NCBI GenBank assembly: GCA_008373165.1
Contig: RQOU01000055.1
Coordinates: 1-57,652 of the forward strand
Length of the DNA stretch: 57,652 nucleotides
Direction: 5' to 3'
Source of the DNA: SAR202 cluster bacterium
GTDB taxonomy: Bacteria; Chloroflexota; Dehalococcoidia; Lucifugimonadales; Lucifugimonadaceae
The translations under genes were made by a program, and so were the position numbers. The notes beneath the pieces are model-generated. The model did not search any database and was not told where the DNA came from. It saw nothing but the letters and a program-made list of their open reading frames with translations. Shown here one piece after another: positions 1 through 57,652 of the stretch (its first letter is position 1; each line of letters opens with the position of its first letter).

Positions 1-313
1 ATGCATCGTTTATTTAATTTTGAGAACTTAAACCTTGATTCAAATACCTGTCAAGACTGATCCGATTGTACTGTCGCCCAGAATGTCCATTCACTTTGGA
101 TTGAATGCAAGTAACAGGCATATTGAAGCATTGAATCTTGGGAAATATTTGATATTTCCCTCGAGTCTCGTTTGATTCGTTGGTGTAAACCAGTTCGCGA
201 TACTCTTTGATGGCAATACCGCATTTTGTAAAAACAGTCTTGGGCACCAACGACTATTGTAGATTTCATTACGTGTGAATTGCACGTTTAAAAAGGCGAG
301 GAAAAATTATCGC
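1..313. other. Upstream non-coding stretch, no supported gene
   Basis: The only ORFs here are short, mutually overlapping minus-strand frames with no ribosome binding site and no recognisable family. The last part holds the leader of the TrpB-like gene, including GGCGAGG shortly before its ATG. No tRNA or clear promoter was seen. Confidence 0.5.
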
Positions 314-1678
314 ATGGCGACGATCACCGGGAATCGAATTTCGCTTAGTCCACGAGAAATGCCGTCTCGTTGGTATAACGTTGAGGCGGATTTACCATTT
401 AAAGTCCCGCCCATGATGTCACCTTCGGGTTATCCGGTGACTCGCAGGGATCTCGAGCCGCTATTTCCTCGACAGGTAATTGAACACGAGCTCAATTCCG
501 AGAGTCGCACATTTAACATTCCTAAGGAAGTTAGGCAGGCATATTTACATTGGCGTCCAACGCCAATGTTTCGAGCGCATGCATTGGAAAAGGAACTAGG
601 AACTCCCGCTAAATTATTCTATAAAGTCGAAGGTGGAAGTCCGAGTGGTTCTTACGAGTCAAACACTGCTATACCTCAAGCTTTTTATACGAAAAAAGTT
701 GGTGCTAAGGGTATTGTCTCTGGAGGAGCGGGGGGAGTTTGGATCAGCGCAATGGGACATGCTGCCTCGTTGTTTGGCTTGACGAGTCGTATTTACAGCG
801 TGCGCAAGGTAAATTCTGAAGATGCTTGGGGAGATGCCTACGGTCGGGTGTGGGGAGTGGATGTTCAGCCAAGTCCATCTGAAAACACACGATTTGGCAA
901 ACTCGAGTTTAAGAAAAAAGGATCTGATTCAGGTTCGATAGCTACAGCACTTGCTGAAGCTTATGAAGAAGCCACCCTGAACCCCGACGTAAAATTCGCG
1001 ATCCCTACTCTTATGGGTAGCACACTCATTCACCAGACGGTGGTGGGTCTCGAGGCTCAACGTCAGCTTGCCGCAATAGATAAAACACCCGATTATGTAA
1101 TTGGCTCTATCGGCGCAGGTTCCCATTTTGGGGGTCTTATCGCTCCATTCGTCCCAACTCGCTTACAAGGCAGAGATACGCGATTTGTTGCAGTCGAAGA
1201 AGTGTCGACGCCAAGCCTTACGCGTGGTGTTTACGCTGAAGAATCGGCAGACGCCGCTGGTCTCATGCCCCAAGTGCCCATGTATACATTGGGCCGTGAG
1301 TATTCGCCACCGGGAGTGCTGGCCGGCGCCATGCGGTATCACGGAGTGGCGCCGATTGTTTCGGCACTATACAAAGAACAGCACATAAATGCTGTAGCTC
1401 ACGGGCAAATAGAATCATATAGCGCGGGACTAATGTTCACGCGTTCAGAGGGAATTGTCCTGTCACCCCATGCGATGTACACAGTCAAGGAAGTAATAGA
1501 GCAAGCTCTTCGTTCGAAACTTTCTGGCCGTGAAGAAACGATCTTATTCACTGTGACGCCATCGGTAACTTCCGAGTCGACTCCATATGATTTATTACTC
1601 GACGGTGTGCTTAATGACGAACGACCGGAAGAGGCTTCGTTGAAGAAATCGCTGGCAAGATTCATCGGCCGAAACTAA
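314..1678 (+). CDS. TrpB2-like fold-type II protein lacking the PLP lysine
   Basis: The protein is 454 aa from this ATG. The track start at 275 adds 13 residues, but GGCGAGG lies correctly for the ATG at 314. The body aligns without gaps to the TrpB2 branch of tryptophan synthase beta: GSPSGSYESNTA corresponds to the family's NPTGSHKINTA, GGAGGVWISA to TGAGQWGSA, and the HQTVVGLEAQ and GSIGAGSHFGG segments also match. The PLP Schiff-base lysine is a glutamate (residue 115), the preceding His is Tyr, and the catalytic Glu before the TGAGQ loop is Gly. The fold is probably kept but normal tryptophan synthase chemistry is unlikely. It may be a pseudoenzyme, a binding protein or a cofactor-independent enzyme. 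No trpA or other trp gene is nearby. The E1 genes downstream lie in the same direction. The family call is firm and the function is unknown. Confidence 0.8.
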   Translation: MATITGNRISLSPREMPSRWYNVEADLPFKVPPMMSPSGYPVTRRDLEPLFPRQVIEHELNSESRTFNIPKEVRQAYLHWRPTPMFRAHALEKELGTPAKLFYKVEGGSPSGSYESNTAIPQAFYTKKVGAKGIVSGGAGGVWISAMGHAASLFGLTSRIYSVRKVNSEDAWGDAYGRVWGVDVQPSPSENTRFGKLEFKKKGSDSGSIATALAEAYEEATLNPDVKFAIPTLMGSTLIHQTVVGLEAQRQLAAIDKTPDYVIGSIGAGSHFGGLIAPFVPTRLQGRDTRFVAVEEVSTPSLTRGVYAEESADAAGLMPQVPMYTLGREYSPPGVLAGAMRYHGVAPIVSALYKEQHINAVAHGQIESYSAGLMFTRSEGIVLSPHAMYTVKEVIEQALRSKLSGREETILFTVTPSVTSESTPYDLLLDGVLNDERPEEASLKKSLARFIGRN

Positions 1679-1847
1679 TTCACTGAGGATTTTGCGTTTC
1701 GAATTTTGATCTTCGATGCTAAAGTTCGACATGTATTCATGTTATTTGTCGGTTTTGCGTGATAGTTTTTCAGTTGAAGCGAATCTGCAATGACACTGTG
1801 GATAATATGCGCAAGTTTGTAATTACAGAACCCGGAGGCAATTACGG

Positions 1848-2846
1848 ATGGAAATCTCTAAAGAGAAACTGGAGTGGATGTATACCACCATGTACAGAAT
1901 CCGTCGCTTCGAGGAGACGATGCTGGAGCAAACTTTCAAGGGGAACTCCATGGGTGTGACTCACCCTTCAGACGGCCAGGAAGCACCACCAACCGGAGTT
2001 TGTGCTCATCTCACGGATAAAGACTGGATTGGCTCGACTCATCGAGGTCATGGTCACTGTATAGCCAAGGGTTTAGATACTCACGCTATGATGGCAGAGA
2101 TTATGGGTAGGGCTACAGGGCAATGTGGAGGTAAGGGCGGTTCCATGCACATTGCAGATTTTTCAAAGGGCATGCTCGGTGCTAACGCGATAGTGGGAGC
2201 TTCTATTCCCCTTGCCGTTGGAGCCGCGCTGACTGCGAAGTACAAAGGCATAGAAAATGAGTCGGTTGGTGTCTCGTTCTTCGGTGATGGTGCTTCTTCA
2301 CAGGGAGTTCTGCACGAATCGATGAATCTTGCATCGGTATGGAAATTGCCAGTTATATTTGCATGTGAAAACAATGGATATGCAGAAGCGACTCCCGCTT
2401 GGTACTCAGTGTCTGCGGAGGATATAGCATCGCGGGCGGATGGTTACGGGATGCCTGGAGTTGTCGTAGACGGGATGGACGTTTTCGAAGTTTATGAAGC
2501 TGCGGGTGAAGCGATTGCGCGTGCCAGAGCCGGGGAAGGTCCCACGTTCCTGGAATTAAAGACATATCGCTATCATGGACACTTTCATGCTGATGATCCT
2601 AAGAAATATCGTAAGCCGGATGAAGAAGAGCATTATCACGAACGTGATGCCCTAAAAAACTTTGAAAAAAGAGTTACTGGTCAAAAATTGATGTCAGCAA
2701 AGAAATTAAAATCTATTCGTGATTCCATTGAGCAGGAGATGCTTGATGCCGTCGAGTTTGCCTTGGAGAGTCCTATGCCTGACGTGGAGGCGCTTTACAG
2801 TGATGTCTATGTAAATTACTCCAACCCTATTTTTGGTCTTAGATAA
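1848..2846 (+). CDS. Thiamine-diphosphate-dependent 2-oxoacid dehydrogenase E1 alpha subunit
   Basis: The 332-aa protein is a pyruvate/acetoin dehydrogenase-type E1 alpha subunit. Together with the beta subunit it would decarboxylate a 2-oxoacid (or acetoin) on ThDP and pass the acyl group to a lipoyl E2. It shows the RGHGH segment near residues 65-70, the ThDP/Mg motif GDGASSQG starting at about residue 146, followed by ENNGYAEAT, and the C-terminal YRYHGHFHADDP loop where PDH alphas have a phosphorylation/substrate loop. GGAGG precedes the ATG at good spacing. Fifty bases downstream lies the beta gene. No E2 or E3 gene is in the window, so the partner complex and the substrate cannot be told from sequence. 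Confidence 0.88.
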   Translation: MEISKEKLEWMYTTMYRIRRFEETMLEQTFKGNSMGVTHPSDGQEAPPTGVCAHLTDKDWIGSTHRGHGHCIAKGLDTHAMMAEIMGRATGQCGGKGGSMHIADFSKGMLGANAIVGASIPLAVGAALTAKYKGIENESVGVSFFGDGASSQGVLHESMNLASVWKLPVIFACENNGYAEATPAWYSVSAEDIASRADGYGMPGVVVDGMDVFEVYEAAGEAIARARAGEGPTFLELKTYRYHGHFHADDPKKYRKPDEEEHYHERDALKNFEKRVTGQKLMSAKKLKSIRDSIEQEMLDAVEFALESPMPDVEALYSDVYVNYSNPIFGLR

Positions 2847-2897
2847 CCACTATTTTGGTAATCAATACAATCAATTTATTCGTAATGCAAGAGAACA

Positions 2898-3968
2898 ATG
2901 ACCACACACAATAAAATCGATCCTCTAGGCCCTGGTTATGAAGGAGTAGCTGGTAAAGAGCTGCGGTTTAGAGATGTATTCAGAGATACTTTGCGTGCCG
3001 AGATGAATCGCGATCAGGACGTCTTTTTGATGGGAGAAGATATATCAGGAGGATTTGATCGTGACACGAAAGAACCGTTGGACGCCTGGGGAGGTCCTTT
3101 TGCTGCGACGAAAGGATTGGTACAGGAATTTGGACCAGAACGCATCAGGGATGCTCCGATTTCTGAGGCAGGGTTTGTTGGTGCAGCAGTAGGCGCTGCT
3201 TTGACAGGGTTACGACCGGTTGTTGACCTTATGTATTTTGATTTCGTGACCGTTGCTTATGACCAGTTACTGTCGAATGCAGCCAAGAGTCGTTACATGT
3301 TTGGTGGCCAAACACGGGTGCCGATGACGCTATTTGCAAGATCAGGCGCTGGAACCGGTCACGCTGCTCAGCACTCGGAAAGTTTTTACTCGATGCTTGC
3401 ACACATACCTGGTCTGAAAGTCGTCGTTCCATCAGATCCCTACTCAGTGAAAGGGCTTTTGGCTGCAGCCATTCGTGATGATGATCCTGTATTTCTTGTA
3501 AACGATAAGAAACTTATTAATCTCACGGGATTTGTACCAGATGAAGATTATGTTATAGAGCTAGGGAAAGGACGTTACATGCAGCGTGGTGATGACGTTA
3601 CCTTGGTAGGGATGTCATATACGTCTGTAGTTTGTGAACAAGCTGCTGTGCAGTTGGCTGATGCGGGAATTAATGCTGAGGTGATTGACATGATGTCGCT
3701 TTCTCCATTTGACGAAGATATCCTGCTCGAGTCGGTTCAAAAAACAAATAACGTGGTGATTGTCGATGAAGATACCCCGCGAGCTTCCATGGCCTCAGAA
3801 TTCGCGGCTGTCATTGCTGACAAAGCATTCGATCACCTGGATGCGCCGGTTAAACGTGTGACTGGACCACACTCTCCAGTTCCTTACAACAAGGGACTGG
3901 AAAACGCCTTTATGCCGCAGCCTGAAGATGTAGTAGGTACCGTTCGAAATATGTTGGGACGCGACTAA
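2898..3968 (+). CDS. Thiamine-diphosphate-dependent 2-oxoacid dehydrogenase E1 beta subunit
   Basis: This 356-aa protein is the transketolase-type beta partner of the preceding E1 alpha. Typical segments are FLMGEDI near the N-terminus, RIRDAPISEAGFVGAAVGAA, the DLMYFDF and TGHAAQHSES loops, and a C-terminal transketolase domain with EVIDMMSLSPFDED. The length is normal, with a short extra N-terminus (about 20 residues). It follows the alpha gene by 51 bases and should be co-transcribed with it. Its 3' end overlaps the convergent aldolase gene by four bases, so there is no room for an intergenic terminator. Acetoin, pyruvate and branched-chain 2-oxoacids remain possible substrates. Confidence 0.88.
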   Translation: MTTHNKIDPLGPGYEGVAGKELRFRDVFRDTLRAEMNRDQDVFLMGEDISGGFDRDTKEPLDAWGGPFAATKGLVQEFGPERIRDAPISEAGFVGAAVGAALTGLRPVVDLMYFDFVTVAYDQLLSNAAKSRYMFGGQTRVPMTLFARSGAGTGHAAQHSESFYSMLAHIPGLKVVVPSDPYSVKGLLAAAIRDDDPVFLVNDKKLINLTGFVPDEDYVIELGKGRYMQRGDDVTLVGMSYTSVVCEQAAVQLADAGINAEVIDMMSLSPFDEDILLESVQKTNNVVIVDEDTPRASMASEFAAVIADKAFDHLDAPVKRVTGPHSPVPYNKGLENAFMPQPEDVVGTVRNMLGRD

Positions 3969-4855
3969 CCAACTGGCATTTTGCGTTGAGTGATTTTGCG
4001 TCCAATTCTTGCCATTTCTTCCCCGCCTGCAAAAATGTGTGTCCCTAAATCCATCAGTTTTCGTACTTTCTGCTCTTCAGTCATGCTTGGGTCATTCCAG
4101 GAACAAAGAAACTTCAGGTTGTTAGCATCACAGGCAGCCTTGATACGTTCCCTAACTAGATTCATTTCTTCGATGTACGGCGGGCCATTTGCGTTGGTGA
4201 ATCCAAATGACATGCCCATGTCACTCGGTCCCCATTCTGCGAAAGCAAGACCGGGCACACGGCATATATCATCTGCATTTGCAGCGGATTCTTGATTTTC
4301 CAGTTTTACACCCAGAAATAATTCTCCATTGGGATTTAGAGGCCAAGGATCTGCGATGTTGACATATTCTTGAGCGTCAATACCCCAGATTTCGGAAGGT
4401 TTTACTTGTCCTCCGGCTCCTCTCTGTCCTTCTCCAAGGCCTTCTCGACCTGACTTTTGAAATGGGTACCTGCACTCTTCGATAAAAGCGCGAACCGCGT
4501 CAGCCTGTCGTGCATGTGTGAGCAATATTCCGTGAACTCCAGCTGATAGTAGCTGTCTTATTTGCCAAGCGTTAGCTCTGACCTCTGAAGCTGTTCGTCC
4601 ATTTGCGGGCAGTGTAGCGATGATCGCAGGTGTTCGATGCCCTGCTTTGGTCGGCCCGTTATCAACTAAACCTTTCATAAAAGAGATCAATCCAGCAACG
4701 TTGAAAGCACCGTGCTCAAATTCTGGAATCAAGAAGTCTGCCCACGTGCTGGCTTGCTTTAATCCGTTTTCGTAAGTCAAATCACCGGCGCTGGTGTAAT
4801 AAATTGGCTCTTTGGATTCAATGAGTTCGATTACCCTGTTTATTCTTTTAGGCAT
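3965..4855 (-). CDS. HpcH/HpaI-family class II aldolase/lyase
   Basis: The 296-aa protein belongs to the HpcH/HpaI family, metal-dependent (beta/alpha)8 aldolases that cleave or form 4-hydroxy-2-oxoacids with pyruvate as one product. It shows LGVKLENQES, where the Glu is a metal ligand, and AEWGPSDMGMSFG, where the Asp is a metal ligand and the GPxD loop is diagnostic. A GQRGAGG loop corresponds to the family's G-RG-G segment, with a short charged Gly-rich insertion in front of it. It is the most divergent of the three family members in this window and the longest. It is convergent with the E1 beta gene and divergent from the NTF2-like gene. The substrate is unknown. Confidence 0.82.
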   Translation of the reverse strand: MPKRINRVIELIESKEPIYYTSAGDLTYENGLKQASTWADFLIPEFEHGAFNVAGLISFMKGLVDNGPTKAGHRTPAIIATLPANGRTASEVRANAWQIRQLLSAGVHGILLTHARQADAVRAFIEECRYPFQKSGREGLGEGQRGAGGQVKPSEIWGIDAQEYVNIADPWPLNPNGELFLGVKLENQESAANADDICRVPGLAFAEWGPSDMGMSFGFTNANGPPYIEEMNLVRERIKAACDANNLKFLCSWNDPSMTEEQKVRKLMDLGTHIFAGGEEMARIGRKITQRKMPVG

Positions 4856-4912
4856 CTTTTGATTTAGTCCTCAGTTTTAGCTTTAGCGAATGTTTGGGTT
4901 TAGTTTTTTGTT

Positions 4913-4934
4913 CGAGTAGAAATTGTTCTACTTG
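4913..4934. repeat. Inverted repeat in divergent intergenic region
   Basis: AGTAGAA-ATTG-TTCTACT forms a perfect 7-bp stem with a 4-base loop, extendable by a G-T and a C-G pair. It sits about 60 bases upstream of the minus-strand aldolase start and about 120 bases upstream of the NTF2-like gene. There is no U-tract on the 3' side of either strand, so it is more likely an operator or leader hairpin than a terminator. Confidence 0.4.
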
Positions 4935-5055
4935 TGTATGTGCGATCTTAGTCCTAAAACTGGGTTTTGATAGTCCTTGAAATATCTGAATTTTCGTATA
5001 TTGATTACCGACAGAAATGAGTATGGATCAGCGTTGCGCTGTTAGTTGAGGTTGA

Positions 5056-5484
5056 ATGTTGAATAAATCATCTTTAGAAGCTGTGGCATCATTTGAACGA
5101 TGGGCTGCAGCCTTCAACGCACGCGATGCTGACGCTATGATCGAGGAAATGCATTTTCCGCATATACGCCTGGCTGGTAACGAGTTCCAGACATGGGTGA
5201 CGGCCGAAGATTTTCGTGATCCACAAGACCAGATGACAAATATGCTACTGGATGAAGGTTGGTGCGTTACTGTTACGAAGTCTATAGCGGCTGTTCAGTC
5301 GAGCGATCAAAAAGTGCATCTGGTAATTCGCCAGTCTAGGCAACGCAAAGATGGAACTGAGTACAACGGTTTCGACACGTTATGGGTTTTCACGAAAATC
5401 AACGGTAAATGGGGAGTCCAGTTTCGTTCATCTTTTTTAGCGAACGCTGTTCATGGAGTCGGCGCAAGCCGGCCTCAATTTTAG
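5056..5484 (+). CDS. NTF2-like / SnoaL-like small protein
   Basis: A 142-aa soluble protein with an NTF2-like cone-fold pattern: an N-terminal helix pair (ASFERWAAAFNARDADAMIEEMHFPHIRL) followed by alternating beta strands ending in GFDTLWVFTKINGKWGVQFRSS in parts. Such proteins serve as small enzymes (isomerases, cyclases, hydrolases) or ligand binders. The function cannot be assigned here. TTGAGG lies six bases before the ATG. It runs convergent to the DinB gene with only four bases between the stops. Confidence 0.7.
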   Translation: MLNKSSLEAVASFERWAAAFNARDADAMIEEMHFPHIRLAGNEFQTWVTAEDFRDPQDQMTNMLLDEGWCVTVTKSIAAVQSSDQKVHLVIRQSRQRKDGTEYNGFDTLWVFTKINGKWGVQFRSSFLANAVHGVGASRPQF

Positions 5485-5488
5485 CCAG

Positions 5489-6037
5489 TTACGAGAATTT
5501 AGAACTGTACAAACCACGTATGTAGGCTATATGTCCCGTGTGTTGTCCGTTTTCCACTGGGAGGCGACCTAACACCCAGAGTAAAGTGGGAGCTCGGTCG
5601 GGCGCATGCGACCATATTTCAGGGTGTTTGATAGTCAGCATTCGAGTAGATATCTGTTTGATAGAAGGTATTAAAAGATTCCTGGCAACTTGCCAGTATT
5701 CGGTGACTTCTCCTACTTCAAGATCAGGAAAATTTCTGACTTGATCAATCGAATCTCCTGCACCAGTTCGTTTAGCATCGATTCCTAGTCGGTTGGACCA
5801 ACCACCTTCGATCCACGCACTTTCTCCACCTCCTCTTAGATACCAGCCCCACATGTCTTCCATTCTTCCGATGTGCCAAAGTATCCATAATATGTGGTTT
5901 GACTCGGGCGTAGGCATCCAACGTGCCTCTTCCATACTAAGTCCTTCAATGGCTTTCAATAATTGATTACCGTAGTCGTTTATTGATTGGAGAGACACAT
6001 CTCGATGATCCGGGTGGCTCAAGACGTGCTCTGGCAT
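5489..6037 (-). CDS. DinB-family (DinB/YfiT four-helix) protein
   Basis: The 182-aa protein matches the DinB/YfiT four-helix-bundle superfamily, putative metal-dependent hydrolases or thiol transferases. A histidine in ILWHIGRMEDMW and the C-terminal NGQHTGHIAYIRG pair give the family's three-histidine metal site. It is translated just after the DUF971 gene, overlapping it by 19 bases, so the two are probably one transcript and coupled. The substrate is unknown. Confidence 0.75.
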   Translation of the reverse strand: MPEHVLSHPDHRDVSLQSINDYGNQLLKAIEGLSMEEARWMPTPESNHILWILWHIGRMEDMWGWYLRGGGESAWIEGGWSNRLGIDAKRTGAGDSIDQVRNFPDLEVGEVTEYWQVARNLLIPSIKQISTRMLTIKHPEIWSHAPDRAPTLLWVLGRLPVENGQHTGHIAYIRGLYSSKFS

Positions 6038-6339
6038 ATCACGGCATTATCGTTTTCTGAAAGTTGCAAAAGCTTTTCGAAAGGGTATATGCCGGAATCG
6101 TGTCCGTCGGTCCATAAGAACTGTAATGCATATTTCCCCACTTTGAGATATTCGACAGCGATTATGTCTTCAGGAACTGATGCAACGTTGAGTATTGGTC
6201 GTCCGGTCATTTCTTCGACGCACGCGGCACAAGCACACTGCAAGCGTAGATATCTATACGGGTATGTGCATGTCTGGTTGTTGTCCCAGGCTATCTGCAC
6301 TCCTACACCAGTCATTTCGATTTGTGCTGGGACAGTCAT
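6019..6339 (-). CDS. DUF971 (GBBH-like N-terminal) domain protein
   Basis: A small protein made only of the DUF971 / gamma-butyrobetaine hydroxylase-like N-terminal domain. The diagnostic core LRLQCACAACVEEMTGR and the later WTDGHDSGIYPFEKL are both present. In many bacteria this domain stands alone and has been linked to iron-sulfur or metal cofactor pathways. The Cys-rich motif could bind a metal. The track starts at a GTG at 6384. I prefer the ATG at 6339 because the conserved domain begins just after it and a GAGGA lies upstream, though spacing is long. It overlaps the DinB gene, and its 5' end faces the Gfo/Idh gene across about 190 bases. Confidence 0.75.
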   Translation of the reverse strand: MTVPAQIEMTGVGVQIAWDNNQTCTYPYRYLRLQCACAACVEEMTGRPILNVASVPEDIIAVEYLKVGKYALQFLWTDGHDSGIYPFEKLLQLSENDNAVICQSTS

Positions 6340-6526
6340 TGTTACTTTTCTGTTCCTCGGGATCCTGCGTTTTTGTAAGATCACTGAAATAATGTTTTTT
6401 GTTGATAGCAGCTTAATCTGGGTAGATGAACTTCTTTGAAGTAAACTTCAGGATTATTGATCTTTTTTCGATGATTTATCTAGATTCATGGTTAGTGTAG
6501 AAATTAATGTAGGGGATTAACGCCAA

Positions 6527-7588
6527 ATGGCAAACGAAACGATAAAAGTAGGTTTTGTAGGGGCTGGTGCCAATACGGCCCTACGTCACATTCCAGGGCT
6601 CAGGGCGCAACAAGGTGTTGAATTATCCGGCGTTGCCAATCGAACTATTGAGTCTAGTCAGACAGCGGTTGATAAATTTGAACTGGGAGAGGCGTACCCG
6701 ACTTGGCTGCACTTGATCGAAGACCCAGAAATCGATGCGGTATGTATCGGTACTTGGCCATACATGCACTCCACAATCACGTTAGCAGCGCTTGATAACG
6801 GTAAGCATGTGTTGTGTGAAGCGCGAATGGCGATGAATAGTTTGGAAGCTCGTGATATGTACGCAGCATCGGTTGCTAATCCCGACCTGATTACTCAAAT
6901 TGTACCGCCTCCACATCTCATGTCTTGTGAAAAGCATTTGATGGATTTAATCGCAGACGGATTCATAGGTGAAGTGGTGAATGTGAATATTCGGGTTACA
7001 GATGGCAGTTCGTACCCGGATTCTGATACAGAAGCACACTGGCGACAAATGCGAGAGTTATCGGGTAATAACGTTATGACTACTGGCATATGGTACGAGA
7101 ATTTGATGCGGTTAGTCGGTACCGCTAGTTCAGTTTCTGCGAACGCCCAAATCGTTGTTCCTCATCGTCGGGGTTGGGACGGTAATCGTTATCCCATGAC
7201 CATTCCGGATCAGCTTGATGTGATCTACTCACTTGCTGGAGGTGGTTCAGTCAACATGACTGTCACAACGGTTTCCGGATCATTTGCACCACCGACAGAG
7301 ATATGGATATTTGGTACAGAAGGTACCTTAAGGATTGAAGTTGGTGGCCTGGATGTAGATCCTAAAGTTACCGGGGCACGCAAGGGTGACCAGGTTATGT
7401 CCGAAATTGTCGTGCCGAATGAAAAGCGTGGTAGCTGGCGGGTTGAGGAAGAATTTATTAACGCTATCCGGGGAATCGAACCAGTAACTCGGTCGAATTT
7501 CACGGATGCGGTCAAGTACATGGAATTCACCGACGCTGTTCAACAGTCATGGCAGACTGGAAAACGGGTGTACTTACCCGGCCTGTGA
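6527..7588 (+). CDS. Gfo/Idh/MocA-family oxidoreductase
   Basis: The 353-aa protein has an N-terminal Rossmann fold (KVGFVGAGANTALRHIPGL, residues 6-24) and a C-terminal alpha/beta domain with TEIWIFGTEGTLRIE, as in Gfo/Idh/MocA NAD(P)-dependent sugar or inositol dehydrogenases. The usual EKP motif, whose lysine takes part in catalysis, reads EAR here (residues 98-100, HVLCEARMAMN). This suggests a subfamily with different chemistry. It stands alone, 139 bases before pxpA and in the same direction. A GGGG tract lies upstream of the ATG but the spacing is long. The substrate is unknown. Confidence 0.85.
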   Translation: MANETIKVGFVGAGANTALRHIPGLRAQQGVELSGVANRTIESSQTAVDKFELGEAYPTWLHLIEDPEIDAVCIGTWPYMHSTITLAALDNGKHVLCEARMAMNSLEARDMYAASVANPDLITQIVPPPHLMSCEKHLMDLIADGFIGEVVNVNIRVTDGSSYPDSDTEAHWRQMRELSGNNVMTTGIWYENLMRLVGTASSVSANAQIVVPHRRGWDGNRYPMTIPDQLDVIYSLAGGGSVNMTVTTVSGSFAPPTEIWIFGTEGTLRIEVGGLDVDPKVTGARKGDQVMSEIVVPNEKRGSWRVEEEFINAIRGIEPVTRSNFTDAVKYMEFTDAVQQSWQTGKRVYLPGL

Positions 7589-7595
7589 TTACTGA

Positions 7596-7637
7596 AATTT
7601 CGACTGTCTTTAGTGAGGCCACTTTAATGTCGAAATT
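7596..7637. repeat. Nine-base inverted repeat just after the Gfo/Idh gene
   Basis: AATTTCGAC (7596-7604) and GTCGAAATT (7629-7637) are perfect complements and enclose a smaller AGTG-AGGC-CACT hairpin. It begins eight bases past the stop codon. No U-tract follows, so a rho-independent terminator is not supported. An RNA 3'-end stabiliser or an operator for the pxp operon is possible. Confidence 0.4.
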
Positions 7638-7727
7638 AGGGGGTCTCATCTCTGACTACATTGTCTAGGACTTTCACATAGATAATATTGAGTAAGTGTT
7701 AAAAAATAATGGGATAGGAGTTCGCTG

Positions 7728-8510
7728 TTGATACAAGGAGTTGCGAGAATTGACTTCAATGCAGATATTGGCGAGTCATTCGCAGGGTATGAGCTTGGTC
7801 TTGACGAAGAAATTGTCAAGTACATTACCTCTGCGAACATAGCTACTGGATTTCATGCAGGAGATCCTGATTGGATGGCTCGGACTGTTGCGCTTGCTGT
7901 CGATCATCAAGTTGGAATCGGTGCTCACCCGGCTTATCCAGATCTTGCAGGGTTCGGCCGAAGAAATATGGACCTGACTCCAGTTGAAGTTCGTAATGCA
8001 GTGACTTACCAAGTTGGTGCTCTGTCTGCATTCGCTCCAGGGCGAAAAATGCAACATGTGAAACCGCATGGAGCCCTGTATAACACGGCAGTTAAAGACC
8101 CTGAAGTTGCGTCTTCAGTAGTGTCTGCGATCAAGGAGTTCGATCCTGAATTAATTCATGTGGTTCTTGCTGGATCTCGGTGGGAATCCATTGCTCGAGA
8201 CGAGGGAGTCCGAGTCGCCAGGGAATGCTACGCTGACCGGGCTGTGACGGCACAAGGGACCCTTGTGCCTCGGTCCGAGCCCGGAGCCGTCGTCCACGAA
8301 ACGGACCAGATTGTAGAGCGTTCGATAAAGCTCGCAACCCAAGGGAAGGTTATAGCTGTTGACGGCACTGAGATCGATTTTTCTGCTGATTCAATATGTT
8401 TGCATGGGGACACTCCTGGTGCCGTAGAAACAGCTGCTGCGGTTCGCGGAGCACTTGAAGATGCGGGGGTTAAAATCACTCCTATGGCCAAGCTGGTTTC
8501 CGGTGTCTAG
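7728..8510 (+). CDS. pxpA: PxpA (LamB/YcsF) 5-oxoprolinase subunit A homologue
   Basis: The 260-aa protein is a LamB/YcsF family member. With PxpB and PxpC, PxpA forms the bacterial ATP-dependent 5-oxoprolinase, which opens pyroglutamate to glutamate. Conserved blocks are DFNADIGESF, ANIATGFHAGDPDWM, GAHPAYPDLAGFGRR, HVKPHGALYN and the C-terminal CLHGDTPGAVE. The start is TTG, supported by GGGATAGGAG seven bases upstream. It overlaps the pxpB start by eight bases, so translation is probably coupled. The neighbours downstream are Na+-pumping decarboxylase subunits. The substrate may therefore not be 5-oxoproline. Confidence 0.9.
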   Translation: MIQGVARIDFNADIGESFAGYELGLDEEIVKYITSANIATGFHAGDPDWMARTVALAVDHQVGIGAHPAYPDLAGFGRRNMDLTPVEVRNAVTYQVGALSAFAPGRKMQHVKPHGALYNTAVKDPEVASSVVSAIKEFDPELIHVVLAGSRWESIARDEGVRVARECYADRAVTAQGTLVPRSEPGAVVHETDQIVERSIKLATQGKVIAVDGTEIDFSADSICLHGDTPGAVETAAAVRGALEDAGVKITPMAKLVSGV

Positions 8511-9204
8511 GAAACTCAAGAGTGAACCTGAAGGTCAACGATTTCCTCGCGTGGTACCTGCTGGGGATTCTGCGATACTGATCGAACTGGGATCAGAAAT
8601 TGCCCCTGAAATTAGTGCCATGGTTTTTGCACTGACAGATCTTATTAAGGACGCTGGTTTGAATTCCGGTTTGGAGGTACTTCCTACTTATCGGTCCGTG
8701 CTTGTTTATTATGACCCGCTTGTTTGTAGCTACTCGGAAATGTTCGATGCTGTGAATGGCGCGGTTGAACGCTTGGTAGAACCTGTTAACGTGAACAGTT
8801 CGTTGAAAATTATTGAGATACCGGTTGTATATGGAGGCGATGATGGTCCGGATCTTGATTTCGTAGCGGATCACGCCGGGATCACTGAGGAGACCGTTAT
8901 CGAGCTTCATTCCGGGACTGACTATCGGGTGTATATGCTCGGATTCTCTCCAGGGTTTCCATATCTTGGAGGCCTGGATGAGCGAATTGCTGCACCGAGG
9001 CTCAAGACCCCTCGTGTTTTAGTTCCTGCTGGATCTGTAGGGATTGCAGAGTCACAAACAGGTGTGTACCCGAACGCGGGACCAGGTGGTTGGAGAATAA
9101 TAGGCAGAACTTCGGTTCCTCTTTTCGATGTAAATAGTTCCACTCCGTCTTTAATAACTCCTGCTACGAAGGTTCGATTTATACCGGTGGATCAGCATGA
9201 CTAA
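8503..9204 (+). CDS. pxpB: PxpB (KipI/AHS1) 5-oxoprolinase subunit B homologue
   Basis: AHS1/KipI domain protein with VVPAGDSAILIELG at the start of the domain, VYMLGFSPGFPYLGGLD, RVLVPAGSVGIAESQTGVYP and GGWRIIGRT, all family hallmarks. The track starts at a TTG (8455) deep inside pxpA. The GTG at 8503 gives a normal family length (233 aa) and an eight-base overlap with the pxpA stop. KipI-type domains form a heteromer with KipA-type PxpC. The related pair is also found in the carboxyltransferase region of urea carboxylase, which matters for the neighbouring biotin genes. Confidence 0.9.
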   Translation: MSRKLKSEPEGQRFPRVVPAGDSAILIELGSEIAPEISAMVFALTDLIKDAGLNSGLEVLPTYRSVLVYYDPLVCSYSEMFDAVNGAVERLVEPVNVNSSLKIIEIPVVYGGDDGPDLDFVADHAGITEETVIELHSGTDYRVYMLGFSPGFPYLGGLDERIAAPRLKTPRVLVPAGSVGIAESQTGVYPNAGPGGWRIIGRTSVPLFDVNSSTPSLITPATKVRFIPVDQHD

Positions 9205-10288
9205 AACCTCTGATCCCAGTATCCAAGTGGTGCGATGTGGGTTCATGGCCTTGGTGCAAGATCAAGGCAGGTTCGGATTTCAGGAACTCGGAGTTTCAGT
9301 GAGTGGGGCAGCTGACAAGGAAGCTCTGGATGTTGGAAATATTCTTGTAGGTAACTCTCCGGAATCAGCGGCTATAGAGGTCATGCTCGGAGATTTCGAA
9401 ATTGAGTTCATGGAAAGTATGATGTTTGCTTTGACCGGGGCAGAAACTGAAGCAAGCCTTGATGATGTTCCGGTGGGTCGTAACCTTTCGTATAAAGCAC
9501 ATGCGGGATCTCGTCTTTCACTATCAAATGTTCGGCAAGGATTACGGGCTTATATTTCGGTGCAGGGTGGAATCGACACCCCGATAATTCTTGGTTCTCG
9601 TTCAACTCATATAACTTCTGGTATTGGCGGTTTCGAGGGTAGGGCATTGCAGCCTGGTGATGTGTTAAAGGTTGGGGGATCAGAACTTGGCCATGAATAT
9701 TCAAGTAGATGTTGGGATGGGTACGAATCACCTACGGATGAACTTAGTATTCGGGTTGTACTAGGCCCACAAGATGATGAATTTTCCGAGTCTGGAATCG
9801 AAACATTTCTTAGTTCCACCTACGTGGTCAGTGATCAATCGAATCGGCAGGGGTTACGGTTAGAAGGGTCCGCAATTGAATCACGAAATGGTAGATTCGA
9901 TATCGTATCTGATGCAGTGGTTAACGGGTCGATACAAGTTCCAGGAGATGGTAAGCCGATCATACTGCTATCTGACCGCCAAACGACAGGCGGTTATCTT
10001 AAAATAGCTACTGTTGCTTCGGTTGATATTCCTCGCCTAGGGCAGGTTTCTCCCGGTAATCGGATTACCTTTTCAGTAGTTTCAGTTGAGGAATCTCAAC
10101 AGCTTTTTATCGAGAGCCAAGATAGACTTTCAAGTTCGATAAACGATTTAGTTGGGGATCAGTTTTTTCTGCGAGTTAGTGATACTGATATTTCAGTCGG
10201 CACGGCTGTGAGTGGATCCGCCGAGATAGTCATTTTAGATGGCATTGCATATCCGATTATTGTTGATGAATTTATCCCCGATGAATAA
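9197..10288 (+). CDS. pxpC: PxpC (KipA/AHS2) 5-oxoprolinase subunit C homologue
   Basis: A 363-aa AHS2/KipA domain protein. GRFGFQELGVSVSGAAD, LTGAETEASLD, AYISVQGGIDTPIILGSRST and the late LSDRQTTGGYLKIATV are characteristic. It overlaps pxpB by eight bases. PxpB and PxpC together form the catalytic heteromer of 5-oxoprolinase, and homologous domains transfer carboxyl groups in urea carboxylase. The stop lies 147 bases before the first canonical start of the Na+-pump gamma gene, in a gap with two hairpins. The family is firm and the exact reaction is open. Confidence 0.9.
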   Translation: MTKTSDPSIQVVRCGFMALVQDQGRFGFQELGVSVSGAADKEALDVGNILVGNSPESAAIEVMLGDFEIEFMESMMFALTGAETEASLDDVPVGRNLSYKAHAGSRLSLSNVRQGLRAYISVQGGIDTPIILGSRSTHITSGIGGFEGRALQPGDVLKVGGSELGHEYSSRCWDGYESPTDELSIRVVLGPQDDEFSESGIETFLSSTYVVSDQSNRQGLRLEGSAIESRNGRFDIVSDAVVNGSIQVPGDGKPIILLSDRQTTGGYLKIATVASVDIPRLGQVSPGNRITFSVVSVEESQQLFIESQDRLSSSINDLVGDQFFLRVSDTDISVGTAVSGSAEIVILDGIAYPIIVDEFIPDE

Positions 10289-10324
10289 CTTCACTTTGTT
10301 AGAATCGCTGATGGATTTTTTCGC

Positions 10325-10372
10325 CGATCATTGTGATCGTGCCGACAAATTAGAAATCGATCGCCTGATCGA
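10325..10372. repeat. Two adjacent GATC-rich hairpins before oadG
   Basis: CGATCA-TTG-TGATCG (10325-10339) and TCGATC-GCCT-GATCGA (10357-10372) each form a 6-bp stem. Their arms share the CGATC core and could also pair with each other. The second hairpin overlaps the first bases of the GAGGGAG ribosome binding site (10371-10377). They occupy the only sizeable gap within the pxp/Na+ pump cluster. Confidence 0.45.
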
Positions 10373-10435
10373 GGGAGTAGTGATACGTTCGATCAGAGTC
10401 TCATAAACGACGGCCTTACGGTCAGTCTCGTTGGT

Positions 10436-10762
10436 ATGGGTGCAGTTTTCGTGGTTTTGATATTGTTGGCTTTGTCGATCAAGGCAATAACATTGCTTGA
10501 TCGTGAGAATATTGCTCCAGTTGAATCACGCGCTGTTCCAGATTCTGTTGATCTTGATTCGGATTCACAAAACTCAGTTTCTATTACTGGCCAACAGGTT
10601 GCTGCTATGGCTGTCGCTATTGCATTATCAGATTCTGGCTCCGTGCCCACGCGATCCTTGATCCCTGTCAGTAGAGCTTTATCTCCTGACGCCTGGTTGC
10701 AGAGCGGCCGGACTCGGGCTATGAGTTCTTCAGGATTGCTTGCACGGGATAGGCGCATTTAG
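10436..10762 (+). CDS. Na+-translocating decarboxylase gamma/delta (OadG-type) subunit
   Basis: A small membrane protein with one N-terminal transmembrane helix (GMGAVFVVLILLALSIKAI), a polar linker and a late ITGQQVAAMAVAIAL segment like the conserved VAAIAAAIA block of OadG/MmdD subunits. These subunits anchor and assemble Na+-pumping biotin decarboxylases. The listed ATG is the only canonical start in frame, yet family members begin about ten to fifteen residues before GMG. In frame, upstream, lies ACG (10385), seven bases after a GAGGGAG, giving MFDQSLINDGLTVSLVGMG if used. The annotated start is therefore probably too short. The stop overlaps the next gene's GTG by one base. Confidence 0.75.
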   Translation: MGAVFVVLILLALSIKAITLLDRENIAPVESRAVPDSVDLDSDSQNSVSITGQQVAAMAVAIALSDSGSVPTRSLIPVSRALSPDAWLQSGRTRAMSSSGLLARDRRI

Positions 10763-11217
10763 TGGCTAGCAAAAACTACAAGATCAATATAGCTGGTAAA
10801 ACTTACGATGTTGAAGTAGGTGATATTTCCAAATCTCCAGTACAGGTTTCTGTCGATGGCACGCTTTACCAGGTTGAAATCCCTCAATCTGCTGGCGATC
10901 GTGCTGCTGGGGTTCAAGATACCGTTGCACCCAAGCCAGTAGCCCCTGTTGTTCCTTCTTCTGCGGTTAGCCGTCCTTCAATTCCGGATTCGCTTGATGA
11001 TGGAGTAGTTCGGTCTCCGATGCCAGGTCGTATTCTCAGCGTGAATGTATCGGTTGGTGACACGGTCAAGAAGGGTCAGCCAATATTTATACTCGAGTCA
11101 ATGAAGATGGAAAACACCATAGCTTCTTCCATCGATGGGACAGTTACATCGGTGCATGTCGCGGTTAGCGATTCGGTTCAACATGGCCAAACTTTGGCCG
11201 AGATTACAAAGGGTTAG
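10762..11217 (+). CDS. Biotin carboxyl carrier subunit of a Na+-translocating decarboxylase
   Basis: The 151-aa protein carries a C-terminal biotinyl domain with the biotinylation site ESMKMEN (Lys115) and the preceding SPMPGRILSVNVSVGD. The N-terminal part (YKINIAGKTYDVEV) resembles the leader to the biotin domain of OadA/MmdC-type proteins, followed by a flexible Pro/Val/Ala linker. It would shuttle CO2 as carboxybiotin between a carboxyltransferase and the membrane beta subunit. The GTG start overlaps the oadG stop (TAGTG), so the two are coupled. No biotin carboxylase (accC) and no OadA-type carboxyltransferase gene is found in the window. Confidence 0.9.
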   Translation: MASKNYKINIAGKTYDVEVGDISKSPVQVSVDGTLYQVEIPQSAGDRAAGVQDTVAPKPVAPVVPSSAVSRPSIPDSLDDGVVRSPMPGRILSVNVSVGDTVKKGQPIFILESMKMENTIASSIDGTVTSVHVAVSDSVQHGQTLAEITKG

Positions 11218-11223
11218 TTCTAA

Positions 11224-12420
11224 ATGGGTAACGAGCTAAGCGCTTTGTGGGCGGGTATAACAGCTTTAGTCGACGAGCCGCGACTGGTCTTGATGTGGTT
11301 AATTGCCGGGGCTTTACTATACGTCGGGGTGGCCAGGAAAAAAGAACCACTTTTACTTGTTCCGATCTCCATGGGAATTCTCTTCGCTAATCTTCCGCTG
11401 GGGGAATTGATTCGTGAAGGTGGTGGTGGTGAACCAGCCGGAATATTGAAAACGTTCCAGACCGTTGGGATGGGAACTGACATATTTCCATTGTTGATCT
11501 TTTTAGGGGTTGGAGCAGCAACTGACTTCAATCCGATGCTGTCCAACCCCAAGACCTTGTTGCTAGGTGCGGGGGCCCAAGCGGGCGTATTTGTTGCACT
11601 TTTTGGTGCTTTGCTCTTGGGTATGACTGATTATTTCGAGTTTGGACTTCTAGAGGCTTCTTCGATTGGGATCATCGGTGGGGCAGATGGTCCAACAACT
11701 ATTTTTATTGCCACTCGGATGTTGGAGCTCGGGGAATCACTAGCTCACGTGGAAGTCCGGGACATAGTCGGTGCGACCGCGGTTGCGGCATACTCTTACA
11801 TGGCTCTCGTTCCGATAATTCAACCACCTATAATCAAGCTGTTCACCACTAAAAAAGAACGTTTGATTCGAATGGAATACCCATCCAAACCTGTGTCGAA
11901 GCGTACGCAAGTGTTGTTCCCGGTATTGACCATTATCATCATCGGTGTACTAGTGCCTTCCTCTTCTCCACTGATAGGCATGCTGATGTTGGGCAATTTA
12001 ATTAAAGTTTCAGGCGTAGTGCCAAGATTGGCTGATGTCTCAGAAAACGCTTTGATGAACGTAGTGATCATAATGTTGGGTTTGGCTGTCGGTGCCACCA
12101 TGCCAGCTCACATTTTCTTGCAACCTGAAACAATTGGGATATTTTTCCTAGGCTTGTTCGCATTTATGACTGCGACGGTTGCGGGCATTCTGCTGGCAAA
12201 ACTCATGAATATATTCTCCAAGAGGAAGATAAATCCCATGATTGGAGCGGCAGGAGTTTCTGCGGTGCCAATGGCGGCGCGGGTTGTGCAAGACATGGGT
12301 CAAAAAGAAGACCCAGACAACTTTTTGCTGATGCATGCCATGGGACCTAACGTGGCAGGTGTCATCGGTACAGCGACAGTCGCGGGTGTACTGCTAACCG
12401 TTGTCAAAACTTTACTTTGA
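11224..12420 (+). CDS. Na+-translocating carboxybiotin decarboxylase beta subunit (OadB/MmdB/GcdB family)
   Basis: A 398-aa polytopic membrane protein of normal family length. It decarboxylates carboxybiotin and couples this to Na+ export. Signature blocks are GGADGPTTIFIATR (the Asp is essential for the Na+ site in OadB), PSSSPLIGMLMLGNLIK, LADVSENALMNVVIIMLG and AGVSAVPMAARVVQDMGQ followed by MHAMGPNVAGVIGTA. It sits six bases after the biotin-carrier gene. Which substrate (oxaloacetate, methylmalonyl-CoA, glutaconyl-CoA, malonate or another) cannot be told, because the alpha subunit that would decide this is not present. Confidence 0.92.
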   Translation: MGNELSALWAGITALVDEPRLVLMWLIAGALLYVGVARKKEPLLLVPISMGILFANLPLGELIREGGGGEPAGILKTFQTVGMGTDIFPLLIFLGVGAATDFNPMLSNPKTLLLGAGAQAGVFVALFGALLLGMTDYFEFGLLEASSIGIIGGADGPTTIFIATRMLELGESLAHVEVRDIVGATAVAAYSYMALVPIIQPPIIKLFTTKKERLIRMEYPSKPVSKRTQVLFPVLTIIIIGVLVPSSSPLIGMLMLGNLIKVSGVVPRLADVSENALMNVVIIMLGLAVGATMPAHIFLQPETIGIFFLGLFAFMTATVAGILLAKLMNIFSKRKINPMIGAAGVSAVPMAARVVQDMGQKEDPDNFLLMHAMGPNVAGVIGTATVAGVLLTVVKTLL

Positions 12421-12477
12421 TCTTGACCTAATACCTATCAACACCAAAAAAGCCTTGGTAACAGGAGGAACTTAGAC

Positions 12478-13380
12478 ATGCCTGACCGTTCGATGAAGGG
12501 TGTATATCCAATCCTTTCGGCGCCTATCAATAAAAAAGGTGACTTGGTATTGGAAGATCTTGAGCGACAAGTTGAATGGATGATTGGAAAAGGAGTGGAT
12601 GGTCTCGGAATTGCTGTTGCAACAGAGATTTACAAATTTAACGAAAAAGAACGTGACGAAATACTCAGTACGGTCGTAAAGGTTAATAACGGGCGCGTGA
12701 AAATCGTGATGAATACAGGCGGGGAAAGTACCGACGTCGCAATTTTCTTGTCTAAGAGAGCTGAAGAGCTCGGCGCAGATGCATTGATGATTCGACCTAC
12801 ATCTTTTATTCCTGTGCCGGCTTCCGAAAACATCGAGTATTTCGGTCGAATTGCTGAATCTGTATCTCTTCCGATTTTTCTGCAAGACCAGGGTACAGCG
12901 CAGGTTCCGCCAGCGATGGCGGTGCAGTGTGCGAAGAGGCACGAGAATCTTTGCTATATCAAAGTTGAGACCCCACCTACTCTGCCGAGAATGGGTGAAA
13001 CTTACGAGCTGGCTAAAGGTACCGGGCTTATCTTGTTTGGTGGAGCCGGTGGTGCATTTGCCGTGGAAGAGTTTAAACGCGGTTCGGTCGGCACAATGCC
13101 TGGATCAACATTGCCAGATATGTTCGTAAGGGTTTGGAATCATTTCCAGGCGGGTGATGAAGATGCAGCTAATTTAGAAATGCGCCGTCATGCTCCGTTA
13201 ATCCAGATGTTGGCCCAAGGGCAGGGATTTGCTGGCTGGATATACAAGCACATCATGGTTAGGCGGGGTATTTTCTCCCCGGGGTCGGATTTTGCAAGGC
13301 ATCCAGCACTCAAACCGGATCCAGACCATTTCAAAGAAATTGATGGTTTATTGGAGAGTTTGGATTTGGTGGGCAAATAG
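12478..13380 (+). CDS. DapA/DHDPS-family (class I) aldolase or dehydratase, divergent
   Basis: The 300-aa protein has the DHDPS/NAL TIM-barrel pattern, with the Schiff-base lysine in CYIKVETPP (Lys162). Two hallmark motifs differ. The GTTGE substrate loop reads AVATEIYKF, and the YNxP strand carrying the catalytic tyrosine reads IFLQDQGT (residues 133-140). It is therefore unlikely to be the lysine-pathway DapA and belongs to an uncharacterised branch. AGGAGG eight bases before the ATG is the best ribosome site in this part of the window. It follows the Na+ pump beta gene by 57 bases in the same direction and may act on its pathway. Confidence 0.85.
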   Translation: MPDRSMKGVYPILSAPINKKGDLVLEDLERQVEWMIGKGVDGLGIAVATEIYKFNEKERDEILSTVVKVNNGRVKIVMNTGGESTDVAIFLSKRAEELGADALMIRPTSFIPVPASENIEYFGRIAESVSLPIFLQDQGTAQVPPAMAVQCAKRHENLCYIKVETPPTLPRMGETYELAKGTGLILFGGAGGAFAVEEFKRGSVGTMPGSTLPDMFVRVWNHFQAGDEDAANLEMRRHAPLIQMLAQGQGFAGWIYKHIMVRRGIFSPGSDFARHPALKPDPDHFKEIDGLLESLDLVGK

Positions 13381-13604
13381 TCAAACATGGCAAAAGTGAT
13401 GCGAGTTAGCTGTAAAGAGAGTAACCCCAAGCTTAAAAATGTTGGGCGAGAATAGAATTTGTCCTTGTGTGAATTTCTCAACAAGGAAAGAACTTTGCTT
13501 GGAATAACTTTTCCAATTTGCGTTTGTACAGCAATTTGTTTGAAATTGAATAAATTAATGCCGTATCGAGACAATACCTGCGCAGCATTGGTACGGTGAG
13601 GTAG

Positions 13605-14444
13605 ATGGAACCTGTATCTGAATTAGCGTTATTTGGTTCTGATCTAACAACGGTTCAACTTGTCGGTCTTGCTGTCATGTCCCTCGTGGTTGGAATCGTA
13701 GGCGGGATCGTCGGGATAGCTCTTGGTGTGGTACGCCTACCCGTGATGACCGCGGTTGGCTTGGATCCGCTTATGGCTGCAAGTACTAATCTTTTTGTCA
13801 GCGTACTTGGCTCCGTGGCCGGTTCTTGGCCGGCCATTCTCCAGAACCGTATCGTTTTTAGGGTTGTGATCGTGATTGGTATTCCAGCTATAGCTGGATC
13901 TTTTATGGGTGGTATTTACGCGGACTTGGTTTCGAGAATGATTCTGTTGTTGATTGTTGCCCTGTTACTAGTCTGGTCTTCGTTGATGATGATCGTGCGA
14001 GCTGTTGCCGAACTACGTAACCGCTCTTTGTCTGATGAAGATGGTGATGCTCGCTCTGGGCGTGGAGATCTTAATTCCAAGACTGTGGTCCGAGAAAGTT
14101 TTCTTGGTTTCGGTATTGGCTTGATGGGTGGTGCAGTTGGTTTGGCGTTGGGTGTTTTGCGCATGCCAGCCCTTGTCCACGTTTTAAAGATGAAGCCTTC
14201 GTTGGCAGCTGGTACGAACCTAGCGCTTACCATTCTTGTCGGAACTTCAGGATTTACCGGCCACCTGATTAGCGGACGAGTTGACTGGTTATTGGTTTCA
14301 GTAATTGGTATTCCTGCGATGGTTGGAATGTTCGCTGGTTCACGTATGACCGGTACGGTGGATGCTGCGAAGTTGCGCTTGGTTTTGGGAATAGTCTTAC
14401 TTGCGGTATCACCGCTTGTATTCTCTGACGCCATATCCAGTTAA
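13605..14444 (+). CDS. TauE/SafE (TSUP) family anion exporter
   Basis: A 279-aa membrane protein with a clear internal duplication. Each half starts with a Gly-rich helix (VGIVGGIVGIALGVVRLP and GLMGGAVGLALGVLRMPAL) and a second conserved stretch (LDPLMAASTNLFVSVLGS and MKPSLAAGTNLALTILVG). The halves are joined by a charged cytosolic loop. This is the TSUP family, whose characterised members move sulfite, sulfoacetate or related organic anions. GGTGAGG precedes the ATG. The gene stands alone in a 224-base gap from the DapA-like gene. The substrate is unknown. Confidence 0.85.
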   Translation: MEPVSELALFGSDLTTVQLVGLAVMSLVVGIVGGIVGIALGVVRLPVMTAVGLDPLMAASTNLFVSVLGSVAGSWPAILQNRIVFRVVIVIGIPAIAGSFMGGIYADLVSRMILLLIVALLLVWSSLMMIVRAVAELRNRSLSDEDGDARSGRGDLNSKTVVRESFLGFGIGLMGGAVGLALGVLRMPALVHVLKMKPSLAAGTNLALTILVGTSGFTGHLISGRVDWLLVSVIGIPAMVGMFAGSRMTGTVDAAKLRLVLGIVLLAVSPLVFSDAISS

Positions 14445-14482
14445 TTTGTCTTTTGCAGTATCACGATTGCTGTTTGAGTACA

Positions 14483-14488
14483 TATAAT
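14483..14488 (+). promoter_or_regulatory. -10 element placing a leaderless start at prpB
   Basis: A perfect TATAAT ends eight bases before the prpB ATG at 14497. With normal -10 geometry transcription would start at or within two bases of the ATG. No ribosome binding site is visible before the ATG and no good -35 is found at 16-18 bases. This fits a leaderless mRNA promoter. Confidence 0.5.
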
Positions 14489-14496
14489 TTGCCATT

Positions 14497-15381
14497 ATGA
14501 ACAGTAGCCCAGGCACAGATTTAAGGAAAGCGATCCAAGCAGAGTCGCCACTGCAGTTAGTAGGCGTGACGAATCCTTATCACGGGGTGATGGCAAAATC
14601 TGCGGGATTTATTGCTCTTTACCTTTCGGGATCTGGAGTTGCGACTGCTTCTTACGGCTTACCGGATCTTGGTATGACAACTCTTGATAATGTCCTTGAG
14701 GATGTTCGGCGAGTCGTCACGGCAGTAGATTTGCCCTTGCTTGTCGACGTAGACACAGGTTGGGGGGGTGCGTTTATGATTGCCCGAACGATGAAAGAAA
14801 TGGCTCGTGCAGGTGCTGCAGGGGTACACATCGAAGACCAGGTGCAAGACAAACGCTGTGGTCATCGCCCTGGTAAACAGATCGTTTCAACCTTGGAGAT
14901 GCAGGATAGGCTAAAAGCTGCTGCTGATGCGAAGGAATACCAAGATTTTGTTTTGATGGCTCGTACAGACGCTATCGCTAGTGAAGGTGTTGATGCTGCA
15001 GTGGAACGAGCGGTTGCTTATGTTGAATCGGGCGCCGACATGCTGTTTGCTGAGGCGGTTACTGAACTCACGGATTACAAGAAGTTTCGCGACGCGACTG
15101 GCGTCCCGGTATTGGCGAATCTAACGGAGTTTGGGCAAACCCAGGCATTCACGCTTGATCAACTCGCTAGCGTTGATGTTGACATCGCTTTGTATCCTTT
15201 GACCGCATTCCGTGCAGCCAACAAGGCTGCAGAAAATGTTTTTAGGATCCTTAGGACTGAAGGTACTCAATCTGAAATTATTGGTGAGTTGCAAACTCGG
15301 GATGAGCTTTATGCCTACATTGGTTATCAAGCGTATGAAAGCAAGCTAGATCAGCTTTTCAGCACTGATAGCGACTCATAG
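14497..15381 (+). CDS. prpB: Methylisocitrate lyase (isocitrate lyase/PEP mutase family)
   Basis: The 294-aa protein would cleave 2-methylisocitrate to pyruvate and succinate, the last step of the methylcitrate cycle. The catalytic loop DKRCGHRPGKQIV matches the PrpB form of the KKCGH/KRCGH motif. The metal-site strand LLVDVDTGWGG and GVHIEDQ are present, as is ARTDA. prpC and prpD follow closely. No Shine-Dalgarno sequence precedes the ATG and a TATAAT lies just upstream, suggesting a leaderless transcript. An oxaloacetate hydrolase-like or other family role is less likely given the prpBCD order. Confidence 0.9.
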   Translation: MNSSPGTDLRKAIQAESPLQLVGVTNPYHGVMAKSAGFIALYLSGSGVATASYGLPDLGMTTLDNVLEDVRRVVTAVDLPLLVDVDTGWGGAFMIARTMKEMARAGAAGVHIEDQVQDKRCGHRPGKQIVSTLEMQDRLKAAADAKEYQDFVLMARTDAIASEGVDAAVERAVAYVESGADMLFAEAVTELTDYKKFRDATGVPVLANLTEFGQTQAFTLDQLASVDVDIALYPLTAFRAANKAAENVFRILRTEGTQSEIIGELQTRDELYAYIGYQAYESKLDQLFSTDSDS

Positions 15382-15412
15382 ATTTTTTACTTAACTGACA
15401 GGAATTATCAAT

Positions 15413-16528
15413 ATGGCTAACTCTGGCCTTAATGGCGTTACCGCAGGTTCATCGGGGGTGTCGACGGTTGGTAAGGCTGGAGTGGGTCTTACATATCGGG
15501 GTTATTCGATCACCGATCTTGCGGCCGAATCAACCTTTGAGGAAGTCGCCTATCTCTTGATCTACGGTAAGCTTCCGAGCCATGCTCAACTTGATGCCTA
15601 TAAAAACAAGCTTGCTGGTTTGCGTTCGCTTCCATACCAGTTAAAGACTCTTTTGGAGCATATGCCCCAATCTGCCCATCCGATGGATGTACTGCGGACC
15701 GGGACATCGTTACTCGGAACGATTGAGGCTGAAGGAGAGGATGGCAGAACCGCAGCTTCAGTTGGGGACAGGCTAACCGCAAGTTTTGGTTCGATGCTGG
15801 CCTACTGGTACCGCTTTCATTCTCGAAATGAACGTATCGAAACAGATTCCGATGAAGATACCGTGGCAGGTCATTTTTTGAACTTGATGTCGGGTATGGC
15901 CTCTGATCCACTAAAACGTGACGCGTTGGACAAGACCCTAATCTTGTACGCTGAGCATGAATTTAATGCGTCGACTTTTAGTGCTCGGGTTATCACCTCA
16001 ACATTGGCAGACACTTATTCGGCCGTCACGGGAGCAATTGGTGCTCTGAGGGGACCACTCCATGGAGGGGCCAATGAGGCTGCGATGGAACTGGTATCGT
16101 CATTCGACTCTCCTCAGGATGCAGAGAAATCTGTGATGCACATGTTGAAAGCCCGGCGACTCATTATGGGTTTTGGCCATCGTGTTTACAAGAACGGAGA
16201 TCCTCGTTCACCCATCGTAAAAGACTTGGCCCGACAGTTATCTGATGCTGCGAACAATACCTCTTTCTACGATATTTCTGACAGGATCGAGGCTGTTATG
16301 TTTCGTGAGAAAGGGATGTTCCCGAATCTAGATTTTTACGCAGCTACTGCATATCACTTGTGCGGAATACCAACAGCGATGTTTACACCGGTGTTTGTGA
16401 TAGCACGCACCTCCGGTTGGATTGCTCATGTCTTGGAACAACGCGGTGATAACGCCCTAATTCGTCCCCTTTCTGAGTACACGGGTCCCGGTCCCAGGGA
16501 CTACGTAGCTATAGACGATCGCGGTTGA
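15413..16528 (+). CDS. prpC: 2-Methylcitrate synthase / citrate synthase
   Basis: A 371-aa type-II-like small citrate synthase. The catalytic His blocks GPLHGGANEAA and GFGHRVYKNGDPR and the catalytic Asp in NLDFYAATAYH are all present, and the N-terminal TYRGYSITDLA is typical of the PrpC/CitZ branch. It condenses propionyl-CoA (or acetyl-CoA) with oxaloacetate. Placement between prpB and prpD supports the methylcitrate role, though dual citrate synthase activity is common in this branch. It follows prpB by 31 bases, and its stop lies eight bases before the prpD ATG. Confidence 0.9.
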   Translation: MANSGLNGVTAGSSGVSTVGKAGVGLTYRGYSITDLAAESTFEEVAYLLIYGKLPSHAQLDAYKNKLAGLRSLPYQLKTLLEHMPQSAHPMDVLRTGTSLLGTIEAEGEDGRTAASVGDRLTASFGSMLAYWYRFHSRNERIETDSDEDTVAGHFLNLMSGMASDPLKRDALDKTLILYAEHEFNASTFSARVITSTLADTYSAVTGAIGALRGPLHGGANEAAMELVSSFDSPQDAEKSVMHMLKARRLIMGFGHRVYKNGDPRSPIVKDLARQLSDAANNTSFYDISDRIEAVMFREKGMFPNLDFYAATAYHLCGIPTAMFTPVFVIARTSGWIAHVLEQRGDNALIRPLSEYTGPGPRDYVAIDDRG

Positions 16529-16536
16529 AAGGTCCC

Positions 16537-17961
16537 ATGCCAGCAACAGACAACGTTATAGCGAAAATTGCAGATTACGCGGTTAATTATCAACCTGATT
16601 CTGAATTAGCCTTCGATACAGCCCGATTGTGCCTGATGGACTCTATTGGATGTGCGTTATTGGCCATGGATTACCAGGCTTGCACCAAGTTGCTGGGCCC
16701 AGACGTGGAAGGCATGGTTGTTCCAAACGGGGCCAGGGTCCCGGGCACTCGTCACCAATTGGATCCGGTGAAGGCGGCTTTCGATACAGGCACAGCGATT
16801 CGATGGTTAGATTTCAATGACACTTGGCTCGCTGCCGAGTGGGGTCATCCATCTGATAATTTTGGTTCGATTATCCCGGTAGCCGATTTCATCAGTCGTA
16901 GCAACGTGTTGGGGTCTTCACGATCGATTAATGTCACAGAACTATTGGAAATGGCCGTGAAAGCCTACGAGATTCAAGGTGTTCTCGCCCTGGATAATTC
17001 TTTCAACAGCGTTGGTATTGACCACGTTATCTTGGTTAAAGTTGCATCGACCGCGGTTGTCACATCGATGTTGGGAGGTAACGTTCAGCAGGTCGAGAAC
17101 GCCGTTTCGAATGCCTGGCTCGATGCTTCTTTGCGTACTTATAGGCATGCGCCAAATACGGGATCCCGGAAATCTTGGGCGGCAGGTGACGCTGTGAGCC
17201 GAGCCGTTAGGTTCAGCTTGAACGCCATGTCCGGTGAAATGGGTTATCCGTCGGCATTAACAGCTCGTGGTTGGGGATTCCAGGACACCTGGTTCAGGGG
17301 AGAGGAGATCACTCTTCCGCGAGAGCTAGACTCTTATGTCATGGAAAATATCTTGTTCAAGGTTTCCTTCCCCGCAGAGTTCCACGCTCAGACCGCTGTC
17401 GAGGCTGCTTTCCAACTTCACTCACAAGTTGTATCACGACTTGACGAGATCGATGAAGTGTTGATCAATTCCCAGGAATCGGCATTGCGTATCATCGATA
17501 AAACCGGGCCGCTGAACAATCCTGCAGATCGAGATCACTGTATTCAGTACATGACGGCAATTGCCCTAATAAAAGGTGCTCTCACAGCCGGAGACTACGA
17601 GGATGAGGTGGCTATGGATCCCCGCGTTGATCAACTCCGAAGCAAGATGACCATGAATCACGATCGAAGATTTACCGAAGATTACATCGATCCCGATAAA
17701 CGTTCGATCGCTAATAGCGTGCAGGTGCGATTTAAAGATGGTTCATCGACTGAAAATATAACGGTAGAGTATCCCGTTGGACATCGCAGACGCCGCAAGG
17801 AAGCTGCGCCGTTACTGGTGGATAAATTGAGAGCGAATTTATGTACGCAACTTGATAAGGAGAGGGTTGAAGAACTGGTCAAGTTGTTCTCTGACCAGTC
17901 AACTCTGGGCCTTATGGCTGTTGATGATTTGGTAGATATGTTGGTCCCAGCAGACGACTAG
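16537..17961 (+). CDS. prpD: 2-Methylcitrate dehydratase, MmgE/PrpD family
   Basis: A 474-aa MmgE/PrpD-family protein, which dehydrates 2-methylcitrate to 2-methyl-cis-aconitate. LDFNDTWLAAEWGHPSDNFGSIIPVAD is the family's most conserved region (quoted in part in annotations as LDFNDT...GHPSDN), followed by AYEIQGVLAL, SRKSWAAGDAVSRAVR and FPAEFHAQTAVEAA. The track start is a TTG overlapping prpC. The ATG at 16537, with AAAGG five bases upstream, is preferred. Together with prpB and prpC this completes the methylcitrate cycle, apart from an aconitase. That step is probably served by an aconitase encoded elsewhere. Confidence 0.92.
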   Translation: MPATDNVIAKIADYAVNYQPDSELAFDTARLCLMDSIGCALLAMDYQACTKLLGPDVEGMVVPNGARVPGTRHQLDPVKAAFDTGTAIRWLDFNDTWLAAEWGHPSDNFGSIIPVADFISRSNVLGSSRSINVTELLEMAVKAYEIQGVLALDNSFNSVGIDHVILVKVASTAVVTSMLGGNVQQVENAVSNAWLDASLRTYRHAPNTGSRKSWAAGDAVSRAVRFSLNAMSGEMGYPSALTARGWGFQDTWFRGEEITLPRELDSYVMENILFKVSFPAEFHAQTAVEAAFQLHSQVVSRLDEIDEVLINSQESALRIIDKTGPLNNPADRDHCIQYMTAIALIKGALTAGDYEDEVAMDPRVDQLRSKMTMNHDRRFTEDYIDPDKRSIANSVQVRFKDGSSTENITVEYPVGHRRRRKEAAPLLVDKLRANLCTQLDKERVEELVKLFSDQSTLGLMAVDDLVDMLVPADD

Positions 17962-18128
17962 AAAATCGCAAATATCCCGTCTTGTGCTTCTATCACACCA
18001 AATTAGAACGCCACGGTGCTAATCTTTTCAACTGCTTGGTTTCGAGGGGTTTAGATCGCGGATGTGTTGATTAATTTCCAAGTAACTGCGTGAAAACTGG
18101 GCTAAGACAACGAGAAAATTTAACAATT

Positions 18129-19808
18129 ATGGCTAAGACTACAGGTAGTGATCTTTTAATTCGTGCCCTTCAAGTAGAGGGTGTTGACACCGTCTTCGGG
18201 ATTGCGGGTGACCATATCCTGCACATGCTCGACACGATGTTCGATGCCCCCTTGCGGATGGTTGACTTTCGACACGAGTCGGGAGCCGTGCATGCTGCTG
18301 ATTCATATTCGAGAATTCTTAAAAAAGGCGCCGTCATGCTCTCGACGACACCTGGTCATGCGAATGCACTGCCCGCACTTGCTAACGCAATTCATTCAGA
18401 AGCCCCGGTGATCAATATTGCTGGTTCGGCTGAATCCCCGAACCTAGGTCGGGGGGCAATGCAGGAATTTGATCAGATTAATGCTGCTAAACCGATTACG
18501 AAGGGGGCATGGGAAGTTCCGTCACCTTCACGAATTCCTGAGTACGTTGCCCTGGCTTTTAGGACGGCCTTGAGTGGTCGACAAGGGCCGGTTCACTTGA
18601 CGATACCCCATGATTTCCAGATGGCGGAGGTTGATGACGCCGAAGTAGCGAGATACACCCCTAGCGAGTACGGGATATCTTCGCTGGTCCTTGGTGATCC
18701 TGACCAGGTTGAGAAAGCTATTGATTTACTAAGCACGGCACAAAGACCCATGATTTTCGCTGGATCTTCTGCGGGGGCGACTGCAATTCCCTCGGAAGTG
18801 ACCCGGCTCGTTGAGACGATGCGTATTCCTTTTTTCTCCGAGGATTCTGCCAGGGCATTGATACCTGATTCTCACGAATACTCTATGGGACTTGGATACC
18901 AACCACTCAATTTGACGGTTCGTAACGTTGGGGATGCTGACGTTGTTCTTATGCTCGGCAAGAAGCTCGACTATACCAATGGTTTCGGCGGAAACCCTCC
19001 CTTTGCTGATGACGTGAAATTCGTAGTTGTCGATCCGTCCCCGGCTCAAGTCGCTCGAGCTCGTACAGCTGCCGTTGGAATTGTTGGGGATCTTGGTCCT
19101 GTCATTACCCAGTTAGCAGACGCGGCTGCCAAACGTAAATGGACCGAACGAACTGAATGGGTTGAACGCTTGCGGTCAGCATTTGATGATTGGCATGAAG
19201 GCTTGACGCGACTCGGGAAAATGGAAAGTCCCATGCATCCTATGCATGTTTCTAATATTTTAAAAAAATTCATAGATGACGATACTCACGTGACTTTTGA
19301 TGGTGGCGATTACTGTCACTTCCTGCGGGCATCTATCAAGCGTGATAAACCCTACCGCTTTCACAATGTTTCGAGCTTTGGGATGATCGGTGTTGGCCTG
19401 CCATATGCCTTGGGGGCTCAGGTGGCGTTACCCGGTAAAAAGGTGGTTGTCGCTAATGGTGATGGCTCGCTTGGTTTCAACGGTATGGAAATCGATACGA
19501 TGGTTCGCCACGATTTGCCCGTGAAAATCATGGTTGGCAACAACTCCATATGGGGTATCGATTGGCAGATCCAAAAAGGTTTGTACGGGCGCCCGGTGTG
19601 GACCGACTTATTGCCTACTCGTTACGACGTGGTGGCCCAGGGGCTAGGCGCTTATGGGGAGCATGTCACGAAGGCAGAGGATCTTGAAAACGCTATGAAA
19701 AGGGCGTTCGATCACCACGGGCCAGCACTATTAAATATAGATATAGAGCAGGTTATTAGCCCGGTAGCAGAGGCTGCTATCAGCCGTAAAACCGGTTCGC
19801 ATGGGTGA
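18129..19808 (+). CDS. ThDP-dependent enzyme, acetolactate synthase / 2-hydroxyacyl-CoA lyase type
   Basis: The 559-aa protein has the three-domain layout of the POX/ALS superfamily. The N-terminal Pyr domain has GIAGDHILHM and the catalytic Glu in FRHESGAVHAAD. A central domain follows, and then a C-terminal PP domain with GDGSLGFNGMEIDT plus GNNSIWGID for ThDP/Mg. The C-terminal GMEIDTMVRHDLPVKIMVGNN looks most like oxalyl-CoA decarboxylase or 2-hydroxyacyl-CoA lyase, but acetolactate synthase or another 2-oxoacid decarboxylase cannot be ruled out. The track start at 18090 adds 13 residues. The ATG at 18129 matches where the Pyr domain begins. It overlaps the cupin gene region and is probably co-translated with it. 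Confidence 0.82.
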   Translation: MAKTTGSDLLIRALQVEGVDTVFGIAGDHILHMLDTMFDAPLRMVDFRHESGAVHAADSYSRILKKGAVMLSTTPGHANALPALANAIHSEAPVINIAGSAESPNLGRGAMQEFDQINAAKPITKGAWEVPSPSRIPEYVALAFRTALSGRQGPVHLTIPHDFQMAEVDDAEVARYTPSEYGISSLVLGDPDQVEKAIDLLSTAQRPMIFAGSSAGATAIPSEVTRLVETMRIPFFSEDSARALIPDSHEYSMGLGYQPLNLTVRNVGDADVVLMLGKKLDYTNGFGGNPPFADDVKFVVVDPSPAQVARARTAAVGIVGDLGPVITQLADAAAKRKWTERTEWVERLRSAFDDWHEGLTRLGKMESPMHPMHVSNILKKFIDDDTHVTFDGGDYCHFLRASIKRDKPYRFHNVSSFGMIGVGLPYALGAQVALPGKKVVVANGDGSLGFNGMEIDTMVRHDLPVKIMVGNNSIWGIDWQIQKGLYGRPVWTDLLPTRYDVVAQGLGAYGEHVTKAEDLENAMKRAFDHHGPALLNIDIEQVISPVAEAAISRKTGSHG

Positions 19809-19815
19809 GGGTTTC

Positions 19816-20175
19816 ATGCTTCCAGAACAATATTTCCACAGCGAGAACGACGTTGAAAAGCGAGAGCTGCTTCCAGGTGTTCATGCCCGGTTGATGTGGG
19901 GCGAGAAGATCATGATGGGTATTATCGATATCGATCCTGACACAGAAGTCCCCCTGCATGCACATCCACATGAGCAATGTGGTCGCGTGCTCGAGGGAGC
20001 GGCCTTGTTTTATGTTGGTGATGATGAGCGGCTATTAGTTGCCGGGGATCATTACGTGATTCCTGGGGATGTACCTCATAGGGTCGTTGCTACAGGCAAT
20101 GGTTGTACTGCACTCGATATATGGTCCCCCATACGCGAGGAGTACATCTCGGAAGACGTGGCCTTTTTCCGTTAG
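19816..20175 (+). CDS. Small cupin-domain protein
   Basis: A single-domain cupin of about 119 aa. Motif 1 is PLHAHPHEQCGRVLEG, with the HxH metal ligands, and motif 2 is GDHYVIPGDVPHRVV. Such proteins bind a divalent metal and act as dioxygenases, isomerases or small-ligand sensors. The track start (19801) overlaps the ThDP gene by eight bases and has no ribosome site. The ATG at 19816 has GAGGG just upstream, at short spacing, and is slightly preferred. Tight linkage to the ThDP enzyme suggests a shared pathway. Confidence 0.78.
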   Translation: MLPEQYFHSENDVEKRELLPGVHARLMWGEKIMMGIIDIDPDTEVPLHAHPHEQCGRVLEGAALFYVGDDERLLVAGDHYVIPGDVPHRVVATGNGCTALDIWSPIREEYISEDVAFFR

Positions 20176-20329
20176 GCCGTGTTTGTGCCTAGGGCGTTTC
20201 GATGCCGCATGGTGGATAGATCGACTTTGCCATGTAACTTCGTGCGGTATTAAGGTGCAGGCAGATCTATTTGGTATTTTCATGTTTTAGTTGTGGATGT
20301 ATTGAGACCTGAATTGCAAATTTATCTCA

Positions 20330-20335
20330 TATAAT
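20330..20335 (+). promoter_or_regulatory. Possible -10 box upstream of the isocitrate dehydrogenase gene
   Basis: TATAAT stands about 60 bases before the IDH start in the 219-base gap after the cupin gene. The best -35 candidate (TTGAGA) is 22 bases away, so the call rests on the -10 alone. Confidence 0.25.
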
Positions 20336-20394
20336 CATCTGCTGTTCTGATCTCTTTTTATTATTGTTTTGACCTAGTTCCCAACGCTATAACC

Positions 20395-22617
20395 ATGACC
20401 CAAGCACCTTCTATCATCTACACATGGGCTGACGAAGCACCCGCGCTGGCAACGCATGCTTTTTTACGAGCCGCACGTTCTTTCGTAGCAACTGCTGGGG
20501 TTGAGATCGAGACACGTGACATTTCACTCGCTGGACGAATACTGGCACAGTTTCCAGATGTCTTGGGCGACCGGGCCGTTGAGGATGATCTGGCTGAGCT
20601 CGGACGTTTGGTAGAGCTCCCAGAAGCCAACATCATCAAGCTCCCGAATATAAGTGCTTCGACTCCGCAGATGAAGGCTTGCATTGCCGAGCTCCAGGCG
20701 TTGGGTTACTCGATTCCTGATTACCCGGACGACCCCGGAACCGATGCAGAACGAGATGCTAAAGCTCGTTATGGCAAGGCTATGGGAAGCGCGGTTAACC
20801 CGGTGCTCCGACAGGGTAATTCAGATCGGCGTGCCCCCAAGGCGGTAAAGGACTTTGCCCGGGCTAATCCATCTGTTGCGGGTGAATGGTCCCCAGGCTC
20901 TAAGACCCACGTCGCTACCATGTCGGAGGGAGATTTTTTTCATAACGAGCAGTCGATAACCCTGTCATCAGGTACCGTGGCGAAAATCGAGCATGTATCG
21001 AGAAACGGTGATGTAAAGGTCCTAATGGAATCACTGCAGCTATTGGCAGGCGAAATACTCGATTCCACCTTCATGAGCCGGAATGCCTTGGTGGATTTTT
21101 TCAAAGCCCAAGTGCGAGATGCAAAGGAGAGAGATCTACTTTATTCGTTGCATTTGAAAGCGACGATGATGAAGGTTTCAGACCCGATCATTTTTGGTCA
21201 TGGAGTGCGTACATATTTCTCGAATTTATTTTCAAATCATGAACCCGAGATCAACGAACTCGGCGCTGATCCAAATAATGGGCTCGGGGATGTTCTGACG
21301 AAGCTTGCCGGCCTAATGCGCGATCCTAACGGGACGATAGTTACTGATTTGGAAAAAGACTTTGCTTCAGGCCCTGGAATTGCAATGGTTGATTCTAGAA
21401 AAGGCATTACGAATTTGCACGTCCCCAGCGATGTCATCATCGACGCCTCCATGCCGCCAATGATTCGAGATTCGGGTCGAATGTGGAATGCTGATAATGA
21501 ACTACAGGATGTGAAGGCGGTGATCCCTGATTCGACGTATGCAGGGATTTATGACGTGACGATCAAGGACTGCCAGGTAAATGGCAAGTTGGATCCTGCG
21601 GTTATGGGAACCGTTCCTAACGTGGGCTTGATGGCCCAGGCAGCAGAAGAGTACGGTTCTCATAACAAGACTTTCGAAATCGAGAAAGCGGGTGTCGTTC
21701 GGATTGTTGGTAGTTCGGGCGAAATATTACTTTCGCATGAAGTTGAACAGGGTGATATCTGGCGGGCATGCCAGACAAAAGATATTCCGATCAAAGACTG
21801 GGTAAAACTTGCCGTCAGGCGATCGAGAGCTACCGGGGTCCCAGCTATTTTCTGGTTGGATAGTGAGCGGGCACATGATTCCGAGGTCATTCGAAAGGTG
21901 GAGGTTTATCTTCTAGGTGAAGATACCGACGGTTTGGATATACGGATCCTCTCACCCAAAGATGCCATGCAATTGTCGCTGGAACGTATTCGCAAGGGTG
22001 AAGACACAATATCGGTTACTGGTAACGTGCTTCGTGATTACCTGACAGACTTGTTCCCTATACTCGAGATCGGCACCAGTGCCCGCATGCTTTCTATTGT
22101 TCCATTGCTCAATGGCGGTGGTCTGTTCGAGACCGGTGCAGGCGGTTCTGCACCAAAACACGTGCAACAGTTCCAGGAAGAAGGTCATCTTCGCTGGGAT
22201 TCACTTGGTGAATACATGGCATTGGCCGCATCTTTACAGCACTTGGGAGAACAATTTGACAGCGAGGGAGCTGCAATTCTTGGAGACGCGCTTGATTCGG
22301 CTACTGGGCAGTACTTGCAAAACGGGCGTTTACCTTCAAGAAAAGTAGGTGAATTGGATAATCGCGGGGCAACCTTTTACCTGACCATGTACTGGGCACA
22401 GGCCTTGGCTGCGCAGAAAACGAACCCAGTTATAGCCGAGCGTTTCGCATCCGTTGCGGGTCAACTCGTTGCAAACGAGCAGCGGATTATTGATGAAATG
22501 AATGATTCGCAGGGTTCTGCGCAGGATTTGGGTGGTTATTACAAGGGTGATGTTGATTTGCTCGTAGATGCGATGTGTCCAAGCAAAACGTTTAACCAGA
22601 TCCTCGAGAGTATTTAA
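20395..22617 (+). CDS. icd: NADP-dependent isocitrate dehydrogenase, monomeric type
   Basis: At 740 aa this is a full-length monomeric IDH, which oxidatively decarboxylates isocitrate to 2-oxoglutarate with NADP+. The N-terminus [20 protein letters not shown], the region [32 protein letters not shown], the substrate/metal strand [31 protein letters not shown] and the NADP-site [19 protein letters not shown] in parts all match. It is unrelated in sequence to the usual dimeric Icd. The ATG is not preceded by a good ribosome site. The gene lies just after the prp and ThDP genes and could take isocitrate formed alongside the methylcitrate route. Confidence 0.95.
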
Positions 22618-22787
22618 CGCTCCTGCGACCTCGCCTGGCCTGCGATCGTCAACGAAAAGACTCGACCATTACCTGGAATACGGGTTCGACTGACGGGCGT
22701 AATGTGCAACAATGCCCCTCAACAAAGGGTGAAGAAATCTCGATCTCACATGAGTTTCATGTACTTGGAAATGGAGACACTGTCCAT

Positions 22788-23537
22788 ATGAATGCCGTTA
22801 AAGATTTGTTGAAGTCCGGACAGACCGTTGTTGGCACGGCTGGTTCGATCTATGGTGACATGACCATGTTGGGCGATTCCGGGTTCGATTTCTTGATGTT
22901 CGATACGCAGCACACGCCAGTTGAAATTAAGCAGTTGAATCCTGCTATCCAGAGTATGCGTGGTACGAAGGCAGCACCGATCGTAAGGGTAAGTTCGAAC
23001 CGGGATGATCTTGTTTGTTTTGCCTTGGATGCTGGAGCTAGGGGTATTGTTGCGCCCATGATCAATACCAAGGAAGAAGCCCATGCCTTGGTTCGTGCCT
23101 GTAAATACGCTCCGGACGGTGATCGCAGCAACTCGGGTGTGCGCGGCGAGTGGGGAGAGATCGAGAATTACCGTGACTACCTCGATACAGTGAACGAAGA
23201 ACTTTTAATCATTCCCATGATCGAGACACAAAGAGCTATAGATAATATCGAAGAAATTCTTAGTGTTCCGGGGATAGATGTGCTCTTGGTAGGTCCGTCG
23301 GATCTTTCCATTGAACTCGGGGTTCCCCTGGATTATTCCTCGGATACTTACCAGCGTGGTCTGGACAAGATTGCTGCTGCTTGCGAGAAGCATGGTGTTG
23401 TTCCAGGCATGTACTTTATTCCCCCTGATATGGATCCGAACTTTTTCGTAGAAAAGGGATTCAAGTTCTTCACGATCCCCTGGCCTAAATGGGCAACTGA
23501 AGGCATTCAAAATGGCCTTTCTGGCATCACCCGGTAA
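22788..23537 (+). CDS. HpcH/HpaI-family aldolase
   Basis: A 249-aa class II pyruvate aldolase homologue. DTQHTPVEIKQL corresponds to the family's D-EH segment. The C-terminal metal site is formed by PMIETQRAIDNIEEI and the diagnostic VLLVGPSDLSIELG. The track start is a GTG that adds 28 unrelated residues. The ATG at 22788 matches the usual family start and has TGGAGA upstream. Its stop overlaps the ATG of the phosphotriesterase-like gene (TAATG), so the two are coupled and probably act in one catabolic route. The real substrate is unknown. Confidence 0.85.
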   Translation: MNAVKDLLKSGQTVVGTAGSIYGDMTMLGDSGFDFLMFDTQHTPVEIKQLNPAIQSMRGTKAAPIVRVSSNRDDLVCFALDAGARGIVAPMINTKEEAHALVRACKYAPDGDRSNSGVRGEWGEIENYRDYLDTVNEELLIIPMIETQRAIDNIEEILSVPGIDVLLVGPSDLSIELGVPLDYSSDTYQRGLDKIAAACEKHGVVPGMYFIPPDMDPNFFVEKGFKFFTIPWPKWATEGIQNGLSGITR

Positions 23538-24592
23538 TGGCTAAAAGCGATGTATCGGGTAAAGCCCTCACGGTACTTGGCCCAGTTGATCCCAGCGACC
23601 TAGGGGTGGTTATCACCCACGAGCACTTGCTGATTGATCTCGGCATAGTATTCGTTGAGCCCGACACCCAAGAAGGCCTAGAACTAGCCGAAGAACCGGT
23701 TGGTATAGATAACCTCGGGTGGCTTCGGGTTAATTGGTCTTCAAACAGGGACAACCTCGTTCAGAAGGATATCTCCCTCGCAACGAGCGAAGCTGCTCAT
23801 TACAAGGCCGCAGGTGGGGGCACGTTGGTTGATGTTACGAGCATAGGTATTGATCGTAATCCCATGGCATTGTCAAAGATAAGTAGTGCTACAGGCCTTC
23901 ATGTCGTGATGGGCGCAGGATACTACGTTGACCCTGCGCTTCCACCGGATTTTTCCGAAAAACCGCTCGACACCATAACCGAGGAGATCGTGCGAGATGT
24001 GGAGATGGGTGTTGATAATACCGGTATTCGGAGTGGCATTATCGGGGAGATTGGCTGTTCCTGGCCGTGGACTGATAACGAGAAAAAATCAGTTGCAGCT
24101 TCGGTGGCAGCGCAGTCCGAGACCGGCGCTCCTTTGTTGATACACCCTGGACGGGATGAGAAGGCGCTTATTGAAATTGTTAAATTTATTCAAGACGAAG
24201 GCGGAGATTTAGACCGCACGGTTATGGCTCACGTGGATATCCGGATTTACGACCATGAAATTCTTCGTGAGTTAGCCGCCACCGGTGTTTATATTGAATA
24301 CGACACGTTTGGCCTTGAATCCCCGTTTCCGCCGCATGCTCCGGATACTTATATGCCTTCCGATTACCAGCGGATCGAGCAATTGATCAGGTTGATCGAT
24401 GAAGGCCACTTGGAACGGCTTGTCCTCGCACACGATAATTGCACCAAGCACCGTCTACGGGCATTCGGTGGACATGGCTTTGATCATATTCCGACGACTA
24501 TTACAGCGTGGATGAAGCGCCAAGGAATGTCTCAGCATCAAATAGACACGTTGTTAATCGAAAATCCTCGCCGGGTTTTGACGTTCGCTTGA
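23537..24592 (+). CDS. Phosphotriesterase-family (amidohydrolase superfamily) hydrolase
   Basis: A 351-aa TIM-barrel hydrolase of the phosphotriesterase-related group. Metal ligands appear in THEHLLID (the HxH of strand 1), the strand-4 IGEIGCSWPW (Glu in the place of the carbamylated Lys, as in PTER-type members), LIHPGRDEKAL, MAHVDIRIYDHEIL and the final VLAHDNCTK. Natural substrates of this group are mostly esters and lactones rather than organophosphates. With the overlapping aldolase gene a lactone-opening plus aldol-cleavage pathway is plausible, but this is inference. Its ATG overlaps the preceding stop. Confidence 0.85.
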   Translation: MAKSDVSGKALTVLGPVDPSDLGVVITHEHLLIDLGIVFVEPDTQEGLELAEEPVGIDNLGWLRVNWSSNRDNLVQKDISLATSEAAHYKAAGGGTLVDVTSIGIDRNPMALSKISSATGLHVVMGAGYYVDPALPPDFSEKPLDTITEEIVRDVEMGVDNTGIRSGIIGEIGCSWPWTDNEKKSVAASVAAQSETGAPLLIHPGRDEKALIEIVKFIQDEGGDLDRTVMAHVDIRIYDHEILRELAATGVYIEYDTFGLESPFPPHAPDTYMPSDYQRIEQLIRLIDEGHLERLVLAHDNCTKHRLRAFGGHGFDHIPTTITAWMKRQGMSQHQIDTLLIENPRRVLTFA

Positions 24593-24655
24593 TCCTTTTG
24601 CTGCATCGTCAAGTGGATGTTCGATGATTTTTGCATGCAGTTCTTGATCGATTAC

Positions 24656-24684
24656 CAGGTAAAAAGTTAGCTTGTTGTTACCTG
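24656..24684. repeat. Inverted repeat between convergent genes
   Basis: CAGGTAA (24656-24662) and TTACCTG (24678-24684) form a perfect 7-bp stem that covers the stop codon of the minus-strand aldolase. The U-rich part lies in the loop on the minus strand, not after the stem, so classical termination is not supported. It could still form a 3'-end structure shared by the convergent transcripts. Confidence 0.35.
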
Positions 24685-25469
24685 TAGGCATCCAGGGCGC
24701 GTTCTGCAGCACTCCTGAGTAATTGATACTCGGTTTCCCTGGTCGGCCCGAATAACTGGATGCCGCGCTCTTTTTGTTGCGCGTATTCGGTTTTGTTGGA
24801 AGGGAACTCTGCAGGCTCTACCGCAATACCCTTAGCCAAGGCAATTTCTATAACGCTTTCCATGGCGGAAAGTACCTCTGGATGTTGCCACCCGCCATGG
24901 AATCCCATGCTGGCTGCCAGGTCTCCCGGCCCGAATATCACCCCATCTACGTGTTCATTGGCAATTAACTGTTCGGCGTTTTCAACACCTTTTTGGGATT
25001 CAATTTTTAGTACTAGCATGGTCGCTTGGTTGGCTTCTCGGCAGTATTGCTCTGCATCGGCATTTTGGTAATCGACATTTGCTCCCATGAATAGCGCTCG
25101 TTCGCCAATGGGTGGGTACTTCATCCATCGCACCATGTCGTCGACCTGTTCTGGTGTTTCCGCATGGCAAAGGTTGATTCCCAGTGCTCCAGCATCGAGG
25201 AGGCGCGACACCAGCATTCGATCAGTGGTTGGAACGGTAATTATTGGACTCAACCCGTTGTCGCGAGCGCTGATTATGAAGTTTGTAAGCGTGTATTCAT
25301 CGTGTAGAACGTGCTCGGTTTCTATCATGAGCATGTCGTACCCGGTTTGTTTGACGATTTTAATAACTGATGGTCGCAGGGTCTCGAACACGTTGAAGAC
25401 CAAGACAGGCTTCCTGGATTTGAGCAGGTTCTTGGCGGGATTATTGATGGTTGCTGAAAGATCTGTCAT
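24678..25469 (-). CDS. HpcH/HpaI-family aldolase
   Basis: A 263-aa member of the 2,4-dihydroxyhept-2-enedioate aldolase family. It has DMLMIETEHVLHDE at the D-EH segment, SRLLDAGALGINLCHAETPEQ, YPPIGERALFMG at the substrate loop, and the metal site built from LVLKIESQKGVENAE and GVIFGPGDLAASMG. GGAG lies at good distance from the ATG. It is the third HpcH/HpaI paralogue in the window and sits convergent to the aldolase-phosphotriesterase pair. The spread of these genes fits a lineage that degrades oxidised, possibly recalcitrant organic matter. Confidence 0.85.
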   Translation of the reverse strand: MTDLSATINNPAKNLLKSRKPVLVFNVFETLRPSVIKIVKQTGYDMLMIETEHVLHDEYTLTNFIISARDNGLSPIITVPTTDRMLVSRLLDAGALGINLCHAETPEQVDDMVRWMKYPPIGERALFMGANVDYQNADAEQYCREANQATMLVLKIESQKGVENAEQLIANEHVDGVIFGPGDLAASMGFHGGWQHPEVLSAMESVIEIALAKGIAVEPAEFPSNKTEYAQQKERGIQLFGPTRETEYQLLRSAAERALDAYR

Positions 25470-25620
25470 TTTTTATCTCCGGTTCAGGATGAACTGCGAA
25501 GTTTCCATCTGGTGTAGATAAGTTGGCTATTCGAATACTTGTCCAATACTAACTGGAACAGTGTTTCTAATGTGTTTTATATCATCTAAGGAAATTTTGA
25601 CCTGTCACCGAGGAAATATT

Positions 25621-25669
25621 GTTGAAAAAGAAAACGGCAAGCACCTAACTAAAAATCAGATGCTTGCCG
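25621..25669 (-). terminator. Rho-independent terminator of sodN
   Basis: CGGCAAGCA (25635-25643) and TGCTTGCCG (25661-25669) make a perfect 9-bp GC-rich stem with a 17-base loop. Reading the minus strand, the stem is followed by TTTTCTTTTT. It lies about 80 bases downstream of the sodN stop and is the best terminator in the window. Confidence 0.8.
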
Positions 25670-25749
25670 CCGAGTGTACTTCAACGATCAACTAAACTGC
25701 CCTGTCGAATTGGATGTATTCGCATTCGCTAGGACAGCATTTACGTTAC

Positions 25750-26178
25750 TTATTTTTTGCTGTCTGTAAACGCTTGGCCGATTTCTTCAAGAGCGGCTTT
25801 GAATTCAACAGCTTTTGCCATGTCTACATGCTGTTTCACGTGTGACCCGAGCTTGCAGGCTTCCCATACCTTGGTATGGAGATCGGGGTTTGCAGCCAGG
25901 TGTTCTGGCTTGAAGTAGTCGGTCCAGATAACAAGAATGTCATCCTTGGCCTTGGTAGCGTGCTCTTCCTTGGCCGCAACGTAACGAGCAAAGGAATTGT
26001 GCTCTGCGACGCTGGATGGAGCACCCATCTCTTCGATTAACTCGGTCATTCGGATTACAGTTTGTGCTGCCTGAATGGCATCACGGGGGTCGTAAATACC
26101 GCATGGGATGTCACAATGGGCATCTGCGATTCCGATAGGGAGTATCCGGTCTGTAATTCTTGAAATTGTTCGGAACAT
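25750..26178 (-). CDS. sodN: Nickel-containing superoxide dismutase precursor
   Basis: A 142-aa NiSOD that disproportionates superoxide to O2 and H2O2. The nickel hook HCDIPCGIYDP is intact (His21, Cys22, Cys26), preceded by a 20-residue propeptide that must be removed so that His becomes the N-terminus and can bind Ni. The remaining helical body (PSSVAEHNSFARYVAAKEEHA, DYFKPEHL) matches the family. GAGGAT lies eight bases before the ATG. The maturation peptidase gene is divergent 99 bases away. A strong terminator follows. NiSOD spares iron and is common in marine bacteria and actinobacteria. Confidence 0.95.
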   Translation of the reverse strand: MFRTISRITDRILPIGIADAHCDIPCGIYDPRDAIQAAQTVIRMTELIEEMGAPSSVAEHNSFARYVAAKEEHATKAKDDILVIWTDYFKPEHLAANPDLHTKVWEACKLGSHVKQHVDMAKAVEFKAALEEIGQAFTDSKK

Positions 26179-26215
26179 GATTATTTATCCTCGAAAAATG
26201 AGGGCTCGCATTACA

Positions 26216-26231
26216 CTTGCAAGCCTCTTGC
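26216..26231. promoter_or_regulatory. Overlapping palindromes between sodN and its peptidase gene
   Basis: CTTGCAAG (26216-26223) is a perfect 8-base palindrome and overlaps GCAAG-CCT-CTTGC (26219-26231). It lies about 40 bases upstream of the sodN start and about 50 bases before the sodX start. That is a natural place for a nickel- or redox-responsive operator. No regulator gene is adjacent. Confidence 0.35.
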
Positions 26232-26277
26232 TGTCGTTTGGCCAGACAAATCTAACACGTAGAAACGCGATTCTCAG

Positions 26278-26724
26278 TTGAATTCACTAGTTAACTTGCT
26301 AATTGAGTTGTTATCGGTCCAGTTTGTCAAGGTTCGAGGCAGGAGCATGGAACCTTCGATTATCGAAGGGTCGTGGGTGATTTCGTTCAGGTTGGGATTT
26401 AGGCGGAGAGTCCCTTCGAGGTTCGACGTGGTACGTTTTGAAGATCCTCAGGTGCCTGGACACTGGATCTTGAAACGCATCGTTGGCTTACCTGGTGAAG
26501 AAGTCTTGTTGAAAGATGGAGAATTATTTATCGGCGGAAGGGCAATTTCTGATACTAATGCCCATTATGCACAAGCTCCATCTGACAAATTCGGATGGTG
26601 GCCTAGTAGTGATGAGTACGTCGTGCTCGGCGATAACCGATTGTTTTCGACTGATAGTCGAAAGTTTGGACCGATAAAGCGTTCGGCGATTCGTGGACGC
26701 GTGAAAATCAACCAGGGCGCATAG
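26278..26724 (+). CDS. sodX: S26-family peptidase, probable NiSOD maturation protease
   Basis: A 148-aa S26 (signal-peptidase-like) serine peptidase. The catalytic Ser lies in GRSMEPS (Ser23), the general-base Lys in ILKRIVGLPGE (Lys66), and the family signature GDNRLFSTDSRKFGPI is complete. In actinobacteria and cyanobacteria a small S26 peptidase next to sodN removes the NiSOD propeptide, and the divergent layout here supports the same job. Only one weak N-terminal hydrophobic stretch is seen, so it may be cytosolic or loosely membrane-bound. The start is a TTG. Other in-frame TTGs at 26296 and 26308 are possible, since all lie before the catalytic Ser. Confidence 0.88.
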   Translation: MNSLVNLLIELLSVQFVKVRGRSMEPSIIEGSWVISFRLGFRRRVPSRFDVVRFEDPQVPGHWILKRIVGLPGEEVLLKDGELFIGGRAISDTNAHYAQAPSDKFGWWPSSDEYVVLGDNRLFSTDSRKFGPIKRSAIRGRVKINQGA

Positions 26725-26766
26725 CTTTACGGTATCCAAATCACTTGCAGAGTTTTTGTTGTTAAA

Positions 26767-27747
26767 TCAACCCCTGGATAGGATCTTGGCAGCTTGTATT
26801 GCACTGTATGTAATGATCAGATCCGCACCAGCGCGTTTGATGGAAGTTAGGATTTCCATCATCGATCGCTCTTGGTCTAACCACCCGGCTTGCCCAGCGG
26901 CGGCAACCATCGAGTATTCACCGCTGACGTTGTAAGCTGCTATCGGCGTGTCGAACTGCAATGATGCCTCCTTGATAACGTCGAGGTACGCCAGTGCTGG
27001 TTTTACCATTACGAGGTCTGCTCCCTCTTCGATATCGGCAGCGATTTCCCGCATCGCTTCTCGACCTTGTGTGGGCGCCATTTGGTAGCTGTTCCTGTCG
27101 CCGAATCTAGGGGAGGACTCTGCTGCGATGCGGAATGGACCGTAGAATGCAGATGCGTATTTGGCGGAATATCCCATGATCGGAATATTGCAGAAGTTAT
27201 TTTCATCTAGACCTGATCGAATGGCAGCGACCTGTCCGTCCATCATCGCTGAAGGGGCCACCATATCCGCCCCAGCTCGAGCGTGAGAAATGGCAGTTTT
27301 TGCAAGTAGCGGGAGCGTGGCTTTATTATCAACGTCCTCTCCATCGAGGACACCACAATGACCGTGATCGGTGTACTCGCATAGGCAAACATCTGTAATC
27401 ACGTATGTACCTGGTGATGCTTTCTTTATGGCAGAGACCGCTTGTTGTACGGCTTCATCTTGTGAACTAGAACTAGAACCGGTTGAGTCCTTGTGTTTCG
27501 GTATTCCGAATAACAGAACCGATTTCACTCCGAACTCTTTTGCTTTCAAGGTCTCTTCCACCGCGATATCTACCGACATCTGGTTTATGCCAGGCATGGG
27601 TTCTATAGGTGTTTTTACACCTGTTCCGTTGACGACGAACATCGGGTATATGAACTCGGAAGCTGAAAGGCGGTTTTCCTTGAGCATCTCGCGCAACGTC
27701 GGGTTGCGACGTAATCGTTTGAGGTTAGCGTACTGATCGTTTGTCAT
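26767..27747 (-). CDS. hemB: Delta-aminolevulinic acid dehydratase (porphobilinogen synthase)
   Basis: The 326-aa enzyme condenses two 5-aminolevulinate molecules to porphobilinogen. The active-site lysines lie in YSAKYASAFYGPFR and the signature MVKPALAYLDVI. DVCLCEYTDHGHCG carries the three cysteines of the Zn-binding form, so this is a zinc-type rather than a magnesium-only enzyme. GADMVAPSAMMDGQ is also typical. It is the last gene of the cysG-hemC-cobA/hemD-hemB operon, 13 bases after the fusion gene. Confidence 0.95.
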   Translation of the reverse strand: MTNDQYANLKRLRRNPTLREMLKENRLSASEFIYPMFVVNGTGVKTPIEPMPGINQMSVDIAVEETLKAKEFGVKSVLLFGIPKHKDSTGSSSSSQDEAVQQAVSAIKKASPGTYVITDVCLCEYTDHGHCGVLDGEDVDNKATLPLLAKTAISHARAGADMVAPSAMMDGQVAAIRSGLDENNFCNIPIMGYSAKYASAFYGPFRIAAESSPRFGDRNSYQMAPTQGREAMREIAADIEEGADLVMVKPALAYLDVIKEASLQFDTPIAAYNVSGEYSMVAAAGQAGWLDQERSMMEILTSIKRAGADLIITYSAIQAAKILSRG

Positions 27748-27760
27748 GTGGATTTCAGTT

Positions 27761-29275
27761 TCATTCGAGATGTTTAGTGATTGCTTTCACTATACCGTCA
27801 GTTGACTGTTCCTCGGCCTGCAGGTCTACATTTACGCCTAGTTCCCTGGCAGTTTCCGAGGTGATGGGACCAATTATGACCGTTTTGCTGGTGTTAATGA
27901 GATCAGGATTCCCGCCCATTAGATCAACTAGGTTTTTGACTGTTGAGGAACTGGTGAACGTGGTGAAATCTACACCTTCTTCGTAGGCTTTTGTGGCGAG
28001 TTCGCCGGTATCGCCTGGTGATTCCGTTGAATACGCGGTCACTTCGTCTACGGTTGAGCCCATGTGACGAAGGCCTTTTGCCAGCGTTTCACGTCCAATT
28101 TCTGATCGTGGGAACAGCACGTTTTTGGGTGTTGGTTCTTCTTTTGTTAGTGAATTTACAAGCTCGCTAGCAAGGTATCGTGAGGGCATTAAATCGGCCG
28201 TGATGCCTAGCTCGGAAAGAGCTTTCGCAGTAGAAGGTCCGTTTACGGCGAATTTCATATGTGCGAATACCCGGGAGTCTATTCCGAGATCAATCATTCG
28301 GTCGGCAACACCTCGAACAGCGTTCGAACTCGTGAGTACCATCCAGTCATATTTCGCAATATTTTCAAGAGCTTTGTCTAAGGGTTTCGTATTACGCAGA
28401 GGAACGATTCTAATGCTTGGGTATTCAAGCACGTCTGCACCAAGATCCTCTAATTTTTTTACGAGCTTGCTTGCTTGTGAACGTGCCCTGGTAACAAGAA
28501 TTCTTCTGCCGAACAGGGGTTTAGTGTCGAACCATGCCATTGCTTCCCGTAAGCCGGTGACCTCCCCGATAACAAGGGCAACCGGGGGACCCATGTCGAG
28601 TTGTGCGCCCATCTCGGCAATCTTGCTTATGGGCCCTGTGACGACGCGTTGCCTGACAGTGGTACCCCATTGGATCAATGCAGCAGGGCGTTCACCTGGA
28701 ACTCCTCGGATAGAAAGCGCAGCCACGATATCGTTCAGGTTATTCCATGCCATTACGAAAACGAGCGTACCCGGCATGGCGGCTAACGCGTCCCAGTTGA
28801 TTGTTGAATCGGGTTTCTGAGGATCTTCGCTGCCCGTAACGATAGTCAGGGATGTTGCCATACCGCGCTGGGTGGCTGGAATCCCGGCGTAGGCAGGTGC
28901 TGCGATAGTCGAAGAAATTCCGGGAACCACTTCCCACTGGATCCCCGCTTCAACGAGGTGCAATGCTTCCTCACCACCGCGCCCGAATACGAAGGGATCA
29001 CCGCCCTTGAGTCGGCAAACGGTCTTTCCTTTTGATGCAAGATCAACCAGTAAGTTGTTGATCTGGTCTTGTGTCATCCGGTGGTTCTCAGGGCTTTTTC
29101 CAACGTCATACATCTTGGCGCTGGTACTGGCTTCTAGTAGGAGGCGTGGAGATGCAAGGCGATCAAAGACGATAGCGTCCGCAGTGCGAAGAATTTTAAG
29201 GCCCTTTACTGTGATCAGTGATGGGTCACCTGGGCCAGCACCCACCAAATAAACTTTGCCTGTGTTGCTTTGCAT
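27761..29275 (-). CDS. cobA-hemD: Uroporphyrinogen-III C-methyltransferase / uroporphyrinogen-III synthase fusion
   Basis: A 504-aa fusion of two enzymes. Residues about 1-240 are CobA/SUMT (VYLVGAGPGDPSLITVKGL, RLKGGDPFVFGRGGEE, GMATSLTIVTGSE), which adds methyl groups to uroporphyrinogen III to give precorrin-2. Residues about 250-500 are HemD (GRRILVTRARSQASKL, DWMVLTSSNAVRGV, DFTTFTSSSTVKNL), which cyclises hydroxymethylbilane to uroporphyrinogen III. This fusion is known from Firmicutes, Chloroflexi and others. The stop of the upstream gene hemC lies three bases before its ATG. Confidence 0.94.
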   Translation of the reverse strand: MQSNTGKVYLVGAGPGDPSLITVKGLKILRTADAIVFDRLASPRLLLEASTSAKMYDVGKSPENHRMTQDQINNLLVDLASKGKTVCRLKGGDPFVFGRGGEEALHLVEAGIQWEVVPGISSTIAAPAYAGIPATQRGMATSLTIVTGSEDPQKPDSTINWDALAAMPGTLVFVMAWNNLNDIVAALSIRGVPGERPAALIQWGTTVRQRVVTGPISKIAEMGAQLDMGPPVALVIGEVTGLREAMAWFDTKPLFGRRILVTRARSQASKLVKKLEDLGADVLEYPSIRIVPLRNTKPLDKALENIAKYDWMVLTSSNAVRGVADRMIDLGIDSRVFAHMKFAVNGPSTAKALSELGITADLMPSRYLASELVNSLTKEEPTPKNVLFPRSEIGRETLAKGLRHMGSTVDEVTAYSTESPGDTGELATKAYEEGVDFTTFTSSSTVKNLVDLMGGNPDLINTSKTVIIGPITSETARELGVNVDLQAEEQSTDGIVKAITKHLE

Positions 29276-29278
29276 GGA

Positions 29279-30214
29279 TTAAACAGGGTCTTCTGATAAA
29301 AGCTGTCGTACACCTTGCGCTACAAACGATTCCCCAAGGCTTACCCCGATATTTGCTGCATCAGAAGCCATTCCCGTAACCTGTTCCCGTAGGACAGTTG
29401 ATGCGTCTTGGGTGGAGGCGAACGCGGATATCTCGATCTGCTGTTTCGTTATCTTTGCATGTGCGGAAACGGAAGAGGAGCAGCCTCCGCCGATAACTTG
29501 CAGGAAGGCACGTTCGGCAGTGATCGCTTGACGCGTTTCTATATGATCGATTTTTGCGGCTAGATTCGTCGTGAAGTTATCATCCGCCCGGGTTTCGACC
29601 GCTAGTGCTCCCTGTCCGACCGCCGCGACGAACTTCATGCAAGATAGGTGCTGGCTGATCTGGTCTTGTAGTCCTAGTCGATTTAGCCCAGCGGTTGCCA
29701 ATATCACCGCATCAGGACCATCGGTTTGGCGTAGTTTTTCAAGCCGCGTTTCAACATTGCCTCGCACTGGTTCAACGGTGAGATCTGGGCGCATGCTTTT
29801 TACCAGGGCTTGCCGACGAATACTACCAGTGGCTATTCTCGAGCCTGCGGGGAGATCTTCAAGCGGGATCCCTTTACGGCTGATCAGGGCGTCACGTGGG
29901 TCCTCACGCTCTGGTACGGCCGCGATAACTAGCTCGCTAGTAATTGATGAAGGCATATCCTTCAGGCTATGGACAGCTATGTCTATCCGATTATCTAGCA
30001 GAGCAGCCTCTAGCTCTCGAACGAACACCCCTACCTTGAGAGGCATCTGGGTTTTCCATCGGTCATGATCTCCGGTTGTTTTGATCGTCACTATTTCGAA
30101 GTCAATACTCGGGTTGGCTTGACTAAGAGCATCGATCACGTGACCGGTTTGTGTCAGTGCGAGGTTACTGCCACGGGTTCCAACTTTGATTGGCCGGTCG
30201 TTTTGATTGGTCAT
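29279..30214 (-). CDS. hemC: Hydroxymethylbilane synthase (porphobilinogen deaminase)
   Basis: A 311-aa HemC that polymerises four porphobilinogens. IKVGTRGSNLALTQT at the N-terminus, HSLKDMPS, ATGSIRRQALVKSMRPDL and RGNVETRLEKL are the active-site blocks. The dipyrromethane cofactor cysteine lies in VIGGGCSSSVSAHA. It sits between the cysG-type gene and the cobA-hemD fusion in one operon. Confidence 0.95.
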   Translation of the reverse strand: MTNQNDRPIKVGTRGSNLALTQTGHVIDALSQANPSIDFEIVTIKTTGDHDRWKTQMPLKVGVFVRELEAALLDNRIDIAVHSLKDMPSSITSELVIAAVPEREDPRDALISRKGIPLEDLPAGSRIATGSIRRQALVKSMRPDLTVEPVRGNVETRLEKLRQTDGPDAVILATAGLNRLGLQDQISQHLSCMKFVAAVGQGALAVETRADDNFTTNLAAKIDHIETRQAITAERAFLQVIGGGCSSSVSAHAKITKQQIEISAFASTQDASTVLREQVTGMASDAANIGVSLGESFVAQGVRQLLSEDPV

Positions 30215-30247
30215 TTAATACCTATGAGAATACCTGATTATAAATCC

Positions 30248-30916
30248 TTAGATTTGGTTGGATGCATCGTGTGCTTCCAATGCCTCGACTAGCATAGAAC
30301 GAGCTTTGTCCGGATCTCCATTTTCGAAAACCTCGAGAATCTGGTCCGTTATTGACTGGGCCCATTCGTTCGGGGTGACCTTTAGCTGACGGGCACGTTG
30401 TTCGATTCGAACATCGGTTAACAGTGGTCCCATTTCGGCCCAACGGAGGCATTGGCAGTTATTTACGTCACTCATGCGCTCCCTCAACCGTCGGGCCAAT
30501 GCAGGACTGGTCCCAGCAGTTGATATTGCTACGGTTACATCGTTTCTTTGAACCAGTGCAGGGGCGATCCATGTACACAGAGGCGTTACATCCATGACGT
30601 TTAACAGGATGTTCCGCTCCTTTGCTTCCTTGGAAATGGCATTGTTGGTTTCTTGGGAGGAGGTGTCGGCGACTATTGCGACCCACGCTCCTTCCAAATC
30701 CCCATGTTCGTATTTCCTGTTGATCCATTCTATTTCGCCTGCGCTTGCCATTTTGTGCAACGTGGGCGAAATTTCGTTTTCTGGGCTGAACAGTTTTACT
30801 ATTGCGCCGCATTCAAGAAGGTACTTTACTTTACGTTCACCTTCATGCTGATCACCACCAAAGACTATTCCTAGTCGTTCCTGTACATCTAGATATATAC
30901 CGTAATAACGTGGCAC
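30248..30916 (-). CDS. Precorrin-2 dehydrogenase / sirohydrochlorin ferrochelatase-type protein (CysG N-domain)
   Basis: A 222-aa Met8/CysG-N/SirC-type protein that would oxidise precorrin-2 to sirohydrochlorin with NAD+ and might insert iron. The nucleotide site reads GIVFGGDQHEGERKVKYLL, followed by VAIVADTSSQETNNAISKEAK and VTVAISTAGTSPALARRLRE, all characteristic. GGAGGG six bases before a GTG start fixes the N-terminus. It leads the operon where many bacteria have hemA, and together with CobA gives the branch to siroheme or cobalamin. A 251-base gap without a clear promoter separates it from hpnE. Confidence 0.88.
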   Translation of the reverse strand: MPRYYGIYLDVQERLGIVFGGDQHEGERKVKYLLECGAIVKLFSPENEISPTLHKMASAGEIEWINRKYEHGDLEGAWVAIVADTSSQETNNAISKEAKERNILLNVMDVTPLCTWIAPALVQRNDVTVAISTAGTSPALARRLRERMSDVNNCQCLRWAEMGPLLTDVRIEQRARQLKVTPNEWAQSITDQILEVFENGDPDKARSMLVEALEAHDASNQI

Positions 30917-31167
30917 AGAGCCCTCCGTTGCAGTTTGAGTGATCGGCCGAGTTGAGAAGTCGGAAAAATGTGTTGCCTGACAGCGTTCGCCTATTGAGTG
31001 TACTCGTGATACTGGACACCTGAGTGTGGACCGTATTCGATGGACGTTCGACCCTGTGATGGATTTTAGTTGACCTCGATAGCTAGCGATTTATCATTCC
31101 GATACGATCCTCTGATGTTTTTAAGTGATAACCAAATAAATAATAAAGTCTGTTCATTATGTGGTTA

Positions 31168-32517
31168 TCACCGGTTGGCTATATCTTCGGCCACGCAATC
31201 AGCGGCCAGATTGCCGCTGCGGACGGCAGATTCCATTGTTGAAGGCCAGCCTGTATCGGTCCAATCACCTGCTAGATAAAAACCGGGCACTGGAGTCTTT
31301 TGGGGCAATCGTGATGCTAGTGAGCCTACTGACACTCGGAATGTAGCTTCTAGCATTTTTACAACCGTGAAACGCGTAATGATGGCAGTTCTAGCCTGCG
31401 GGAATGTACGGGCCATTTCAGCGGTGAAAATTTCTTTTAACTCCTCTTTGGATCGATCTTGCCATTCCCATGCTCCGCTTAACGAGATGACTATGTGTTG
31501 GGCACCACTGTCATCTCTGGATTTCAAGAGAGTATCGTTGAATACCCATTGAAGAGGGCTGTCGAGTATTGCCATATATTTTTCGCTTAATACTGGTCGG
31601 TCGTACCAGATATGGATGGCAACTATCGGCGCTGTTTGGACGGACTCTGCCGGTTTGAAAAAATCATGTTGAATATCAGCGGAGTGTTCTAGCAAAGAGG
31701 TCATGTCGGAAGCTGGCATTGCAGATATGACTGCATTGCCTTTAACTAATTCACCATCTTGGTTCCTAACGCCTGTTACCTGACCCGATTCCATATGAAG
31801 ACTTGTTGCGCTGAAACCAGTTTTGATTGCTCCTCCTGCTGTTTCGATAAGATTTTGAGCCCTTTCTCCTACAAGGGAAGAAAGTCCTATCAACGGGAAG
31901 CCGATCGCCGCGTTTTTGATTGGCCCCAAAAACGCTACTTTGAACAGTGAAATGCCCGTATAAGCACTGACGCAATTAATATTGTCGTTGAGTGATGGGA
32001 GAATAATTAGGTTCCAGAAGTTTTTGATTGTATCTTCATTTTGATGATGCACTTTTAACCAATCATAGAAAGTAACCTGGTCATATCGAATATCTAAGTT
32101 AGTTCGTTTAATGCTGAGTAAACCCCAGAGAATTCGGATCTTGTCAGTTATCCCGATATGCCTGTAGCCAATCAACATTGATAAATTTGAAAGTGCCGAC
32201 GGTAGTTTGCGCCCTCGTAGCCAACTAATTTGATCTTGTTTAACTACCGGGAAGCGCACTCGATCATCTAACGTCACCTGGTCATCTACACCTATATCAG
32301 CGATGTACTTTTGGAACTGTTTACAGGCACCTACGAACACGTGTTGGCCGTTATCGATCTCGATGCCAGTTTCCCGGTCTATAAATGAATAAGCCCGCCC
32401 GCCCAGAAAAGGTCGTTTTTCCAAAACGATCGGCTTTAAACCACGTTGAATAAGTCGTACAGCCGAGGCCAGTCCGGCTATACCTCCACCAAGCACGATC
32501 ACAGTTCTTGTTGGCAT
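31168..32517 (-). CDS. hpnE: Squalene-associated FAD-dependent desaturase
   Basis: A 449-aa flavoprotein amine-oxidase-fold enzyme. The dinucleotide motif VIVLGGGIAGLASAVRLIQRG starts the protein, then LEKRPFLGGRAYSF and NGQHVFVGA. The C-terminal FAD block is YLAGDWTDTGWPSTMESAVRSG, which is nearly diagnostic for HpnE. In the HpnC-HpnD-HpnE route it reduces hydroxysqualene to squalene. It follows hpnD by three bases. Confidence 0.93.
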   Translation of the reverse strand: MPTRTVIVLGGGIAGLASAVRLIQRGLKPIVLEKRPFLGGRAYSFIDRETGIEIDNGQHVFVGACKQFQKYIADIGVDDQVTLDDRVRFPVVKQDQISWLRGRKLPSALSNLSMLIGYRHIGITDKIRILWGLLSIKRTNLDIRYDQVTFYDWLKVHHQNEDTIKNFWNLIILPSLNDNINCVSAYTGISLFKVAFLGPIKNAAIGFPLIGLSSLVGERAQNLIETAGGAIKTGFSATSLHMESGQVTGVRNQDGELVKGNAVISAMPASDMTSLLEHSADIQHDFFKPAESVQTAPIVAIHIWYDRPVLSEKYMAILDSPLQWVFNDTLLKSRDDSGAQHIVISLSGAWEWQDRSKEELKEIFTAEMARTFPQARTAIITRFTVVKMLEATFRVSVGSLASRLPQKTPVPGFYLAGDWTDTGWPSTMESAVRSGNLAADCVAEDIANR

Positions 32518-32520
32518 TTC

Positions 32521-33405
32521 TTAAACGAACCTGATGCCGCGGCTGCGCAGCCACACCCCTGAAATAAGTAATAGTTTTTGGAATCTCGACAGCCCGGTTC
32601 GGTGATTAAGAACGTCGTATTTGTTTTTCTCTATTTTGCTAAGCAGGTGCTCGTATACATTTGTCATTATTTCGGGACATGATCGAGACTGTTTATCTAA
32701 TAGCGGAAATAAACGCATGCCTGATTGGAGATATTGACGCGCTCGCTCGACTTGGAATTTCATGAACCTGGTGAATTCGGGAGTTACTTTTTTACTGCGA
32801 ATGTCTTCGATGGAAACGCCGTATTCTGCAAGTTCATTAGCTGGTAGGTAGACACGTCCGATTTCAAGATCTTCGGTAATGTCTCGAAGAATATTCGTTA
32901 GTTGTAACGCTATTCCAAGGTCTACGGCATAATCCACAGCGCGTTTGTCGTCGTACCCAAACACTTCGATGAGGGCTAAGCCAGTGGCGCTTGCAACTCT
33001 TTTACAATATTTTTTTAGATCATCGAATGTTTCGTAGGTTGCGCCGTCCAGATCCATTTGGCACCCATCCACCACATCAAGAAGGTGTTGTACGTTGATC
33101 GGATACTTATTCAGTGTGTGCCCAAGGGCAAGCCACATGTCTCCAACACCTCTTCCAGCATATGCCTCGGCCAATTTTGTCTTTAGCGAATTCAATGCTT
33201 CGCCAGCTTGGTCACCAAGTTCACCGTTGTCAACGATGTCGTCCGCCATCCTGCAGAACGAATATCCAGCGTAAACGGCTTTTCTTTTATCTGGAGGTAG
33301 CGTCACAAACGCGTAATAAAAATTAGATGAAGCGGCTTTGGTCGATTCCGCTACGACTTTGTATGCTCTCGAGATCTGTTCAGGGGTCGCGGTAATTGTT
33401 GGCAT
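32521..33405 (-). CDS. hpnD: Presqualene diphosphate synthase
   Basis: A 294-aa trans-prenyltransferase of the squalene/phytoene synthase family. The two Asp-rich motifs are present: CRMADDIVD and ALQLTNILRDITEDLEIGRVYLP. The position between hpnC and hpnE identifies it as HpnD, which joins two farnesyl diphosphates into presqualene diphosphate. Only five bases separate it from hpnC. Confidence 0.93.
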   Translation of the reverse strand: MPTITATPEQISRAYKVVAESTKAASSNFYYAFVTLPPDKRKAVYAGYSFCRMADDIVDNGELGDQAGEALNSLKTKLAEAYAGRGVGDMWLALGHTLNKYPINVQHLLDVVDGCQMDLDGATYETFDDLKKYCKRVASATGLALIEVFGYDDKRAVDYAVDLGIALQLTNILRDITEDLEIGRVYLPANELAEYGVSIEDIRSKKVTPEFTRFMKFQVERARQYLQSGMRLFPLLDKQSRSCPEIMTNVYEHLLSKIEKNKYDVLNHRTGLSRFQKLLLISGVWLRSRGIRFV

Positions 33406-33410
33406 GTTAG

Positions 33411-34388
33411 TTAAGTATGCCTTGCAACAGACTTGAAGGCACTCTCTGGTACTAGGCTAATTCCAAGTTTAGAGCGAATCCAAGTCGAAGCTAGAATTTT
33501 CGCTTTTTCGTAACCCGATACTGTTGGGCGCGAACTTAGTACGTCGAAACCTTTACGTTCAATCTGTTGCAGGATTGATAGGCCGCCGCGTGTAAAAAGA
33601 GCGAAATCGGAACGGGTCGATGGATCAAGAAATTGAATTAAGCTGTACCCATCTACAAAAAATTGGCGCGTTCTATCTACCTCAAATCTCATCAATGCTC
33701 TGAAGCTGTCATCTATTTTTCCTATAGCTAACTTGTGCTCAGATATACCGAATCGTTGCATATCTTCGATTGGAATATATATGCGGCCAATTTTTAGGTC
33801 CCTAGTAACGTCTTGCCAGAAATTTGCAAGCTGCAGGGCCGTGCATGTGAGATCCGCCAGTCTTTGGAGTTTTTTATCCTTGATACCACATAAATAAAGT
33901 ATCAGGTGCCCGACAGGGTTTGCCGAGTATGTACAGTATTCGAGTAGGTCGTCGAACGTTTCAGTACGTGTTGTTTTTTGGTCCCGGCGATTAGCTTCTA
34001 TTAACATTTTGAACGGTACGGCAGGAATGTTGAATAACCGTATTGTTTGGGCTAGGGCTATGAAATAAGGGTGTGTGGGTCCTTTGGAATTGTCAGAATT
34101 TAGATAACAGGCATCTAGTTGTTCTTCCCATAGATCTAGTAGCGCTAGTCTGTCACCTTCCGCCATATCGCCTAGGTCGTCTACGCACCGGGAGAACGCG
34201 TAAATAGAGTAGAAGTGGGGGCGGAGCTTTTTTGGGATCATTTTCGATCCGACAGTGAAATTCTCGTAGTGGGACTTGGCCAGTTGTTTACACGCGCTGA
34301 ATGTTGCCTCTAAATAGCCGGGGTCACTGGGTCCGATTTCGATAGTGGGAGTCGGAAGCTCACTAACTGATTTGGCTGACCGGTTCAT
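33411..34388 (-). CDS. hpnC: Hydroxysqualene synthase (squalene synthase HpnC)
   Basis: A 325-aa paralogue of HpnD. Asp-rich motifs are SRCVDDLGD and LQLANFWQDVTRDLKIGRIYIP, and the N-terminal KSHYENFTVGSKMIPKKLRPHFYSIYAF is HpnC-like in parts. It converts presqualene diphosphate to hydroxysqualene. It begins 41 bases after yjbQ, so yjbQ-hpnC-hpnD-hpnE may share a transcript. No squalene-hopene cyclase is in the window. Confidence 0.92.
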   Translation of the reverse strand: MNRSAKSVSELPTPTIEIGPSDPGYLEATFSACKQLAKSHYENFTVGSKMIPKKLRPHFYSIYAFSRCVDDLGDMAEGDRLALLDLWEEQLDACYLNSDNSKGPTHPYFIALAQTIRLFNIPAVPFKMLIEANRRDQKTTRTETFDDLLEYCTYSANPVGHLILYLCGIKDKKLQRLADLTCTALQLANFWQDVTRDLKIGRIYIPIEDMQRFGISEHKLAIGKIDDSFRALMRFEVDRTRQFFVDGYSLIQFLDPSTRSDFALFTRGGLSILQQIERKGFDVLSSRPTVSGYEKAKILASTWIRSKLGISLVPESAFKSVARHT

Positions 34389-34429
34389 GTCCGCAGAATT
34401 GTAGCGCCTACTTCATTCCCTTGGATGGG

Positions 34430-34972
34430 TTACAGCCCCATTACCTGCACCGCAACTTGGCGAGGTTTTGGCTCGTCTAGTTCAACCAAGAAAATTCGTT
34501 GGAATTCGCCTAGTGTAAGGTTTCCAGCAATGATGGGTAAGATTTCAGACGTGCCTAGAATTATGTGCTGGCAGTGTGCGTGCCCATTTGGGCACTCATT
34601 TGGTCGCATGCTCACTGTCCGCAGCTCGAAATCATTGTGACCGTAGTATGCATCTTTGGGTGCACATCGTTCCAGAAAATGTTCTATGTCTTTAAGTAGG
34701 AGCGGTTCGTTTTCGTTAATTATTACCGAAAAGGTTGTATGCGTACTGAATATGGTGATTTGCCCGTTGCTAACCTCTGATTCAGTTACGAGTTGACGAG
34801 CAGTTTCAGTGAAATCAATTAGTTCTGGGGCGTCGGTTGATTCGACTTGAACAATTTTACTAAAAACCTTGTAGGTAGCACCCGTCGATAATTCGTTGGG
34901 AAACGAGCCGTTTAACACGCTTACTCGTCCGGCTTCAGCAGCCGACATCTGACGTGTTTTGTCCGAGTGCAA
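34430..34972 (-). CDS. yjbQ: YjbQ / UPF0047 family protein
   Basis: A 180-aa UPF0047 protein, a family reported to have weak thiamine-phosphate-synthase-like activity but still without a firm physiological role. HTTFSVIINENEPLLLKDIEHFLE, YYGHNDFELRT, NGHAHCQHIILGTSEILPI and LVELDEPKPRQVAVQVMG cover the family's conserved His-rich site in parts. GGGGGAG six bases before a TTG start supports the longer N-terminus, about 40 residues longer than typical members. The leader contains a strong hairpin. Confidence 0.9.
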   Translation of the reverse strand: MHSDKTRQMSAAEAGRVSVLNGSFPNELSTGATYKVFSKIVQVESTDAPELIDFTETARQLVTESEVSNGQITIFSTHTTFSVIINENEPLLLKDIEHFLERCAPKDAYYGHNDFELRTVSMRPNECPNGHAHCQHIILGTSEILPIIAGNLTLGEFQRIFLVELDEPKPRQVAVQVMGL

Positions 34973-35335
34973 ACCTACTCCCCCTGAGAATATAGAACTC
35001 AGTGAAGCAATTGGTTATTAGCTTCACTGTGGCCGAGTGTTTCAATTGCGCTAATTAAATCATCGACAGGTTATGTTACCTATGTTACTTCAAAATTCAC
35101 TAATGGGCGTTCATTTGCGCTGTAATTTACTTTTATATTTGCATTGCATTTTTAACCCAATGAGCAAACGGGATATCAATTCCTAAATCGTGAATTTTTT
35201 GTGGCTGATGTTTTGCAGGTGTTATTTCACATGCGTTGGCTGTTTTATATAGTTGGCGGAATAATCGTTTGCTTTAAACGAGATCTTTCTGATTGTTCGG
35301 GTTTGTAACTGGATGGATATATTGCTTACTTGTTA
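34973..35335. other. AT-rich 363-base intergenic region upstream of yjbQ
   Basis: No ORF with a credible ribosome site and no tRNA or known riboswitch pattern was seen. The region holds the yjbQ ribosome site, a 9-bp hairpin (listed separately) and otherwise AT-rich sequence with no convincing promoter. Confidence 0.5.
35000..35029 (-). promoter_or_regulatory. Nine-bp hairpin in the yjbQ leader
   Basis: CAGTGAAGC and GCTTCACTG are perfect complements around a 12-base loop. On the minus strand a second, smaller pair (CTGAG and CTCAG) joins the hairpin's 3' arm to the edge of the GGGGGAG ribosome site of yjbQ. The two structures share CTGAG and exclude each other, which is a layout seen in attenuator or translational-switch leaders. 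This is structural inference only. Confidence 0.4.
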
Positions 35336-36133
35336 TTAGGGCGCTGATGAAGAATTTATGACTTTAAGATCTGAGTAGGCTTTTATGAATGCTGGCATGA
35401 AGTTTGTAAGTGAGGTTTTGGCTAGGTCAGATGCGAATTTAAGCCTCCTCAGTGTTGGGAAGTCTTTTGGGTAGCGGAGTAAATGTTTGATGTAAATATC
35501 TACTCTTCGTTGTTTCGGTCCAGCATCAACTCTATCAATGATTTTTGGCACGTTGACATTCATGTCATCAAGTACAGCGGATACTGAAATCCAAGGGACA
35601 TTTCTCTCGGCGGCTGTGCTGGCGATAGCGTGGGACCTGGTATCAACAGCCGTTGCTCCTACGGTCTCTCCCGGCCATCGTTTTGTTCCTGAAGCGGTAG
35701 CTAATGATGAAATTGTGACCATCGGTCCAATATCATAGTCAATTCCTGCAATTTCAACCGCTGCGCGTGCCGCAACTAATAGTGATTGATTTGCATCGAT
35801 TGAATCGGTTGCAATCGGCATCGTCCATTCGAAAGGGCTGCCAGCAAGATTTATCGCGCCTGTAGCGATGACAAGATCGCCAGATCGTTGATGTTCTTGG
35901 CTTGCACCGCAAAATCCCACAGAGACTATAGCTTCTGGGTCGAATTTATCTATTGCCCATGCCGTGCCCTTTGACGCGCGCTCCGGACCAGACCCGCTTA
36001 CTATGATTGGTGGATTTTGATTAGATGCCGCAGTGTATACAGTGAAATCCTCTGGTCCTTCAATGGCTCGGTAACCAAGTGAACGGGTGATTCCAGACGT
36101 TTCTCTTTGCAGCGCTCCCACTATAGCGATCAT
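35336..36133 (-). CDS. Hopanoid-associated nucleoside phosphorylase (HpnG-like) with altered active site
   Basis: A 265-aa PNP/MTAN-fold protein, similar in context and length to HpnG, which removes adenine from adenosylhopane. VSVGFCGASQEHQRSGDLVIATG corresponds to the phosphorylase core (quoted loosely as VGFCGA...SGDLVIA). The motif that normally reads V-D-M-E-S and carries the catalytic Glu is AVDTRSHAIA here (residues 162-171). ALQRE at the N-terminus and AVLDDMN at the C-terminal end of the fold are kept. It lies 42 bases after the polyprenyl synthase on the same strand. Nucleoside cleavage is doubtful; altered substrate or loss of activity is possible. Confidence 0.72.
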   Translation of the reverse strand: MIAIVGALQRETSGITRSLGYRAIEGPEDFTVYTAASNQNPPIIVSGSGPERASKGTAWAIDKFDPEAIVSVGFCGASQEHQRSGDLVIATGAINLAGSPFEWTMPIATDSIDANQSLLVAARAAVEIAGIDYDIGPMVTISSLATASGTKRWPGETVGATAVDTRSHAIASTAAERNVPWISVSAVLDDMNVNVPKIIDRVDAGPKQRRVDIYIKHLLRYPKDFPTLRRLKFASDLAKTSLTNFMPAFIKAYSDLKVINSSSAP

Positions 36134-36175
36134 GAAATATGTGAGACGCTTTTGCGACTTGTTGAATTCATCGTA

Positions 36176-37231
36176 TTAAGACTCTCTAACAAGAAGAAAT
36201 TCACCCAGCTCAGTGAATTCTTTTGCTGTTTGTCCAGACAGATCCAGGGAATCTATCATTCTCTTGCAATCGATCCATCTTTCTGTTGCCATTGATTGGC
36301 AATATTCTTGTGTTTTGAGGCTTTCCATGATCTCTAGAACTTCATGGATGTCTTTCTCCGTCAAGTCATCTTGGTTTCGGAAAATATCTCGGATTCTTGT
36401 CGCGCTAGGTCCATGAGACATGTTGAGTGCGTGAATAGCAGGAAGCGCCTTTTTTTTTCGTTTGATGTCTGCTCCAACTGGCTTCCCTGTTTCTTTGCCG
36501 CCCCATATCCCTAAAACGTCGTCTCTGATTTGGAATATTCTTCCGAGTTCATGCCCAATAGCTTTTAGTGCGGTTGCTTTTTGTCGATTCGGTCCGCTTT
36601 TTGGTCCTATGAGTCCACCCAGATAAATCGATGCTTCGATTAATGCGCCTGTTTTCCTTTCGATCATATCCAGATATTGTGTGACACTTACCGATTCCTC
36701 GGTCTCGAATGAAATGTCGAGATACTGCCCTTCCATCATCTTAAGATACTGTTGAGTTAGTTCGGCTTCTACTTCAAGTGCTATCGAATCTTCAACGCCT
36801 ATAGCGCGAAGTTTCCATACTGCTCCATCTGCAATTTTCAGCATCGCATTACCGGAAATTATTGCACTAGGCTTTCCCCAGACAGCCCATACAGTTGGCC
36901 TGTGATGGCGCATACGATCCATATCCTCAAGATCATCATGGATCAGTGAGAAATTGTGTACATATTCGAGGGCTACAGCTATTGGAGTCGCTCTTTCGAG
37001 GTCTCCTCCTACAGCGTCCGCAGCCAGCATCGCCAGGGTTGGGCGCATGCGTTTTCCGCCACCGGCATTTGAATCTGTGCCATCAATTTCCTGCCAGCCC
37101 ATGTAGTAGCGATGGATGTTGTACATATCCGGATCTAAACCCAATAGTTCTGTCCGTAAAGCCTCGTCAATTCGAGATTCATAGCGAGAAAAAAATTTTG
37201 GGAGTGATGGAGTCTGTTCGGCTGTTGTCAA
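36176..37231 (-). CDS. Polyprenyl diphosphate synthase (FPP/GGPP synthase type)
   Basis: A 351-aa trans-isoprenyl diphosphate synthase. The first Asp-rich motif is LIHDDLEDMDRMRHHRPT and the second FQIRDDVLGIWG, with the last Asp replaced by Gly, as is common in Chloroflexi and actinobacterial homologues. RMRPTLAMLAADA is the substrate-binding Arg segment. It would supply farnesyl or geranylgeranyl diphosphate to the adjacent hpnCDE genes. Chain length cannot be read safely from sequence. The start is TTG with no clear ribosome site. The 249-base divergent gap to dnaJ contains no clear HspR-type operator. Confidence 0.9.
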   Translation of the reverse strand: MTTAEQTPSLPKFFSRYESRIDEALRTELLGLDPDMYNIHRYYMGWQEIDGTDSNAGGGKRMRPTLAMLAADAVGGDLERATPIAVALEYVHNFSLIHDDLEDMDRMRHHRPTVWAVWGKPSAIISGNAMLKIADGAVWKLRAIGVEDSIALEVEAELTQQYLKMMEGQYLDISFETEESVSVTQYLDMIERKTGALIEASIYLGGLIGPKSGPNRQKATALKAIGHELGRIFQIRDDVLGIWGGKETGKPVGADIKRKKKALPAIHALNMSHGPSATRIRDIFRNQDDLTEKDIHEVLEIMESLKTQEYCQSMATERWIDCKRMIDSLDLSGQTAKEFTELGEFLLVRES

Positions 37232-37480
37232 TTTGATTATTGAAATCCGATGAGATGAGTTGAGGATTTAGTGTTGTGGAAGATTTTACGATATCACTGT
37301 GCTGTAGCAATTTTCTAGGCAACATGAAGAATGTTCTGTGATCGATCTTAAATCTAATAAGTAACTTATAAGATAATTTTCATTCTGATGAGTCAGGTAT
37401 GATACAATTACGTACCAATCCAAATTGTTTGACTGAATTTATGATTTGCATGATCAGGATCTGCAGCGTCTAAAAGCGTT

Positions 37481-38404
37481 ATGCCTCAGAATTATTACGA
37501 CATACTTGGTGTTAGCAGGAATGCCTCCGACAAGGATATTAAATCGGCCTATCGTAGGATGGCGCGAAAACTGCACCCAGACGTGAATCCCGATGATTCA
37601 CGCGCTCAAAATCAGTTTAAAAAAGTCAACGAAGCTTATGAGGTAGTAGGAGATCCTGCCCGTCGTAAGGATTACGACCAGTTTGGTGATAACTGGAAGC
37701 ATGCTGATCAGATTCGCAATGTGAATGCAGGACGTTCCTCAACTGGTGGGATCGGTTTCAACCTTGGTGACTTGTTCGGGGGCGGGCGTGGAACCGGAGG
37801 TAATAGCTTTGGCGACATGTTCTCAGGCTCAGGTACCCATATGCGGGGTCCGGTGCGGCATGAGGGAACATTAGAAGTTTCATTAGATGAGGTTTATGCC
37901 GGCGTAACTCGTCGAATTTCTATTAACTCCGTTGGATCAGGTCCTAGAAATCTCGAGGTACAGGTTCCCAGGGGTGTACGAGATGGTCGGAAAATAAGAT
38001 TGCGACCAGATAACGATACCGAAATAATCTTGACTGTTAATGTGCGTTCAGATAGTCGATTTAGCCGAAAAGGGGCAAACCTTTTAACCGACATTGCAGT
38101 AAATCTATTGGATGCGGTACTAGGTTGTGAAGTCGAGGTGCCGACTATTACTGGCCGTGTTGCTTTGCAAATTCCAATGGGTACTCAAAACGGTCGCTCA
38201 TTCAAGATAAAAGGTAAAGGGCTTCCGATGGGAGACTCCAAACATTTTGGTGATCTTTATGCAACGATAAATGTGCGTTTGCCTGAATCTCTGTCTGATG
38301 AAGAGCGGCAGCTTTATAAGCAGTTGAGAGACATTCGTTCTGCTACCTCCGGTGAACGATTCGCTCGGATAGGTGAAGATAATACAGATGGAGCCGGAGA
38401 TTAA
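37481..38404 (+). CDS. cbpA: DnaJ/CbpA-type co-chaperone without zinc fingers
   Basis: A 307-aa type-II J protein. The J domain (residues about 4-70) has the HPD tripeptide in ARKLHPDVNPDD, a Gly/Phe-rich segment follows (about 85-125), then two C-terminal substrate-binding domains ending in GDLYATINVRLPE. The Cys-rich zinc finger of classical DnaJ is missing. It stimulates DnaK, which is not in the window. The hspR repressor gene follows after six bases, so this is a heat-shock operon. Confidence 0.9.
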   Translation: MPQNYYDILGVSRNASDKDIKSAYRRMARKLHPDVNPDDSRAQNQFKKVNEAYEVVGDPARRKDYDQFGDNWKHADQIRNVNAGRSSTGGIGFNLGDLFGGGRGTGGNSFGDMFSGSGTHMRGPVRHEGTLEVSLDEVYAGVTRRISINSVGSGPRNLEVQVPRGVRDGRKIRLRPDNDTEIILTVNVRSDSRFSRKGANLLTDIAVNLLDAVLGCEVEVPTITGRVALQIPMGTQNGRSFKIKGKGLPMGDSKHFGDLYATINVRLPESLSDEERQLYKQLRDIRSATSGERFARIGEDNTDGAGD

Positions 38405-38409
38405 TTCGT

Positions 38410-38736
38410 ATGAATATGGATAACAATGATCCGGTCTTCGCTATAGGAATCGTTGCACAGATGTGCGGGGTGCATCAGCAAACTCTGCGGAATTATGAAA
38501 GGTGGGAGTTAGTGGTGCCGCAGCGTTCACGAGGGGGTACGCGTCTTTATTCCAATCGAGATGTCGAGGTGATTCAAAATATCTTGCGATGGAAAGAAGA
38601 ATTTGGCTTGAATCTTGCCGGCATAGAGGTAATGTCCAAACTTTTGAGTCGAATAAACAGACTTGAGGATCATGTAGCGGATTTGACTGTCCAGATCGTC
38701 AAATTACGAGAAGGCCAGATGAGGCTATCAAGTTGA
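38410..38736 (+). CDS. hspR: MerR-family heat-shock repressor HspR
   Basis: A 108-aa MerR-type regulator. [44 protein letters not shown] is the winged-helix DNA-binding domain with the HspR-specific HQQTLRNYE and [10 protein letters not shown] (parts quoted), and a C-terminal coiled helix ([18 protein letters not shown]). HspR represses dnaK/clp operons by binding HAIR inverted repeats. I could not find a clear HAIR sequence (CTTGAGT-N7-ACTCAAG) upstream of dnaJ. Confidence 0.93.
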
Positions 38737-38753
38737 TTTACTCTCTAAATTGT

Positions 38754-38769
38754 CCCCGAATTACCGGGG
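38754..38769 (+). promoter_or_regulatory. GC-rich hairpin in the hspR-clp leader
   Basis: CCCCG-AATTAC-CGGGG forms a 5-bp GC stem 37 bases before the preferred clp ATG. It lies in the 70-base spacer between hspR and the Clp ATPase gene, and it may adjust translation or partially attenuate read-through. No U-tract follows. Confidence 0.35.
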
Positions 38770-38806
38770 TTCGAAACCGACTTCGGTAGGAGAGAAGAGG
38801 GAAGAA

Positions 38807-41317
38807 ATGGTATTAAAACAAGACGATTTCACTGAGCAGGCACAAGAGGCACTGAGTGCCTCTCAACAGCTTGTAGTTCAGATGCGTCACAGTCAGTGGG
38901 ATGCTGAACATTTGCTGTCAGGACTTTTGCAAATTGATAATTCCTTGTCCGCAAAGATTCTTGAAGCGCTTAGCGTCGATGTTGCTGATCTTTTGCAAGA
39001 ACTTGCGTCCCGGCTCGAGAAATCGCCCAAAATTGGTGGCTCATCGGGCCAAAGTCAGATATATCCGACACCGCGCGTGCAAAAAGCGATTGAGATTGCC
39101 AAGGGAGAAGCTGATCGCTTGAAGGATGAATTAATCGGTGCGGATCATTTGTTGGTTGCGTTAGCAAAAGAATCTAACGGTGACATAGCCGAGATGTTTG
39201 CAGATAGGGATATAACCGAGGAGCGCCTTTATCAGGCATTGCTTGAAGTAAGGGGATCAGCACGAGTGACTGACCCAAGGGCTGAAAGTAAGTACCAGGC
39301 GTTATTGAAATACAGTGTAGACCTTACTGATCTTGCGCGTGAAGGTCGACTTGATCCAGTTGTTGGTCGGGATATGGAAATCCGGCGAGTTATGCAGACC
39401 CTGACGCGGCGTACAAAAAATAATCCAGTGCTCATTGGTGATGCAGGAGTTGGGAAGACCGCTGTGGCAGAGGGGCTGGCACAAAGAATCGTTGTCGGTG
39501 ACGTTCCAGAAAGCTTACGAGGGCGACGTGTGATCGCACTTGAGATGGGATCATTGGTCGCTGGAGCCAAATTTAGAGGTGAATTCGAAGAACGTCTCAA
39601 GGCCGTAATGGATGAGATTCGTCAAGCTGCAGGTGAAATAGTTTTATTTATCGACGAAATTCACACGGTTGTTGGTGCTGGTGGTGGTGGTGGTGATGGT
39701 GCTCTCGATGCTTCGAATATGATGAAGCCAGCGCTTGCTCGCGGCGAACTTCAGACTATTGGTGCAACTACCCCAACTGAATATCGTCGTTATATCGAAG
39801 CCGACGCTGCTCTTGAACGTCGCTTTTCACCGGTGTGGGTGGAAGAACCCGACACTGAGACGGCAATAGAAATGCTCGAGACTTTGCGGCCGCGTTATGA
39901 GCAGCATCATGGATTTAACATTGAACAGTCAGCACTCCAGGCGGCAGTCCAATTATCAGCACGCTACATATCTGATCGATTGTTACCAGATAAAGCAGTT
40001 GATTTGATTGATGAGGCTGCTGCGAAAAAACGTATTGAAAATGAGATGTTACCAACTGAATTGAATGATATGCAGTTGGAATTACAAAAGCTGGATGAAG
40101 AAGAGGAGTCTGCTTCGGTTCGAGGCGATTACGAAAAGGCAGCGAATGCCAAAGCAGAAAAATTACGTTCTTTGGAAAATTACGATCTTGCAAAACGAGA
40201 GTGGGACGCGACTCATGAAGTCACCGAGGTTGTAAAAGATGAGGATATTGCTGCCCTGATCGCAGAACGCACGGGTATCCCGGTTACCCAGTTGGTTGAG
40301 GGTGAAAGCGATCGTTTACTCAAACTTGAAAAGCGATTGCACACTAGGGTTATCGGGCAAGATCAAGCAGTAGAAGTGCTTGCGGACGCGGTTCGGCGGG
40401 CTCGGGCGGGTCTCAAAGACCCCAAACGGCCTATAGGGAGTTTCATCTTTTTGGGCCCTACCGGTGTTGGTAAGACGGAATTGGCGCGGGCGTTGGCTGA
40501 GTTTATGTTTGATGATGAAGACAACATGATACGAGTGGATATGTCAGAATTTCAAGAACGCCACACTGTATCGAAGCTAATTGGAGCCCCTCCAGGGTAC
40601 GTTGGCTATGATGATGCCGGTCATTTGACGGAAGCGGTTCGTCGTCGTCCATTTTCTGTGGTGCTATTTGATGAGATTGAAAAAGCTCACCCGGACGTTT
40701 TCAATACGATGTTGCAAGTTCTTGATGACGGTCGTCTTACGGACAGCCATGGTCGCACAGTAGATTTTCGGAACACGATTATCATCATGACGAGTAATCT
40801 TGGCTCTGAAGGCATCGCACAGCAAGCTTTTGGCTTTCAAAAGCAAAGTCGTGACGATACGGAAAGTGCCCGACTCCGCAGCAATGTGGAAGATTCTTTA
40901 AAGCAAAAATTCCGTCCTGAGTTCTTGAATCGCCTTGATGAGTTCATAGTTTTTGATTCATTGACGCAGGATGACATCAAGTTGATTGTTGACAAGTTCA
41001 TGGTTGAAGTAACTGAACGTGTTAGTGATTTGAAAGTTTCATTGTTTTTGAGCGAGGAAGCAAAGGCTTGGCTGGTAAAGACGGGCTTTGATCGTATGTA
41101 CGGGGCGCGCCCGCTCAAGAGAGCAATTCAACGCTATATTGAGAGCCCATTGTCTAAGCGACTTTTGGCAGGTGAATTTCCCGAAGGTTCGGTAATAGCA
41201 GTTGAGTTAACTGATGGTGAGATGACCTTTGAGATTGACGAATCTCGAGATAAAGTCACTGCCGAGTCAACTGTAGCGGGGAAAGATTCTCCAAAGAAGG
41301 AAAAAGTCCTGCAATAA
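38807..41317 (+). CDS. ClpB/ClpC-type AAA+ ATPase with ClpC-like features
   Basis: The protein is 836 aa from this ATG, which has GAGGG upstream; the track's TTG at 38750 adds 19 residues of leader. Clp N-domain repeats cover about 1-150. NBD1 has Walker A GDAGVGKT (about 211) and Walker [12 protein letters not shown]2 has GPTGVGKT (about 549) and [11 protein letters not shown]. The middle region is short and looks like a UVR motif ([19 protein letters not shown], about 440-458), not the long ClpB coiled coil. NBD2 also carries AFGFQKQ, like the GF loop ClpC uses to dock on ClpP. It may therefore be a ClpC unfoldase rather than the ClpB disaggregase usual in hspR operons. Confidence 0.85.
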
Positions 41318-41488
41318 ATTATCCACTCGTGTTTTGACAGTCGAAACGTAGGATTAAATTGGTGCTGTAGATTATTTTGGCGTTGTTCACATTTACCAGG
41401 ATGCTGAACTATTATTCCTACAATGCAATTATGGATTTGGCTATTTAAGCCTTTTTCATACTGGGATAAAGTTTCTTGTACCCTCTAG

Positions 41489-42151
41489 ATGACTGAACCT
41501 CGTAAAACTGAAATAAAAAACCTCCAAGATGAAGCACCCTTAGATTCCGCAGCCGTGGATTCTGAAAATGGATTATCGAGTCTTCAAATTTGGCTTTCTA
41601 ATCGTGGGGACTTGTTTTTCCGGCTTGGTCTTATTTCTTTTGTGATCGCGTTCGTAATTTTTGGAACTGTGCTCTGGATTACAGGCAATTTGAACGCGGA
41701 AAATGTCGGCTACAGTGGACTTTGGATTATAAGTTTCATAGCTGCAGGTTCGATAGTACTTCCTTTACCTGGGCCCGTGGCCGTTTGCTTAGCTGCGACA
41801 CCTGAGTTGGGGCTTAATCCTTTGGTGATAGGCCTTGTATCAGCCTCAGCGGAAGCCCTTGGCGAAATGACAGGATATATAGCAGGAATTTCGGGACGCT
41901 CACTTTTAGAGCGTAATAAATATTACCCAAGAGTGCAGTCATTGATCTTGCGGCGGGGCGGATTCTTTTTGTTGGTAGGAGCGATTATTCCGAATCCGTT
42001 TTTTGATGTAATTGGAATTGCTGCCGGGGGGGTCGGATACCCCATTAGGAAGTTTCTCGCGATTGTGTTTGTCGCAAAAGCGATAAAATCTGTAGCTATT
42101 GCATACGCCTGCTTGTGGGGTATCGATTCGATTCAAGGATGGCTTACATGA
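41489..42151 (+). CDS. VTT/DedA-family (SNARE-associated) membrane protein
   Basis: A 220-aa membrane protein with a polar N-terminus (about 35 residues), a first transmembrane helix and a VTT/SNARE-associated core containing SIVLPLPGPVAVCLAATPELGLNPL, EALGEMTGYIAGISGRS and a late FFLLVGAIIPNPFFDVIGIAAG segment in parts. VTT/DedA proteins are linked to lipid scrambling and membrane homeostasis. Its stop overlaps the ispDF ATG (ATGA), so translation is coupled. That puts a possible lipid-transport function next to isoprenoid precursor synthesis. Confidence 0.82.
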   Translation: MTEPRKTEIKNLQDEAPLDSAAVDSENGLSSLQIWLSNRGDLFFRLGLISFVIAFVIFGTVLWITGNLNAENVGYSGLWIISFIAAGSIVLPLPGPVAVCLAATPELGLNPLVIGLVSASAEALGEMTGYIAGISGRSLLERNKYYPRVQSLILRRGGFFLLVGAIIPNPFFDVIGIAAGGVGYPIRKFLAIVFVAKAIKSVAIAYACLWGIDSIQGWLT

Positions 42152-43359
42152 GCAATGCCGTGAATTGTTTGGGCGTTATTATTGTGGCAGCTGGACGAAG
42201 CTCACGGATGGGTGGAGTCGACAAGCAACTACTGCAGTTGGGTGGCATCCCAGTAATTTTGCATTCTCTCAGAGTTTTCGAGTCATTTTCCAACACAAGT
42301 TCTATAGTGCTCGTAATGTCGGAGCATAATCTCGATGCAGGGATAAGCGTTGTAGATCAGAGTGGATTATCTAAGATTGTTGATGTTGTAGTTGGAGGAG
42401 AGCGCAGACAAGATTCGGTGAAGATCGGATTAGATGCTCTTGCATCTCACGCAAAAGAGATTCCCGAATTTATCGCAGTGCATGATGGCGCGAGACCATT
42501 TGTAAATCACGAGCTTATAGAGCGCGGTATGTCGACTGCCCGGGCGATTGGAGCCGGAGTCGCTGCAGTCAAGGTTAAGGACACTATTAAAGTTGCACCT
42601 CATAAGATAATTACCGACACTCTGGATAGATCTGAGCTTTGGGCGATTCAAACGCCCCAAATATTCAGATATGACGTGCTTAAGACGGCGCATCACGTAG
42701 TCAGAGATGATGTGACAGATGATGCAACCATGGTGGAATATTCGGGTGGGATAGTTGCTACCTTTAGTGGTTCTGATGAAAACATCAAGATCACCACACC
42801 TGAAGACTTACATTTGGCGAATCTAATCCTCCATCAGCGCTTAGGACAGTCAAATCTCTCAGGGTCGGGACCTAAAGGATCTGTATTTGGAATCGGTTTT
42901 GACGGGCATCGTCTAATAGCTGGGGGACCATTGCGCCTTGGAGGTGTCGACATCGAATTTGACTATCACCTCGATGGTCATTCTGATGGAGACGTTCTGC
43001 TTCACTCTATCGCCAGTGCCATTCTTGGAGCTGCCAATCTCGGTGACCTTGGAGGTCAATTTCCCTCTTCAGATGAGCGATACATCAATTTCGACTCTGC
43101 AAAATTTATTGCAGAGTCTGCTCGCAAGGCACTTTCAGATGGCTGGATGGTAGGCCATGTTGATGCTACGATCATTGCCCAGAGACCTAAACTCGCTGCC
43201 GAGGCGTTAAAAATGGCTGCGAGGATAGGTGAGATAGACGGTTTAGAAAATTCCACCATCAACATAAAAATCACTTCCACCGATTCGGTAGGTTCGATAG
43301 GTGATGGCGAGGGCATTGCTGCTCAAGCCATCGCAACCCTGATTCCCATAAAAGAATGA
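42148..43359 (+). CDS. ispDF: Bifunctional IspD-IspF (MEP pathway)
   Basis: A 403-aa fusion of two non-consecutive MEP pathway enzymes. The N-terminal half is IspD (VIIVAAGRSSRMGG, AVHDGARPFV, ITTPEDLHLA), which makes CDP-methylerythritol. From about residue 243 is IspF (GIGFDGHRL, HLDGHSDGDVLLHSI, GDLGGQFPSSDE, GDGEGIAAQA), which forms the cyclodiphosphate, with the metal ligands Asp and His conserved. The track starts earlier at a GTG. The ATG at 42148 overlaps the VTT stop and has AAGGATGG upstream. The stop overlaps the cysS ATG by four bases. Confidence 0.94.
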   Translation: MSNAVNCLGVIIVAAGRSSRMGGVDKQLLQLGGIPVILHSLRVFESFSNTSSIVLVMSEHNLDAGISVVDQSGLSKIVDVVVGGERRQDSVKIGLDALASHAKEIPEFIAVHDGARPFVNHELIERGMSTARAIGAGVAAVKVKDTIKVAPHKIITDTLDRSELWAIQTPQIFRYDVLKTAHHVVRDDVTDDATMVEYSGGIVATFSGSDENIKITTPEDLHLANLILHQRLGQSNLSGSGPKGSVFGIGFDGHRLIAGGPLRLGGVDIEFDYHLDGHSDGDVLLHSIASAILGAANLGDLGGQFPSSDERYINFDSAKFIAESARKALSDGWMVGHVDATIIAQRPKLAAEALKMAARIGEIDGLENSTINIKITSTDSVGSIGDGEGIAAQAIATLIPIKE

Positions 43360-44717
43360 TCCAGATTTACAACTCTCTTACCCGTTCCAAAGAAGAGTTC
43401 GCTCCTCGCGGCGATGAAGTTAAGATTTATGTTTGTGGCGTTACCGTCTATGACGATTCCCATCTAGGCCATGCACTGAGCAGTATCGTATTTGATGTAC
43501 TTACCCGATATCTTGAATACCGGGGGTTTAAAGTCCGTAAAGTTCAAAACTTCACGGATGTGGATGACAAGATCATTAACCGTGCTAAGGAAGATGGTAT
43601 TTCAACTGAGGAGGTTACGGACAAGTACATTCGGTCGTTTTTTCAATCGATTGATGGGCTTAATGTACAACGGGCGACTGTGCACCCTAGGGCTACCGAG
43701 GATATGCCTGAAATCATAGAATTGATTGGTCGTTTGATTGATGGCGGATCAGCATATGCGTCCGATGGATCTGTTTACTATCGAGTTCGTAATAAACCTG
43801 ATTATGGGAAATTGAGTGGCCAGAATATCGACGAAATGCTTGAGAGCTCCAGAATTGATACAGAAGATGGCAAAGAGGATCCGGCTGATTTTGCTCTCTG
43901 GAAAGCCGTCAAGCCTGATGAACCGCAGTGGGATAGTCCCTGGGGTCCAGGACGACCTGGTTGGCACATTGAATGTTCAGCGATGGCATTCAAACACTTG
44001 GGTGAGCAAATCGATATCCACGGTGGCGGTCTAGACCTGATTTTCCCACATCATGAGAATGAGATTGCTCAGAGCGAGTCAGCGTCCGGTGCGGTGCCTT
44101 TTTCAAAAATATGGATGCACAACGGTTTGTTGCGAACGTCTGGCGCGACAATGAGTAAGTCGCTTGGAAATGCTTTCAACGTTAATTCTGCTCTTGAAGA
44201 ATATAGCTCAGATGCAATTCGACTTTGGATACTGCAGACTCATTATCGTACTAATCCACTCCTTGATAAAAAACTTATTGAGACGGCGGAAAGATCTATG
44301 CGGCGAATTCGTCAAACGGTTGATATCAAGGACGGTGAGTCTGAGGATTCCGTGGATTCTAGATCGCACGAACAGCGTTTTATTGAAGCCATGGATGATG
44401 ATTTGAACACACCGAAAGCTCTTGCTTCTGTGTTTGACTTATGCCGTGAAATAAATCGTGGGCGCGACAATCAAATGAATGTCTCTGATGCAATTGAAAC
44501 GGTGCGTAGGCTTACCGGTGTGTTGGGGCTGAGTTTGGGAACTCCCCCTAAAAAAGCTGGATTAAGTGATAAAGAGATTCAGTTGTTGGTACAAGCGCGG
44601 AAAGATGCGCGAGCCGATAAACGCTGGGATGAAGCCGATAATGTGCGGGATCAACTGGCAGCAGCAGGGATCTCCATCTCTGATACTGGTGAAGATACTG
44701 TCTGGTCTCGAGATTAG
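43356..44717 (+). CDS. cysS: Cysteinyl-tRNA synthetase
   Basis: A 453-aa class Ia synthetase. KIYVCGVTVYDDSHLGHA contains the HIGH-type motif and the first zinc Cys, NFTDVDDKIINRAKE, GWHIECSAM (zinc Cys) and HGGGLDLIFPHHENEIAQSE follow, and the KMSKS loop is TMSKSLGN. The C-terminal alpha-helical domain is shorter than in E. coli. Its ATG overlaps the ispDF stop. ispDF-cysS linkage is common in several phyla. Confidence 0.95.
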   Translation: MIQIYNSLTRSKEEFAPRGDEVKIYVCGVTVYDDSHLGHALSSIVFDVLTRYLEYRGFKVRKVQNFTDVDDKIINRAKEDGISTEEVTDKYIRSFFQSIDGLNVQRATVHPRATEDMPEIIELIGRLIDGGSAYASDGSVYYRVRNKPDYGKLSGQNIDEMLESSRIDTEDGKEDPADFALWKAVKPDEPQWDSPWGPGRPGWHIECSAMAFKHLGEQIDIHGGGLDLIFPHHENEIAQSESASGAVPFSKIWMHNGLLRTSGATMSKSLGNAFNVNSALEEYSSDAIRLWILQTHYRTNPLLDKKLIETAERSMRRIRQTVDIKDGESEDSVDSRSHEQRFIEAMDDDLNTPKALASVFDLCREINRGRDNQMNVSDAIETVRRLTGVLGLSLGTPPKKAGLSDKEIQLLVQARKDARADKRWDEADNVRDQLAAAGISISDTGEDTVWSRD

Positions 44718-44729
44718 GCGCTTTTTGTT

Positions 44730-44753
44730 GAAAAAATTCTCAAGTAGATGAGA
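44730..44753 (-). terminator. Weak rho-independent terminator of the PEP-utilising gene
   Basis: On the minus strand a small hairpin (TCTCA-TCTACT-TGAGA) is followed by ATTTTTTC, ten bases after the stop of the phosphotransferase gene. The stem is only five pairs with two GC, so termination efficiency is uncertain. Confidence 0.4.
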
Positions 44754-44762
44754 TGCAACTGA

Positions 44763-47369
44763 TTAAGCCATCGGGTTCAATGTGATTAGTCCATTAGACC
44801 CGTCAACTTTGATGATTTGACCGTCCGCTATCGCCTCTGTACCTTCCTTTGTTTTAATAACACAAGGTATGCCGTATTCTCTGCAAATTAGCGATGCGTG
44901 TTGAAAGTTGTCCCCTCCATCCAATACCAGAGCCCCTATTAAAGGGAAGATAGGTACCCAGTCGGGTCCCGTGTTCTCAGTGATCAATATGTCCCCTTTT
45001 TTTACGCTTGGTGGCTTAGATGTCCTGGTAATAACTACTCTCGCTCTGCCGGTAAATGAACCAGATGATGAAGGCTCGCCATGAAGTGTTTGACCGTCAC
45101 TACTCAATCCTAGGGACTCTTTTTCAACCTGCCTTGGATCATCTTTTTTATTTGGTTTGGTGCCTAGGAATTCTGGTGGAGATAAGCTTGAATTTTTTTT
45201 AAATGTCTCTTTGGCCGCGATGACTATGGATTTTAGGGACGTGTAATCCTGAGAATCGGCGGCTTGGTCCAATTCAGCTAGTCTCAAGTAGAAGATGTCG
45301 TTTACGTCATCTATCCATTTTTGGTCTTTTAACGCTACACCGATCCGATTGATCGATTCGCGGTATTCGCCAAATGTCCTTTGTTCTATGAGGTAATTGT
45401 GATCTTCCATCATTTTTACGTAATAGGTTGCCTTGAACAGTTCTGCTATGAATGCTTTTCGTAGGTTCTCTTTGCTGCCGATCTTAGCGTGAACTGATTC
45501 GATTGCCCTCTTGCGTTTGCGCTTTAGATTCCTCAGTGACCTCAAGTGTTTGTCAAGGTCCTGGCGTACGAATGAGCCGATAATATCTAATGGGATCTCT
45601 GGTTTCATGTTCCATGTCGGGTCCGTAGGTTTCCATGCTGTACCGTAACCTATACCGTTTCGACATCCCCAGACTTTCATCATCGCTCGGAATCTGATCC
45701 GGAACTTGGTTAGTGACGACCTGATGCCGTTCCCGTGTGCAAATAACGCATCGTAGTCACGATTCTCAAATATCTTGATCAACCATTGATCCGATTTGAC
45801 GAATTTGGCCAAGCTCATAAGTCTTCGAGTAAGTCGCGCCGTCATATGATCGATTGCCATTGTGAGGCATGATGCATCCATTACAGGGCGACCAGTTATT
45901 TCGGCGAATAATTTTTCTAGGCCACCTTTTTCCCTGAATCCTCCCCAACTTTGCCAGTGGAGATTTGATTGATGCTCAGCTGCAGCTAATGTGGTGGCTT
46001 TAAGGTTAGCGATGTGCTCAATTAGGGTGGCATCATCTTTGGGACGAATACGATCTAGTTCTTCGAGGTTTACCACTAACTGAGGCTCGACCTCGGCGTA
46101 GTAAAGTGTTGTGCCCTTTTCCAGAAACTGGTTGCCTTTGTCGTGGTGTTTCTGGAGGAGAGATTCTAATGCTTCCGAGTCGTAGTCTGGCTCAGCGGTG
46201 AATATATATCCATTAACAATCTTTTTTAAATTCCGTCTACCCATGTACTGTCCGACTGTTGCCACAGAACGTTTTTCTGCTTCTGCTGAAGCTAGGACAT
46301 AGTCGATGTGCAGTGGTAGAGCCGGTTCAGTTCCTCGTAGGGTCCAGTGGCGCTTTCGTTCAACCGAATCTGCCCATCTAACGGGGAAGTCGAATTTTTT
46401 ATTGCCCCCTGCCGTTATAGGACGTGACTGCAGTATGTGGATAGTGTCTGCTTTTACGGCAAATTCGATATCCCTGTCGCTGCCTGTGGCAATCTTGATT
46501 TCCATAGCGGTTGTGGCTAATGCCTTTAGCGTCGAGTCTGTAACGGATGGAGAACCACGTTTTTCGCTTGGAACTCTCACCCGCTTGAGAGTTCCAGCGG
46601 TGCGTGACATGAACATCCATTCCTTGTCGATCACGTTTCGTTTGATAATTTTCATCGAACGTGCCTCAAGAACGAAAGAATCAGCCTCGGCCTCACCCGA
46701 TACCACACCCTCGCCAAGACCTAACGCTACATTTATCAGAACATGATCGCTTCCATCCCTTGGGTCACGGGTGAACATGACTCCTGCGGCTTCAGCGTCA
46801 ATCAAGTCCATTACCAGTACTGCCATTGAACCGCTTTGGTGGGCAATTCCTTTTTGCTGACGATAGGAAATAGCCCGTCCTGCGTAATAGGAGGTCCATA
46901 CATCTCGGATCCGTCTTAGAACGGATTCCAGTGTGGTAGCGTCGAGAAACGAATCGTATATACCAGCAAACGAGGCGTCCTCTAAGTCTTCTGTAGTCGC
47001 CGAAGATCGTACTGCTAGCGTGCTTTTCGTCGATATTAATCGTGACTTAACACTTTCGGTCAGTCCGACGGGTAATTCTTGTGACGCTAGGATTTCGGAG
47101 ATAGATTCGGCAGCTTCGAAGGCTGAAGAAACGCTATCTGTTTCGACCTTTTTGAGAATGGTCGTTATTTCACCCGTTACCGGACGTATGAAATCATCAA
47201 AAACACTTGTCTTAATAGTGAAGCATGACGGGACTTTTATTTTATGCCTGAACAGTTCGGCAACCGCGGCCGCCTTGCTGCCGACCACTGATGGGTCGAG
47301 TGATTCGTCCGTGTTGATTTCCACTACGAATTTTGAGATATCGACTGACCGCATAGTGGTAGAACTCAC
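44763..47369 (-). CDS. PEP-utilising phosphotransferase, rifampin-phosphotransferase-like architecture
   Basis: An 868-aa protein with an N-terminal PEP/pyruvate-binding ATP-grasp domain (VVGSKAAAVAEL, AVRSSATTEDLEDASFAGIYDS, VMFTRDPRDGSDHVLINVALGLGEGVVSGE in parts), a long central domain without clear family motifs (about 330-760), and a C-terminal swivelling phospho-His domain with GGDNFQHASLICREYGIPCV. The TIM barrel that binds PEP in true PpsA/PPDK after the His domain is missing. This order matches rifamycin phosphotransferase-like proteins. The substrate held by the central domain is unknown. The start is GTG, with an in-frame ATG at 47354 as an alternative. The gene follows secG on the minus strand. 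Confidence 0.8.
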   Translation of the reverse strand: MSSTTMRSVDISKFVVEINTDESLDPSVVGSKAAAVAELFRHKIKVPSCFTIKTSVFDDFIRPVTGEITTILKKVETDSVSSAFEAAESISEILASQELPVGLTESVKSRLISTKSTLAVRSSATTEDLEDASFAGIYDSFLDATTLESVLRRIRDVWTSYYAGRAISYRQQKGIAHQSGSMAVLVMDLIDAEAAGVMFTRDPRDGSDHVLINVALGLGEGVVSGEAEADSFVLEARSMKIIKRNVIDKEWMFMSRTAGTLKRVRVPSEKRGSPSVTDSTLKALATTAMEIKIATGSDRDIEFAVKADTIHILQSRPITAGGNKKFDFPVRWADSVERKRHWTLRGTEPALPLHIDYVLASAEAEKRSVATVGQYMGRRNLKKIVNGYIFTAEPDYDSEALESLLQKHHDKGNQFLEKGTTLYYAEVEPQLVVNLEELDRIRPKDDATLIEHIANLKATTLAAAEHQSNLHWQSWGGFREKGGLEKLFAEITGRPVMDASCLTMAIDHMTARLTRRLMSLAKFVKSDQWLIKIFENRDYDALFAHGNGIRSSLTKFRIRFRAMMKVWGCRNGIGYGTAWKPTDPTWNMKPEIPLDIIGSFVRQDLDKHLRSLRNLKRKRKRAIESVHAKIGSKENLRKAFIAELFKATYYVKMMEDHNYLIEQRTFGEYRESINRIGVALKDQKWIDDVNDIFYLRLAELDQAADSQDYTSLKSIVIAAKETFKKNSSLSPPEFLGTKPNKKDDPRQVEKESLGLSSDGQTLHGEPSSSGSFTGRARVVITRTSKPPSVKKGDILITENTGPDWVPIFPLIGALVLDGGDNFQHASLICREYGIPCVIKTKEGTEAIADGQIIKVDGSNGLITLNPMA

Positions 47370-47463
47370 AACATATTCGAATTCGAAGTTAGTTGAGTAG
47401 GTCGAGTGTGAAAAGAGCTGGATCTAAAAATATTGGAATGAATAAAACTAGAGTTAGCCTGAC

Positions 47464-47679
47464 TTAGCTGAATCTTACATTGGCGATTGCAACACCGACG
47501 AAGATTACTGCGAGCACAATGGTTATACGGAACAAAAGCTGCTCAACACCACGACGTGAACGGAAGGTGCTTGATGCTTCTCCGAAAAGAGATGAGCCAG
47601 AACCGCGAGCCTGTAGAAGAAGCACAATGATCAGAGTGATTGCAACGATTATCAGTATTATGCTAAAAACGGTTTCCAT
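47464..47679 (-). CDS. secG: Protein translocase subunit SecG
   Basis: A 71-aa protein with two transmembrane helices. METVFSIILIIVAITLIIVLLLQ and a second C-terminal helix flank the family motif LLQARGSGSSLFGEASSTF. SecG assists SecYE in protein export. AGGA lies six bases before the ATG. The 167-base gap to gatB contains a perfect 12-base palindrome. Confidence 0.93.
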   Translation of the reverse strand: METVFSIILIIVAITLIIVLLLQARGSGSSLFGEASSTFRSRRGVEQLLFRITIVLAVIFVGVAIANVRFS

Positions 47680-47803
47680 AAAATTTCCTATGCGCCATAG
47701 TAAGTCACTAAATTATTCGATGTGATGTACGGCTACATGCAACAGCTAACCATATTAAGGCCACACCAACAATCCCGCTATAGTGAAGCACACATCAATC
47801 GGC

Positions 47804-47815
47804 GAATCATGATTC
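47804..47815. promoter_or_regulatory. Perfect 12-base palindrome upstream of secG
   Basis: GAATCATGATTC is self-complementary and lies in the gatB-secG gap about 125 bases before the secG start. It could be a protein-binding site or chance. No regulator is adjacent. Confidence 0.25.
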
Positions 47816-47846
47816 TAGGTGTTGTACGTTTGGTTGCATGGTAAGA

Positions 47847-49322
47847 CTATTTATCCGACAGTTGTTGTTTGATCATTTGAGTGGCCTGTACCGCATCAGC
47901 TTGACCACGCGTGGCTTTCATGACTTGGCCAATTAGGAACTTCAGAGACGCCTCTGTTCCACCTAGATAGTCATTTACTGCCTTTTGATTGTTGGCGATG
48001 ACTTCATCGATCACCGGGCCAAGCGAGTCTGCACCGGATACCATTCCAAGTCCAAGTAGTTCGATCACTTCTTCAGGTGCTGCGCCTTTGGTATACATTG
48101 CTTCAAACACTTGCTTTGCAGCGTTGTTGTTTAATTCTCTTTTGCGAAATTTTTCTACAAGTGTTGCTAGTGATGCAGGGGTTACTTTGGTGTCTGTCAT
48201 ATTGGTAATTTCATCATTGTTCATCAGGCGCGCCATTTCGCCGTTCAGCCAGTTTGAGACCTCTTTAGCAAACTCGTGTTTCACCTTGTCTGAAGATCCC
48301 GAGACATTTCTACATACTGATTCGAAATAGTCGGCTGTCGAGCGCAGGATGGTTAGTAGGTTGGCATCGTATTCGCTGAGGCCCCATTCGCTAATAAACC
48401 TATTTTTTCTTTGGATTGGCAATTCGGGCATCTTAGCTTCTGTGCTCGAGATCCATTCTTCATCTATGACCAGCGGAGGGATATCTGGTTCAGGGAAATA
48501 GCGATAGTCATTAGCCTCTTCTTTGCTGCGTTGAGAAACGGTTATTCCTTTACCGTCGTCCCAACCGCGGGTTTCTTGGACAATTCTCTCGCCGGCTTCT
48601 ACCGCTGCTATCTGACGTTCGATTTCGTATTCAACCGCACGTACAACCGCTCGCACGCGATTCATGTTTTTTACTTCAACTTTGGTTGTGAGACTTGTTG
48701 ATCCGGCGGGTCGGACACTGATGTTGGCGTCGCATCTGAAAGACCCTTCCTCCATATTGGCAGTGCCTACGCCCAAATATCGTACGATGTGCTGCAGGCT
48801 ATTAATATATGACTCGACCTGCTCAGGGGTGTGCATATCTGGTTCGGTCACTACCTCCATTAATGGTGTCCCGGCACGGTTTATGTCTAAAAGAGAGTGA
48901 ACTGTTCCTCCATTTGGACCTTCGACGTGGATGAGTCTTGCAACGTCTTCTTCCATGTGGACCCGGTTGATCCTAACGCGGACTGGTGGATCGATTGGCA
49001 GATCGAGGTAGCCTTCGTAACATATTGGCTCGTCCATCTGGGTTATTTGGTAACCCTTCATCAAATCCGGGTAGGTGTAGTTCTTGCGGTCGAACTTCGT
49101 TACCCTGGCGATGTTGCAGTTGATGGCCATACCGATCATCATTGCGTATTCAACAGCTGTTTTGTTTACGACTGGGAGCGTCCCAGGCAACGCCATACTT
49201 ACTTCATCAACCACCGTGTTTGGTTCTGCGGTTTGGTATTCGGCACTTGACGTGCCGAACATTTTGCTGCGTGTTTTCAGCTGGACATGAGTTTCTAGGC
49301 CAATTACAGCTTCGTACTTCAC
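47847..49322 (-). CDS. gatB: Aspartyl/glutamyl-tRNA amidotransferase subunit B
   Basis: A 491-aa GatB that binds misacylated Glu-tRNA(Gln)/Asp-tRNA(Asn) and phosphorylates the substrate for transamidation in GatCAB. YEAVIGLETHVQLKTRSKMF at the N-terminus, RKNYTYPDLMKGYQITQ, the LHIEDD-type RVHMEEDVARL, DINRAGTPLMEVVTEPD and EVKNMNRVRAVVRAVEYE are typical. The C-terminal Yqey/tail domain is present. The start is GTG with AAAGGG four bases upstream. gatA and gatC are not in the window. The leader carries two tandem upstream ORFs. Confidence 0.95.
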   Translation of the reverse strand: MKYEAVIGLETHVQLKTRSKMFGTSSAEYQTAEPNTVVDEVSMALPGTLPVVNKTAVEYAMMIGMAINCNIARVTKFDRKNYTYPDLMKGYQITQMDEPICYEGYLDLPIDPPVRVRINRVHMEEDVARLIHVEGPNGGTVHSLLDINRAGTPLMEVVTEPDMHTPEQVESYINSLQHIVRYLGVGTANMEEGSFRCDANISVRPAGSTSLTTKVEVKNMNRVRAVVRAVEYEIERQIAAVEAGERIVQETRGWDDGKGITVSQRSKEEANDYRYFPEPDIPPLVIDEEWISSTEAKMPELPIQRKNRFISEWGLSEYDANLLTILRSTADYFESVCRNVSGSSDKVKHEFAKEVSNWLNGEMARLMNNDEITNMTDTKVTPASLATLVEKFRKRELNNNAAKQVFEAMYTKGAAPEEVIELLGLGMVSGADSLGPVIDEVIANNQKAVNDYLGGTEASLKFLIGQVMKATRGQADAVQATQMIKQQLSDK

Positions 49323-49333
49323 AATTTCCCTTT

Positions 49334-49379
49334 CGGTTTAGTAGACCACTTTCATGCGGTTTAGCAGACCACTTTCATG
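49334..49379 (-). repeat. Tandem 23-base repeat encoding two five-codon upstream ORFs before gatB
   Basis: Two head-to-tail 23-base units differ at one base. On the gatB strand each contains a complete mini-ORF: ATGAAAGTGGTCTGCTAA (49378-49361, MKVVC) and ATGAAAGTGGTCTACTAA (49355-49338, MKVVY). The second ends 15 bases before the gatB GTG, right at its ribosome site. Confidence 0.65.
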
Positions 49380-49391
49380 ATCCCATAACTG

Positions 49392-49419
49392 AATATAGCA
49401 TTGGGTCAGTAGCTGTCTA
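49392..49419 (-). promoter_or_regulatory. Predicted sigma-70-type promoter of gatB
   Basis: On the minus strand TAGACA (49419-49414), a 16-base spacer and TGC-TATATT (extended -10, hexamer 49397-49392) form a good promoter. Transcription would start near 49385, so the first upstream ORF would begin about seven bases into the mRNA. Confidence 0.5.
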
Positions 49420-49580
49420 TTCGCATTGAGGGTTTTGAGCGTAAATATCGAGTTATGATCCTAATTTTACTCATCTGAAATCATAGTATTTAGTTAACGC
49501 GGGTACGACGATATTTTTTTGCAGGCAAGGGTGCAGCTTTTTGCAATTACACCAGTTTTGTTTCTTAGTTACGAAATTCG

Positions 49581-49609
49581 TTGACTACGGGATCAAGTGG
49601 ATTTAAAAT
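49581..49609 (+). promoter_or_regulatory. Predicted sigma-70-type promoter of the suf operon
   Basis: TTGACT (49581-49586), a 17-base spacer and TAAAAT (49604-49609) give near-consensus geometry. The predicted start near 49616 leaves a leader of about 100 bases before sufB. No SufR or IscR gene is in the window. Confidence 0.6.
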
Positions 49610-49714
49610 AAAACCTGACTCTTTTAGTACGGAATAAAAATATCGTTCTCAAACGCAAACATTAGTGATTTATTACCGTTTAATCCGGGCGATTTCCCAC
49701 AGTGGAGTAACTTA

Positions 49715-51178
49715 TTGACGAACCAGAAAACGATTTCACGCGAGACGGACTTGTCCGGTCAGGAATATCAGTGGGGATTTGTCACTGATGTGGAAACAGA
49801 CTTGGCTCCTAAGGGTCTTAGCGAAGATATTGTCCGTTTGATCTCATCTAAGAAAGATGAGCCCGCATGGTTGCTTGAGTGGCGTTTGAAGGCATACCGC
49901 CATTGGGTTCAACTGAGCGATAGCGAAGGTGAACCGGACTGGGCCATGATCGATTACCCAAGCATCGATTATCAGGATATCTATTACTACGCTGCTCCAA
50001 AAGCTGCCACAGAAGCTCCTAAAAGCCTTGATGATGTTGATCCAGAGATGCTCGCTACTTTTGAGAAGTTGGGCATTCCTTTGCAAGAACGGGCCAAACT
50101 GGCTGGTGTTGCTGTGGACGCTGTGTTTGATTCTGTGTCGGTTGCGACAACAATGGAAGAGCAGTTGGGGGAATTAGGGATTATTTTTTGTTCCTTCAGC
50201 GAGGCTGTGAAAAAGTATCCGGAACTCGTTAAGAAATATCTTGGATCCGTGGTGCCTTACACAGATAATTTCTTCGCAACTCTCAATGCTGCGGTGTTTA
50301 GCGATGGGTCTTTTGCGTACATACCGCCTGGTGTCAGGTGTCCTATTGAGTTAATGACTTATTTCCGGATAAACACCGAGGGTTCAGGTCAGTTTGAGCG
50401 TACGTTGATTGTTGCAGACAAGGGCGCGTATGTGTCGTATTTAGAAGGCTGCACGGCGCCATTTCGCAAATCACACCAACTTCACGCTGCCACTGTAGAA
50501 CTGGTTGCCTTGGATGATGCTGAAATTAAGTACTCGACCATACAGAATTGGTTCCCGGGGACCCCTGAAGGTGAGGGCGGAGTTTATAACTTTGTTACGA
50601 AGCGGGGTCGTGCAGATAAGAATGCCAAGATTTCATGGACACAAGTCGAAACCGGCTCGGCTATCACGTGGAAGTACCCAAGTGTCATATTACGCGGCGA
50701 CAACTCAGTAGGTGAATTTTTCTCAGTTGCATTGGCAAACAACCATCAACAGGCTGACACTGGCACAAAGATGATTCACATAGGGAAAAATACCAAGTCA
50801 ACGATCGTATCGAAGGGTATTTCAGCTGGCCAGGGCAACAACACTTATCGAGGCCAGGTGCAGATTATGCCCGGTGCCGAGAATGCGGTGAACCATACCC
50901 AGTGTGACTCTCTTCTCGTCGGAGATCAGTGTGGTGCTCACACGGTTCCTTATATTGAGGTTCGGAATCCCACGGCACGCCTTGAACACGAGGCGTCAAC
51001 TTCGAAGGTCAGTGACGATCAGCTTTTTTATCTGATGGCACGTGGCCTTTCAGAAGAGGAAGCGCATCACATGATTATTACCGGCTGGAGCCGGGACGTG
51101 ATTCGGGAACTTCCTTTTGAATTCGCTCTTGAGGCAGGACAACTCCTGAAAGTGTCACTTGAAGGGGCTGTCGGTTAG
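49715..51178 (+). CDS. sufB: Fe-S cluster assembly scaffold SufB
   Basis: A 487-aa SufB, the scaffold of the SufBCD complex on which Fe-S clusters are built. [29 protein letters not shown], the [23 protein letters not shown] segment and [28 protein letters not shown] carrying the conserved cysteine are diagnostic in parts. The start is TTG, with GGAG eight bases upstream. It is the first gene of sufB-C-D-S-U. Confidence 0.95.
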
Positions 51179-51234
51179 CCCTTTGTGTTGTTATCTCGAA
51201 ATTAAATCCACTGATCACCTGGAATACTAGATAA

Positions 51235-52002
51235 ATGCTTGAAATACAAAACCTCCACGCGTCTGTTCTGGATATCGAAAATTCTGAAATTCTCAAAGGG
51301 GTAGACCTAAAAGTAAACAAGGGCGAGGTTCACGCGATCATGGGTCCTAATGGATCTGGTAAAAGTACCTTAGCTAATGTCTTAATGGGTCGGCCTGATT
51401 ATGAAATCACAGATGGTGACATCCTTGTCGATGGAGAATCTATAGCCGAACTTCGCCCTGATCAGAGAGCTCATTTGGGATTGTTTTTGGCTTTTCAGTA
51501 TCCAGCTGAAATTCCTGGAGTAAGACCCTGGCAATTTCTAAAGGCAGCTCACGATGCCAAGGCAGAGGCGCGTGGTGAAGAAAAGATGTCGGTACGTAAT
51601 TTCACAAAGCTTTTCGATGAAAAAGTCGAGGCTGTTGGCATCAATCCTGATCTCGTGAAACGTTCCCTCAACGAGGGTTTTTCAGGAGGAGAAAAGAAGC
51701 GGAATGAAATGCTTCAACTCGAGGTGCTACAACCTAGTATGGCCATATTGGATGAGACAGATTCCGGTCTGGACGTTGACGCTTTACGCATAGTTGCTGA
51801 GGGGGTTAACTCGATGCGGTCCCCTGAGCGGTCTTTTATCGTAGTTACTCATTACCAGAGACTACTCAACTACATTACTCCAGACATAGTTCACATTTTG
51901 GTGGATGGAAAGATTGTGCAAACTGGAGGGCCTGAATTGGCCCTTGTGGTGGAGAAAGACGGTTATCGAGAATATTTACCAGCTGCTGGAGCAACTGGCT
52001 GA
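51235..52002 (+). CDS. sufC: Fe-S cluster assembly ATPase SufC
   Basis: A 255-aa ABC-type ATPase that drives the SufBCD scaffold. Walker A is GPNGSGKSTLAN, the Q-loop is FLAFQYPAEIPG, the ABC signature FSGGEKKRNEMLQ, and Walker B with the catalytic Glu SMAILDETDSGLDVDAL. It lies 56 bases after sufB and two bases before sufD. Confidence 0.96.
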   Translation: MLEIQNLHASVLDIENSEILKGVDLKVNKGEVHAIMGPNGSGKSTLANVLMGRPDYEITDGDILVDGESIAELRPDQRAHLGLFLAFQYPAEIPGVRPWQFLKAAHDAKAEARGEEKMSVRNFTKLFDEKVEAVGINPDLVKRSLNEGFSGGEKKRNEMLQLEVLQPSMAILDETDSGLDVDALRIVAEGVNSMRSPERSFIVVTHYQRLLNYITPDIVHILVDGKIVQTGGPELALVVEKDGYREYLPAAGATG

Positions 52003-52004
52003 TC

Positions 52005-53351
52005 ATGACACTAGCTACTTCGCCGGCCGCAGTCGAAAAATTTTCATCAGCTTATGCAAATGCTGACCAGGCAAAGTCACCAGCGTGGCTGTCGGATACC
52101 CGCAAAAAGGCCTGGTCCATTTTTAGTGAGTTGGGCATTCCCGTTAAGCGACGTGGAAACGAGCTGTGGAAATACACGAATCTCGCTCCAGTTGCTGAAT
52201 CTAATTTCGAGTACGACGTATCGGGATCGGTATCGATTGACCAGGTGCGATCGACTTCCCCATGGGATTACACCTGGAACATCGCTGTGGTTGTCGACGG
52301 TAGATTCAACGCTGATCTTTCTAACTTGACTGAAGATGTTGGTGTCAGTGTCGGGAGCCTTTCGGACGCGTTCTCTTCTGGTAGCGGTGATATAGAGTCG
52401 CAGTTTGCCAGTCTGGCAGGTCGGGAAGAGTATGCATTCACGGCTTTGAACACAGCATTCGCGAGTGACGGAGCTTACGTTGCGGTTGCTCCCGGTGTAA
52501 ACCTGGTGAATCCAGTGCAGGTGATATTTGTTACCTCAGATTCTGTGCAAAGTAGGGCATCGTATCCGAGACTCTTGGTTGATGTTGGTTCCGACAGTTC
52601 TATTACGCTGATTGAGACTTACGTTAATTTGTCCCCGTCGAGGCAATTATCGGTTCCTGTAACTGAGATTTTTGCCGCTAGGGATGCGGCGGTTAGACAC
52701 TATCGGATACAGATGGAAAATGAGAATTCTTTTCATCTAGCTACAACTCGTGTAGCTCAAATGGAGGATTCTGAGTTTACTTCCACCAGTTTTGCTGTGG
52801 GTTCGTCGATCGCACGTAACGACATTCACACATCTCTTGATGCCCCAGGTGCTGTTTGCACGCTGCATGGACTTTATATGACCAGTGGTCAGCAACAGCA
52901 AGATCAGGAGATAAGCACAACTCACGCCAAGCCAAGTTGTACATCTGATCAATTCTATAAGGGGATACTTTCGGGCAATTCTCGCGCGGCGTTTAGCGGC
53001 AAAGTTGTCGTAAAACGTGATGCACAGAAATCTGATGCTACTCAGAAAGATCTTAACCTTTTGCTATCCCGTGGGGCTCGTATTGATGCTAAGCCATCTT
53101 TGGAAATTTATGCTGACGATGTGGTTGCAGCACATGGAGCTACAGCCGGACATGTAGACAGTGACACGCTTTTCTATCTGCAATCCAGAGGTGTCGATGA
53201 AGAAGCCGCTAAGGCTATATTGATACGGGGGTTTGCCGAGGAGATGATAGACGAGTTCGAACCCGAGTCATTGAACACTTTTGTAGAACGGGTTGCAAGC
53301 GAACGTATCCCTGTGCTTTTAGCTGAGTCAGACACGATAGGTACTACATGA
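52005..53351 (+). CDS. sufD: Fe-S cluster assembly protein SufD
   Basis: A 448-aa SufB/SufD-fold protein. The N-terminal part (RRGNELWKYTNLAPVAESNF) and the beta-helix core are SufD-type, and the C-terminal VVAAHGATAGHVDSDTLFYLQSRG includes the conserved His that helps build the cluster at the SufB-SufD interface. It overlaps sufS by four bases (ATGA), consistent with coupling. Confidence 0.94.
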   Translation: MTLATSPAAVEKFSSAYANADQAKSPAWLSDTRKKAWSIFSELGIPVKRRGNELWKYTNLAPVAESNFEYDVSGSVSIDQVRSTSPWDYTWNIAVVVDGRFNADLSNLTEDVGVSVGSLSDAFSSGSGDIESQFASLAGREEYAFTALNTAFASDGAYVAVAPGVNLVNPVQVIFVTSDSVQSRASYPRLLVDVGSDSSITLIETYVNLSPSRQLSVPVTEIFAARDAAVRHYRIQMENENSFHLATTRVAQMEDSEFTSTSFAVGSSIARNDIHTSLDAPGAVCTLHGLYMTSGQQQQDQEISTTHAKPSCTSDQFYKGILSGNSRAAFSGKVVVKRDAQKSDATQKDLNLLLSRGARIDAKPSLEIYADDVVAAHGATAGHVDSDTLFYLQSRGVDEEAAKAILIRGFAEEMIDEFEPESLNTFVERVASERIPVLLAESDTIGTT

Positions 53352-54601
53352 ACGGCAGTGAGAATCTGATCCATACTTTTGATGTGGAAGATGTCCGAGC
53401 GGATTTTCCGATCTTGAATCGAAAGATCAACGGCATGAACCTCGTTTATCTAGATAATGCTGCTACCACCCAGAAGCCTCGGCATGTTATCGATGCACTC
53501 ACACGATATTACGAAGAGACGAATGCTAATGTACACCGTGGAGTCCATACCCTTTCGGTCGAGGCCACCGACGCTTATGAATTAGCACGGGAAAAGGTTG
53601 GCGGGTTTATAAACGCGCCAAGACCCGAAACTGTGATATGGACCCGTAATACTAGCGAGTCTTTAAACCTTGTCGCCGCAACCTGGGCAGAGGAGCATGT
53701 GGCTAAGGGTGACAACATTGTGATCACCGCGATGGAGCATCATTCAAACATCGTGCCCTGGCAGCAGTTGGCGATGAAAAAGCAGGCCGAGTTAAGGTAT
53801 ATCCCTGCTGGCAAAGATGGGCTTTTGGAAATGTCCAATATTTCCAAGATTATCGACTCAAGTACTAAAATTGTCTCGGCGACTCATGTTTCCAATGTGC
53901 TGGGTACGGTAAATCCTGTGGATGAACTTACTCGCAGGGCGCACGAGGTGGGAGCGGTCATGCTCGTGGATGCTGCACAGAGCGTTCCTCACATGCCCGT
54001 TGATGTGCAGGCGATGGACGTCGACTTTCTGTGTTTTTCTGCACACAAAATGCTGGGTCCGACCGGTATAGGTGTTCTATACGGAAAATATGATCTTTTG
54101 AACGATATGTCGCCGTTCATGTTCGGTGGTGACATGATTTTGGAAGTTACATATGAAGATGCCAAGTGGAATGATCTCCCCTACAAATTCGAAGCTGGCA
54201 CACCTAACATCGCTGATGCTATTGCTACTGGCGCTGCTGTTGATTATCTGAACAATCTGGGGATGGAAAATGTTTGGCGGCACGAGCAGGAATTAACTGC
54301 TTATGCCCTGGAGCAGATGTCTTCACTTGCCGGTCTGAAAATCATTGGGCCAAAAGACCCTACACTCCGGGGCGGTGTGATTTCCTTCATGCATGATTCG
54401 ATCCACCCACATGATCTGGGCACGGGGTTGGATCAGCTGGGAATAGCGATTCGCACCGGGCACCATTGTGCTATGCCGCTTGTCCGCAGTTATGATGTGG
54501 TAGCAGCAGCTCGGGCGAGCTTTTATATCTACAATACCAAGCGTGAGATTGATGAACTGGTGAACGGAATCAGTGAAACAGCGGGGTATTTCGCGTCATG
54601 A
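53348..54601 (+). CDS. sufS: Cysteine desulfurase SufS
   Basis: A 417-aa group II PLP-dependent cysteine desulfurase that mobilises sulfur from L-cysteine. YLDNAATTQKPRHVIDAL, ANVHRGVHTLS, the PLP lysine in CFSAHKMLGPTG and the catalytic cysteine in RTGHHCAMPL are all present. It overlaps sufD upstream and sufU downstream by four bases each. Confidence 0.96.
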   Translation: MNGSENLIHTFDVEDVRADFPILNRKINGMNLVYLDNAATTQKPRHVIDALTRYYEETNANVHRGVHTLSVEATDAYELAREKVGGFINAPRPETVIWTRNTSESLNLVAATWAEEHVAKGDNIVITAMEHHSNIVPWQQLAMKKQAELRYIPAGKDGLLEMSNISKIIDSSTKIVSATHVSNVLGTVNPVDELTRRAHEVGAVMLVDAAQSVPHMPVDVQAMDVDFLCFSAHKMLGPTGIGVLYGKYDLLNDMSPFMFGGDMILEVTYEDAKWNDLPYKFEAGTPNIADAIATGAAVDYLNNLGMENVWRHEQELTAYALEQMSSLAGLKIIGPKDPTLRGGVISFMHDSIHPHDLGTGLDQLGIAIRTGHHCAMPLVRSYDVVAAARASFYIYNTKREIDELVNGISETAGYFAS

Positions 54602-55059
54602 TGGGTGGCACATCAGGTCTTGGTGACCTCGACGAACTGTACGAGGCGATCATACTCGATCATTACCGTAGTCCGCGCAATTCTGCACCTGTTGATGACC
54701 CTGACGTTGATCTTGAAGTGAACAATCCGTTTTGTGGTGACGAATTCCATATTCAACTTAAAGTCTCTGATGGGTCAGTTTCGCAGGTCGGAATCAATGG
54801 TCGTGGCTGTGCGATTAGTCAGGCGTCTGCATCTCTGCTCGCAGAACTGGTCGAAGGTAAGTCATATGCGGAGGTCAAAGCAGCGGTTGATTCCGTGCGC
54901 CGACTATTAAAGGGTGAAGAAGTCACCGAAGAAGAGCAGGATCTCCTCGGTGACATCGAGGCACTGGGTGGCGTGCGTAAATTCCCTGTTCGTATCAAGT
55001 GCGCTCTGCTGAGTTGGGTAGGTCTGGACGACGCCTTGACTGATCACCTTAAAAAGTAG
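54598..55059 (+). CDS. sufU: Sulfur-transfer protein SufU
   Basis: A 153-aa IscU-fold protein. NPFCGDEF, GRGCAISQASASLL and VRIKCALLSW carry the three conserved cysteines (a zinc site in SufU), and a 19-residue SufU-type insertion lies between helix and last Cys block. SufU accepts sulfur from SufS, replacing SufE. It overlaps the sufS stop and ends the operon. Confidence 0.95.
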   Translation: MMGGTSGLGDLDELYEAIILDHYRSPRNSAPVDDPDVDLEVNNPFCGDEFHIQLKVSDGSVSQVGINGRGCAISQASASLLAELVEGKSYAEVKAAVDSVRRLLKGEEVTEEEQDLLGDIEALGGVRKFPVRIKCALLSWVGLDDALTDHLKK

Positions 55060-55068
55060 TTCATGATG

Positions 55069-55083
55069 ATCGTCAATGACGAT
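55069..55083. repeat. Small hairpin between convergent sufU and the SBP gene
   Basis: ATCGTC-AAT-GACGAT forms a 6-bp stem in the 23-base gap between the two stop codons. No U-tract follows on either strand, so it is at best a weak bidirectional terminator or 3'-end structure. Confidence 0.35.
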
Positions 55084-56915
55084 TAGCTCTCAGTTTGCGA
55101 TAACCAGACCTGTGTGAGGAAATGGCTGTCTCCGCGTGGTGTCATCGGATTAAAGTTTTCAACATAATCCCACCACATCCAATACGTGCTTCTTTTCTTG
55201 ATGATGAACCTGTGAGAACCGTCAAGGATTTTCTGTTGTATTTCGAGTAGAATTTCTGCTCTTTTATCTGGGCGGTACTCCTCAGCCTGGGCCGTAATAA
55301 GCCGGTCTATCTCTGGGTTCGAGTATCCCGTCGTATTCCATGGGCCATCCGAGTGATGAATGGCAAACAGGTATCCGGTTGTGCTTGAAATTGGAAGGGG
55401 AGCGCCGACAAATATATCGTAATTTCCATTTACCCATACTTCGTCCCCGAAAGTTCTCGTGGAGACTCGTTCTAATTTCGTTTGGATACCAGCTGATGTA
55501 AGCTCTTCGACCATGTGTTGGGCCATATCGATATATTCTGACCCGTATTCGCCCACTTTGATCGTTAGACCTTCTGCGGGTACACCCTCGGTGGAGGACA
55601 GGATGTGACTTGCTTGTTTCGGATCATTGAATCGATTCCCTAAGTCTGTGGTTGATAGTTGCCAATCTGGGTTCAAAAGAGGCAGACCGAGAGAAATCGA
55701 CGGGTAATCCTCATTTTCTGTTGCATCTTCCTGCATCAGATCTGCGATAAGCGGGTCCCACGCCAGCATCATGGCTTTGCGAACGTCCTGCCTGTCGATA
55801 GGTGAGCGCGCTGTGTTCATGGCTATCTCAATACCTGCGGCAGAATTTGATATTCCTATCCACTCTATTTCTTCGAATTTTTCTGTTGCATCGGAGATTA
55901 AACTCCAATCCGCTTGCGCAACATCTAGTATTTTCGAACGCATACCAGCCACACGGGTTCCCTGGCCTGGCATAACTTGAATATCGAGTCCGTCCAGGTA
56001 GGGTATATCTCCGTAATAGCTTGGATTGACAATTAATCGTGTCATGTCGGCTTGGGATTCAGTGGTGATCCATGGTCCTGAGCCGATTGTCGGTCCACGG
56101 CGTAGGTCTCCGTTCGCTTTAACTACCTCGGGGGCTACGATTCGGGAGTGAGAGTCGGCGAGTTTTTCCAATATCTCAGAATCGGGTGTCAGGAGACGGA
56201 TAACTATGTCGCTGTCGCCGATCGCGGTGAATTCAGCCACGCTCGATAGCAGAGACGCGTTTGGATACTCGTTAGTAGCCTGTCGTTTAAGACTGAATAC
56301 GATGTCCTGAGCAGTAACGGTGCGTCCATTGAGCGGTGGTATGTCCTGCCAATTGATGTCCCCTCGAAGTTTGATATTCAAGGTGATTGGAGTCGATAGT
56401 GTCCATGATGAGCATAGATCACAAACAACAACAGGACCGCCATTATTTAGGTCAAATTTGAACAGCCGTGAATAGGACTGGCCTGTCCCCCATGTAAGCA
56501 GACCGGACGAAACGGTCAGGTGCGGATCTGTATGAGGCGGTCCTTCAGGTACGGCAAACCTTAATGTTCCACCTCGCTCCAGGTTTTTGGGAGGACGTAT
56601 CGTAGGCTTCGGTGCGGCAGACGTGATGGTAGCGAAAGGTGTAGCTATTGGATCAGAAGTAAGTTTTGACTTGGCAGTTGGTGTTGGTTGTGCTGGTTGT
56701 ATAGTGGCGGTCGTATCAGGCTGTTGCGCTATTTCGACAACGGCAGTGGGGTTTGGTCTATCAGGAGTTTCGTTTGTGCATTGCGTCAGAACCAGTGCTG
56801 CACAAAGTAGAACCGCAAGTGACAGAAAGTTACTCAGCGGCACAAACTTTAACTTGTACAGTTTCAGTGACCGTTGAGGAGATGGTCTATGTTGACCTGT
56901 TGGATACATTGTCAA
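55083..56915 (-). CDS. Family-5 (peptide/oligosaccharide-type) ABC transporter substrate-binding lipoprotein
   Basis: A 610-aa solute-binding protein. The N-terminus has a basic stretch, a hydrophobic core and the lipobox LVLTQC (Cys46), so it is a membrane-anchored lipoprotein. A Pro/Thr-rich linker (about 47-110) precedes the family-5 domain, which starts GGTLRFAVPEGPPHTDPHL and contains FSLKRQATNEYPNASLLS and the C-terminal GYSNPEIDRLITAQAEEYRPDKR (parts). No permease or ATPase gene is adjacent in the window. The track start is TTG; an ATG two codons later (56909) is equally likely. The ligand is unknown. Confidence 0.88.
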   Translation of the reverse strand: MTMYPTGQHRPSPQRSLKLYKLKFVPLSNFLSLAVLLCAALVLTQCTNETPDRPNPTAVVEIAQQPDTTATIQPAQPTPTAKSKLTSDPIATPFATITSAAPKPTIRPPKNLERGGTLRFAVPEGPPHTDPHLTVSSGLLTWGTGQSYSRLFKFDLNNGGPVVVCDLCSSWTLSTPITLNIKLRGDINWQDIPPLNGRTVTAQDIVFSLKRQATNEYPNASLLSSVAEFTAIGDSDIVIRLLTPDSEILEKLADSHSRIVAPEVVKANGDLRRGPTIGSGPWITTESQADMTRLIVNPSYYGDIPYLDGLDIQVMPGQGTRVAGMRSKILDVAQADWSLISDATEKFEEIEWIGISNSAAGIEIAMNTARSPIDRQDVRKAMMLAWDPLIADLMQEDATENEDYPSISLGLPLLNPDWQLSTTDLGNRFNDPKQASHILSSTEGVPAEGLTIKVGEYGSEYIDMAQHMVEELTSAGIQTKLERVSTRTFGDEVWVNGNYDIFVGAPLPISSTTGYLFAIHHSDGPWNTTGYSNPEIDRLITAQAEEYRPDKRAEILLEIQQKILDGSHRFIIKKRSTYWMWWDYVENFNPMTPRGDSHFLTQVWLSQTES

Positions 56916-57055
56916 TAAAGGATAACTACAGTCCAGCGTAGATGGATGATAGCGGCAAGTCCGTGTTTTGCCCCTGTTATGAACTGAAGTTATTTATGTA
57001 GTCGGGTTAGAATCTCCTGAGCAGGCATCCGGGCACGAATCCACAGGAAGTAAGA

Positions 57056-57652
57056 ATGACCAAACTCAATATCATGGCGTCACGACATTCGGCTTTTTAT
57101 AGTCCGATGATTTGCACTATAGCGGGAGGATTCCTGGAAAAAGAGGGCCTTACCGGTGAATATCATGTTGTTGAGGCTGGCAGCACCAGCGGAGGGGCAG
57201 TGGCAGAGGGCCGTATGGACGTCGCCCAGGCCGCGGTCTCTGCAAGTTGGAGTCCACTCGATAAGGGTACGAGACCCGCGTTCGCTCATTTTGCGCAGAT
57301 CAACAGGTACGACGGTTTCTTTATTGCAGCCCGTGAACCTGATACGGATTTTTCATGGAACAAGCTTTTGAACGGTAAGTTCCTGTACGTGCATGGTGGG
57401 CAGCCTGAGGCTATGCTCCGGTATGGCGCGTTTAAGCAGGGTCTTGACCTATCGGACGTAGACGATATTCCATCTTCCGGGGGATCCGAAATGATGGATC
57501 AATGGGGTAATGGTGAAGGAGACTATTTCCATGAGCAGGGTGCATTTCCTCAGCAGCTCGAGCATGACGGAAAGGGTCACATTGTTGGATCGGTCGGTGA
57601 AGCTGTAGGTCCTGTGGCTTTTTCAAGCCTAGTAGGGCGCTGGGATTGGCTG
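57056..57652 (+). CDS. NMT1/THI5- or SsuA-type SBP-fold protein without signal peptide, 3'-truncated by the window
   Basis: An open frame of 199 codons from an ATG with AGGAAG six bases upstream runs off the window end. It is not in the ORF track because no stop is reached. The start MTKLNIMASRHSAFYSPMICTIAGGFLEKEGLTGEY and GSTSGGAVAEGRMDVAQAAV in parts follow the NMT1/THI5-like or SsuA/TauA type II binding-protein pattern. No signal peptide or lipobox precedes it, so it is probably cytosolic, either an enzyme such as a pyrimidine or other heterocycle synthase or a sensor. The start lies 140 bases from the divergent lipoprotein gene. Confidence 0.7.
   Translation, partial: MTKLNIMASRHSAFYSPMICTIAGGFLEKEGLTGEYHVVEAGSTSGGAVAEGRMDVAQAAVSASWSPLDKGTRPAFAHFAQINRYDGFFIAAREPDTDFSWNKLLNGKFLYVHGGQPEAMLRYGAFKQGLDLSDVDDIPSSGGSEMMDQWGNGEGDYFHEQGAFPQQLEHDGKGHIVGSVGEAVGPVAFSSLVGRWDWL

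Follow-up and report, generated by a model that had tools for sequence, protein, structure and literature searches.

A gene at 314-1678 of the window, a 57,652-nucleotide contig of a SAR202 cluster bacterium, encodes a member of the TrpB2 sequence family in which the lysine that forms the Schiff base with pyridoxal phosphate (PLP) is replaced by glutamate. Proteins with this replacement (Glu-forms) compose a clade that derived once from TrpB2, within Dehalococcoidia, and that is set apart from its lysine-bearing relatives (Lys-forms) by a small set of pocket residues. We consider it probable, at roughly 0.6, that this clade gave up PLP-aldimine catalysis and that its pocket is now a phosphate-anchored ligand site, either in a regulator or in a PLP-free enzyme. 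Taken by itself, the loss of PLP-aldimine catalysis in the Glu-forms is highly likely from the residues present, and automated annotation of these proteins as PLP-dependent TrpB-like enzymes is very probably wrong.

A TrpB2 family protein without the Schiff-base lysine

The open reading frame (Table 1) runs for 454 codons with no stop inside. A GTG at position 275 is a possible alternative upstream start, but the orthologues have a common start at M(A/P)T, which makes 314 the right start codon. The product scores 442.5 bits against the NCBIfam TrpB-like model NF009057 (cut-off 366) and 387.8 against TIGR01415, under the cut-off of 518.85 for that model. It has a Pfam PALP match, and its closest relatives of solved structure, by sequence, are Sulfolobus TrpB2 chains. 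The source genome amounts to 1.94 Mb, with an estimated completeness of 85%. An AlphaFold2 model built with 28 input sequences (pLDDT 89, pTM 0.91) has TrpB2 6hul as its best Foldseek match in the PDB (6hul_B, Sulfolobus; TM 0.86/0.94), and TrpB2 structures 4qys and 6hte are also matched. On this model, the protein is predicted to retain the TrpB2 fold.

Residues were numbered from an alignment to E. coli TrpB. The Schiff-base lysine of PLP-dependent fold type II enzymes is absent from the window protein, which has Glu115 in its place; the catalytic glutamate of tryptophan synthase is likewise absent, with Gly137 at the position of E109. An earlier note, made from the sequence alone, had described a TrpB2-like protein with its PLP lysine changed to glutamate, a His-to-Tyr change ahead of that site and a glycine in place of the catalytic glutamate. 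The NF009057 score and the E. coli alignment bear out the first description, and the alignment places Tyr114 (residue 114) at the H86 position and confirms the glycine. An Ile-to-Ser change claimed in the same motif depends on the reference: it holds against Sulfolobus TrpB2 (GSHKINTA) and fails against the usual Chloroflexota motif, GSHKPNTA. The altered residues reach beyond those that had been seen before (Table 1).

The window protein thus resembles the PLP-dependent TrpB2 and TrpB-like enzymes (NF009057; 6hul, 4qys, 6hte) in its full-length homology, predicted fold, RYHG block, N-terminal TrpB2 part and most of the phosphate loop, where the glycines and serine are mostly kept and the asparagine is lost. 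It differs from them at the aldimine lysine, the catalytic glutamate, Gln114, His86 and the Ser377 position, which is threonine, and in three residues fixed among Glu-forms (T232, M340 and Y389). In TrpB1 and TrpB2, the active-site His, Lys and Ser (H81, K82, S371) are reported to be strictly conserved (Merkl 2007; PMC1854888).

Table 1. Positions in the window of the Glu-form gene, its diagnostic residues and the adjoining genes (Ec, E. coli TrpB).
Feature	Position	Strand	Remarks
TrpB2-derived gene, Glu replacing PLP Schiff-base Lys	314..1678	+	454 aa
Motif GSYESNTA, residues 112-119	647..670	+	versus GSHK(P/I)NTA; DNA pattern match 629-669
Glu115 codon	656-658	+	replaces aldimine Lys (Ec K87)
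GGAGGVW, residues 137-143	722..742	+	versus ETGAGQW; Ec E109 to Gly137, Gln114 to Val142
Thr232 codon	1007..1009	+	Thr in 22/22 Glu-forms, Ser in 51/51 Lys-forms; Ec T190 position
Phosphate-binding loop GAGSH	1112..1126	+	GGGSN in Lys-forms; largely kept; from alignment
Met340 codon	1331..1333	+	Met in 22/22 Glu-forms, Leu in 51/51 Lys-forms
Tyr389 codon	1478..1480	+	Tyr in 22/22 Glu-forms, His in 51/51 Lys-forms
Thr415 codon, pyridine-N contact position	1556..1558	+	Ec S377; Ser/Cys in TrpB2; from alignment
E1 alpha, 2-oxoacid (pyruvate-type) dehydrogenase	1848..2846	+	next gene downstream of the Glu-form
E1 beta of the same 2-oxoacid dehydrogenase	2898..3968	+	

The Glu-forms are a conserved clade

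The Glu-form is found in 16 of the 19 genomes of the window's SAR202 genus, its own included, and, within the same family, in six of the seven genomes of a sister SAR202 genus. Candidatus Lucifugimonas marina, which has been brought into cultivation (PMC10444878), is among the carriers, its genome being a single contig (CP046147). Identity among the Glu-forms of both genera ranges from 93 down to about 61%, with the window protein at 61-63% to those of the sister genus, and every displayed copy carries the motif SYESNTA. The clade is under strong purifying selection: dN/dS is 0.04 between the window gene and its nearest relative, and its median is 0.024 among copies of the window's genus and 0.065 among those of the sister genus; many pairs, saturated at silent sites, were left out. 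None of the 17 copies checked has an internal stop. The earlier note had taken the intact 454-codon frame to mean that the gene is no decaying pseudogene, and the intact reading frame and strong selection agree with it.

A family-profile search of the order and class returned further relatives, most of them outscoring ordinary TrpB2. Ten of these, from nine Dehalococcoidia genera (L053, L062-L068, L023 and L024), have glutamate at the lysine position, in contexts that include GSYEFNTA, GSYEANTA, GSHEMNTA, GGHEANTA and TYEANTA. In a maximum-likelihood tree of 74 proteins, calculated with 14 diagnostic columns removed, one branch splits 22 Glu-forms from 51 Lys-forms (support 100/99) and is recovered in all 200 of 200 bootstrap trees. 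The K-to-E form is therefore a conserved clade by the very check, a family alignment and tree, that had been proposed for it. Rooting on E. coli TrpB nests the Glu clade among Lys-forms; with so remote an outgroup, this root is approximate. A long branch (0.91) leads to the window's own clade, which is sister to L053/L064. A profile search across the phylum returned mostly Lys-forms. A DNA pattern that demands exact S/T, H/Y and NTA, and would miss L023/L024 and L065, detected no Glu-form in a sample of 300 further Chloroflexota genomes, drawn mainly from other classes. Of eight plasmid TrpB2 matches taken, all with a readable motif keep the lysine.

A pocket signature and what it may mean

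The aldimine position is glutamate in 22 of 22 Glu-forms and lysine in 51 of 51 Lys-forms, and residues 232, 340 and 389 divide the two groups in the same way. Outside TrpB2 proteins, from Thermomicrobium, Nostoc, Nonomuraea, Prescottella, Treponema and Bacteroides plasmids and with four phyla other than Chloroflexota among their sources, have Lys, Ser, Leu and His at these diagnostic positions. The residue equivalent to Glu109 (position 137) is lost in all 22 Glu-forms, in favor of Gly or Ala. Gln114 (residue 142) is also lost in all 22, being Val or Leu inside the window clade and Glu outside it. Most Glu-forms lack the phosphate-loop residue Asn236, with His there in the window clade and mostly Ala or Gly elsewhere, and the positions of Ser377 (the pyridine-N contact), Glu350 and Asn236 are not conserved within the Glu clade. 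The Gly-x-Gly-Ser core of the loop, G(A/G)GS, stays; given the replacement of Asn236, phosphate binding by Glu-forms is not assured. A TrpB-like protein with a different combination is encoded on a plasmid of Streptomyces sp. NBC_00704 (L172), where the PLP lysine is kept (GSHKLNTA) and the catalytic glutamate is lost (SGTGAGQWG); its gene adjoins one for a phosphopantetheine-binding protein.

With the aldimine lysine, the catalytic glutamate, Gln114 and the pyridine-N contact all lost, the earlier suggestion of a changed function is well supported. The replacement of lysine by glutamate, together with the loss of the catalytic glutamate and the exchange of residues around the cofactor ring, would mark the abandonment of PLP-aldimine catalysis on a scaffold that kept its fold and most of its phosphate loop. 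The pocket may now hold a phosphate-bearing small molecule in place of the PLP internal aldimine, with the G(A/G)GS loop as its anchor and Glu115 in contact with it. Such a protein could be, as our first choice, a ligand-binding regulatory pseudoenzyme or, as our second, an enzyme with carboxylate-based, PLP-independent chemistry. There is a functional precedent for the first. The plant TSB-like pseudoenzyme is a noncatalytic TrpB descendant whose catalytic glutamate gave way to a small residue, as in the Glu-forms, and shows that a TrpB can survive as a regulator; the window protein shares with it a replaced catalytic glutamate and a fold that is kept, as far as prediction goes. The plant protein differs in that it originated from plant TSB and acts with TSA, whereas no trp gene was seen next to the Glu-forms, and its key changes are Glu to Ala and Asp to Glu, not the lysine (PMC12727527). 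Our search of the open-access literature found no paper describing fold type II proteins that lack the lysine, a natural TrpB clade without it or such TrpB variants in Dehalococcoidia. Because Lys and Glu sister forms often share one genome and differ at few diagnostic residues, what a PLP fold can do without PLP is a directly testable question.

Alternative explanations

An enzyme that does not need PLP could use Glu115 as a general base or metal ligand in the elimination, isomerisation or hydration of a phosphorylated metabolite. One carboxylate is strictly conserved at the catalytic position, accompanied by the invariant polar residues T232 and Y389, and both this and the strong purifying selection speak for such an enzyme. 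Members outside the window clade even carry another carboxylate in place of Gln114. However, the window clade has Val or Leu at that site, which leaves no diacid site common to all Glu-forms, nor do the Glu-forms share a conserved pathway partner. We regard this specific reading as unlikely, though a serious candidate.

Schiff-base lysines have been lost naturally in another family of B6 enzymes, where a new mechanism arose. The sugar 3-dehydratases ColD and E1, of fold type I, have histidine in place of the PLP lysine and still use pyridoxamine phosphate (PMP). By analogy, the Glu-forms could bind PMP or an external aldimine noncovalently and continue B6 chemistry; the largely kept phosphate loop would suit this, and a carboxylate could face the amine. 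The dehydratases have an unrelated fold and use His rather than Glu. Continued B6 chemistry is quite unlikely, as the Glu-forms have lost the catalytic glutamate and do not conserve the residues at Ser377, Glu350 and Asn236.

It is more doubtful still that the protein serves TrpA, or a different TrpB, as an allosteric partner. The plant TSB-like protein, with the equivalent Glu-to-Ala change, activates TSA (PMC12727527), and TrpA is present in the genome. But the genome also has its own TrpB1, no trp gene was seen among the genes annotated around any Glu-form, and Glu-forms persist in genomes with no intact Lys-form TrpB2. Within the genus, an intact Lys-form accompanies the Glu-form in seven of 16 genomes, some of the absences possibly being assembly gaps. 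As the Lys-form copy is often missing or broken where the Glu-form persists, the latter seemingly does not depend on it, and we rejected an obligate partnership between the two. In the single-contig Lucifugimonas marina genome, the Lys-form (L154; G041:C1:63203-64508) is split over two reading frames, and the Lys-form copy of genome G056 has one in-frame TAA. These copies suggest that ordinary TrpB2 is being lost while the Glu-form stays intact.

It is very improbable that another lysine makes the aldimine in an otherwise ordinary PLP enzyme. The most likely substitute, K104, is present in 22 of 22 Glu-forms, but it is also present, alongside the aldimine lysine, in 51 of 51 Lys-forms, and the other residues of PLP chemistry are lost. 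K227, the only other lysine conserved across the Glu-forms, occurs in 39 of the 51 Lys-forms. No lysine specific to the 22 Glu-forms was found against the 51 Lys-forms; thus no replacement lysine arose. Finally, chance, sequencing error and a decaying pseudogene, including the earlier note's proviso that the change might be an error unique to this assembly, are excluded, as the same motif recurs across 16 and six genomes of two genera (22 carrier genomes, CP046147 among them) with dN/dS far below 1.

Genomic surroundings

In both SAR202 genera, the Glu-form lies upstream of the E1alpha and E1beta genes of a pyruvate-type dehydrogenase, either directly or with one ORF in between. The divergent operon on the other side resembles, by eye from sequence, alternative complex III (ActA/ActB-like). 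E1alpha is present in 69 of 76 family genomes, mostly without an adjoining Glu-form, and six of eight genomes examined (L164, L167-L171) have the block of E1 and divergent ActA/ActB-like genes without it. An older block has therefore either gained or lost the Glu-form, and one such event makes the E1 adjacency weak evidence of function. We rejected E1alpha/E1beta as a functional partner on the ground that the E1 block is widespread with no Glu-form beside it. The E2 genes are located elsewhere in the SAR202 genomes.

Other Glu-form lineages have different neighbours. An MscS channel gene falls within the examined stretch at six of their 10 loci and at none of 20 Lys-form loci (Fisher about 3.5e-4, ignoring relatedness and unequal stretch length). 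OtsA is found in three Glu-form loci, but five loci of the window's genus have it next to a Lys-form TrpB2, and the MscS/trehalose neighbourhood is absent from the window clade. Since several relatives stand among osmotic-stress genes (MscS, OtsA/OtsB), we would guess at a sugar phosphate such as trehalose-6-phosphate as one candidate ligand. More broadly, and only tentatively, the clade may record one ancient event in which a fold type II PLP scaffold became an enzyme or sensor that is free of PLP and has glutamate at the aldimine site, for central-carbon or osmotic control in Dehalococcoidia, including the abundant marine SAR202.

Several of these loci have features of their own. MscS, OtsA/OtsB, TrkA-C and CorA genes cluster near the Glu-forms of L117, L118, L119, L120, L123 and L125, and in L117 and L120 the MscS gene is directly upstream on the same strand. 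A single ORF at L117:12342-14900 has an MscS-like part followed by an OtsA (trehalose-6-phosphate synthase) part, a possible channel-synthase fusion. Directly after the Glu-form of L118 is a gene for a divergent KamA/lysine-2,3-aminomutase-like radical SAM protein with no Pfam match (L118:7480-8820, minus strand).

Elsewhere in the window, three further arrangements were recognized by eye. LamB/YcsF-type and then KipI/KipA-like genes at 7728-10288 resemble the 5-oxoprolinase cluster pxpABC. At 31168-34388 (minus strand), two phytoene/squalene-synthase-like genes and one amine-oxidase-like gene in a row resemble hpnCDE, the genes of squalene biosynthesis. An ORF at 42115-43359 resembles an IspD-IspF fusion and adjoins a CysS-like gene.
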